Shown: positions 1-32,235 of the stretch, one piece after another
Layout of the letters: each line of letters begins with the position of its first letter
Position numbering within the stretch: the first letter of the stretch is position 1
Source: Microcaldota archaeon
Lineage (GTDB): Archaea; Micrarchaeota; Micrarchaeia; Anstonellales; Bilamarchaeaceae
DNA length: 32,235 nt
Direction: 5' to 3'
Assembly (NCBI GenBank): GCA_016212505.1
Contig: JACRGB010000011.1
Location: 1 to 32,235, forward strand
The notes under the pieces: model-generated
Told to the model about the DNA's origin: nothing
What the model saw: only the letters and a program-made list of their open reading frames with translations
Databases searched by the model: none
Position numbers and translations under genes: made by a program

Positions 1-137
1 GTTCTTCAGGACGGTTAGTGATGTTGATCTGAAGACTGTAAGAAAATATGTGCAAAATCAATCAGTACAAAAAACTCTTGTGAGTTTTTGACATCCCAAA
101 AAAGGAAACCCCACCCTTTAGGGTGGGGAGGATGTCA
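1..137 (+). mobile_element. Right end of an IS200/IS605-like insertion sequence (left part outside the window)
   Basis: The transposase tail (2-91) is followed directly by a compound hairpin. Outer arms GACATCC (90-96) and GGATGTC (130-136) enclose inner arms CCCCACCC (109-116) and GGGTGGGG (121-128) with a 4-nt loop. IS200/IS605 elements have subterminal palindromes of this kind instead of terminal inverted repeats, and the transposase recognises them in single-stranded DNA. A further stem, AAAAACTC/GAGTTTTT (70-77, 82-89), overlaps the transposase stop. The element probably ends within a few bases of 137, where the pseudogene on the opposite strand begins. Seen: hairpins and gene tail. Inferred: family and boundary. 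Confidence 0.62.
2..91 (+). CDS. tnpA: C-terminal fragment of IS200-like TnpA transposase (5' end outside window)
   Basis: The frame beginning at base 2 reads 29 residues to TGA at 89-91. The segment FFRTVSDVDLKTVRKYVQNQ resembles the end of IS200/IS605 Y1 transposases, where an aromatic FxRTVG/S strand leads into a helix of the VKxYIExQ type. TnpA is the single-strand-specific HUH/Y1 transposase. Its catalytic HUH motif and most of the protein lie before the window, so integrity cannot be judged. The palindrome just downstream supports the assignment. No TnpB gene is visible on this side. Confidence 0.6.
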   Translation, partial: FFRTVSDVDLKTVRKYVQNQSVQKTLVSF

Positions 138-747
138 TATAGTTTCCCTTTTTATTTTGCCCTTGAAAATGCGATAGAGCCATCTCGCATCTTCGAAATC
201 CTTATCCGATCCTAAAAAGAGCTTATATGCTATCTGAAGCTCCAACGGGGATATTTTTATTTTGTGTTTTTTGTTAAGCGTGACCTCCAGAGACTTAGCG
301 AGTGAAAGAAAATCGAATTCGGATTTTGGTTTTTTTATTGTATCGTAAATCCTATCGGATTTCCGATGCTGAAAAATTTTGCAAATTTTTCATTTCCATA
401 TTTGGTGCAATTGTATCTTTTTTTGCAGCGCGCCAGGCAGATCCTTCTCCATAAAGCATTTTAGCCATTTTATAAGAACGGGCATTGATAAGCCACCAGT
501 CTTTTTCAAGTGCATCAAAGAGGCCTTTCAGCCGCTCTTTATCAAGTTCCTCCAGAAAGATGTCGATATCTTCGGTCATCCTTTGCCGGCCGAATAAAAG
601 TACCACATAACCGGATATCAAAACATATTTGATATCCAGCCTATCCAATATTTTAATAAAATCCAAGGTAAACCTGTCAATTATTGAGAGAACTTTGTCC
701 AGTTTGATCCCATTTTTAGTGTATTCGATTTCCAACGTAATCCCCAT
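135..747 (-). pseudogene. Frameshifted and 3'-truncated nucleotidyltransferase (AbiEii/MNT-like) pseudogene
   Basis: From ATG at 745-747 the first frame encodes a nucleotidyltransferase core: helix, then YVLISGYVVLLFGRQRMTED followed by IDIFLE, which holds the G-S/G-Y and DxD-type metal-binding motif. It runs through IAPNMEMK and stops at TAG 352-354. The next frame continues the same fold from about 355 to TGA at 135-137, with a segment at about 345-155 ending in SPLELQIAYKLFLGSDKDFE and DARWLYRIF, the usual C-terminal helices of this family. The break is therefore a +1 shift near 352-395, in an A/T-homopolymer stretch. The last roughly 20 family residues are missing and the final stop lies in the inverted-repeat end of the adjoining insertion sequence, so the insertion seems to have clipped the gene. 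The protein would resemble toxin-antitoxin or housekeeping nucleotidyltransferases; the substrate is unknown. A sequencing error at the homopolymer cannot be excluded. Confidence 0.72.
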
Positions 748-815
748 CCAGATTTCCTGTGACTTCGTATCAAATTCCCCTGCTAAATTATTAACCTTCC
801 CTGCAATTTTTATCC

Positions 816-1814
816 GTGGGTAATTGCACAAGGTGTGGCGCAGAAGGCGAAATGCAATATGGCGCAGATGGAATGAGTTACTGTACTTCTTGTATTTTCT
901 ACGGGCTGAACAAACCCTGCTGGAGATGCAGGACCTATCTTCCTTCAACTGAATTACAGCAGTTTAATGGCCAGTGGACATGCCCTAACTGCCTGATGGA
1001 CTTACGTGATGCCCAGCGCAGGGAAAGCGGGGTTGGGGGAGTTGCAGGTGGCTCGGCAAGTTCACTCGGGGGAGTTTGCGAGCGGTGCGGAAAGGGGCTT
1101 GGCGGTTCAGGGTTTATGTTTAATGGCAAGAAATTATGCAGCTCCTGTATCCAGGCTGAAAAAGATAAGACTGATTATTATGGTGGCGGCCCGGCCCCAA
1201 TTACCCCTGCCATAAAGGTAGAGGAGCAGACAAAATCCAAAAAGAAATCCATCCTCGAATATATTGTCGCAAATGTTATTGGGGCCCTTGCGGTCGAGAA
1301 AAGGAAAGAGAAGGAGAAACTAAAGGATATGAAGCCCGAAATAAAATATGCAAGACCAATGAATGAAGATGGACTGGAAAAGCAAGGCGAACGGCCCGAA
1401 ACAGCTTTCGGAACAGCTGAAAAGCCTAAAGAGCGGGAAAAATCCGGAAAATCAGAAAACTCCGAAAAATCAGAGCAAACCGAAAAAATTCCGCTGCAGG
1501 AACCCGAAAAAACCTCCGAAGAGCCTGCTGCTGCCCAAAAAGAGAAACCTAGGGTCCAGGCAATTTCGGTTAAGGCGCCTGAGAAACCAAAGGTACAGTC
1601 CGAAGGGATAATTGTTGCAATGCCCCTGGAAGAAGATTCATTAGACCAGGAAAAAGGCGTTAAGGATAAGAAAAAATTTGCAGTTGCTAGAAAATCTGAT
1701 GCAGGTTCTGGCGCTAAGGCGGGTGGCAATTCCCCTAAGGCAGCGGGTAAGATAGCTAAGAAAGAAGCCGGCTCCGCAAAACCTGCAAAATCAGAAAAGG
1801 GCCAGAAAAAATAA
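816..1814 (+). CDS. Triple zinc-ribbon protein with long charged, disordered tail
   Basis: Start is GTG at 816 with no ribosome site, so translation is probably leaderless (T/A-rich stretch 808-813). Three successive CxxC...CxxC units are visible: C4/C7 with C23/C26, C35/C38 with C56/C59, and C88/C91 with C108/C111. They look like LIM or zinc-ribbon modules. A short hydrophobic stretch at about 146-160 (ILEYIVANVIGALAV) precedes about 170 residues very rich in Lys, Glu, Ser, Pro and Ala, which should be disordered. Such proteins usually bind nucleic acid or act as scaffolds, but I do not recognise a named family. It lies 74 bp upstream of a GINS gene and the translation cluster on the same strand. 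Confidence 0.72.
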   Translation: MGNCTRCGAEGEMQYGADGMSYCTSCIFYGLNKPCWRCRTYLPSTELQQFNGQWTCPNCLMDLRDAQRRESGVGGVAGGSASSLGGVCERCGKGLGGSGFMFNGKKLCSSCIQAEKDKTDYYGGGPAPITPAIKVEEQTKSKKKSILEYIVANVIGALAVEKRKEKEKLKDMKPEIKYARPMNEDGLEKQGERPETAFGTAEKPKEREKSGKSENSEKSEQTEKIPLQEPEKTSEEPAAAQKEKPRVQAISVKAPEKPKVQSEGIIVAMPLEEDSLDQEKGVKDKKKFAVARKSDAGSGAKAGGNSPKAAGKIAKKEAGSAKPAKSEKGQKK

Positions 1815-1888
1815 AAAGGCAACTGTTCATAAGTAGAAGGCGAGCAACTGGCAGGCCGAATAATTAGGGAGGGGGAGGGTGCAATCGA

Positions 1889-2398
1889 ATGGTTGGCTAT
1901 TCTGATCTTAGGGACGTTCAACGGAAAGAAATGGAGTTTTCCGGCGCAGTAGTCCTATCTGATGATTTTTATGAATCTGTTGCAGACCTACTATCCAAGA
2001 AAAACCTAACTGCCTTCTCATCAAAGTCCCTTCTTGCAATAAAAGAATATGAAAATATAAAAAAAATCGTCCTGAGCATACAAACCAAACGGGAAGAAAA
2101 GATCGTTTTGATGGCTGTCCGGGGCGAAACCGCCGGTACCGGGCTCACCAAAGAGGAAAGGGAAATGTTAAAAGAGTTATCTTCGATATTAAATAAGTAC
2201 CGGACTTCAATAAAAGAAGCCTGGGACAACGATTCTGCTGAAATTAATTCCCGGCGAATAAAATTGCTGCAGGATATTGCGCAATATAAGGGCCTTGATA
2301 ATAATTTATATGGCCCGTTCAAGTCCGGTGATGAAGCGAACCTTCCGCTTAGCGAAGTGGAATGGCTTTTAAAATCGAAAATGGCAGAAAATATCTAA
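1889..2398 (+). CDS. GINS complex subunit (archaeal Gins51-type)
   Basis: This 169-residue protein has the GINS layout. An N-terminal helix is followed by LSDDFYESVADLL, the EYENIKKIVLSIQTKREEKI helix with the typical EYxxxKxxxxxIxxxRxxKI pattern, a helix after GLTKEEREML, and a short C-terminal element ANLPLSEVEWLL resembling the small B domain. GINS binds Cdc45/RecJ-like protein and MCM to make the replicative helicase. The domain order (large A domain then a short B domain) fits Gins51. The context agrees: in many archaea gins, pcn or TFS genes precede rpl44e-rps27e-aif2a-nop10, as here. The ATG is preceded by GGAGGGTG at 1873-1880, a usable ribosome site. Sequence divergence is high, so the call rests on pattern plus neighbourhood. 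Confidence 0.75.
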   Translation: MVGYSDLRDVQRKEMEFSGAVVLSDDFYESVADLLSKKNLTAFSSKSLLAIKEYENIKKIVLSIQTKREEKIVLMAVRGETAGTGLTKEEREMLKELSSILNKYRTSIKEAWDNDSAEINSRRIKLLQDIAQYKGLDNNLYGPFKSGDEANLPLSEVEWLLKSKMAENI

Positions 2399-2441
2399 CG
2401 AAAAAACAACTGAACTTGATGTTAACGAATGGTGATTGATA

Positions 2442-2723
2442 ATGAAATTTCCAAAAGAAATAAATGCATATTGTCCATTTTGCCGTGCCCATAAGATGCA
2501 CAAATGCAAGCATGTCAGTAAGGGAAGGCCGCGGTCAATGGCAGCAGGAAACCGGGCTCACGCACGCAGCCTTACAGGCCACGGAAGCAAGAGGGCAGGC
2601 GAAAAAACTGTTAAAAAGCAGGGAAAACGCCAGAAAATCGTGCTTCAGTGTTCTGCATGCAATAAGAAACAGGAACGCGTTATAGGCGGAAGGACAACCA
2701 AGAAATTAGAATTCAAAACCTAA
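2442..2723 (+). CDS. rpl44e: 50S ribosomal protein L44e
   Basis: The 93-residue protein matches archaeal L44e throughout. It starts MKFPKEINAYCPFC, has four zinc-ligand cysteines (CPFC near the N-terminus, CSAC near residue 74) and the basic segment HVSKGRPRSMAAGNR. L44e sits at the E-site side of the large subunit. ATG 2442 is preferred over the in-frame TTG at 2436 because GGTGATT at 2431-2437 is a ribosome site that would overlap the earlier start. It is first in the compact rpl44e-rps27e-aif2a-nop10 run, and the following gene reuses nearly the same initiation sequence, GGTGATTGATAAATG. Confidence 0.97.
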   Translation: MKFPKEINAYCPFCRAHKMHKCKHVSKGRPRSMAAGNRAHARSLTGHGSKRAGEKTVKKQGKRQKIVLQCSACNKKQERVIGGRTTKKLEFKT

Positions 2724-2755
2724 TAATTAATGAATGATAAAACGGTGATTGATAA

Positions 2756-2920
2756 ATGTCAGGTAAATTTTTGAAAGTTAAATGCAAATGCGGATCTGAG
2801 CAAACAATGTTCAGCCACGCAACTTCATTGGTTAACTGCAATGGCTGCAAGGCGCCATTATCTCATGCAACAGGCGCAACCGCTGCAATTGTGGGCGAAG
2901 TTGTCGAGGAACTGAAGTAA
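2756..2920 (+). CDS. rps27e: 30S ribosomal protein S27e
   Basis: A 54-residue ORF with ribosome site GGTGAT at 2744-2749. It reads MSGKFLKVKCKCGSEQTMFS, then SLVNCNGCKAPLSHATGATA, and ends EVVEELK. The CxC...CxxC zinc ribbon (C10, C12, C29, C32) and the C-terminal glycine/alanine strand are those of archaeal S27e, a small-subunit protein. Normal length for archaea is about 60 residues. TAA at 2918-2920 is one base before the aif2a start, which implies translational coupling. Confidence 0.96.
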   Translation: MSGKFLKVKCKCGSEQTMFSHATSLVNCNGCKAPLSHATGATAAIVGEVVEELK

Positions 2921-2921
2921 G

Positions 2922-3680
2922 GTGACTGCCCCAGTGGTTGAACTTCCGGATGAGGATGAACTGGTTCTTGCAGTAATCAAAAAGATACTGCCTTATGGTG
3001 CATTTTGTACCCTTACTGAATATGGGAGCCTAGAAGCATTCCTCCATGTTTCCGAAGTTGCCCCGCGCTGGATAAAAAATATCCACGAATTCCTTTCTGA
3101 AGGCCAAAGGTATGTGGTCAAGGTACATCATGTGGACCGTGAAAAGAACCAGGTTGACGTTTCTATAAAAAGGGTCAGCGAAGAAGAAAAGAAAAGAAAG
3201 CTCGAATTGGTCCAGACCGAAAAACGCGGGGAAAAATTATTTGAAATTGCCGTAAAAGATTCTTCACTAACTCCTGGTGATGCCAAAAGCGCACGGGAAA
3301 AACTCGAAAATGAATTCGGGGATATCTATAGCGCTTTTAAGGAAGTTAGCCTAAAGGAAGATGCGCTCGCCAAAATCGACCTGCCAAAACTGCTCAAGGA
3401 AAAAATACTCGAAATCGCCCAGAAAAATATCAAAAAGCCAGTTGTGAACATTGATTCAATTGCCCATTTGACCTGCTATTCTGCTGAAGGCGTCGAAGTA
3501 ATAAAAAAAGCGCTTAAGATTAGCGGTGCAGCTGTGCATTATCTTGGTGCCCCGCGTTATAAAATCTCGATCACTGCACCTGATTATAAGTCCGGAGAAA
3601 AAAAGATGCTCGGGGTATTGGAACATATAAAAGACTTCGCTGCGAAAAACAACTGTGACTTTCGGTCCGAGAGGCTCTGA
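2922..3680 (+). CDS. eif2a: Translation initiation factor aIF2, alpha subunit
   Basis: 252 residues. The N-terminal S1/OB domain (about 10-85) reads ELVLAVIKKILPYGAFCTLT through HVSEVAPRWIKNIHEFL to VDREKNQVDVSIKRV. The helical middle domain and C-terminal alpha/beta domain with GAPRYKISITAPDYKSGEKK follow. This subunit forms the aIF2 heterotrimer with beta and gamma and helps deliver Met-tRNAi to the small subunit. The start is GTG at 2922, one base after the S27e stop, with no clear ribosome site of its own, so it probably depends on re-initiation. The rps27e-aif2a-nop10 order is a classic archaeal arrangement. Confidence 0.97.
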   Translation: MTAPVVELPDEDELVLAVIKKILPYGAFCTLTEYGSLEAFLHVSEVAPRWIKNIHEFLSEGQRYVVKVHHVDREKNQVDVSIKRVSEEEKKRKLELVQTEKRGEKLFEIAVKDSSLTPGDAKSAREKLENEFGDIYSAFKEVSLKEDALAKIDLPKLLKEKILEIAQKNIKKPVVNIDSIAHLTCYSAEGVEVIKKALKISGAAVHYLGAPRYKISITAPDYKSGEKKMLGVLEHIKDFAAKNNCDFRSERL

Positions 3681-3686
3681 CTGCTT

Positions 3687-3836
3687 ATGAAAAAGATGCG
3701 CTTCTGCCAGAGTTGTTCGAGCTATACACTAACTGATGAGCACTGCGGCGGCTCGACATTATCTGCCCATCCAGCAAGGTTCAATCCCAATGACTGGTAT
3801 GGTGATTATCGGAGAAAAGTTAAGTTCGGAGTATGA
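3687..3836 (+). CDS. nop10: H/ACA RNP component Nop10
   Basis: 49 residues starting MKKMRFCQSCSSYTL and continuing AHPARFNPNDWYGDYRRK, the unmistakable Nop10 signature. Nop10 binds Cbf5 in the H/ACA particle that makes pseudouridine in rRNA. Archaeal Nop10 usually carries four zinc-ligand cysteines, CxxC...CPxCG. Here the first pair is present (C7, C10) but the second knuckle is shortened by two residues to DEHCGG and keeps only C20, with H19 beside it. The ribbon is thus degraded or uses His. The gene follows aif2a by 6 bp. Confidence 0.95.
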   Translation: MKKMRFCQSCSSYTLTDEHCGGSTLSAHPARFNPNDWYGDYRRKVKFGV

Positions 3837-3910
3837 TCTCTTCTCCGACGCATTGCAAAATTGATGCATTGCAGCTATATTTTAGAGGTTTCGCTTAGAG
3901 GTTTTATCCT
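3837..3910. other. Short spacer with two tandem duplications before the PAC2-family gene
   Basis: GCATTGCA occurs at 3850-3857 and 3866-3873, and TTAGAGGTTT occurs at 3882-3891 and 3895-3904. The second copy of TTAGAGGTTT places GAGGTT 8 nt before ATG 3911 and serves as its ribosome site. The first copy may be a decoy or a slip duplication. Confidence 0.6.
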
Positions 3911-4672
3911 ATGAAGGAAACAACTATAATTGAAAAATTAAAAGAAAAAAAATTCAAGAACGGTGTTCTTCTTACCGGCCTTCCGGGAATCGGCCTTATC
4001 GGCCAGGTTGTGGGCCGCTATCTGGTTGAGGAACTAAAGGCAAAAAAAACCTCGATATTGGTTTCCCCCCATTTTCCCCATCAGGTTTTCATGACTAAAA
4101 AGGGCGGCATGAGGCTGATTAGGAATAGTTTTTTCGTTTATCGAGGAAAAAAACATGATGTGCTTATTTTGCTCGGGGATATCCAGGCAATGAGCTCGGT
4201 CGGGCAATATGAAGTGGCTGGTGCGATAATTGATTATGCCCAGAATCTTGGGATCAAGGAAATTCTTACCGTAGGTGGATATAGTACCGGGAAAATAAAT
4301 GCACACCGGAGGATATTTGCAGTTGCAACTTCAGAGAAGATGCGGACGCGCCTTAAAAAATTCGGAGTGATTTTTGGCGAGGCACGCGGCTCTATCGTCG
4401 GTGCTGCAGGCCTGCTTCCTTCGCTTTCGAAATTAAAGGGCCTTGAAGGCTCGTGCATAATGGGTGAGACCCATGGCGGCTATGTCGATACTGCATCGGC
4501 AAGGCAAATAGTCCAGTTCCTTTCTAAATACCTCGAAATCCCGATAAACCTCAAGAAACTTGATGAGCGCGTGGAAGAAAGCCAGAAAGTCATTAAGAAA
4601 GTTGAGACTGACATCCAGAAGAGCATGAGCGAGTTCGAATCCGGAAACACCCATGTTTCTTACATAAGATGA
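3911..4672 (+). CDS. PAC2-family (proteasome assembly chaperone-like) protein
   Basis: 253 residues. The N-terminal pattern GVLLTGLPGIGLIGQVVGRY, the later DVLILLGDIQAMSSVGQYEV, the VGGYSTG loop and GSIVGAAGLLPSL identify the PAC2 / DUF75 family. This family is commonly found next to nop10 in archaea and is related to eukaryotic proteasome-assembly chaperones. Its archaeal function is not settled. The last 40 residues (LDERVEESQKVIKKVETDIQ and following) should form a coiled coil. ATG has the ribosome site GAGGTT at 3899-3904. Probably the last gene of the translation cluster. Confidence 0.92.
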   Translation: MKETTIIEKLKEKKFKNGVLLTGLPGIGLIGQVVGRYLVEELKAKKTSILVSPHFPHQVFMTKKGGMRLIRNSFFVYRGKKHDVLILLGDIQAMSSVGQYEVAGAIIDYAQNLGIKEILTVGGYSTGKINAHRRIFAVATSEKMRTRLKKFGVIFGEARGSIVGAAGLLPSLSKLKGLEGSCIMGETHGGYVDTASARQIVQFLSKYLEIPINLKKLDERVEESQKVIKKVETDIQKSMSEFESGNTHVSYIR

Positions 4673-4689
4673 TTCATTAATATTTTGTA

Positions 4690-4770
4690 ATTCGAGATCG
4701 GAATTCGGGATCGGGGAACAAAATCCGGGACTCGAAACCCGAAACACGAAAACAGGAAACGGTAAACAGA
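4690..4770 (+). repeat. Degenerate 7-nt-periodic spacer repeat, copy 1
   Basis: Read in steps of seven from 4690 the spacer gives ATTCGAG, ATCGGAA, TTCGGGA, TCGGGGA, ACAAAAT, CCGGGAC, TCGAAAC, CCGAAAC, ACGAAAA, CAGGAAA, CGGTAAA. Most units follow a NYSRRRR-like pattern. No ORF is preserved across it. A related array in the opposite orientation lies at 16549-16590. Confidence 0.6.
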
Positions 4771-4787
4771 ATTGAGAGGGGGTTGCG

Positions 4788-5177
4788 ATAAAAGGCCAAA
4801 TAACTGTTGAGTATCTGATGCTCTGGCTGATCATTCTTATTCTTTTATCCTTATCCATAGGTGCACTTTTTGCTATAAAAAATTATGCGAATAATTCTTA
4901 TGAATCGATCCGCTTTACTTCCGCTTCATTAACACTATACGATGCTATTTCCGAGACCTGCGCCCTGGGCAGCGGAAATATCAGGAAAGTCGAACTCTCA
5001 CCATCTAATCCGCCAGTCACAATTGATGTGAAATATGACAAACCAAGCTCGCTGATAAGATTTGCTTATGGGAACTACTCAATTGTCAAGGAAATTGCGT
5101 GCGAAGTTGATGGTCCTCTATCAATTAGTGGCACTGTTTCTGTAAAAAACGAAAATGGGAAAATAGAGATAAGCTAG
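4788..5177 (+). CDS. Class III (pilin/archaellin-type) signal-peptide protein, apparent AUA start
   Basis: The frame encodes KGQITVEYLMLWLIILILLS, the diagnostic class III signal peptide: a charged KGQ cleavage site, an EYL motif at +5, then a hydrophobic stretch. Such proteins are cut by a prepilin-peptidase-like enzyme (EppA/PibD type) and assemble into pili or anchor at the surface. The only ATG (4818) lies inside the hydrophobic core and would delete the signal. Upstream, the frame is open only from 4776 and holds no ATG, GTG or TTG. ATA at 4788, 5 nt after the purine-rich GAGAGGGGG, gives MKGQITVEYL and is the most plausible start. The mature part (about 115 residues) looks beta-rich. 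Start is inferred; the signal motif is seen. Confidence 0.75.
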   Translation: MKGQITVEYLMLWLIILILLSLSIGALFAIKNYANNSYESIRFTSASLTLYDAISETCALGSGNIRKVELSPSNPPVTIDVKYDKPSSLIRFAYGNYSIVKEIACEVDGPLSISGTVSVKNENGKIEIS

Positions 5178-5196
5178 GAAACTAGGGGCCCTGAAG

Positions 5197-5481
5197 CTAG
5201 AGCGGTGTTAATTTCCCGAATTTTCCCAAAGTGAGCTGCGGCTTGCTCTGCCATTCGTTGACATAGCCGTTTTCTATTTTTACTTTCATTCCGGAACTTA
5301 TCTTATCTATCTGATCATTCCAAAGGACTAACGAAATGGTTCCGCTATCATCCTTTAGCTCTGCGTTTGCCACCCTGAGGGTTCGGCCCATCTTATTTAT
5401 TTCCCTTGGTGTTTCGATTGAAACAACTTCTGCTTCTATTTCAACTTTTCCAGTTCCTGGACTTAATTCACTGATTTTCAT
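5197..5481 (-). CDS. Single OB-fold nucleic-acid-binding protein (crenarchaeal SSB-like)
   Basis: 94 residues forming one OB fold: MKISELSPGTGKVEIEAEVV, then TLRVANAELKDDSGTISLVL, then the Trp-containing WNDQIDKISSGMKVKI and a final strand QLTLGKFGKL. The order and the GxIxLVLWxDQ motif match the N-terminal OB fold of Sulfolobus-type SSB and related RPA-like proteins, which bind single-stranded DNA. It lacks the acidic C-terminal tail of Sulfolobus SSB, so it may be a minimal ssDNA- or RNA-binding protein. It sits 25 bp from the 3' end of tRNA-Thr, on the same strand, and may be co-transcribed with it. Confidence 0.82.
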   Translation of the reverse strand: MKISELSPGTGKVEIEAEVVSIETPREINKMGRTLRVANAELKDDSGTISLVLWNDQIDKISSGMKVKIENGYVNEWQSKPQLTLGKFGKLTPL

Positions 5482-5506
5482 ACTAAATCATCTCCAAAAT
5501 TATCAA

Positions 5507-5682
5507 AGCCTCAGGAGAGATTTGAACTCCCGACTTCCTCCTTCCACCTTTTGGAAAAAGGTGGACCAAAACTGTTCCTCCAATTTCGAAAGTTTACAAG
5601 AGAGGCACTCTACCATTGCACTCGTTTTTGCATTTTTTGCTTTGGGCAAAAAATTAGCAAAAACAAACTGAGTTACTGAGGC
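5507..5682 (-). tRNA. tRNA-Thr (anticodon TGT) with two introns: D-loop and anticodon loop
   Basis: Reading the minus strand from 5682: acceptor GCCTCAG pairs with CTGAGGC (5508-5514); T arm GGGAG/TTCAAAT/CTCTC; anticodon stem CCTCT pairs with GGAGG; loop CTTGTA plus A; anticodon TGT at 5596-5598; discriminator U73 as in archaeal tRNA-Thr. Total 176 nt, mature 75 nt. A canonical 37/38 intron of 52 nt lies at 5543-5594. A second insert of 49 nt (5619-5667) splits the D loop after A14-G15. The D-loop insert folds into a long hairpin (GTTTTTGC, TTTTTTGC, loop, GCAAAAAA, GCAAAAAC) and ends with GAGTG, an exact copy of the exon sequence that forms the 3' side of the D stem. Splice points in the D loop can shift by a base or two. 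Confidence 0.88.
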
Positions 5683-5710
5683 TTAATAAGAAATATGTTC
5701 TGCCTTCTGA

Positions 5711-5718
5711 TTAAAAAG
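5711..5718 (-). promoter_or_regulatory. Probable TATA box of tRNA-Thr
   Basis: On the minus strand GCTTTTTAATC lies about 30 nt upstream of the tRNA 5' end (5682), the expected TBP distance. It sits at the foot of the long hairpin at 5722-5779. Confidence 0.4.
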
Positions 5719-5721
5719 CTA

Positions 5722-5779
5722 TAGCCAACCAACAAAGTAATGCAACTTCTGGGCAATACTTTGTGAGGTTGGTTGGCTA
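5722..5779. repeat. Long imperfect hairpin between mtnP and tRNA-Thr
   Basis: Perfect 12-nt arms TAGCCAACCAAC (5722-5733) and GTTGGTTGGCTA (5768-5779) are followed inward by AAAGTA/TACTTT and TGC/GCA with a 9-nt loop. It gives about 21 base pairs with one 5-nt bulge. It could end transcription of mtnP or separate it from the tRNA promoter. Confidence 0.6.
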
Positions 5780-5781
5780 GT

Positions 5782-5810
5782 AGTGAACCGCGTTATTTTA
5801 GCGGTTCACT
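5782..5810 (-). terminator. Hairpin overlapping the 3' end of mtnP
   Basis: AGTGAACCGC (5782-5791) and GCGGTTCACT (5801-5810) form a perfect 10-bp stem with a 9-nt A/T-rich loop. The stem includes the last codons of mtnP and its stop is in the loop. No long T run follows, so this is a possible processing or termination structure rather than a proven terminator. Confidence 0.4.
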
Positions 5811-6527
5811 GTAATTAATTTCTTCCAAAACCCCGCTGATGAGGTTTTCGACCTTGGTTTTGGCTTTTGCCATCACCTGCAAGGTCTCCTCTGCCTTCAG
5901 CGGTTTTTTTGAAATGCCGGCAGCATAATTGCTTGCAACTGCAATTGCAGCAAAATCAATTTCCGCTTCCCCAAGCAAGCTCATCTCATAAGCTGCAGTC
6001 ATATTGACCAGATTTGCCCCCATTTTCCTGAGCATTTTCACTTCTGATTTTGTCTCAAACCTTGGGCCAGGAGTCGTTGCAATTATTCCGCCTTTTTTCA
6101 GGCCCAATTTCCCTACTGATGAAACTTCCTGTATTTTTTCCCCAAGCTCCTTGCTAAAAGGAGAGCTGAAATCCGCGTGCTTCATACCCCCAAAAAAATC
6201 CTCATGAAAAGTTATTGGCGTCCATAGCCCGATAAAATCATCGAGCATTACCATATCCCCTGGTTTGTATTTCGAGATCACTCCGGCTGAGTAGACTGAA
6301 ATGACCCCCCTAACATCGATTTTCTTTAGCGCAGCTATATTTGCCCTATAATTTATCTTATGTGGGGGTAATTCGTGCTTTTCACCATGGCGAGGAATGA
6401 AAACTATTTTTTCTCCAGCAAATGATACTACGGATAGTCTTGCAGTCCCATAATGGGTCAGGACATCCAGTTCCTCAACCCTTTTCCCCAACTTATAAAA
6501 TCCCGTTCCCCCGATTATTGCAAACAT
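5793..6527 (-). CDS. mtnP: S-methyl-5'-thioadenosine phosphorylase family protein
   Basis: 244 residues. IIGGTGF at 4-10 and the phosphate/ribose region PRHGEKHELPPHKINYRAN (45-63) are hallmarks of MTA/PNP phosphorylases, which cleave methylthioadenosine (or methylthioinosine or purine nucleosides) with phosphate. TTPGPRFETKSEV (151-163) supplies the purine-binding loop. The NMT motif is present at 175-177, but the following conserved Pro-Glu of the NMTxxPE motif is YE here (180-181), an unusual change beside the active site that might alter specificity. Ribosome site AGGAGA lies just before the ATG. It follows the phosphatase gene by 23 bp, so the two are probably co-transcribed. Enzyme family is certain, exact substrate is not. 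Confidence 0.88.
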   Translation of the reverse strand: MFAIIGGTGFYKLGKRVEELDVLTHYGTARLSVVSFAGEKIVFIPRHGEKHELPPHKINYRANIAALKKIDVRGVISVYSAGVISKYKPGDMVMLDDFIGLWTPITFHEDFFGGMKHADFSSPFSKELGEKIQEVSSVGKLGLKKGGIIATTPGPRFETKSEVKMLRKMGANLVNMTAAYEMSLLGEAEIDFAAIAVASNYAAGISKKPLKAEETLQVMAKAKTKVENLISGVLEEINYSEPLK

Positions 6528-6550
6528 GATCTTCTCCTAAATTTCAATTC

Positions 6551-7162
6551 TTATAATTCTTCCGCTCGGCAATACCCTTCCAACCGCGGGACATTGTTCA
6601 TTTTTAGTTTTGCTATAGTTGCATTTCCACTATCAAAGCACCTGAAATTTCCCAGGCTTGAAATTAATGAGCATAATATCACATTCAAAACACAATAATG
6701 TGTTACGATGATTATCTGCCCATCATTGTGCCTTTTTGCTATTTTCAAAAATTCCGGCATCACCCTTGCCTGCACTTCAAAAAGGCTCTCACCCCCCGGT
6801 ATCGGGTTGTTTTCCGGATCATTGTGCCATCCGCTCCAGGCTTCCGGGAATTTTTCCATTATTTCTTTTTCGGTTTTTCCGTCCCAGCCCCCGCAATCAA
6901 GTTCCCTGAAGCTTTCAGTGATCTCCATTTTGCTTCCTGTCGCTTTTGCAATTGCCTGTGCAGTTCGGATTGCTCTTGGAAACGGGCTGGAATATATGAC
7001 GCTAATTCTCATCGTTCTTTTACTTTTGAACAGTTTTACTAATGCCTTGAGCTGTTTTTTACCCAGGTCGCTGAGCCCCTCATCTTTATTCAAATTCGAG
7101 TTGTAAATCCTTTTTTTATTTGCAATGCTCTGTGCATGGCGGATAATGTATATGATTCCCAT
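6551..7162 (-). CDS. Histidine phosphatase (phosphoglycerate mutase-like) family protein
   Basis: 203 residues with the complete histidine-phosphatase set: the RHAQS phospho-His motif near residue 8 (variant of RHGxT/S), SSPFPRAIRTAQAIA with the second Arg, RELDCGGWDG containing the acid, and VTHYCVL with the second catalytic His. The family includes cofactor-dependent phosphoglycerate mutases, alpha-ribazole phosphatase (CobC) and nonspecific phosphatases. The DCGGWDGKTEKEI stretch resembles the CobC/GpmB branch. No cobalamin genes are nearby, so the substrate is open. First gene of a two-gene unit with mtnP. Confidence 0.88.
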   Translation of the reverse strand: MGIIYIIRHAQSIANKKRIYNSNLNKDEGLSDLGKKQLKALVKLFKSKRTMRISVIYSSPFPRAIRTAQAIAKATGSKMEITESFRELDCGGWDGKTEKEIMEKFPEAWSGWHNDPENNPIPGGESLFEVQARVMPEFLKIAKRHNDGQIIIVTHYCVLNVILCSLISSLGNFRCFDSGNATIAKLKMNNVPRLEGYCRAEEL

Positions 7163-7214
7163 GTGGGTTTCATTCTGCTAATGATTATAAATATTCGACC
7201 TTAGGTTCATTCTC

Positions 7215-7796
7215 ATGGAAGAGCAGAAGAAATATGATGGGGTCTCTGTTTCAGGTGTACTACAAAGCGTTAGCATTGCACTTGATGGCTATGATGATAT
7301 TTTTTCTGACTTTGACCCATCGCCCTATGCTATCCGTCTGATGTCCGAAGATTTCCTGCGGGAGCTCAAAAGGCATTATACAGAAAACCGCCATGGCGAT
7401 TTTGTAATCACCTTCACTTTACCAAAATCCTTGCGCTCGGAAAAAACCGAGAACCTGATCAGAAAGAGGATAAAGGACCATTTCACCTCTTCCCTCTCCA
7501 AACTGCGCAAAGAAACGTACAAGGCAAGGCGCGAAGGCATACTTAGGATTGGTGGCGGCATGGCGATTGCCGCTCTTGTATTTACCGTGCCCCAGTTTGA
7601 GACCCAGCTCCCATTAATGATACTTTCCACCCTGAGCTGGTATTTCCTTTGGTCTGGATATGAGAAGTTTTTCGAGGCCCCCTCTGCAATGAATAAGAAA
7701 GAGCGGTTTTTTGATAAGTTTGTTTCTGCAAAATATAACTTTGTTGACCAGGAAGATGTAGTAAAGAGTATAAATATTGGTTCTAGTTATAGGTAG
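7215..7796 (+). CDS. Conserved membrane protein of unknown function, DGYDDIFSDFD motif
   Basis: 193 residues. The N-terminal motif DGYDDIFSDFDPSPY (24-38) is followed by SEDFLRELKR; I recall this combination from uncharacterised archaeal and bacterial proteins but cannot give it a function. After a basic region (80-108) come two hydrophobic segments, about 112-126 and 132-148, separated by a short polar turn. Both termini should therefore lie in the cytoplasm, with a C-terminal FDKFVSAKYNF tail. Divergent from the phosphatase gene with 52 bp between; the A/T-rich TATAAATA at 7187-7194 could serve as its TATA box at about -25. Confidence 0.7.
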   Translation: MEEQKKYDGVSVSGVLQSVSIALDGYDDIFSDFDPSPYAIRLMSEDFLRELKRHYTENRHGDFVITFTLPKSLRSEKTENLIRKRIKDHFTSSLSKLRKETYKARREGILRIGGGMAIAALVFTVPQFETQLPLMILSTLSWYFLWSGYEKFFEAPSAMNKKERFFDKFVSAKYNFVDQEDVVKSINIGSSYR

Positions 7797-7815
7797 TTGC
7801 GCACACACAGTCAAA

Positions 7816-8397
7816 TCAGGATTTCAAAAAATTCTCAATTATCTTTTCCCCGTTTTCAGTGTGCCAAACCTCTGGATGGAACTGCACCCCAAAAATTGGT
7901 TTTGTTTTGTGCCGCATCGCTTCTATTTCACAAGTTTCCGAGTGAGCCAGCCTTATGAAATCTTTTGGCAATTCCTTTACTTCATCAAAATGAGATACCC
8001 ATACCCTGAATTTTTTAGGCAGCCCCTTAAAGAGTATGTCCTCATCATCAACAGTAAGTTCTCCCATCCCATACTCTGCGCTTTTTCCTTTTGCAACCTT
8101 TGCTCCAAAAATATACGCTATCATCTGCTGGCCATAGCAGATTCCAAGTATTGGGGTTTCGAGCATTCCTTCTTTTAGCATATTGCAAATCTGCGAGCTA
8201 AGATTTGGCGGATCGGTATAGACCGAGCTTGGGCCACCAGATAAAATTATCTTTTGCGCATTTTTTATTTTTACTTCGATTTCGCGGTGTATGTATTTGG
8301 CTTTGGAATTGACTATCTCTGCCTCAAAATCAAGATCGCGGCAATTTCGCTTTATCAAATGGGTATATTGAGAACCATTGTCGACTACGAGTATCAT
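7816..8397 (-). CDS. guaAA: GMP synthase, glutamine amidotransferase subunit (split archaeal type)
   Basis: 193 residues, the usual size of the separate archaeal GATase subunit. MILVVDNGSQYTHLIKR opens a class I amidotransferase. SGGPSSVY follows, then the nucleophile elbow GICYGQQ with Cys87 (usually GICYGHQ or GICYGMQ; Gln at that place is a mild variant), and FHPEVWHTENG with His174 and Glu176 completing the triad. It releases ammonia from glutamine for the ATP pyrophosphatase subunit, which is not in the window. Together with PurH it shows a purine-nucleotide pathway. It converges with the 193-residue membrane-protein gene. Confidence 0.95.
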   Translation of the reverse strand: MILVVDNGSQYTHLIKRNCRDLDFEAEIVNSKAKYIHREIEVKIKNAQKIILSGGPSSVYTDPPNLSSQICNMLKEGMLETPILGICYGQQMIAYIFGAKVAKGKSAEYGMGELTVDDEDILFKGLPKKFRVWVSHFDEVKELPKDFIRLAHSETCEIEAMRHKTKPIFGVQFHPEVWHTENGEKIIENFLKS

Positions 8398-8485
8398 GAT
8401 CTAATTTAATGAGCCAAGAATTAAAATTGCTGTGCAATCTTAAAATAAAGTGAGCAGTCAAAAAACACAAAAGTGACAAATCAAT

Positions 8486-8494
8486 CTTTAAAAA
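8486..8494 (+). promoter_or_regulatory. TATA box for the lipoprotein gene at 8519
   Basis: CTTTAAAAA is centred about 28 nt before ATG 8519, so transcription should begin at or next to the start codon (leaderless). No ribosome site is present. Confidence 0.6.
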
Positions 8495-8518
8495 CACTAC
8501 TCTGCAACAAGTATCACT

Positions 8519-9013
8519 ATGACACAAACTGCTCGTCAAAGACTGAGTCAAAGTTTGACTCGAAGTTTCGGAATTCGTTCATTGCCTTTTGTTGCTGCAA
8601 TAACCAGTTTCGCTCCCTTATTAGGAGGATGCGAAGCTCCCAATCCGAATTACAACCCTGGTCAAATCTGCGAGGTCCCACCTTCTGCAAGAACTCCTGT
8701 GGAAGGATGGTTTACTACAACTCCAAGACCTGTTGGCGGCTTATCGATCAAATATGTGGATGGTATGCTTGGCCCTCGCAGTGGCGATGATCGGGCACTA
8801 ATGGGTGTTGGTTGCGCTCCTCCAACTGCTAAAGGAAACGAATTTGGTATTGTCGCAGTTTCAGCAGGTCTTATTGATTTTTCTTTTACTAACGGAAGGC
8901 AACAAATATCCTTCTTAGTTCAAAACGTCGGATTTGCTGCTCCCGGCAGCCACGATAAATCTTATGAAAATCGGGCCTATTTAAGAGGAGAAGTCTCAGC
9001 AACAAATTATTAG
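8519..9013 (+). CDS. Putative secreted lipoprotein, unknown function
   Basis: 164 residues. A basic N-region (RQRLSQSLTRSFGIR) precedes a moderately hydrophobic segment ending FAPLLGGCEAP, a good lipobox with Cys38. The rest (about 125 residues) is beta-rich with three further cysteines and motifs such as GWFTTTPRPVGGLSIKYVDG. I do not recognise the family. The gene is leaderless, divergent from guaAA, and its stop (9011-9013) is immediately followed by the 33-nt inverted element and hairpin array. Together with the next gene it forms a small accessory block just upstream of the RNA polymerase operon. Confidence 0.65.
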   Translation: MTQTARQRLSQSLTRSFGIRSLPFVAAITSFAPLLGGCEAPNPNYNPGQICEVPPSARTPVEGWFTTTPRPVGGLSIKYVDGMLGPRSGDDRALMGVGCAPPTAKGNEFGIVAVSAGLIDFSFTNGRQQISFLVQNVGFAAPGSHDKSYENRAYLRGEVSATNY

Positions 9014-9018
9014 TTCGG

Positions 9019-9051
9019 CATATACTCAACCAAGTAAGTTTCTCCGATTTT
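9019..9051 (-). repeat. 33-nt inverted element, copy A
   Basis: The minus strand of this stretch is identical, 33 of 33 bases, to 19298-19330 on the plus strand. It begins AAAATCGGAGAAACTTACTT and ends GGTTGAGTATATG. Here CTCAACCAA (9025-9033) pairs with TTGGTTGAG (9073-9081), so the element forms one arm of a hairpin. Confidence 0.9.
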
Positions 9052-9272
9052 GTTTCAGAAGCTTTATCTCAGTTGGTTGAGGATGGCAAAAAGCTGAAAA
9101 GCTTTTTGACTGTGTCCCAAAAACTCCGCGAGTTTTTGGACAGTCGTGAAACCGTAGTTTCACAACATCTTGAAAGCCGCTGCTTTCAAGGACATAGTTG
9201 TGCCATGGAAAATTTCTTAAATTTTCCATAATTGACCGTAACGACGGTCAATGCCAAATAATTAATTTGGCA
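9025..9272. repeat. Array of at least eight consecutive hairpins
   Basis: In order: CTCAACCAA (9025-9033) with TTGGTTGAG (9073-9081); AAAAAGC/GCTTTTT (9088-9107); TGTCC + AAAAACTC with GAGTTTTT + GGACA (9113-9142); GTGAAAC/GTTTCAC (9146-9163); CTTGAAAGC/GCTTTCAAG (9169-9190), clasped by CACAAC/GTTGTG (9161-9202); ATGGAAAATTT/AAATTTTCCAT (9205-9229); TTGACCGT/ACGGTCAA (9232-9251); TGCCAAAT/ATTTGGCA (9252-9272). Loops are only 3-6 nt and spacing between stems is 0-14 nt. Stems differ in sequence, so this is not a tandem repeat or CRISPR. It fills the 369-bp gap between two unknown genes (9014-9382). Confidence 0.88.
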
Positions 9273-9349
9273 CAGGATAATCAAACAAAAATCGATTCAG
9301 ACTGATTCAAAAACTTATTTTACAAACATCAAGACTCTTCGAAAGATTC

Positions 9350-9358
9350 ATTTAAAAG
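9350..9358 (+). promoter_or_regulatory. TATA box for the gene at 9383
   Basis: ATTTAAAAG is centred about 29 nt upstream of ATG 9383, which is the spacing of a leaderless archaeal promoter. It lies downstream of the hairpin array, so the array is not in the predicted transcript of this gene. Confidence 0.6.
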
Positions 9359-9382
9359 CATGAGCTAACACTAATCACTGTC

Positions 9383-10156
9383 ATGGCAGTTCAAAGACGA
9401 ATCGTATTTAATGCCGAAAGATTTGGACAAATTGAAGTTGCTTTGAAAAAAGCAGGCTTTGTTGATTGCGGAAAAAACCCACATACTAATCTTCCAGTTC
9501 TTGTTGATAAGCCAAGATCATCTGGTTTTAGGCAACGACTGGCAGTAACCTCCAGTAGTGGGAGCAGCTCTACCGAAAAAAAGGGATGGGAGTATGATCT
9601 TAGTGTATATTGCGAAGTAGCTGCCCCTAAAGACCGCGCTATTTTGTTCGCCTTAAGAGAATTAGGCTATCTTTACAATCGGGATATTCGCTATTCAGGT
9701 GCTTCCGGGTACTTCCCTCTGCCTGATAGGAGTTGTCCTTGTTTTGGTATTTCTGTCGCACCTGAGGTTGTTGTGGTTTCTGATACTTTCCATCTTGATC
9801 GCCTGATTGAGGCCAGCAAACAGCTCATCGCAGCTCTCGCAGCCTTAAAGGGCAATACGATACTCAAAACTGCAAGAGACGCCCAACTCTCTGCCCAGGA
9901 ACTTAGGACACACTCCAGTTTGCCAATGGGCAATGCATTTGGAAGAGATGTAGTAGCCATAGTCAGGCTCAGTCAAAAACTGGTTGAAAAAATGGATGCA
10001 GCGTACGATGCAGGAGTAGATTTCCTCAGGGTAAATGCGCAAATCTCTGATGCAATGAAATTAGTTTGTCCTAATTATGTATCCCATATGCGTTCAATAC
10101 GGCCTAGCGAGATCTCTGTCAGGTCAGCTGCGATTTCCAAAAGCGCTCATTTATAA
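9383..10156 (+). CDS. Hypothetical protein of unknown family
   Basis: 257 residues, leaderless ATG. The N-terminal half is alpha/beta (RIVFNAERFGQIEVALKKAG, then a strand-rich YDLSVYCEVA and YFPLPDRSCPCFGISVAPEV). It has a Ser-rich linker at about 54-65 and a CPCFG motif near 117. The C-terminal half (about 130-257) is mainly helical with alanine-rich helices. No signal peptide or membrane segment is visible, so it should be cytoplasmic. I cannot name a family. It lies between the hairpin array and rpoH, and the TATA element of the rpo operon overlaps its last codons. Confidence 0.6.
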   Translation: MAVQRRIVFNAERFGQIEVALKKAGFVDCGKNPHTNLPVLVDKPRSSGFRQRLAVTSSSGSSSTEKKGWEYDLSVYCEVAAPKDRAILFALRELGYLYNRDIRYSGASGYFPLPDRSCPCFGISVAPEVVVVSDTFHLDRLIEASKQLIAALAALKGNTILKTARDAQLSAQELRTHSSLPMGNAFGRDVVAIVRLSQKLVEKMDAAYDAGVDFLRVNAQISDAMKLVCPNYVSHMRSIRPSEISVRSAAISKSAHL

Positions 10157-10158
10157 AC
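10149..10158 (+). promoter_or_regulatory. Probable promoter of the rpo operon
   Basis: ATTTATAAAC overlaps the 3' end of the preceding gene and would start transcription near 10178. That leaves a leader of about 27 nt containing GGTGGTG (10192-10198) before the rpoH TTG start. Confidence 0.45.
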
Positions 10159-10204
10159 ATTTCCAAATAAGTTTAATTCTCTATTCGGTAGTGGTGGTGC
10201 TAGC

Positions 10205-10459
10205 TTGAAGAAAAAGAAAGAAAATGCCCCGACAGTCGACGTCTTGTCTCACAATCTTATGCCTCAAATGAAGGTTCTTGGAGCCAGTGAAAAAAATAAG
10301 ATCCTTAGTGAATTCTCTATCAATTCGAGCCAGCTTCCTAAATTTTATTCTACTGATCCTGCAGTGCTTGCGCTTAAGGCACAGGCAGGAGATGTAATCA
10401 AAATCGAGCGAAATGACGGCACAAGCAAATATACCGCTTATCGGGTAGTAATCGAGTAA
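10205..10459 (+). CDS. rpoH: DNA-directed RNA polymerase subunit H (Rpo5)
   Basis: 84 residues equivalent to the C-terminal assembly domain of eukaryotic Rpb5: VLSHNLMPQMKVLGASEKNK, then STDPAVLALKAQAGDVIKIE and TAYRVVIE at the end. Start is TTG at 10205, preceded by GGTGGTG. A short lysine-rich N-terminal extension (KKKKENAP) precedes the conserved part. It leads the operon rpoH-rpoB2-rpoB1-rpoA1-rpoA2-rpl30e-nusA, the standard archaeal order, and lies 25 bp from rpoB2. Confidence 0.96.
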   Translation: MKKKKENAPTVDVLSHNLMPQMKVLGASEKNKILSEFSINSSQLPKFYSTDPAVLALKAQAGDVIKIERNDGTSKYTAYRVVIE

Positions 10460-10484
10460 TTTAGAATAATTTTTTGGTGGGTTT

Positions 10485-11939
10485 ATGGTAGAAGGTCTAG
10501 TAGAGTCGTATTACCGTGTGAACACTTTGGTCAATCAGCAGTTGCAATCTTACAACAAATTTGTTGAGAGTGGCATCCAGCAGGTTATCGATCGGATCGG
10601 AAAAATCTCAACTAATGTTGAAGGTTTCGAGTTAAAACTTGGTAAAGTCCGTATCGAGCAGCCAAGATACTACGAAGTTAAGGGTGGGTATCGGCAAATT
10701 TTCCCAAACGAGGCAAGGCTAAGGAACCTTGGTTATTCAGCCCCTGTTTTCCTCGAAATTATCCCTGTATTTAATGGCGTAGAGCGGCCAGTTTATTCTG
10801 ATGTATTTATTGGCGAAATCCCGGTAATGCTCAAATCCAAACTTTGCTACCTTTCAAACATGCGAAGGGAAGAACTAATTGAAAATGGCGAAGATCCTGA
10901 TGATCCAGGAGGATATTTCATAATTAACGGTAGCGAGCGTGTCTTGGTCAGCATTGAAGACCTGGTCCCAAATAAATTAATGGTAACAAAAGAAAGAAAC
11001 GGAATTGTTTCAAAAATATTCTCAACTTACTTTGGTTTTAGGGCCAGGTGCGTAGTCGAGCGAAACAACGACGGGGTTTATAGCGTAGAATTCCCATCCA
11101 CCCCGCCAGGAATCTCGATTGTCCAGCTTTTGCGTGTTCTTGCATTTGAAAAAGATACTGAAATTCTTGCTGCATTTTCATCCGAGCGCCACATCCGAAA
11201 TGATGTCATCCTGAACTTAGAAGGTGAACAATCAAAAACCCGCGAAGAAGCAGTTGATTTGCTTAGCAGGAAACTTTCTCCAGGCCAGCCACCAGAATTT
11301 AGGCTGAACCGAATGGAAAATCTTCTTGATAGTTATTTGCTCCCGCATATAGGGGTAACCAAAGCTGCAAGATTGGATAAGGCCAAATACTTAGTTAAAA
11401 TGGGTGAGCGGGCAACAAGAGTTGCATACCGCGAAATTGCCCCTGATGATAAGGACCATTATGCAAATAAGAGAGTAAAGCTTGCAGGCGACTTAATGGA
11501 AGATCTTTTCCGTTATGCGTTCCAGTTCCTCATCAAGGATTTAGTTTATCAGGCATCAAGGGCTGAAGCAAGAGGACGAAGATTGCAAGTGCACACGCTG
11601 ATTAGGCAAGATGCACTAGGTGATCGTGTAAAATATGCGATGGCAACAGGAAACTGGGTAGCCGGCCAAACTGGTGTTTCACAGTTACTTGACCGTGTGA
11701 GCTACCTTTCTACTATATCACACCTCCGAAGAATCATTTCCCCGCTCAGCAAAAAACACCCCCACTTTAAGGCAAGAGACCTTCACGGAACACACATTGG
11801 AAAATTGTGTCCAAACGAAACTCCAGAAGGTCCAAGCTGCTCGCTTGTGAAAAACCTTTCCGTTATGGCTGAAGTTTCAATAGGTGCTGAAGAAGCGGAA
11901 ATTGAGAGGATTCTCAAAACCTACGAGGTCAAGCAGTAA
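10485..11939 (+). CDS. rpoB2: DNA-directed RNA polymerase subunit B'' (N-terminal half of B)
   Basis: 484 residues corresponding to the upstream half of Rpb2: protrusion and lobe with GGYFIINGSERVLVSIEDLVPNK, and the fork region SYLSTISHLRRIISPLSKKH followed by HGTHIGKLCPNETPEGPSCS. It ends at ILKTYEVKQ, the normal split point of euryarchaeal-type B''/B'. Ribosome site GGTGGG lies 7 nt before ATG. Together with B' it forms the catalytic wall and the fork of the polymerase. No missing conserved blocks were noticed. Confidence 0.98.
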   Translation: MVEGLVESYYRVNTLVNQQLQSYNKFVESGIQQVIDRIGKISTNVEGFELKLGKVRIEQPRYYEVKGGYRQIFPNEARLRNLGYSAPVFLEIIPVFNGVERPVYSDVFIGEIPVMLKSKLCYLSNMRREELIENGEDPDDPGGYFIINGSERVLVSIEDLVPNKLMVTKERNGIVSKIFSTYFGFRARCVVERNNDGVYSVEFPSTPPGISIVQLLRVLAFEKDTEILAAFSSERHIRNDVILNLEGEQSKTREEAVDLLSRKLSPGQPPEFRLNRMENLLDSYLLPHIGVTKAARLDKAKYLVKMGERATRVAYREIAPDDKDHYANKRVKLAGDLMEDLFRYAFQFLIKDLVYQASRAEARGRRLQVHTLIRQDALGDRVKYAMATGNWVAGQTGVSQLLDRVSYLSTISHLRRIISPLSKKHPHFKARDLHGTHIGKLCPNETPEGPSCSLVKNLSVMAEVSIGAEEAEIERILKTYEVKQ

Positions 11940-11959
11940 ATCTTAGGTGATTTTTAGAA

Positions 11960-11996
11960 GGTGAAATTTTTATGGGTTGAACGGTGTTCCGTTCAA
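11960..11996 (+). promoter_or_regulatory. Leader before rpoB1: ribosome site, two-codon ORF and hairpin
   Basis: GGTGA (11960-11964) precedes ATG GGT TGA (11972-11980), a Met-Gly-stop ORF with ideal spacing. The stop lies in the left arm of a perfect hairpin, TTGAACGG (11977-11984) / TGTT / CCGTTCAA (11989-11996). A second GGTGA at 12009-12013 then serves the real rpoB1 start at 12021. Confidence 0.55.
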
Positions 11997-12020
11997 ATAT
12001 AAAAAAATGGTGATTTTTTT

Positions 12021-13865
12021 ATGGTTATGAAGAAACGAAAAAGAAAATCGATTCCAGAACTTACGAGCATATTTCTTAATGGCCGGCTGATCGGTACGCA
12101 TGCAGATGGCAAATCGCTTGCAACCCGTTTGAGGGAGCGCCGAAGAATGAACGAACTTAGCAACCAGGTCAATATCTATTACAACGCACGTTTGAACGAA
12201 CTTTATATCCTCACTGATAAAGGCAGGGTAAGAAGACCATACATCGTAGTCGAGAATGGAAAATCCCGTCTTACAACTGATATCATGAACAGGATAAAGA
12301 ACAATGAACTCAACTGGAACCACCTGGTCAAATTAGGGATAATCGAATTCCTTGATGCGCAGGAAGAAGAAAACTGCCTTATTGCAATAAAAGAGGTGGA
12401 AATAACCCCGGACCACACCCATCTTGAAGTGGATTCATCAAATATTTTCGGTGTTGTTTCTGGCGTGCTGCCATACCCTGAATACAATTCTTCACCAAGA
12501 ATTACCATGGCCTGTGCCATGACTAAGCAGTCCCTCGGTATTTACTCTGCAAACTTTGCCCATCGTTATGATACGCGGGCATATGTTATGTATTATCCGC
12601 AGGAGCCTATGGTACAGACCTCGCTTTATAAGGCCCTTCGGCTTCGTGAAAAAGCCGCAGGACAAAACTGCGTTGTAGCACTTACTTCTTACCACGGATA
12701 TAATATGGCTGATGCTATTATTGTAAACCGCTCTTCAATCGACCGGGGCCTCGAGCGGGTAACAATGTTCAAAACATACGAAACAGAAGAGCGCATGTAC
12801 CCTGGCGGACAGCGCGATAAGATCGAGCTTCCGACTCCAGAAGTAGTTGGTTATCGGGGAGAAGAGGCATACAAGCACTTGGCTGAAGACGGGATTGTCC
12901 TTCCGGAAAGCGAAGTTGACGGCAAGGATGTATTAGTTGGTAAAACCTCGCCACCAAGATTCTTGGAAGAAATCTCTGTTTTCGGTGCAGTTGAAGAAAA
13001 GAAAAGGGAAAGTTCGCTTTCGCTAAAAAGCGGGGAGAAAGGGAAAGTCGATTCAGTGCTTATCACCGAAGGCCCAAGCGGAAACCGTTTGGTCAAGGTA
13101 AGGATCAGGGGAATCAAGACCCCAGAAGTCGGAGACAAATTAGCTTCAAGGCACGGGCAAAAGGGTGTTATTGGCTTAGTTGTCCCGCAGGAAAATATGC
13201 CATTTACTGCCTCTGGAATTGTTCCTGATTTAATTGTAAATCCACACGCTATCCCATCGAGAATGACTGCAGGCCATTTGCTTGAAACATTAGGCGGGAA
13301 AGCAGGTTCATTAGGCGGAACGCTTATGAATGGTACTGCATTTAGCGGAAACACAGAAGATGAATATCGTACCATCCTAAAGAAAGCCGGCTTCAACGAA
13401 TATGGCGAAGAAACGCTCTACGATGGTTTGACCGGAAGACAAATCACAACAAAAATATTTATCGGTGTAGTTTACTATCAGAGGCTGCACCACTTGGTTT
13501 CAAACAAGATGCATGTGCGATCACGCGGTCCGGTCCAATTACTTACCCACCAGCCGACCGAAGGACGTGCACGTGAAGGTGGTCTCCGGTTCGGGGAAAT
13601 GGAACGTGACTGCCTTATCGGCTATGGTGCCAGCATGCTGATTAAGGAAAGGCTGCTTGAAGAGAGCGATAAAACAATCCAGTTAGTCTGCACCGAATGC
13701 GGTTCAATTGCAACACATGATTATGCCCGCAACCGCGACGTTTGCCCGATTTGCGATTCAGAAAATGTACAGCCAGTGGAAATGAGCTACGCGTTCAAGC
13801 TATTGCTTGATGAAATTAAATCGTTGTATATTTTCCCAAGGATGATTTTGAAGGATAAAGGTTAA
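12021..13865 (+). CDS. rpoB1: DNA-directed RNA polymerase subunit B' (C-terminal half of B)
   Basis: 614 residues matching the downstream half of Rpb2. It opens with IPELTSIFLNGRLIGTHADG. The hybrid-binding/active-centre region includes GDKLASRHGQKGV, and NPHAIPSRMTAGHLLETLGG follows. RSRGPVQLLTHQPTEGRARE and GGLRFGEMERD come near the C-terminus, with a zinc ribbon CTECG...CPIC. ATG 12021 has GGTGA 7 nt upstream; ATG 12027 is a possible alternative. The B''/B' split is a normal archaeal state, not a mutation. Confidence 0.98.
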   Translation: MVMKKRKRKSIPELTSIFLNGRLIGTHADGKSLATRLRERRRMNELSNQVNIYYNARLNELYILTDKGRVRRPYIVVENGKSRLTTDIMNRIKNNELNWNHLVKLGIIEFLDAQEEENCLIAIKEVEITPDHTHLEVDSSNIFGVVSGVLPYPEYNSSPRITMACAMTKQSLGIYSANFAHRYDTRAYVMYYPQEPMVQTSLYKALRLREKAAGQNCVVALTSYHGYNMADAIIVNRSSIDRGLERVTMFKTYETEERMYPGGQRDKIELPTPEVVGYRGEEAYKHLAEDGIVLPESEVDGKDVLVGKTSPPRFLEEISVFGAVEEKKRESSLSLKSGEKGKVDSVLITEGPSGNRLVKVRIRGIKTPEVGDKLASRHGQKGVIGLVVPQENMPFTASGIVPDLIVNPHAIPSRMTAGHLLETLGGKAGSLGGTLMNGTAFSGNTEDEYRTILKKAGFNEYGEETLYDGLTGRQITTKIFIGVVYYQRLHHLVSNKMHVRSRGPVQLLTHQPTEGRAREGGLRFGEMERDCLIGYGASMLIKERLLEESDKTIQLVCTECGSIATHDYARNRDVCPICDSENVQPVEMSYAFKLLLDEIKSLYIFPRMILKDKG

Positions 13866-13900
13866 TGTTTGTTAGTGAAGAAATGGCCCAAATGAAATAA
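13865..13900 (+). other. Mini-ORF overlapping the rpoB1 stop (TAATG)
   Basis: The rpoB1 stop TAA shares its last A with an ATG that opens an 11-residue ORF, MFVSEEMAQMK, ending TAA at 13898-13900, 19 nt before rpoA1 ATG 13920. It could be a re-initiation relay between B' and A'. Translation is unproven. Confidence 0.3.
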
Positions 13901-13919
13901 AAATAAAGGTGTTACAAAA

Positions 13920-16532
13920 ATGGAAATCCAAAAAGTACTTGATATGCTGAAGTTTTCTTTATTCTCGCCGGAAATGGTCCGGAAAATGTCTTCGGCAAAA
14001 ATAATTGTGCCGGATACTTACGATGATGATGGTTATCCAATCGATGGTGGCCTTGTTGACACAAGACTTGGTGTTGTTGATCCCGGGTTGCGATGCAAAA
14101 CCTGCGGTGGAAGAGTAAAGGAATGCCCCGGCCACTTTGGCCATATTGACCTGGTAAGGCCAGTTATGCATGTTGAATTTGCAAAACACATTTATTTGGT
14201 ACTTAAATCTACCTGCCCTTCCTGCCACAAGCTGATGGGGAAGAAAATCGCGGTCACTGAAATCGAAGAAGAGGACGCAAAACCGGTTTTGAAAGAAGCT
14301 CCAAAAGAAGGAAGTTTGCTTGATGTTGCCGCAGAAGTAGCCAAAGAAAAGGCAGATAAGGCTGCAGAAAAAGCTGAAAAGGCAGAAGCAAAATCACGTG
14401 CAAAAACCAAATGCCCGCACTGTTCATTTGAATTGCCAGAAATCAAATTGCTTAAACCAACAACGATTTTCAAGGACAAGGAAACTTTGCTTCCAACTGA
14501 TATTAGAGACTGGCTTGCTTCAGTTACTGATTCAGATCTGCGTGAACTTGGATTTGATTCCACTTACGCAAGGCCCGAATGGATGATTGTCACCGCATTA
14601 CCTGTCCCGCCAGTAAATGTCCGGCCGTCAATTACCTTAGAAACCGGTGAACGAAGCGAAGATGACCTTACCCACAAATTAGTCGATATTATCCGAATCA
14701 ACCAAAAACTTGAGGCGAACATTAATGCAGGTGCCCCCCAATTAATTATAGAAGATCTTTGGGAGCTTCTCCAGTATCACGTTACAACTTACTTTGATAA
14801 TGAAACCGCAAATATCCCTCCGGCAAGGCATCGGAGCGGAAGGCCACTTAAGACCCTGGCCCAGCGTCTTAAGGGTAAGGAAGGAAGATTCAGATACAAC
14901 CTATCTGGTAAGCGTGTTAATTTCTCAGCAAGAACCGTCATATCTCCTGATCCGAGAATTTCCCTTGATGAAGTAGGGGTTCCGCAGCTTATTGCAGAAG
15001 AATTAACCATTCCAATGCACGTTACCGAGTGGAATCTTGAGCATTGCAAAAAAATGATACTTGCCGAAGGATATCCAAGGGCAATTTATATTATTCGTTC
15101 GGATGCTAAACGCCTCAAAGTGGGTGAGACCCCAGAAATGCGAAAAGAGCAGGCAGAATCGCTTAAAGTTGGCTGGTCAATTGAGAGGCAAATTGTCGAT
15201 GGCGATATTTCAATATTTAACCGGCAGCCATCATTACACAGAATTTCCATGATGGCTCATCGCGTTCGGGTATTGCCTGGAAAAACCTTCAAGCTAAATC
15301 CCGTCGTAGTCAGTCCATATAACGCAGACTTTGATGGCGATGAAATGAACCTGCACATCATGCAGGGCGAAGAAGCACAGGCCGAGGCCCGCCACCTTAT
15401 GAAAGTAGAGGGGCAGGTGATTTCCCCAAGGCATGGACACGCCATAATCAAACCCCAGGAAGATCATGTATCTGGGCTTTATTTCCTCACTTATGAAGGT
15501 GCAAATTATTCAAAAGAAGAAGCTGCAAACATGCTCTACTTAATCGATATAACTGACCTGCCAGAGCCTGATTTGAAGGATGATCGTTATTCAGGAAAAC
15601 TTTTGTTTTCACAATTGCTTCCCCAATCATCAAATATCAAATTAACCTCGAAAATGGGGGAAGAAATCCTAATTAAAAACGGCAAACTGCTAAAAGGCGC
15701 AATAGAAAGCAGGACAATGGAAGGTGAACTCCTTGAGCACATGTTTGTTGCTGAAGGGCCAGAATTTACAAAAACTTTCCTTGACCGGGTTACAAAACTT
15801 GCTTTGCAGGCAATTTCATTGCACGGGCTTAGCGTTTCGCTAAAAGACTACACTGTTTCTCCAAAAGGTATGGAAAAAGTCAAGGAAATTACAAGCAAAA
15901 TGAACCGTGAAATTGACAACCTTATCATGCAATACAAGAACCGCTCGCTCGAGCGTGCTGCCGGCATGGCGCTTAAGGAAACCTTAGAAGGCCTAATTGT
16001 CGAAATAACCAGCAAGGCCCGTGAAGATGTCGGGAAGGTAGTTGAAAGTGATCTCGGCTTGGAAAATCCCTCCATCATCATGGCTAAGATCGGCGCAAGA
16101 GGAAGCCTGCTTAATGCAATCCAGATGTCAGCACTTGTCGCGCAGCAGACTGTCCGCAGCAAGAGATTAACTCGTGGCTACAGAAAAAGAACTCTTCCAT
16201 ACTTCAAGGAAGGCGCACTTACTCCTGCAGAACGAGGCTTTGTTTATTCATCATTCCACAAGGGCATGACCCCGTACGAATATATTTATGCAGCTATGGG
16301 TGGCCGTGAAGCATTGGTCAATACGGCTATCCGTACCGCCCGATCCGGTTACATGCAGAGGCGTCTGATTAATGCCCTGCAGGATCTGGTTGTGCAGGAT
16401 GATATGACTGTCCGAAATGCCGATATGAGCATTATCCAGTTCATATATGGTGGGGATGCAAAAGACCCGATGTACGCTTCAAAATCTGAAGTAATAGAGA
16501 ATGTAAAGCAGGATGATATTGATACGGCATAA
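13920..16532 (+). CDS. rpoA1: DNA-directed RNA polymerase subunit A' (N-terminal part of A)
   Basis: 870 residues. The clamp zinc site CKTCGGRVKECPGHFGHIDL lies near 59-78. The catalytic metal loop YNADFDGDEMNLH is near 466-478; the three Asp that bind the catalytic Mg are present. The bridge/funnel blocks RPSITLETGERSEDDLTHKL and RSARTARSGYMQRRLINALQ-type segments follow. Between the second zinc knuckle pair (CPSCHK ... CPHC) lies an extra Glu/Ala/Lys-rich segment of about 50 residues (roughly 113-160, KADKAAEKAEKAEAKSR), likely a protruding helix of the clamp. Ribosome site GGTG lies 10 nt before ATG. Ends before the trigger loop region, which is in A''. Confidence 0.98.
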   Translation: MEIQKVLDMLKFSLFSPEMVRKMSSAKIIVPDTYDDDGYPIDGGLVDTRLGVVDPGLRCKTCGGRVKECPGHFGHIDLVRPVMHVEFAKHIYLVLKSTCPSCHKLMGKKIAVTEIEEEDAKPVLKEAPKEGSLLDVAAEVAKEKADKAAEKAEKAEAKSRAKTKCPHCSFELPEIKLLKPTTIFKDKETLLPTDIRDWLASVTDSDLRELGFDSTYARPEWMIVTALPVPPVNVRPSITLETGERSEDDLTHKLVDIIRINQKLEANINAGAPQLIIEDLWELLQYHVTTYFDNETANIPPARHRSGRPLKTLAQRLKGKEGRFRYNLSGKRVNFSARTVISPDPRISLDEVGVPQLIAEELTIPMHVTEWNLEHCKKMILAEGYPRAIYIIRSDAKRLKVGETPEMRKEQAESLKVGWSIERQIVDGDISIFNRQPSLHRISMMAHRVRVLPGKTFKLNPVVVSPYNADFDGDEMNLHIMQGEEAQAEARHLMKVEGQVISPRHGHAIIKPQEDHVSGLYFLTYEGANYSKEEAANMLYLIDITDLPEPDLKDDRYSGKLLFSQLLPQSSNIKLTSKMGEEILIKNGKLLKGAIESRTMEGELLEHMFVAEGPEFTKTFLDRVTKLALQAISLHGLSVSLKDYTVSPKGMEKVKEITSKMNREIDNLIMQYKNRSLERAAGMALKETLEGLIVEITSKAREDVGKVVESDLGLENPSIIMAKIGARGSLLNAIQMSALVAQQTVRSKRLTRGYRKRTLPYFKEGALTPAERGFVYSSFHKGMTPYEYIYAAMGGREALVNTAIRTARSGYMQRRLINALQDLVVQDDMTVRNADMSIIQFIYGGDAKDPMYASKSEVIENVKQDDIDTA

Positions 16533-16548
16533 ATTGATCCGTTGATTG

Positions 16549-16590
16549 TTTTCGGTTTTCAGTTCCCAGTTTTGGGTTCTGGATTTTGAA
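16549..16590 (-). repeat. Degenerate 7-nt-periodic spacer repeat, copy 2
   Basis: On the plus strand: TTTTCGG, TTTTCAG, TTCCCAG, TTTTGGG, TTCTGGA, TTTTGAA in steps of seven. The minus strand gives units such as CTGAAAA and CCGAAAA, close to units of the array at 4690-4770 (CCGAAAC, ACGAAAA). It lies between rpoA1 and rpoA2. Confidence 0.6.
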
Positions 16591-16608
16591 AACAAATAAA
16601 ATATTCAT

Positions 16609-16647
16609 GGTGAAAAAATATGACATTGAAATTCTGAAAAATTTCAA
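16609..16647 (+). promoter_or_regulatory. Leader before rpoA2: ribosome site, five-codon ORF and hairpin
   Basis: GGTGA (16609-16613) precedes ATG ACA TTG AAA TTC TGA (16620-16637). An overlapping hairpin has arms TTGAAATT (16626-16633) and AATTTCAA (16640-16647). The layout copies that before rpoB1, down to TTGAA/TTCAA at the ends of both hairpins. The real rpoA2 start follows at 16690 with its own GAGGATGA. Confidence 0.45.
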
Positions 16648-16689
16648 ATATAAAAATTTCCGGAAGGAAAATATGAGGATGAAATTTTT

Positions 16690-17748
16690 ATGACTGAAAA
16701 AGATAAATCAAAAAAATCAAATGTTATGATTGCTCCATTTGAAGCAGTGGGAGTGGTGTGCGCACAATCTATTGGAGAACCAGGTACCCAGATGACGATG
16801 CGTACTTTCCACTATGCAGGTGTTGCAGAACACGTGCCGACCGGTCTTCCGAGGCTTATCGAAATTGTCGATGCAAAAAAAGAGCCGAAAAAGGCAATTA
16901 TAGATATGCACTTAAAAAGTTCCTATGCCAGAAGCAGCACTGAAGCAGAAAAAGTCGCAAAGGATATAGCCAGCGTTTTCGTTTCTGATGTTGCCAGTGT
17001 CGAGGATGACCTTGAAAATCTTGTTATTGCAGTCCGTTTCAACGAAAAAGACGGCAAGGCACAAGGAATAACTTTCCACATGCTCAAAAAAGCATTAGAA
17101 ACTGTTGCTCCAGATACGAAAATGGATGAGCACCAGAACATAATAACGTTAAAGCCTTCAAAGGAAAAAACTTCGGCAAAAGGTGAGAAGAAAAAATTGA
17201 CTGCCAAGGCGGTCCGCAAACTTACCCAAAAAGTAAAGGACGCAATTGTCCGGGGGGTAAAAGGAATTTCGCGGGCTGTTGTAATCAAGGGAGATAATGA
17301 ATATTTTGTAAGGGCAGGCGGATTCAACGTTCTTGGGGCATCCATCCACGCAGGTGTCGATGCGAACAGGATTTACACTAATAATATAAAGGAAATGGAA
17401 AAAGTTTATGGTATCGAAGCCGCACGCGCCGCAATAATAAAAGAAATACACGATGTCATGGAAATGCAAAAACTTTCTGTTGATATAAGGCACATCATGC
17501 TCATTGCCGATGCCATGACCTATTCAGGTACGGTTAAATCAATAGGAAGGCATGGTTTATCAGGCGAAAAAGTAGGTGTCCTTGGAAGGGCAGCTTTCGA
17601 AGAGACAATAAAGCACCTGATAAATGCAAGTGCAACTGCTGAAGAGGAAAAGCTTATCGGAGTAACTGAAAATATCATTGTCGGCCAGACCGTTCCAGTT
17701 GGAACAGGAAAAATAAAGCTTATAATGAAAGGAAAGAAAAAGGAGTGA
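16690..17748 (+). CDS. rpoA2: DNA-directed RNA polymerase subunit A'' (C-terminal part of A)
   Basis: 352 residues. [20 protein letters not shown] then [20 protein letters not shown] (18-57) contains the trigger-loop and cleft region. [12 protein letters not shown]-type and [20 protein letters not shown] blocks mark the C-terminus. A lysine-rich insertion sits near 155-185 ([15 protein letters not shown]). It completes the largest subunit with A'. Ribosome site GAGGATGA precedes ATG with spacing like that of rpoB1. The last 24 bp, encoding MKGKKKE and stop, are repeated 77 bp downstream (17802-17825). Confidence 0.98.
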
Positions 17749-17848
17749 GGATTTTGGGGTGCAGCACTTTTGTCAGTAGGTTTTGTAAGACAAAAGGGCT
17801 CATGAAAGGAAAGAAGAAGGAGTGAAGAAGACTGGGAAATAATCCCAG
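17725..17848 (+). repeat. Duplicated rpoA2 tail and two hairpins before rpl30e
   Basis: ATGAAAGGAAAGAAAAAGGA at 17725-17744, completed by GTGA to 17748, recurs at 17802-17825 with one difference (AAA to AAG). Between the copies lies a hairpin with arms CTTTTGTC (17767-17774) and GACAAAAG (17789-17796). After the second copy is CTGGGA/TCCCAG (17832-17848) with a 5-nt loop. The second copy is itself a seven-codon ORF, MKGKKKE. Confidence 0.75.
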
Positions 17849-17879
17849 CTAAATTGTATGTAAAATTTGGGTGAAATCA

Positions 17880-18374
17880 ATGACAGAAGAAGAAAAAACT
17901 GCTAACGAAGAAGAAACTACTGAAGATACTCCGGAAGAGGATACTGAAGCTACTGGATCAGATGAAGAAACCGACTCAGGCGAAGAAACTGGTTCTGTAG
18001 CTGGTTCAGAAGTAAAAGGAGCATCAAAAAAGAAAAAAATAGTAAAAGAAAAGAAAGTTGTCCGCAGAAGGAAGAGTAAGAAAGAAAAAGAGCGTCCCTT
18101 GGCAGCAGCAATTAGGCTTGCAGTGGAAAGCGGTAAGGTGGAATTTGGTTCTAGGTCCGCGCTTTCATCTGATAAAAAGGTCAAGGCATTTGTTGTTTCT
18201 GGAAACACTCCGGAAATTAAATCACAATTGATGGAAAAATCCTTGCCAGTAATAGAATTTGACGGCACCTCCATCGAACTTGGTTCAATTTGCGGCAAGC
18301 CATTTTCCGTTTCAGTGCTATCAATTTATGAGGAAGGGTCTTCAAACATCCTTTCTCTTCTTAAGAAGAAATAG
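17880..18374 (+). CDS. rpl30e: 50S ribosomal protein L30e with long acidic N-terminal extension
   Basis: The C-terminal roughly 95 residues match archaeal L30e: AAAIRLAVESGKVEFGSRSA, VKAFVVSGNTPEIKSQL, then PVIEFDGTSIELGSICGKPF and a final strand and helix. L30e is a kink-turn-binding large-subunit protein. The gene is 164 codons against about 100 in most archaea. The extra N-terminus is about 45 residues of almost only Glu, Thr, Ser, Asp and Gly, then a Lys/Arg block KKKKIVKEKKVVRRRKSKK. ATG 17880 is chosen over GTG 17871 because GGGTGA (17869-17874) is its ribosome site. Position between rpoA2 and nusA is the standard archaeal one. Confidence 0.93.
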   Translation: MTEEEKTANEEETTEDTPEEDTEATGSDEETDSGEETGSVAGSEVKGASKKKKIVKEKKVVRRRKSKKEKERPLAAAIRLAVESGKVEFGSRSALSSDKKVKAFVVSGNTPEIKSQLMEKSLPVIEFDGTSIELGSICGKPFSVSVLSIYEEGSSNILSLLKKK

Positions 18375-18383
18375 GTATTTTAG

Positions 18384-18824
18384 ATGGAACTAACTGGCGA
18401 TGACTTAACGATTTTTTCTACCTTTGAGAAAATAACCCATGTAATGCCTACCGACTACCTGTCGACTACTAATTCAGTTATTTTTGTTGTCGATCCACAG
18501 TCCCTTGGCAAGGCAATTGGTGCAAAGGGAGCCAACATTGAAAAATTGGGTGGGATTTTCCGTAAGCGGGTTGTTATTATCGGCGATAGCGAGCAGCCCG
18601 AAGGCTTTGTAAGGAGCTTTTTTGGTAACATTAAGATTGAGAATATCGAAGAGCGCAATGTCATGGGTGAGCGCGTTTTTCTTGTTACTGTGGATGAAAA
18701 AGACCGCGGAATCGCTATTGGCCGTGAAGGCGAGCGCGTTAAGGCAGCAAAAACATTGCTCAAGAAAAAATTCAATGCCACCCTCCAGGTCCGGACCCAA
18801 GGTGGGATGCGCTCTAGGATTTGA
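18384..18824 (+). CDS. nusA: Transcription factor NusA-related KH protein
   Basis: 146 residues, two KH domains and none of the N-terminal or S1 domains of bacterial NusA, as usual in archaea. KH1 has VVDPQSLGKAIGAKGANIEK (GxxG = GAKG). KH2 has VDEKDRGIAIGREGERVKAA (GREG). It probably binds RNA emerging from polymerase. The start follows the L30e stop by 9 bp. In most archaea rps12 and rps7 come next; here the operon ends and a convergent accessory gene follows after 25 bp. Confidence 0.95.
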   Translation: MELTGDDLTIFSTFEKITHVMPTDYLSTTNSVIFVVDPQSLGKAIGAKGANIEKLGGIFRKRVVIIGDSEQPEGFVRSFFGNIKIENIEERNVMGERVFLVTVDEKDRGIAIGREGERVKAAKTLLKKKFNATLQVRTQGGMRSRI

Positions 18825-18849
18825 CGATCTGCTGGTGCCTCCAACCCAA

Positions 18850-19194
18850 TTAATTGTGCGTAGTGTGAATAGGTCCTTCTGTTTCCGGTCGTAATTTAAA
18901 TCCATGCAGCCCGGATTCGGTTTTTGGTATTACCCCCATTTCTAAAATCCTATTGTCTACTTTGACTTTTGGATAATAATTAGTTTTTTTCGCTTTTTTC
19001 TTTTTTTTAATCTGTATTGCAGCAGCTTTCAGGAGTAGTTGTTCTATTGCGAGAGATTTTTTGAAACCTTCATTATGCTTATGGTCCTTTTTACGTTGAT
19101 GACAGGTATAGCAGATATGTTCCCCTCCGTCTGTCCATCGAAACTCTTCAATTAAGGTGCCTGAAAACATACACCTCTTCATATACACCCCCAT
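18850..19194 (-). CDS. Small Cys/His-rich protein, unknown family
   Basis: 114 residues from ATG 19192-19194 (TTG 19197 and ATG 19182 are alternatives). The N-terminus MKRCMFSG...WTDGGEHICYTCHQRKKDHKH contains C, CxxC and three His residues. It resembles a zinc-binding or HNH-like fold, but the usual HNH histidines cannot be assigned. A poly-lysine stretch (QIKKKKKAKKTNYYPKVKVD) follows, which suggests nucleic-acid binding. The TATA-like CTATATAAAG on the minus strand (19214-19223) is about 25 nt upstream, so it should be leaderless. It converges with nusA. Confidence 0.6.
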   Translation of the reverse strand: MGVYMKRCMFSGTLIEEFRWTDGGEHICYTCHQRKKDHKHNEGFKKSLAIEQLLLKAAAIQIKKKKKAKKTNYYPKVKVDNRILEMGVIPKTESGLHGFKLRPETEGPIHTTHN

Positions 19195-19213
19195 CAACTT
19201 TATGGATTTTTTT

Positions 19214-19223
19214 CTTTATATAG
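19214..19223 (-). promoter_or_regulatory. TATA box of the small Cys/His-rich gene
   Basis: CTATATAAAG on the minus strand is centred about 25 nt before ATG 19194. The hairpin with arms GTTGACC/GGTCAAC begins 15 bp further upstream. Confidence 0.6.
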
Positions 19224-19237
19224 TTTTTTCAATTTAA

Positions 19238-19285
19238 GTTGACCTTCTCACACTTTTGGCGGTTTTGGTGTGTTATATGGTCAAC
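19238..19285. repeat. Hairpin with GTTGACC/GGTCAAC arms
   Basis: Arms GTTGACC (19238-19244) and GGTCAAC (19279-19285), with an inner CACAC/GTGTG pair. The arm motif TTGACC/GGTCAA recurs in the hairpin at 9232-9251, and CGGTCAA occurs once more at 19465-19471. Confidence 0.55.
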
Positions 19286-19297
19286 ATTAAGGGCTGA

Positions 19298-19330
19298 AAA
19301 ATCGGAGAAACTTACTTGGTTGAGTATATG
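19298..19330 (+). repeat. 33-nt inverted element, copy B
   Basis: Identical over 33 bases to the minus strand of 9019-9051. Here it is the left arm of a large imperfect hairpin. CGGA, AAACTTA, TTGGTT and TATA (within 19303-19328) pair with TATA, AACCAA, TAAGTTT and TCCG (within 19339-19365) around a loop of about 10 nt. The right arm is a diverged copy of the same sequence. Confidence 0.9.
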
Positions 19331-19406
19331 TTTGTGCCTATATACAAACCAAATAAGTTTTTCCGACTCGGTTTTTTGTATTTTACCTCATTTGGTTTTG
19401 TATAGT

Positions 19407-19431
19407 TGATCCAACTTTTTTAGTTGGATCA
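19407..19431. repeat. Perfect 10-bp hairpin
   Basis: TGATCCAACT (19407-19416), five T residues, AGTTGGATCA (19422-19431). A direct repeat GTATAG(T/C)TGATCC flanks it (19400-19412, 19432-19444). The 315-bp stretch 19198-19512 contains this, the two other hairpins and two promoters, and no gene that I can support. Confidence 0.6.
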
Positions 19432-19477
19432 GTATAGCTGATCCTCCGGTTTACATCGAATTTTCGGTCAATCGTCT

Positions 19478-19489
19478 GGTTTATAAACC
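19478..19489 (+). promoter_or_regulatory. Palindromic TATA element GGTTTATAAACC
   Basis: A perfect 12-bp palindrome centred 29 nt before ATG 19513. It should drive a leaderless transcript of the 68-residue ORF. Confidence 0.6.
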
Positions 19490-19512
19490 CTTCCTACCAT
19501 TAATTATAACAT

Positions 19513-19719
19513 ATGCCTACTAACAATGATGATCAAACCATTGATCAAACTGTCGATTCTTTCAAGTCTGGAACTTCGTTCCAGATTGATGGAATTTCTA
19601 ATCCCATCAAGGTGCCGTTTCCGACCCTTAAGCTAGTTTATAGGCTGTCGGAAAAGATAGTTGCTGCAAAAGAACTATCGGTCCATAGCCAGCAGCAAAC
19701 TCTAATCAGTGAGGAATAA
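19513..19719 (+). CDS. Small acidic hypothetical protein
   Basis: 68 residues: a polar N-terminus rich in Asp, Asn, Gln and Thr (MPTNNDDQTIDQTVDSF), a short strand-like middle (FQIDGISNPIKVPFPTLKL) and a C-terminal helix. No cysteine, signal or known motif is visible. The well-placed TATA palindrome and ATG support it as a gene. It ends 15 bp from the convergent secreted-protein gene. Confidence 0.5.
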   Translation: MPTNNDDQTIDQTVDSFKSGTSFQIDGISNPIKVPFPTLKLVYRLSEKIVAAKELSVHSQQQTLISEE

Positions 19720-19733
19720 TTTTTTGCTAAAGC

Positions 19734-20228
19734 TTATTTTCTTCTTACAACCATCGCCCCAACAAATATCGGCAGGATTGCAAAGAAAAATCCATCACAA
19801 AAGCTTGAAGGCGGTGCGATATCCTCAACTTTATCTGGTGATGGTGTATCGCAATGCTTTACTGCATCTGCTACACAAGTGTCTGCCCTCCTAAAACAAT
19901 GGTTAATATTCCCAACTTCGCAGTCGTATTTATCATTACTAGAAGCATATGCCGCTTTACATGTTTCTAACTTGTTTATGCATGCCTCTATTGCTGGGCA
20001 GGCCCCGGCCTTATACTGGATGCTTTCTATCGGGTAGGCACTAAACAAACACGCAATCCCTTTGCTTTGGTATCCTTCAAAACACTGCGAATCCATTTTA
20101 CCGTCTTTATCAAATGTACACTTTAAACAAGACGAAGCATATGCTTTCGATGCACATGTTGCTGCAAAAGATACTGTTGCAAATCCCAGAACCAAGATCA
20201 AGATTACGAATATTTTTCTATTTAGCAT
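19734..20228 (-). CDS. Cys-rich secreted protein anchored by a C-terminal membrane helix
   Basis: 164 residues. Signal peptide MLNRKIFVILILVLGFATVS, likely cut after SFA. About 115 residues then carry 13 cysteines, many in paired spacing, so a disulfide-bonded extracellular domain is likely. A hydrophobic segment FFFAILPIFVGAMVV followed by RRK closes the protein, the layout of a type I membrane protein with a short cytosolic basic tail. Family unknown. Leaderless: TTTATAACC (20251-20259), read on the minus strand, gives a TATA box 26 nt before ATG. Confidence 0.7.
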   Translation of the reverse strand: MLNRKIFVILILVLGFATVSFAATCASKAYASSCLKCTFDKDGKMDSQCFEGYQSKGIACLFSAYPIESIQYKAGACPAIEACINKLETCKAAYASSNDKYDCEVGNINHCFRRADTCVADAVKHCDTPSPDKVEDIAPPSSFCDGFFFAILPIFVGAMVVRRK

Positions 20229-20281
20229 GTTATGGATAACAAAAACTGGCTTTATAACCGTTTTGATGAGAAAAAATTAAG

Positions 20282-20395
20282 CGTCCTGGCCGGGGTTCGA
20301 ACCCGGGTCGCGAGAGTGACAGTCTCGTATGCTAACCACAAAGCGCTAAGAGCATCATTTTTATGAGTGACCCTCGAGCTCTACACTACCAGGAC
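20282..20395 (-). tRNA. tRNA-Asp (anticodon GTC) with a D-loop intron
   Basis: Minus strand from 20395: acceptor GTCCTGG pairs with CCAGGAC (20283-20289), discriminator G; D stem GTGT/GCAT; anticodon stem CGAGA/TCTCG with loop CTGTCAC (anticodon GTC); T arm CCGGG/TTCGAAC/CCCGG. The span is 114 nt and the mature form 72 nt. The extra 42 nt sit in the D loop, between GTGTAG and TGGTTAGCAT, at about 20339-20380. The insert can form AGAGC/GCTCT and TCAT/ATGA helices and has GCGC near its 3' end that can pair with the exon GTGT. The anticodon loop has no intron. Confidence 0.9.
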
Positions 20396-20441
20396 AATAA
20401 GCATATTCAATTTATGTATTCGGAAACCTTTAAAATAAGAG

Positions 20442-20451
20442 TTTTTTATAG
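20442..20451 (+). promoter_or_regulatory. Probable TATA box of purH
   Basis: TTTTTTATAG is centred about 25 nt before ATG 20471, suggesting a leaderless transcript. The divergent tRNA-Asp gene starts 46 bp away, so the two promoters are packed into 75 bp. Confidence 0.4.
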
Positions 20452-20470
20452 TAGTTAACTGGTTCTATTC

Positions 20471-22018
20471 ATGCAGGTGAAACGGGCACTCCTAAGTGTC
20501 TATAATAAGGACAAAATTCTCGAACTCGCCACCGCCCTAAACGAGATGAGCATTGAAATTATCTCGAGCGGAGGCACTGCTAAATTGCTTAAACGTAACA
20601 AAATCCCCGCAACTGAAGTTTCTACTTTTACCAATTTTCCTGAAATGATGGACGGCAGGGTGAAAACCCTTCACCCCAAAATCCATGGCGGGATTCTATA
20701 CGACCGCAAGAATTCAAAGCATATTAGCGATGCAGGAAAAAACGGAATACAACCAATTGATCTGGTGGTTGTTAACCTTTATCCATTTGAGGAAACCGTC
20801 CTTAAAGGAGCATCATTGGGCGAAGTAATTGAAAATATCGATATTGGCGGACCTGCACTTTTAAGAGCCGCAGCAAAAAACTATCAACATGTTGCGGTTG
20901 TGTGTAATCCGGCAAGGTACGAGCAGATCCTGGGCGAGCTTCGGGATGGTGAAACAATAAGCGAAAAAACCCGGGAACTACTGGCACTTGAAGCCTGGAT
21001 GCAGGTGGCACATTATGATGTTTCAATAGAGCACTATTTTGCAAAACACTTCGGAAAATCTGAAGAATTTCCGGAATATATGAACCTGACTTTCAGGAAG
21101 AAGCAGGATTTGCGTTATGGTGAAAATCCCCATCAGAAAGCTGCCCTCTATCATGACGAGTTTTACAACAACCCCTCTGTCCTTGATGCAATACAGCACC
21201 AGGGCAAGCAATTATCCTACAATAATGTACTTGACTGCAATGCTTCATTCAAACTGATCCGAGAATTCGAAGAACCCACTGCGGTTATCGTGAAACACAA
21301 CAATCCATGCGGTGTCGCATCAAACGATAAAATCCTAGAAGCGTACAAGGTTGCAAAATCCGTTGATCCTGAGGCGGCATTTGGCGGAATCGTAGCCATA
21401 AATCGCCCTGTCGATGAGGCTCTTGCCAAGGAAATCATCAGCAGGTTCGTTGAAATAGTAATGGCCCCGGAATTTACCAAAGGTGCATTGGAAGTATTTA
21501 TGGCCAAAAAAAATATCAGAATTATGGAAATCAAGAGTATTAGGGTTAAACGCCAGCCTTATCGCAAATATCGGTCTATTCTAGGAGGTTTGCTTGTTCA
21601 GGATGCAAACGTGAAGCTGATTGAAGAAACAAAAGTCGTAACAAAAAGGGCTCCGACAAAAGAAGAAACGGAAGCCATGAAATATGCCTGGAAAATCGTG
21701 AAATACGTTAAATCAAATGCAATCGTTTACGCTCGTCCTGGGCGGGCACTCGGCATTGGCGCTGGCCAGATGAAGCGGATCGATGCAACGAAAATCGCAG
21801 CTTCAATTGCAAAGGATAACGGCGAATCGCTTAAGGGAGCTGTTATGGCATCTGATGCTTTTTTCCCGTTTAGAGACGGAATCGATTATGCTGCGAGCCT
21901 TGGTATTTCAGCAATTATCCAGCCAGGTGGGTCAATAAAGGATGAAGAAGTCATTGCTGCGGCAAATGAACATAATATTGCGATGGTATTTACTGGAATA
22001 AGGCATTTCAGGCATTAA
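20471..22018 (+). CDS. purH: Bifunctional AICAR transformylase / IMP cyclohydrolase
   Basis: 515 residues, full length. The cyclohydrolase domain (1-about 195) shows [40 protein letters not shown] and [10 protein letters not shown]. The transformylase domain shows RYGENPHQ (216-222), the catalytic KHNNPCG (275-281), [14 protein letters not shown] and [12 protein letters not shown] near the C-terminus. It makes the last two steps to IMP using formyl-tetrahydrofolate. Many archaea use PurP and PurO instead, so a bacterial-type fused PurH suggests acquisition or an unusual archaeal lineage. With GuaAa it implies de novo purine synthesis. Confidence 0.97.
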
Positions 22019-22075
22019 ATTAGCAAAACCAAAAGATACAAACTCTTTTATTCGAACAAGTTCTTCTTTTATTAT

Positions 22076-22573
22076 ATGAAAAAATCAGATGTAATTATTC
22101 GTAAAGCGACTTTGAAAGACCGTACTGCTTTATACCCGTTGGTTGCTGGCCTGATGCTTCACCACCGTTTACTTGCAAAAAACAAAGATCACCTTGCGCA
22201 GCTTATTGAAGTTGATGATATCTCCAAACTCCGTAGGCAATGGTTCACTAAACATATCAGCTCAAAAAATAGCCTTGTGCTTGTTGCGCAAATGAATGAA
22301 GAAATAGTCGGGTATTCCCTTAATTTTATCAAAGATAATGTTCGCGTTTATAAACTTAGAAAATTAGGTCATGTGGCCGACCTTTACATAAAAAAAGGCC
22401 ATCGAGGGCAGGGCATAGCAAAGCAATTCAAGGATATTATTTTCAGTTGGTTCAAGAAAAAAAGAATCAAATATTTATCAATTGCGACCCATGCTGAAAA
22501 TAAGAAAGCCCACTCAATCTACAAAAAATGGGGTTTCTTCGATTATCACATCGAAATGCGTAAAAAGCTCTGA
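22076..22573 (+). CDS. GNAT-family N-acetyltransferase
   Basis: 165 residues with the GNAT order: IIRKATLKDRTALYPLVAGL, a central strand VLVAQMNEEIVGYSLNF, the acetyl-CoA pyrophosphate loop GHRGQGIAKQF after VADLYIKKGHRG, then ATHAENKKAHSIYKKWGF in the last helix. GNAT enzymes transfer an acetyl group to amines; the acceptor here is unknown. Family well supported, substrate not. Confidence 0.9.
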   Translation: MKKSDVIIRKATLKDRTALYPLVAGLMLHHRLLAKNKDHLAQLIEVDDISKLRRQWFTKHISSKNSLVLVAQMNEEIVGYSLNFIKDNVRVYKLRKLGHVADLYIKKGHRGQGIAKQFKDIIFSWFKKKRIKYLSIATHAENKKAHSIYKKWGFFDYHIEMRKKL

Positions 22574-22646
22574 TTTTCGCCTTTAGGTAGTAATTTACAG
22601 GCAAAGCATGCAAAATAAAGTTATAATAAATGCATAAAAACGGAAG

Positions 22647-22655
22647 CTTTAAATA
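22647..22655 (+). promoter_or_regulatory. TATA box upstream of the beta-rich unknown gene
   Basis: CTTTAAATA is centred 34 nt before ATG 22685 and 28 nt before GTG 22679. This leaves the precise leaderless start uncertain. Confidence 0.5.
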
Positions 22656-22684
22656 GTGAATGAACATAATCAATATTGGTGCTT

Positions 22685-23506
22685 ATGCAAGTAGGTCAGG
22701 CTCTACCAGTTCAACATACAAATCCAAAAATTCCTCGTAATCTATTAGATGAACCGCCTCAACTAATCAAAAGACCTTATTGCTGGATTTCAGTGACTGT
22801 TTTTAACGGAAGAAAACCTAATTATGAACCTGAATATTACTTATCAATACCAAATGGCATGGTGAGCTTTAATTTAAAAGTTCCTGGAAAGGAAGTTGAA
22901 CCAACAATTCTTTTAGTTACTACTAGTTCTGATGGAAAAACTATTTTACTTGAGGGGCCTTCCTTAAAATTTTCTGCATATCATAGCCGAACAAGTAGTG
23001 AAATAACACTCAAACAAGGCGAATGGGACACGTTTATTCTTCCCACTGGAAGACCACTGACTCCGGAAACATTTTATGATGGGCTTACTTTCGGCTATAG
23101 AGTACAATTTAATGATATTGTTCATAGACTAGAACCCAAAGATCCTGGTTTTGTCCGGTGCGCAGTTGTTGAAATTACAGAGAATATAACCAATAACCGG
23201 CACTTGGTAAGAACCGTAGAAAGGATTCCTACAGATGTAGCAATATCATTATCTCCAAGGCCATTGACTGTTAAGCTGCATTGGGGCAATATGGTTGAAG
23301 TTCTCACTAACTTTAATGATGGATCTAGTGTTTATCTAGACTCACCAGGTGCTACTAAAAATTATCATTTTTACAATGAAGATGGTTATACAAAAGGACC
23401 GGTTCTTTTTAGTGCAAGATTTATTGGAATGGAATACCTTCCTGTATTCAATTTACCTGATGGCCAACTCATAGGACCCGGCTCAGTTGAGCTTTTGACC
23501 CCCTAA
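22685..23506 (+). CDS. Hypothetical beta-rich protein
   Basis: 273 residues from ATG 22685; in-frame TTG 22676 and GTG 22679 are possible earlier starts. No signal peptide or membrane segment. Dense alternation of hydrophobic and polar residues (VSFNLKVPGKEVEPTILLVT, TVKLHWGNMVEVLTNF) suggests a mostly beta-sheet protein, perhaps two similar domains. It ends LPDGQLIGPGSVELLTP. I recognise no family or active site. It stands alone between GNAT and geranylgeranyl reductase genes and is more A+T-rich than either, which hints at a different origin. Confidence 0.6.
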   Translation: MQVGQALPVQHTNPKIPRNLLDEPPQLIKRPYCWISVTVFNGRKPNYEPEYYLSIPNGMVSFNLKVPGKEVEPTILLVTTSSDGKTILLEGPSLKFSAYHSRTSSEITLKQGEWDTFILPTGRPLTPETFYDGLTFGYRVQFNDIVHRLEPKDPGFVRCAVVEITENITNNRHLVRTVERIPTDVAISLSPRPLTVKLHWGNMVEVLTNFNDGSSVYLDSPGATKNYHFYNEDGYTKGPVLFSARFIGMEYLPVFNLPDGQLIGPGSVELLTP

Positions 23507-23575
23507 GATCGGGTTTTAAAATATTCTCTTCCCTAACATTTAGTCTATTTAATCGCGAGATTTATTGGTGACTAT

Positions 23576-24793
23576 ATGGAAGAATTTGACGTTATTGTAT
23601 TAGGTGGCGGGCCGTCAGGCTCAAGTACGACGATTTTCCTCTCAAAAGCAGGAAAGAAGGTCCTTCTCTTAGACCGGGCAAAGTTCCCGCGTGATAAAAC
23701 CTGCGGTGATGGTATATCTGGCCGCTCGGTAGGGATCTTAGGGGAACTTGGTGTCCTTGATGATGTGCGAAAAGCTGAGCACATGGACATGTTTGGCGTA
23801 ACATTCTCTTCTCCAAAAGGCACGGTTGTGCCAATTTCTTCCGGCAAGCCTGCTAATGGCGTTCCTCCTGGTTTTGTCTGCCGAAGGGAAGTTTTCGATA
23901 ATGTATTATTCCAAAATGCAAAGAAAGTTGCTGCAAAAACCATCGAAGGCTTTATCGCAACCCAGATAGTAAAGGAAGGCGATAAGGTCGTGGGAGTAAA
24001 AGGAATGCTTAATGGGAAAGAAACCGAATTCCGGTGCAAAGTATTCGTTGGCGCTGATGGTGCTGGCGGAATAAGTGCCCGCCAACTGGGTGCGCTCAAT
24101 GAAGATGAAATCCACCAATGCGCTGCAGTCCGATGCTACTATGATAATGTTGAAGGCATGGGTGATAAGATCGAATTACATTTCATCAAGGAAGCATTGC
24201 CAGGTTATTTCTGGATCTTCCCCCTTCCAAATAAACGTGCGAACGTTGGTATTGGAATAGTTGTTAAAGATATGAAGGCGAAGAAAATCAATTTACAAAA
24301 AGTTATGCTTGATGTTATAGAAAACCACCCTGTTTTCAAGCAAAGATTTGCAAATGCTAAACGCTCAACTGATATAAAAAGCTGGCTGCTTCCATTAGGT
24401 TCATTACGAACGAAAAACTATGGAAACGGTTATGTTTTGGTAGGAGACGCATCATCACTCATTGACCCATTTTCCGGTGAAGGAATCGGCAATGCACTCT
24501 CAAGCGGCAAATATTCATCAAGGGCAATAATCGCAGCATTTGAGGCAAACGACTTTAGCGAACAAAAACTTTCAGCATACAATAAGATGCTCTTTGAAGA
24601 AATTGGGGACGAATTAGACACCAATTTCAGGATGCAGAAGATGGCAAACCACCAATGGCTACTTAATATGATGATTGATAAGGCTGGACGAAGTGATTTA
24701 GTTAAAGGTGCAATCAGCGATGCGTTGATCAACCCGGACAATCACAAGAAGCTGATGGACCCCCTTTTTATCCTAAGGGTACTGGTTGCTTAG
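23576..24793 (+). CDS. Geranylgeranyl reductase family FAD enzyme
   Basis: 405 residues. FAD-binding motif VIVLGGGPSGSSTTIFLSKA (7-26), then LDRAKFPRDKTCGDGISG, the family signature near residues 37-54. GADGAGG is at about 160 and YVLVGDASSLIDPFSGEGIG is the second FAD motif near 290. Archaeal members reduce the isoprenoid chains of ether lipids such as digeranylgeranylglycerophospholipid; others act on prenyl quinones or chlorophyll. The CGDGIS motif and length fit the archaeal lipid enzymes. Ribosome site GGTGAC lies 6 nt before ATG. Confidence 0.9.
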   Translation: MEEFDVIVLGGGPSGSSTTIFLSKAGKKVLLLDRAKFPRDKTCGDGISGRSVGILGELGVLDDVRKAEHMDMFGVTFSSPKGTVVPISSGKPANGVPPGFVCRREVFDNVLFQNAKKVAAKTIEGFIATQIVKEGDKVVGVKGMLNGKETEFRCKVFVGADGAGGISARQLGALNEDEIHQCAAVRCYYDNVEGMGDKIELHFIKEALPGYFWIFPLPNKRANVGIGIVVKDMKAKKINLQKVMLDVIENHPVFKQRFANAKRSTDIKSWLLPLGSLRTKNYGNGYVLVGDASSLIDPFSGEGIGNALSSGKYSSRAIIAAFEANDFSEQKLSAYNKMLFEEIGDELDTNFRMQKMANHQWLLNMMIDKAGRSDLVKGAISDALINPDNHKKLMDPLFILRVLVA

Positions 24794-24834
24794 CAATAGG
24801 ATACTTTTTATTTTTTCTTTACTTTTTCTTAATT

Positions 24835-26184
24835 ATGGTAGAAAAATTCGATCTTATTGTAATTGGTGCTGGTTCTGGTCTGGATATTGTTTCCGCAGCA
24901 AGCAGCAAAGGCCTAAAAGTAGCCTTAATTGAAAAAGGACCAATGGGTGGAACCTGCCTTAATCGTGGATGTATTCCTTCCAAAATGATAATTCATAGCG
25001 CGGATCTAATGCAGGAAATTAAACGAGCACATCTCTTTGGCTTAAAGGTCGGAAAAGTAAAAATTGATTTTGCAAAAATTACTGATAGAGCAAATAATGC
25101 TGTGGATAAAGATGCGCAAGAAATCGAAGAATCGATAAGAAAATCGAAAAATATTACGTTGTTCAAAGGAACCGGTAAATTTATTGGCCCCAAAACATTA
25201 GACATTGGCGGCAAGCAGCTAACCTCAGACAAAATCGTTATTGGGGCAGGTACGCGTCCTTCAATTCCTCCAATAGAAGGATTGGATACTGTTCCTTATA
25301 TGACCAGCGATGAAGCTTTACGATTGCGAAAACTACCCAAACATTTGATTATTGTTGGTGGCGGATACATTGCATGCGAACTTGCGCATTTCTTTGGTTC
25401 GATGGGCTCGTCAATAACTATTTTGCAAAGAAATGTGAGGCTATTACCAGATGAAGATGAAGAAGTTTCTTTAAAATTCACTGAACTCTTTTCCAAACAA
25501 TATGATGTTAAACTTGGGTTTACGGTTAAAAAAGTCGAAAAAATAAAAAATAAAATAATTGTGCGAAGCGATCGGGAAAAAGTTGAGGGTACTGATTTGC
25601 TAATTGCAACTGGTCGAATTCCAAATAGCGATATTCTGGATGTTAGCAAAACAAATGTATTAACCAACAAAGCAGGATTTGTCGAGACAAACGACTACTT
25701 ACAAACAAATGTTCCGGGGATTTATGCCTTTGGGGACATTGCAGGCAAATACTTGTTCAAGCACTCAGCAAATTTGGAAGCAGAATATGTTACTTACAAT
25801 ATGTTTAACGAAAATAATTTGAAAAAAGTTGACTATACTGGGATGCCCCATGCAGTATTTTCTTATCCACAAGTTGCTGGAGTGGGTGCAACTGAGCAGG
25901 AACTAAAAGAGAAAAAAATTGATTATCTAGTTGGCAAATACAAGTACATTGATAGTGGAATGGGGTTAGCAATTGAAGATCAAGATGGATTTGTGAAATT
26001 CCTCACAGATTACCAAGGAAAAATTCTTGGCTGCCATATAATGGGCCATGAAGCATCAACCTTGATTCATGAGGTTTTGGTTTCCATAAAAGCAGGAAAA
26101 GGTCATGTGAATGACATTATCGATACGATCCATATTCACCCTGCATTAAGCGAGGTTGTGCAACGAGGGGCTGGGTCGGTCTAG
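24835..26184 (+). CDS. Pyridine nucleotide-disulfide oxidoreductase (dihydrolipoyl dehydrogenase-like)
   Basis: 449 residues. FAD motif IVIGAGSGLDI; redox disulfide GGTCLNRGCIPSK with Cys41 and Cys46; NAD(P)-binding LIIVGGGYIACELAHFFGSM; second FAD motif GIYAFGDIAGK; C-terminal acid-base pair HIHPALSE with His435 and Glu440. All catalytic residues of the Lpd/mercuric-/mycothione-reductase group are present. GSGLDI in place of the usual GxGxxG (GPGGYV) and the IHIHPALSE ending are closer to mycothione-reductase-like branches, so it may reduce another disulfide than lipoamide. No 2-oxoacid dehydrogenase genes lie nearby to suggest a complex. Confidence 0.88.
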   Translation: MVEKFDLIVIGAGSGLDIVSAASSKGLKVALIEKGPMGGTCLNRGCIPSKMIIHSADLMQEIKRAHLFGLKVGKVKIDFAKITDRANNAVDKDAQEIEESIRKSKNITLFKGTGKFIGPKTLDIGGKQLTSDKIVIGAGTRPSIPPIEGLDTVPYMTSDEALRLRKLPKHLIIVGGGYIACELAHFFGSMGSSITILQRNVRLLPDEDEEVSLKFTELFSKQYDVKLGFTVKKVEKIKNKIIVRSDREKVEGTDLLIATGRIPNSDILDVSKTNVLTNKAGFVETNDYLQTNVPGIYAFGDIAGKYLFKHSANLEAEYVTYNMFNENNLKKVDYTGMPHAVFSYPQVAGVGATEQELKEKKIDYLVGKYKYIDSGMGLAIEDQDGFVKFLTDYQGKILGCHIMGHEASTLIHEVLVSIKAGKGHVNDIIDTIHIHPALSEVVQRGAGSV

Positions 26185-26227
26185 TTATTGAACAACTAAG
26201 GTTGCAACCGGCATCCAATTCCTTAAT

Positions 26228-27298
26228 TTATTCTTCTTGTCCGTTGTCTAATAATTTTTGGACTTCAGTAATCTGCCTTGCCCTTCGTGTACTCCTTTCG
26301 CTAATCCATGCGCCAAAACCAAGTAAATTTATTGCATAATCTATAAAGAACATTTTCAAAAGACTAAGTAATGGATCCGGGTAAGTGATCTGTGCCTGAT
26401 AATATCTGGTTTGAAGTTCAGCATATTCCCTAAATTCTTCATCTGAAAGCGGCTTCGTATAAGAACGGGTGACCGCATCATCAAGAAAATCCGGTGTAAG
26501 GCCCTTTTCTTTTACTGTGATGTCATATCGTTCAGGGTCAAAAAACCCCGTCATTCCCCTGTGGATATGTCCTCTGGTAACTATGATGGCCTGATCAGGT
26601 TTTTTTCTACTGAATCCCTCTATCATCTGCTGCAATCTCTTGTCTCTTGTAAGATCTGATTCAACCATTGTCCTAATGAGCTCCAAAGTCGTCATCTGTG
26701 CAACTCCGTTTTCTGCCAATAACCTTTTTATCTCCATGTTCAATTCAATAAATTTCTTGGCTGAGAGCACATCAACAACATTGAATGCTTCTGGAATAGT
26801 TATTATCCTGCCTGGTTTTTCAGAATTTACTCCTCTTATCATATTACCAAGCCCAAAACTAAACCCGTCACCCCCATCAATGGAGAATGCATGGCTGAAA
26901 AGGAATGATACCGGGATATTCGCTTTTTGTGAGTATTCACGTATCAGGTTACCAAACTGTCTCATTTGTTGGCGAAAAGCAAAGCGAGACGGGGCTACAG
27001 TTCCGGCATCTATTGTTTTTTCCAATACTTTCCTAGTAAATTCGTTTAATAAGTTTAATTTTCTAGACAAATTTTCCCGGTACTTTTTTTTATTGCCTTC
27101 TTCATCACCCATTAATCTATGTAGCCTTTCAGGGTGTAATCCCCATTCTGGTATCCATACTGCATTTCTCCCTTCCTCAATTACTCTTCGGTCTATGAAA
27201 TCTTTTGCCGCTTCCCTAAAAAATCTGACATCTGCCCTAGTTCCAGGTCCTGCATGCATTCCGAAGACTAGAAGTAATGGGGTTTTTCTTCGTACCAT
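26228..27298 (-). CDS. Hypothetical protein with a C-terminal hydrophobic helix
   Basis: 356 residues, leaderless: TTTTAAATA on the minus strand is about 28 nt before ATG 27296-27298. The start LLLVFGMHAGPGTRADVRFF, a middle PVSFLFSHAFSIDGGDGFSF and the later IIVTRGHIHRGMTGFF resemble a parallel alpha/beta enzyme with possibly important His residues (in MHAG and GHIHRG). A hydrophobic amphipathic stretch SLLKMFFIDYAINLLGFGAW lies near 310-330. A TraB/ChaN-like fold is conceivable but I cannot support it. Function unknown. Confidence 0.6.
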   Translation of the reverse strand: MVRRKTPLLLVFGMHAGPGTRADVRFFREAAKDFIDRRVIEEGRNAVWIPEWGLHPERLHRLMGDEEGNKKKYRENLSRKLNLLNEFTRKVLEKTIDAGTVAPSRFAFRQQMRQFGNLIREYSQKANIPVSFLFSHAFSIDGGDGFSFGLGNMIRGVNSEKPGRIITIPEAFNVVDVLSAKKFIELNMEIKRLLAENGVAQMTTLELIRTMVESDLTRDKRLQQMIEGFSRKKPDQAIIVTRGHIHRGMTGFFDPERYDITVKEKGLTPDFLDDAVTRSYTKPLSDEEFREYAELQTRYYQAQITYPDPLLSLLKMFFIDYAINLLGFGAWISERSTRRARQITEVQKLLDNGQEE

Positions 27299-27341
27299 GG
27301 ATAGTTATCTGTGTGGTAATATTTAAAAATAAATGGTTTAT

Positions 27342-27471
27342 TCCCGTCGGCCTGACTTGAACAAGCAACCTTCCCGTTTCCAACTTTTAGGAAAAGTTGG
27401 TCAAAACTGACTCGTTAAAAGCGAGCAAAGCAAAACTACAGCGGGACGCTCTACCATTGAGCTACGACGGG
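27342..27471 (-). tRNA. tRNA-Tyr (anticodon GTA) with an anticodon-loop intron
   Basis: Minus strand from 27471: acceptor CCCGTCG pairs with CGACGGG (27343-27349), with the archaeal C1-G72 pair and discriminator A; D arm GCTC/AATGGTA/GAGC; anticodon stem TCCCG/CGGGA; loop CTGTAG plus A (anticodon GTA); T arm GCTTG/TTCAAGT/CAGGC. Total 130 nt, mature 72 nt. A 58-nt intron at the canonical 37/38 place is at 27378-27435. It contains CAGTTTTG followed by a hairpin CCAACTTTT/AAAAGTTGG that resembles the tRNA-Thr anticodon intron. Confidence 0.9.
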
Positions 27472-27502
27472 TCGCACTAAGAATGTAATACTAGTTAGAA
27501 AT

Positions 27503-27513
27503 GTCTTATAAAT
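27503..27513. promoter_or_regulatory. Possible shared TATA element for tRNA-Tyr and the CoA-binding gene
   Basis: TCTTATAAATT is centred about 26 nt before ATG 27534 on the plus strand and about 37 nt before the tRNA-Tyr 5' end on the minus strand. It clearly fits the plus-strand gene; use by the tRNA is less certain. Confidence 0.5.
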
Positions 27514-27533
27514 TTAGCCGTTGGACATTTTTT

Positions 27534-27944
27534 ATGGATATTTTAGCAATTTTAAAAAATTCAAAAACAATTGCCGTTGTTGGCCTGTCCGATAAGCCCG
27601 ATCGGCCTTCTTTTGCTGTCGCAACTTATCTTCTGGATAAGGGCTATCGGATAATCCCGGTAAATCCCAACATCAAAGAGTGGCGAGGAATCAAGGCATA
27701 TCCCTCTCTGATCACCATTCCAAAATCCGAGCAAATTGATGTTGTTGATATTTTCAGGAAAAGTGAGGATGTTGAGCCAATTGTTGATGATGCGATCAAT
27801 ATTCGTGCCAAAGTTATTTGGATGCAATTAGGCATTCTGAACAATGGTGCTGCCAAGAAAGCAACTGATAAGGGGCTAATTGTAGTTATGGATAAGTGCA
27901 TGAAGATAGAGCATTCTAAGTTTTTTTCAAATTCATCTTTTTAA
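27534..27944 (+). CDS. CoA-binding domain protein (YccU-like)
   Basis: 136 residues, a single Rossmann-type CoA_binding domain: KTIAVVGLSDKPDRPSFAVA, GYRIIPVNPN, YPSLITIP, VDVVDIFRKSEDVEPIVDDA, AKVIWMQLGI and VVMDKCMKIEHSKF. This is the stand-alone family related to the N-terminal domain of acyl-CoA synthetases, with no known reaction. ATG 27534 is chosen over ATG 27501 because the TATA box (27503-27513) lies between them, so the longer form would not be transcribed from it. Confidence 0.9.
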   Translation: MDILAILKNSKTIAVVGLSDKPDRPSFAVATYLLDKGYRIIPVNPNIKEWRGIKAYPSLITIPKSEQIDVVDIFRKSEDVEPIVDDAINIRAKVIWMQLGILNNGAAKKATDKGLIVVMDKCMKIEHSKFFSNSSF

Positions 27945-27946
27945 AG
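27937..27946 (+). promoter_or_regulatory. TATA box of the protein kinase gene
   Basis: CTTTTTAAAG is centred about 27 nt before ATG 27969 and overlaps the stop of the CoA-binding gene. The kinase transcript should be leaderless. Confidence 0.5.
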
Positions 27947-27968
27947 ACTTACGTACACATATTATAAC

Positions 27969-28769
27969 ATGCGAAGTTTCCATGCTTTTGTTCCTAGGTC
28001 AGTTTGTGAAGTACCACGAACTAACCGTTCTTCTTCAACCCGTTATCTTCTGCATGATCGCTTAGGATCTGGCAACAGTGCCGAAGTCTATGCCGCTTCT
28101 GATCTTGATAATCCTTCTGCCCCTCGTGTTGCCTTAAAAATACTTCGTGATGATAGGCTTCATAATCCGGCTGCACTCAGGCATGTTTATGTAGAATATT
28201 TTACCCTAAGCCACTTGCCCCAGCACCCTCATATGTCTAATTTGCTGGATCATGGATTCTTCGATAAGCTCCCCTTTCTAGTTACTGATGCAATTGATTT
28301 TATACTGCCTGGGGCTATTAAAGATAAAAAACTTCCTCATGAGGATCTTCGTTCTGTTGTGCGGCAAGTTCTGGATACACTAGTCCATATCCACTCTCAT
28401 GGCATTTTACACAGGGACATAAAACCTTCCAATGTTCTTCTTACCCGGAGAGGTGGTCAGCTAACTGCCGTTGTAATAGACTTTGGATTTGCCACTTTTA
28501 TTGCAGATGGTTCTGGCCCAAATAATGTTTCCGGAAGCGTATCTTACATGCCTCCTGAAGCATTTGCGCCCTCATTCCATCTTTCCCCTGGCTTTGATAT
28601 TTTTTCTTTTGGCTTTACTGTTCGGGAGTGGGTCTATCACCATCGTTTTTTCGACCAGAAGGCCTTCGAAACAGACTTAAAATTAAGCAATGCAGTTACC
28701 CGTGCAATTGAAACTGATATCCGTTTGAGGTTCCAATCTGCGCCCCAGATGATTGATGCAATCTCCTGA
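27969..28769 (+). CDS. Soluble Hanks-type Ser/Thr protein kinase
   Basis: 266 residues and only the kinase domain. Glycine loop LGSGNSAEVYAASD (32-45), VALK with Lys57, helix-C Glu76, ILHRDIKPSNVLL with Asp150 and Asn155, DFGFA with Asp171, and an activation/P+1 region GSVSYMPPEAF. DIFSFGFTVREWV supplies the helix-F Asp. All catalytic residues are present, so it should be active. It resembles bacterial PknB-type and eukaryotic kinases more than the RIO or Bud32 kinases universal in archaea. The C-lobe is slightly short at the end. There is no membrane segment or sensor domain, and no phosphatase or FHA gene beside it. Confidence 0.93.
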   Translation: MRSFHAFVPRSVCEVPRTNRSSSTRYLLHDRLGSGNSAEVYAASDLDNPSAPRVALKILRDDRLHNPAALRHVYVEYFTLSHLPQHPHMSNLLDHGFFDKLPFLVTDAIDFILPGAIKDKKLPHEDLRSVVRQVLDTLVHIHSHGILHRDIKPSNVLLTRRGGQLTAVVIDFGFATFIADGSGPNNVSGSVSYMPPEAFAPSFHLSPGFDIFSFGFTVREWVYHHRFFDQKAFETDLKLSNAVTRAIETDIRLRFQSAPQMIDAIS

Positions 28770-28796
28770 TTTTTGGTGTGGGCCCAGTTTTTAGTA

Positions 28797-29714
28797 TCAA
28801 TGCCACTGGCACTTATTTGCTACGCATCCGCATTCCGCGCCATAATACTGGGAATAGCAAGACTTCCATTCGCAAGTAGTAACTAGCGGTTTTTCAAACT
28901 TTGACTGGCAGATTTGGGCTGAGCAGCCACTGGCCATGCAATCGTTATTGCTATTACAGCTTCCCAGTGTATCTACCCCGCAGAAATTCTTAAGATCTGG
29001 AAATACCAGTCGATTATCATAGTAAACTTCCACCCTTCCGTAGAATCCGCTTATGTTTGCGGTCCAGGGAATCGTCCCAGTGCATTCAATACATGATCCA
29101 ACTCCTGGAATTGGTTTAGAAGTTATGTTCAAAATATAATATTGGTCAGAAACTTTGACTATTTCACCATTAACGCTGGCGCAGGGGTTCGGCACTCCAA
29201 CCGACCCATTAAATGTTGGGCCATAATCAAAATTTGTTCTTATCGGTTTTATCTCTGCTCCGCACTTTCCATCTTCGCTGCTAAAATTAAACCATTTTTT
29301 TATTTCTCCTGAACCTGGAGTTTCAGTAAATGGAACCGCAGTACATTTATTTTCAATGCATTTTCCCACTGAATTTGCTATTGGGCACATACATCGTGGC
29401 TTTCCTTCACAACTGACGTTCTGGTGATTATAGAAATTGACGTATGTACCTAACCCGCAATCGCAGCAGCTTTCCTGTCTAACGCAATCAGTATCCAAGC
29501 GGCAATAATCTTTTACTTGATAATCTGGTGGAATCGAGCCTGGCTGGATTGAATTATTAGAATTATTGTCCGAGTTGTTCGTGTTATTATTAATCGGCGG
29601 AATCGGAACCGAACCGTTGCTATTATTTGTATTGTTTATGCTAGGTTGATTTTGGGCGCAACCTGCAATTAAAAGAATCGAAAGAATAACTAACCCAAAA
29701 CCCATCGATTTCAT
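28797..29714 (-). CDS. Cys-rich lipoprotein with Asn/Ser linker
   Basis: 305 residues. Lipobox LLIAGC with Cys19. Residues about 24-58 are a low-complexity Asn/Ser/Pro spacer (INNNTNNSDNNSNNS). After that come about 20 cysteines in two clusters: DYCRLDTDCVRQESCCDCGL with a CEGKPRCMCP segment, and GSCNSNNDCMASGCSAQICQ with CEWKSCYSQYYGAECGCVAN. The second is like the 'eight-cysteine-cluster' repeats in archaeal surface proteins. It is probably a membrane-anchored, disulfide-bonded extracellular protein on an extended stalk. GGTATATTAG on the minus strand gives a TATA box about 26 nt before the ATG. Convergent with the kinase gene. Confidence 0.75.
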   Translation of the reverse strand: MKSMGFGLVILSILLIAGCAQNQPSINNTNNSNGSVPIPPINNNTNNSDNNSNNSIQPGSIPPDYQVKDYCRLDTDCVRQESCCDCGLGTYVNFYNHQNVSCEGKPRCMCPIANSVGKCIENKCTAVPFTETPGSGEIKKWFNFSSEDGKCGAEIKPIRTNFDYGPTFNGSVGVPNPCASVNGEIVKVSDQYYILNITSKPIPGVGSCIECTGTIPWTANISGFYGRVEVYYDNRLVFPDLKNFCGVDTLGSCNSNNDCMASGCSAQICQSKFEKPLVTTCEWKSCYSQYYGAECGCVANKCQWH

Positions 29715-29794
29715 AAGGTATTTCGCCAGCTTTTTACTAATATACCTTTCGGTTCCACTGTTTTTCCAATTAACAGGCTTCCGTTTAGCAAAAC

Positions 29795-31480
29795 TTACAC
29801 GCTTTTAACCGCGCTATTATGCACTTTCACTGCCCGGCCTGATGGATCGTTCATTCCTTCAAATAACTTGCTCCATCTATATGCGGTTGGAGTCGAGCAT
29901 GCAATTGACGGCCCCCATTCCACAGTTAGGGCAGCCTCTTTGCTTGGGAATAATTCTTCAAAAATTGTCCGATAATAATATGCTTCTTTTGTGTTTGGGG
30001 TGTTTATTGGAAATCGCTCAGCTGCTTTGGCCATTTGTTCGTCCGATACTTTTTCATTTGCATGAGCTTTTAGCGAATCGATCCAGCTATATCCTACACC
30101 ATCGGAAAACTGCTCCTTCTGCCTCCATAAAACTGCTTCAGGCAGATATCCTTCAAAAGCTTTTCTTAAGACATACTTTTCAGCTTTTTCTTCACCGCAC
30201 ATCTTATCTTTTGGATCAATAGACATTGCATAATCAAGAAATTCTTTTCCTAAGAAAGGCACGCGGGCTTCAATTCCCCAGGCTGCCATTGATTTGTTTG
30301 CCCGCAAACAGTCAAACTTACTTAATTTAGATAATTTGCGTACTGTCTCTTCATGAAATTCTTTTGCATTTGGCGCCATATGAAAATACAAATATCCCCC
30401 AAATACTTCATCTGCCCCCTCCCCCGAAAGCACAACCTTTATCCCATAACTTTTGATTTTTCGTGCCATCAGGTACATTGGGGTAGAGGCGCGTATCGTA
30501 GTTACGTCATAGGTTTCCAAATGATAAATAACATCCCGCAAAGCGTCAATTCCTTCCTGTACTGTATAATGAATTTCGTGATGAACGCTTCCAATATGAT
30601 CAGCAACTTGCTTTGCAAATTTCAAATCAGTCGAATCCTTAAGGCCTATTGAAAAAGAATGCAGCCTTGGCCACCAGGCTTCCTCTTTTCCTTCGGTTTC
30701 TATTCTTCTTTTGCTAAATTTTGCAATTATTGCACCTATTATTGAAGAATCAAGACCGCCAGATATCAAAACCCCATAAGGAACATCGGACATCAGTTGC
30801 TTTTTGACTGATTTTTCCAATTCTTCGCGTAGTTTTCCGGTCGAAACTGGCGTGTTTGGTACGGTCTCTTGCCATTCGGGGTTGTACCATTTTACAAATT
30901 TTTCTGCACTGCCATCTGTTGCATTTGCACCTTGTGCCAAATAGTAATGCCCAGGTGGAAACTCTTGCAATTTTTCACAATAAGGCTCAATCGCTTTCAT
31001 CTCGCTTGCAACATGAACTACTCCTGCTTTATCCCACCCTATATACAGCGGAACAATTCCCATGTGGTCGCGGGCAATGAAATATTCTTTTGTATTTGGA
31101 TCATACAGACAAAATGCAAAAATCCCGTCTACTTTGGATAAGAACTCGGGGCCATATTCATCATAAAGGTAAAGAAGCACTTCGCAGTCAGATTTGGTTT
31201 GCCACTCATGTTCTTTCTTGAGTAGTTTAGCCAATTCCTTATGATCGTAAATTTCTCCGTTTGCTGCCAAGACCCGTTTTGTTTTTTTATCATATAATGG
31301 CTGGTCTCCGCCTTCAACATCTACGATTGACAATCGCTCGTGTGCAATAATACAAAAATCATCGCTATATGTGCCAGTCCAATCCGGCCCTCTATGCCGT
31401 AATTTGGAAGCCATTTTTAGCGCTAGGGGACGGGCAGACTTTGCGTCAGCTATTCCAAATAAACCGATTATGCCGCACAT
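29795..31480 (-). CDS. asnB: Asparagine synthase (glutamine-hydrolysing), AsnB type
   Basis: 561 residues. MCGIIGLFG puts the N-terminal nucleophile Cys at position 2 after Met removal. RHRGPDWTG, SIVDVEGGDQPL and ANGEIYDH complete the class II glutaminase domain. The synthetase domain has the PP-loop VLISGGLDSSIIGAI, then VVLSGEGADEVFGGY and GIEARVPFLGKEFLDYAM. It makes asparagine from aspartate, glutamine and ATP. It has a ribosome site (GAGGA) before ATG and a leader of about 30 nt, with a TATA-like TTTAAATATA (31533-31542, minus strand). Divergent from an Lrp/AsnC regulator, a pairing that suggests local control. Confidence 0.96.
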   Translation of the reverse strand: MCGIIGLFGIADAKSARPLALKMASKLRHRGPDWTGTYSDDFCIIAHERLSIVDVEGGDQPLYDKKTKRVLAANGEIYDHKELAKLLKKEHEWQTKSDCEVLLYLYDEYGPEFLSKVDGIFAFCLYDPNTKEYFIARDHMGIVPLYIGWDKAGVVHVASEMKAIEPYCEKLQEFPPGHYYLAQGANATDGSAEKFVKWYNPEWQETVPNTPVSTGKLREELEKSVKKQLMSDVPYGVLISGGLDSSIIGAIIAKFSKRRIETEGKEEAWWPRLHSFSIGLKDSTDLKFAKQVADHIGSVHHEIHYTVQEGIDALRDVIYHLETYDVTTIRASTPMYLMARKIKSYGIKVVLSGEGADEVFGGYLYFHMAPNAKEFHEETVRKLSKLSKFDCLRANKSMAAWGIEARVPFLGKEFLDYAMSIDPKDKMCGEEKAEKYVLRKAFEGYLPEAVLWRQKEQFSDGVGYSWIDSLKAHANEKVSDEQMAKAAERFPINTPNTKEAYYYRTIFEELFPSKEAALTVEWGPSIACSTPTAYRWSKLFEGMNDPSGRAVKVHNSAVKSV

Positions 31481-31557
31481 GATTTTTTCCTCGTGATAAT
31501 CTAAGTTGTTATTTATCTCTTTATTAATCGATTATATTTAAACTTTATCCATAAATA

Positions 31558-31612
31558 ATTGGATTTTATCCAATAATATCTCTATTTATAAACCTATTTC
31601 CGGATATTATCC
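31558..31612. promoter_or_regulatory. Lrp-type operators between asnB and the regulator gene
   Basis: Perfect 17-bp inverted repeat ATTGGAT/TTT/ATCCAAT (31558-31574). A second palindrome, GGAT/ATT/ATCC (31602-31612), sits between the TATA box CTATTTATAAAC (31582-31593) and ATG 31616 of the regulator, so binding there would block its start. The first lies about 15 bp upstream of the asnB TATA box, and a further half-site TATCCA lies at 31547-31552. The same ATCCA/TGGAT word in all sites suggests one protein binds them. Confidence 0.65.
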
Positions 31613-31615
31613 AAT

Positions 31616-32071
31616 ATGCAGGGAATAAAGCTGGATGAACATGACTATTCTCTTCTTTCTTCCCTCAATAAAGACGCAAGGCAGACCATTGCCGAGCTCT
31701 CGACCGAGCTTGGCATACCCCGTGCAACAGTACATGAACGAATAGTGCGGATGAAGAAGGCAGGTGTAATCAAGAGATTTACAATTGAGCAGGATTACAC
31801 CAAAATTGGCCTTCCGACGCTTTCGTTTGTGTTTGCAGCATATGACCAAAGCGTAAAATCAAACCAACACAGCGTTGCAGAACGAATTGGAAAGATTTCA
31901 GGTGTACTAGGAGTCTACATAATTTCTGGAGAATGGGATCTTTTGATAAAAATTAGAGGTAAATCGATTGAAGATATTGGTACGGTTATTTTAGACCAAA
32001 TACGGGAAACTCCAGGAGTTATCAAGACCTATACAATGGCTTGCTTTGATATGGTGAAAGATAGTTTGTGA
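31616..32071 (+). CDS. Lrp/AsnC-family transcriptional regulator
   Basis: 151 residues. Helix-turn-helix in the first 60: LDEHDYSLLSSLNKDARQTI then LSTELGIPRATVHERIVRMK. The RAM effector/oligomer domain follows (SFVFAAYDQSV, IISGEWDLLIKIRG, TPGVIKTYTM). These proteins form dimers to octamers and sense amino acids. Leaderless start; GGATATTATCC overlies its own initiation region, indicating autorepression. Sharing a 135-bp promoter region with asnB points to control of asparagine synthesis, possibly with Asn or Gln as signal. Confidence 0.93.
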   Translation: MQGIKLDEHDYSLLSSLNKDARQTIAELSTELGIPRATVHERIVRMKKAGVIKRFTIEQDYTKIGLPTLSFVFAAYDQSVKSNQHSVAERIGKISGVLGVYIISGEWDLLIKIRGKSIEDIGTVILDQIRETPGVIKTYTMACFDMVKDSL

Positions 32072-32154
32072 TTTTTGCCAAACCTCTCATTGCTCCGCGG
32101 TAGCTGTTGAAAAAGTCAATGAACTCTCTGATCTAATATTAAAAAAATAAGCTG

Positions 32155-32207
32155 AAGCTTAGGAAGCCACTGGCTTCCAGCTTAATTTTACAAATCTCTT
32201 CAGATTT
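32155..32207. repeat. Two consecutive hairpins downstream of the Lrp-type gene
   Basis: First: AAGCT + GGAAGCC, loop ACT, GGCTTCC + AGCTT (32155-32183, with a two-base bulge). Second: AAATCT/CTTC/AGATTT (32192-32207). They could end transcription of the regulator gene, or be the start of another array like 9025-9272 that continues past the window. The rest of 32072-32235 holds no gene that I can see. Confidence 0.6.
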
Positions 32208-32235
32208 ACCACCATTGATATAAGTGAAACCTGAA

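Follow-up and report, generated by a model that had tools for sequence, protein, structure and literature searches.

A probable mobile double-hairpin element with nested modules in a family of Micrarchaeota

Introduction

The ERIC/IRU sequences of enterobacteria are imperfect palindromes whose length variants arise from inserts at set internal sites. Two other systems are known in which palindromic DNA enters genes. Rickettsia palindromic elements (RPE) are at times found as in-frame palindromic inserts inside ORFs (reviewed in PMC10969869), and sponge mitochondrial DNA carries hairpin and double-hairpin repeats (DHE/RHE) with in-frame inserts in genes (PMC2800124). Descriptions of mobile elements are scarce for Micrarchaeota, as for the other DPANN archaea, and a literature search returned no paper linking DPANN with miniature inverted-repeat elements, nor Micrarchaeota with hairpin repeats.

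The repeat described here was found in a 32,235-nt stretch of Micrarchaeota DNA, called the window throughout. It resembles RPE in being small, dispersed and palindromic, in occupying a reduced genome and in lying sometimes in frame inside ORFs (three copies, for one of which a homologue lacks the element), but it is archaeal, mostly intergenic and shows modular nesting at fixed internal points, and the likeness is one of design. With DHE/RHE it has in common hairpins standing side by side in pairs, dispersal through spacers, in-frame gene inserts and compensatory stem changes, while differing in its cellular archaeal host and in its distinct module types, which are conserved between genera and nest hierarchically at specific sites. 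It recalls ERIC/IRU both as an imperfect palindrome and in its length variants, which also stem from inserts at set internal sites, although the taxon is another and the archaeal inserts are themselves double hairpins that nest further. Like MITEs with a TA target (IS630/Tc1-mariner type), it is short, multicopy and non-coding, with TA at both ends, and its weak terminal inversion, TATNCNGANCC, may be a further likeness; unlike them, it has no parent transposon that could be found, DDE_3 is not associated with it, and the duplication is putative. Dispersed intergenic hairpins are also typical of the REP/BIME/REPIN repeats with their RAYT, whereas the archaeal element has neither the GTAG/CGTC tag nor, in the draft genomes, an association with a Y1 transposase.

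Since in-frame inserts in Rickettsia and double hairpins in sponge mitochondria are already known, and no report from DPANN or Micrarchaeota was found, what is new is a double-hairpin element, MITE-like and nested in an ordered way, for which a mechanism of movement is proposed. Its architecture, conserved in six genera, its in-frame insertions and its ordered nesting offer a tractable case of the growth and movement of palindromic DNA in very small genomes, and make the family a target for finding the mobilising enzyme.

Copies of the repeat in the window

A preliminary description had drawn attention to two identical 33-nt sequences in opposite orientation, placed in the spacers outside rpoH-nusA, and both the identity and the placement are borne out. 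A repeat search of the window recovers the arms 9019-9051 (minus strand) and 19298-19330 (plus strand) as 100% complementary over 33 nt, a match expected by our own arithmetic about 1e-11 times in 32 kb, and these are the only two copies in the 1.48 Mb assembly at up to three mismatches. The separate hairpin partners proposed for them are recovered by folding: the arm at 9019 pairs with its own left arm at 9063-9085, so that 9019-9085 is a native hairpin, while the arm at 19298 pairs with the inverted 3′ arm of its neighbour, two oppositely oriented copies pairing with each other in the region 19298-19365. The supposed degraded third copy at 19339-19365 belongs to a complete minus-strand copy at 19339-19436, of which it forms the 3′ arm.

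A complete minus-strand copy thus lies at each place, accompanied at the second by a degenerate plus-strand copy. Copy 1 (9019-9279, minus strand, 261 nt) is a complete composite with nested hairpin modules, running from TATCC at 9279, where the composite end reads TTATCCTGTGCC, to GTATATG at 9019. Its downstream hairpin, H2 (9019-9086, minus strand; 85.4/80 bits for R1/R2), has the first 33-mer as its 3′ half. Its upstream hairpin, H1 (9198-9279, minus strand), has outer arms at 9198-9204 and 9268-9274, the 3′ arm being interrupted at 9205-9252 by a double hairpin; an undisturbed version of this H1 lies on contig C28 of the same genome, just upstream of 50136. Between H2 and H1, an array of four hairpins read from the sequence (9087-9190: 9087-9108, 9117-9139, 9146-9163 and 9169-9190), three of them with perfect stems of at least 9 bp, occupies an insertion point between CTAT and CC that is fixed in other copies. 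The nest as a whole spans 9087-9272.

Copy 2 (19275-19330, plus strand; R1 23.4 bits, E 0.015) is an H2 with a degenerate left arm and an intact 3′ half, the second 33-mer, and it pairs most strongly with the neighbouring copy. That neighbour, copy 3 (19339-19436, minus strand; R1 68.3 bits, R2 72.1 bits), is a complete, unnested composite of length 98, made of H2 (19339-19405), the H1 hairpin (19407-19431) and a TATAC end (19432-19436), all on the minus strand; its nearest match is at 51275-51342 of contig C24 in the same genome.

Architecture of the repeat unit

When either site was used for similarity searches, partial copies appeared on further contigs of the same genome, about a dozen copies in all. 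Eight partial copies align almost without gaps and define H2, by itself a clear palindrome, with an outer stem CTCAACCAA/TTGGTTGAG containing covarying positions, then a C.C mismatch and TGAG/CTTA, and further in an internal loop RTAAA/GAAAA, above which the tip varies; its conserved core is AACCA..../ACTTA.TTGGTT. In most copies H1 stands directly upstream, and the basic unit of about 97 nt, TATCC-[H1]-CTATWC-[H2]-GWATA, starting with TATCC or TATAC, folds as two adjacent hairpins, H1 then H2. Written more fully it is TATCC-YGANNCAA..TTGNNTCR-AT-CTATWC-H2-GWATA. Each end has a TA that hardly varies and belongs to the element, whose terminal inversion is imperfect.

The outer stem covaries. 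Among 55 aligned copies, cells of the outer stem in which both sides change number 79 against 39 in shuffles (0 of 500), and sliding the stem partners abolishes the signal. Sense cells with G.T are as many as those with A.C (82:82), a ratio that favours neither strand for folding and does not discriminate between RNA and DNA folding. At the gathering score, Rfam matched only tRNA in the window and in stretches L026 and L031, with no match to the element.

Nested modules

Unit length has its mode at 97 nt, with a conserved composite of 97-99 nt and longer forms near 143-147, 154-157, 200-205 and 261 nt. In the longer forms the extra DNA is placed at two constant positions. At the first, point (i), within the 3′ arm of H1, lies module B, a double hairpin of 48-54 nt (CCAGTGA..TCACTAGCTCTCC..GAAGAT) present with compensatory stem changes in seven genomes (G000, which contains the window, G008, G029, G032, G033, G039 and G042). 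At the second, point (ii), which separates CTAT from the foot of H2, G042 and G029 carry module C, a double hairpin of 57 nt, and inside module C lies a further double hairpin, module D, which is identical at 53 of 64 positions between G042 and contig C4 of G000. Two copies of G042, on C61 and at C60:4494, are almost alike in H1 and H2, the former without and the latter with the C nest. Copy 1 of the window uses the same two points, with a double hairpin at point (i) that differs from module B and the four-hairpin array at point (ii).

Some modules are thus common to several genera, nesting goes several levels deep, and two adjacent hairpins are the repeated unit in H1 plus H2, in module B and in module D. 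A tentative reading, rather doubtful at present, is that a hairpin-recognising insertion activity places distinct double-hairpin modules into other hairpins at set points, so that the elements grow like Russian dolls (the basic unit A taking B and C, and C taking D) with a module set spread between genera.

Other arrangements of this kind were seen in passing. Further double-hairpin families occur in the genome of the window (L023:3127-3250, L030:7873-8046 and L031:2060-2164), with GGAATTTGCAAATTCC and GGACAAATTTTTGC.., and a nested two-hairpin module, GTAGCGAAC../GGAGAAATTC.., has one orientation in L023 and the reverse in L030. In G008, on C8, C75, C76 and the ends of C63 and C67 (L128, L130, L132, L134 and L136), a larger repeat of about 290 nt, with TTCGCCA inverted ends and near-identical copies at contig ends, encloses unit A together with module B; it is perhaps a recent larger mobile unit.

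Distribution among genomes

Seventy-three copies were collected, a lower bound, in a single family of Micrarchaeota, where they come from at least 8 of 43 genomes and at least 6 of 13 genera, and a search of 301 genomes of the phylum returned the same 8 genomes only among the matches listed. A first covariance model gave at least 13 matches in G000 and at least 13 in G008, of the same genus, a few of them being the opposite strand of the same copy, and none among the matches listed in 15 other members of that genus. A second model, built from 18 copies and yielding counts that are lower bounds, gave at least 29 matches in G042, a genome that holds near-identical copies. Viral contigs had no match to one strict pattern of the element.

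The six nearest named relatives of RpoA′ from the window (contig C44) are Micrarchaeota-type MAGs, 69-77% identical. Perfect hairpins with a stem of at least 10 number 18.5 per 100 kb in G000 (the window, L021, L023, L024 and L034-L040, mostly not chosen by hits) against 6.6 in 11 element-free relatives (L241-L252), shuffles giving 3 and 4 in all.

Mobility and function

Evidence of movement comes from contig C63 of G008, where the whole unit lies in frame within an ORF for a PMT-like membrane protein. The homologue of this ORF in G007, the one element-free homologous site found, has no element: query residues 83-115 are absent and the flanking matches are contiguous, the exact insertion ends being left unfixed by the low identity of the homologue (39-54%). 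Two more in-frame copies lie in predicted ORFs (G042:C20 and G033:C185), which brings intragenic copies to 3 of the 73 collected, the family being mostly intergenic. From TAT to ATA the in-frame copies measure 98 (G008:C63), 98 (G042:C20) and 77 (G033:C185); subtracting 2 leaves a number divisible by 3 in every case, in keeping with insertion at TA and duplication of the TA, whereas the intergenic mode of 97 does not fit. Repeats of 2-8 bp that would mark a duplicated target site were sought at several offsets, and none was found beyond the terminal TA that belongs to the conserved ends.

The dispersed family, its conserved architecture, its patchy presence, the near-identical copies of G042, the element-free site, the in-frame copies and the fixed-point modules together make it very likely that this is a non-autonomous, MITE-like mobile double-hairpin element. 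The unit would fold when single-stranded, during replication or transcription, and a host or IS-encoded enzyme could then move it in trans, joining it at a TA dinucleotide, as the TA at both ends and the in-frame lengths suggest; the same or a similar activity may put further modules into hairpins. The 33-mers would accordingly be, in all likelihood, the 3′ halves of two copies of such an element, so that a remnant of a small mobile element is the one of the three roles proposed earlier that fits. Their perfect identity probably reflects a conserved 3′ half together with recent common descent or conversion.

Searches for DDE_3 and Y1 transposases in the 43 family genomes did not find the mobilising enzyme. 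DDE_3 of the IS630 type occurs in 2 of the 43 (1 of 8 positive genomes) and Y1 in 10 (2 of 8 positive and 8 of 35 negative), neither being associated with the element, and IS630 and IS200/IS605 were set aside as mobilisers on this count, weak evidence because drafts break at IS elements.

The rival explanations bear on the pair or on the family as a whole. As sequences bracketing the polymerase operon rpoH-rpoB″-rpoB′-rpoA′-rpoA″-rpl30e-nusA (10205-18824, plus strand), the 33-mers had been viewed as a special pair and a possible site for inversion of the block. Perfect 33-bp inverted repeats 10 kb apart would suit such a site, but it is highly improbable: o7816 (minus) followed by rpoH (plus), with the operon in the same direction, keeps its order and orientation in 10 of 10 genus relatives whose contigs reach that far, only half of H2 is common to the pair, and about a dozen further copies have no special arrangement. 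Being the 3′ half of H2 in a dispersed repeat family, the pair is not special, and the operon is bracketed by accident, among many copies. That the two sites encode trans-acting complementary RNAs is scarcely credible; their inverted placement does make the transcripts complementary, but this holds for any inverted repeat copies, the other copies lack the paired arrangement, and the structure is conserved without strand preference, as the 82:82 ratio indicates.

Two further readings concern the family. Mobilisation as a REP/BIME-like repeat by a RAYT (REP-associated Y1 transposase) or an IS200/IS605 TnpA would account for a hairpin-based element without clear duplication, and IS-like ends do occur at contig breaks of the same genome; it is unlikely given a consensus without the GTAG/CGTC tag, a hairpin foot that reads CTATWC/GWATA, and Y1_Tnp in just 2 of 8 positive against 8 of 35 negative genomes, as far as drafts that break at IS elements allow. 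Distinctly unlikely for the family is a cis-acting leader, in which H1 and H2 would serve the following gene as a 5′ regulatory RNA or as a promoter-proximal element, immediately ahead of its start codon. Nine of the 73 copies end in ..ATATG with the ATG opening the downstream ORF, gyrA of G008 among them, and under a stricter rule an ORF is opened by 8 of 22 ATATG-ending copies against 7 of 53 background TATATG (p=0.03). This enrichment is weak, however, most copies lie elsewhere, including 3′ of genes (copy 1) and inside ORFs, and G.U is not favoured over A.C. Start-codon adjacency is no more than suggestive of a regulatory role in some copies.

Surroundings of the copies

In G000 the interval between o7816 and rpoH contains copy 1 and two orphan genes, 8519-9013 and 9383-10156. 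Neither has a Pfam match or a match at this locus in the 12 relatives examined, and the first has a lipoprotein-like N-terminus.

Positions 1-144 of the window and the ends of contigs C3, C20, C22, C40 and C46 have in common a repeat of about 140 nt with a CCCCACCC-TTTA-GGGTGGGG hairpin. Its peptide is weakly like the tail of a Y1 transposase (37% over 27 aa, E 7e-4) and has no Pfam match; judging from the sequence, an IS200/IS605-like element is probably where the assembly breaks. Another common type of contig end is found on C1, C15, C20, C24 and C40.

An Rfam match at 27342-27471 (minus strand), missed by ARAGORN, marks a tRNA gene whose length of 130 nt implies that it carries an intron or introns. 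A 179-nt stretch with hairpin-bearing inserts, present on two contigs (window 5521-5699 and L023:11015-11193), may be an intron-containing tRNA gene pair.

Follow-up and report, generated by a model that had tools for sequence, protein, structure and literature searches.

What produced, and what keeps, a dense run of different perfect hairpins between two genes is the question raised by positions 9021-9279 of the window, the 32,235-nt stretch of DNA analysed here. The window is contig 44 of a Candidatus Micrarchaeota metagenome-assembled genome (MAG; G000; 1.48 Mb, 46 contigs, completeness 90%), whose RpoA′ is up to 77% identical to those of named Candidatus Micrarchaeota MAGs. The array begins 8 bp past the stop codon of the ORF at 8519-9013, directly after the upstream gene as had been described, and stops some 100 bp short of the next ORF (start 9383). 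No Pfam match was found for the proteins of the two ORFs (8519-9013 and 9383-10156). The first-pass annotation counted at least eight perfect stem-loops in this region. The run is real, but the count is slightly generous, since the region is filled by seven simple hairpins, all of them perfect, plus a long split stem (Table 1).

Table 1. Features of the hairpin array and related features elsewhere in the window
Feature	Position	Strand	Remarks
Perfect hairpin	9087-9108		9 bp stem, 4 nt loop
Perfect hairpin	9117-9139		10 bp stem, 3 nt loop
Perfect hairpin	9146-9163		7 bp stem, 4 nt loop
Perfect hairpin	9169-9190		9 bp stem, 4 nt loop
Perfect hairpin	9205-9229		11 bp stem, 3 nt loop
Perfect hairpin	9231-9252		9 bp stem, 4 nt loop
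Perfect hairpin	9252-9272		8 bp stem, 5 nt loop
Eighth structure	9026-9034 with 9072-9080		9-bp outer stem, long loop; not a simple hairpin
Whole composite (base and three inserted two-hairpin elements)	9021-9279	-	Covariance-model match 9021-9113 (-); alignment to C28:50104-50201
Base, long stem-loop	9021-9084	-	Kept in all copies; 11/13 helix pairs changed on both sides
Insert 1, element A (hairpins 9087-9108, 9169-9190) enclosing B	9085-9193		Missing in C28 copy; A alone at C2
Insert B, 55 nt (hairpins 9117-9139, 9146-9163), between the two hairpins of A	9113-9167		C30 versus C2
Insert C (hairpins 9205-9229, 9231-9252) in the base's first hairpin	9205-9255		Missing in C28
Base, terminal hairpin TGTGCCAAAT / ATTTGGCACA, split by C	9198-9276	-	Uninterrupted in C28; 10/10 pairs double-changed
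Second base copy, without inserts	19341-19437	-	103 bits, model R1
Further long-stem-loop fragment beside second base copy	19298-19330		
Apparently interrupted tRNA gene	20281-20395		
Apparently interrupted tRNA gene	27342-27471		
Apparently interrupted tRNA gene	about 5515-5700	-	

A chance origin was ruled out by simulation and shuffling. The best 300 bp of the window holds 6 perfect non-overlapping hairpins (stem ≥7 bp, loop 3-8 nt), against at most 1-3 per 300 bp in 30 second-order Markov sequences of the same length, and the predicted RNA fold of 9014-9280 (-106.3 kcal/mol) is far below that of shuffled sequences (-57.6 ± 4.7; z = -10.4). The stems differ and form no regular unit, which is inconsistent with a CRISPR or tandem repeat; we agree with the first-pass annotation on this, as on its exclusion of an ordinary terminator. 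Nor does the array belong to a known RNA family by covariance model: Rfam 15 gave no match over the array at the gathering score, and only chance-level matches at E ≤ 5.

Clustered hairpins are not confined to this locus. A genome-wide scan found 157 clusters of at least 2 hairpins and 40 of at least 3 in the host genome, compared with 9 and 0 in one simulated genome. Hairpins with a stem of at least 10 bp are 85% intergenic, in a genome of which intergenic DNA makes up 12% by our own gene calls, and a search of the genome with the array locus returned partial copies at many places. Two separate observations concern the wider setting. Locus L166 of Candidatus Altiarchaeales archaeon IMC4 has 16 hairpins of at least 8 bp in 22 kb, in five clusters, where about 1 hairpin is expected. 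About 18 contigs of G000 end in the same CCCCACC... / TTAAGGGGAAAA repeat, and since this repeat ends so many contigs the assembly probably broke at a high-copy repeat.

Comparison of the copies within the host genome resolved the array into a base element and three inserted elements, A, B and C, each a pair of hairpins. When the window was aligned with the copy at C28:50104-50201, which is the base alone, the window proved to hold two blocks that this copy lacks: 9085-9193, which follows GGAT, and 9205-9255, which is bordered by TGCC at both sides. The base element's own sequence in the window is about 98 nt (9021-9084, 9194-9204 and 9256-9279); read on the minus strand, its long stem-loop runs TATAC..., conserved core CCAACTGAGAT ... 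AATCGG ... CTTACTTGG. The copy at C2:20927-21056 consists of the base and A alone, with A at the same base position as in the window, and that at C30:14129 of the base, A and B inside A, plus another insert in the terminal hairpin; alignment of C30:14129 with C2:20921 gave the B block as a clean insertion. Base alone (C28), base with A (C2), base with A and B (C30) and base with A, B and C (window) are all found within one genome, and the pieces of the array are dispersed repeats with uninserted and partly inserted versions in that genome. Because A occupies the same place in three base copies, the two may have spread together as a composite, instead of being joined by repeated insertion. That each stem has a sequence of its own, as had been claimed, holds in that the stems differ, but the pieces belong to families with further copies in the genome.

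Two of these families could be followed further. An A-type hairpin between constant flanks TGG and ACTGT occurs at 21 places in the host genome, with stems that differ yet are always perfectly paired (CAAGAAACGC, CAAAAAGCT, CAAGAAAGC, CAAGAAATGC, CGGGAAACG, CAGGAAAGC and others), and the exact pattern is also present in two further genomes of the genus. A covariance model built from eight base copies, one row being the window copy minus its inserts, matched 13 places in the host genome (E ≤ 0.01). The base element has about 90 copies in 8 of the 43 family genomes, up to 32 in one genome, and is missing from most members of the same genus, a patchy distribution. A C-like double hairpin was found in genomes G002, G012, G013 and G021, just upstream of a reading frame.

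A double hairpin also stands in the window at 11977-12022, just before rpoB′, with the start codon within the 3′ arm of its second hairpin, and array insert C resembles it. In relatives (L210-L213) a similar pair, ATTGACCGnnnnCGGTCAAT followed by ATAAAAATTT-loop-AAATTTTTATGGC, lies ahead of frames which, from their sequence, we take to be EF-2, S3Ae and S15. A role of these double hairpins in control of translation start is possible.

Our preferred account, at a probability of about 0.85, sees in the array several short, mobile palindromic elements nested in one another at a harmless intergenic site, the archaeal counterpart to the Rickettsia palindromic elements. It is supported by the dispersed and partly inserted copies, by the excess of hairpin clusters, by the covariation of stems between copies (figures below) and by the inserts in protein genes. 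The base element would have entered first; two-hairpin element A would then have landed in the base, B inside A, and C in the base's own hairpin. The fold may be kept both as a requirement for copying and because compact hairpins that leave a frame open would do little harm to host RNA or protein.

Elements of this kind are predicted within genes as well. Several palindromes lie in frame in coding genes of the host, and the same palindrome-encoded peptide, NFSKNLSALEFANSN or MKNFAKIFQQRKFDRIYDT, occurs in unrelated proteins; predicted insert-encoded peptides include NFSKNLSALEFANSN and KNFAKIFQQRKF. A TldD/PmbA-family protein and an HGSNAT_cat protein (Pfam) share the peptide (K/R)TNFSKNLSALEFANSN, which comes from one double hairpin; a related double hairpin sits close to the C-terminus of what, read by eye, would be ribosomal protein L32e. 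The peptide MKNFAKIFQQRKFDRIYDT, from another hairpin, is shared by a LysE-family protein (Pfam) and a Dus-like protein (solved homologues), and an A-type hairpin pair is found in an epimerase-family protein (Pfam). When the predicted proteins were scanned for 10-residue peptides that few of them have in common, the palindrome peptides came up, alongside paralogues and other repeats.

The encoded residues are lacking in related proteins. The TldD insert of 20 residues is missing in five congeneric orthologues, and the epimerase (SDR) insert corresponds to an 18-residue gap against the solved structure 8rdg. Residues 8-124 and 148-255 of the Dus query align with 34-149 and 148-257 of the solved tRNA-dihydrouridine synthase B; the insert stretch has no counterpart there, since the flanking segments match adjoining parts of the solved protein. 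The base element itself forms a 33-residue insert in a membrane protein of G001, whose homologues in G010 and G044 are continuous, and a 24-26-residue insert in a protein of G053 with paralogues that have no insert. The G053 protein belongs to one family of unknown function with about 65 matches over many contigs of that genome, of which one member has an in-frame base element. Judged by predicted reading frames, protein genes thus carry base elements, A-type hairpins and double hairpins of similar form in frame, and their orthologues or homologues do without the residues.

Similar inserts were seen in tRNA genes. Only six tRNA genes of the host, among them one with an intron, pass the Rfam cut-off, compared with up to 36 in other genomes of the genus, and several of its weak tRNA matches are tRNAs with hairpin-rich inserts in the D- or T-loop. 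An A-like hairpin lies inside a tRNA-Thr-like gene and a CCCT-ATTGAAACGA-GGGG hairpin inside a tRNA-Arg-like gene, isotypes which we assign by eye. When 42 nt (20339-20380) were removed from the tRNA-Asp of the window, a normal tRNA call was restored. Most tRNA genes of G000 appear interrupted, often in the D- or T-loop and not the anticodon loop, and counts of uninterrupted tRNA genes within one genus range from 3 to 36.

That the elements are introns removed from RNA, and are tolerated in genes and tRNAs for that reason, was the reading held first, because the gene insertions were sense-oriented and excision restored frames; we now regard it as improbable. The D- and T-loop inserts would suit it, as would the restored tRNA-Asp call and locus L220 of G017, where a 98-nt element carries in-frame stops and its removal restores the frame. 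It was dropped as the main account of the base element because frames run open through the element at lengths divisible by 3, and because a loose restored-frame test (40 codons) gave 8 sense and 5 antisense cases of 76, which did not set the copies apart from randomly chosen sites (about 9-10% per strand). The three base insertions that have a long frame on either side and stay open throughout measure 99, 99 and 78, all multiples of 3 as translation but not splicing would need, whereas base lengths are divisible by 3 in only 23/84 aligned copies and frames are open in 40/252 copy-frame combinations; these lengths favour translation of the in-frame base insertions over splicing. A scan for standard bulge-helix-bulge (BHB) forms at guessed insert borders ± 8 nt found none at six of the seven tested D-/T-loop inserts and a weak one at the seventh, while the intron of tRNA-Ala, the positive control, scored clearly. 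Splicing would also leave the window's intergenic minus-strand copy unaccounted for.

Another reading is a functional structured RNA or composite 3′ end: the array would protect or end the transcript of 8519-9013, or form a small RNA of its own, and the stems would be maintained for this function. It seems distinctly unlikely. In its favour, the fold is very stable, long hairpins are mostly intergenic, and the base element covaries between copies. Covariation on 85 aligned matches was 0.391 (shuffled 0.124; slid ≤0.075), with changes on both sides in 24 of 26 pairs, figures that lean somewhat towards the structure as the alignment was fitted to the model and a few rows are weak overlapping opposite-strand matches. 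The base-element stems are kept by changes on both sides, but this is also expected if the hairpin is needed for mobility. Against the RNA reading, the base element lies on the minus strand relative to both neighbour genes, its distribution within the genus is patchy, Rfam gave no match, and copies, some of them partial, occur in unrelated surroundings and even inside genes. The view that selection or a creating mechanism must stand behind the stems is borne out by their covariation and by the nesting of dispersed repeats. Of the options that had been put forward, none gained support as stated, be it a structured noncoding RNA, cruciform DNA recognised by a protein or a landing zone for single-strand transposases: Rfam gave no match, no Y1 transposase gene was found in the host genome, and similar palindromes occur in protein and tRNA genes, as fits mobile palindromic elements. 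The array can be explained without a dedicated noncoding RNA and without a landing zone for transposases, though it may still have a role in the RNA.

It is very improbable that the array is a landing zone for, or derives from, an IS200/IS605 or REP-type system, whose Y1 transposase would move DNA flanked by hairpins. The two-hairpin layout with ends beside hairpins does resemble such element ends, but Y1 transposase (Y1_Tnp, PF01797) had no match in the host genome, while the same search was positive in six control genomes, and the left flanks of base copies showed no shared target motif by eye. Y1 transposase was accordingly rejected as the driver. RVT_1 (PF00078) had one match (G000:C38:26512-27009 (-), L312), with one internal TAG stop. 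With no Y1 transposase, a sole RVT_1 that is interrupted and flanks that share no motif, we describe the nested elements as non-autonomous without naming an enzyme, and infer that they are selfish. It counts against the preferred account that these searches identified no mobilising gene and that candidate target duplications vary, being TGCC at C, AT at most at A, none clear for the base and variable elsewhere. The neighbourhoods of guaA and rpoH match different contigs of G009, and synteny appears broken there.

Descriptions of palindromic repeats that encode a peptide in frame come mainly from Rickettsia, and how the repeats move there is unexplained. The Rickettsia palindromic elements are repeats of about 150 bp in ten families that lie in frame in genes otherwise unrelated and give a conserved peptide (Ogata et al. 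2000, 2002, summarised in PMC10969869), and a similar mechanism in other prokaryotes has been called conceivable in review (PMC10969869). The elements described here share with them the form of small dispersed palindromic repeats, in several families within one genome, which have no transposase gene of their own and lie both outside genes and in frame in unrelated protein genes, with a recognisable peptide that is missing from homologues. They differ in their archaeal host, in their two-hairpin units of about 50-100 bp, in being nested into arrays, and in that the same hairpin kinds occur in tRNA-gene inserts. We file them as a counterpart and not a member, since the likeness drawn here is one of lifestyle.

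Other known systems were compared as well. REP sequences and REPINs (RAYT transposases) are also short intergenic palindromes in many copies and doublets, but the host genome has no PF01797 Y1 (RAYT) match and members of the archaeal families sit within coding frames. Like the archaeal elements, MITEs, BOX and similar bacterial mosaics are non-autonomous, modular, dispersed small repeats; terminal inverted repeats with a constant target duplication were not identified in the archaeal elements, nor was a parent transposon in searches with PF01797 and PF00078. Archaeal BHB introns interrupt tRNA genes too, but the tested D-/T-loop inserts had no clear BHB, and some carry the palindrome kinds of intergenic arrays. 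No earlier report of palindromic elements in Micrarchaeota or of in-frame palindromes in archaea was found in the open-licence literature, which is weak evidence of novelty.

More speculatively, and with considerable doubt, this Micrarchaeota lineage might harbour an entire ecology of mobile palindromes that its proteins and tRNAs tolerate, building nested arrays, spreading by means other than known Y1 transposases and removed from tRNA precursors by a route other than standard BHB splicing. The nest of mobile palindromic elements would represent a Rickettsia-like lifestyle in an archaeon. Several families take part, a single genus offers both filled and empty sites, and tRNA genes have apparently been invaded. 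Two questions would thereby become testable by comparison: how hairpin elements that carry no gene make new copies, and what lets proteins and tRNAs of the host tolerate them.
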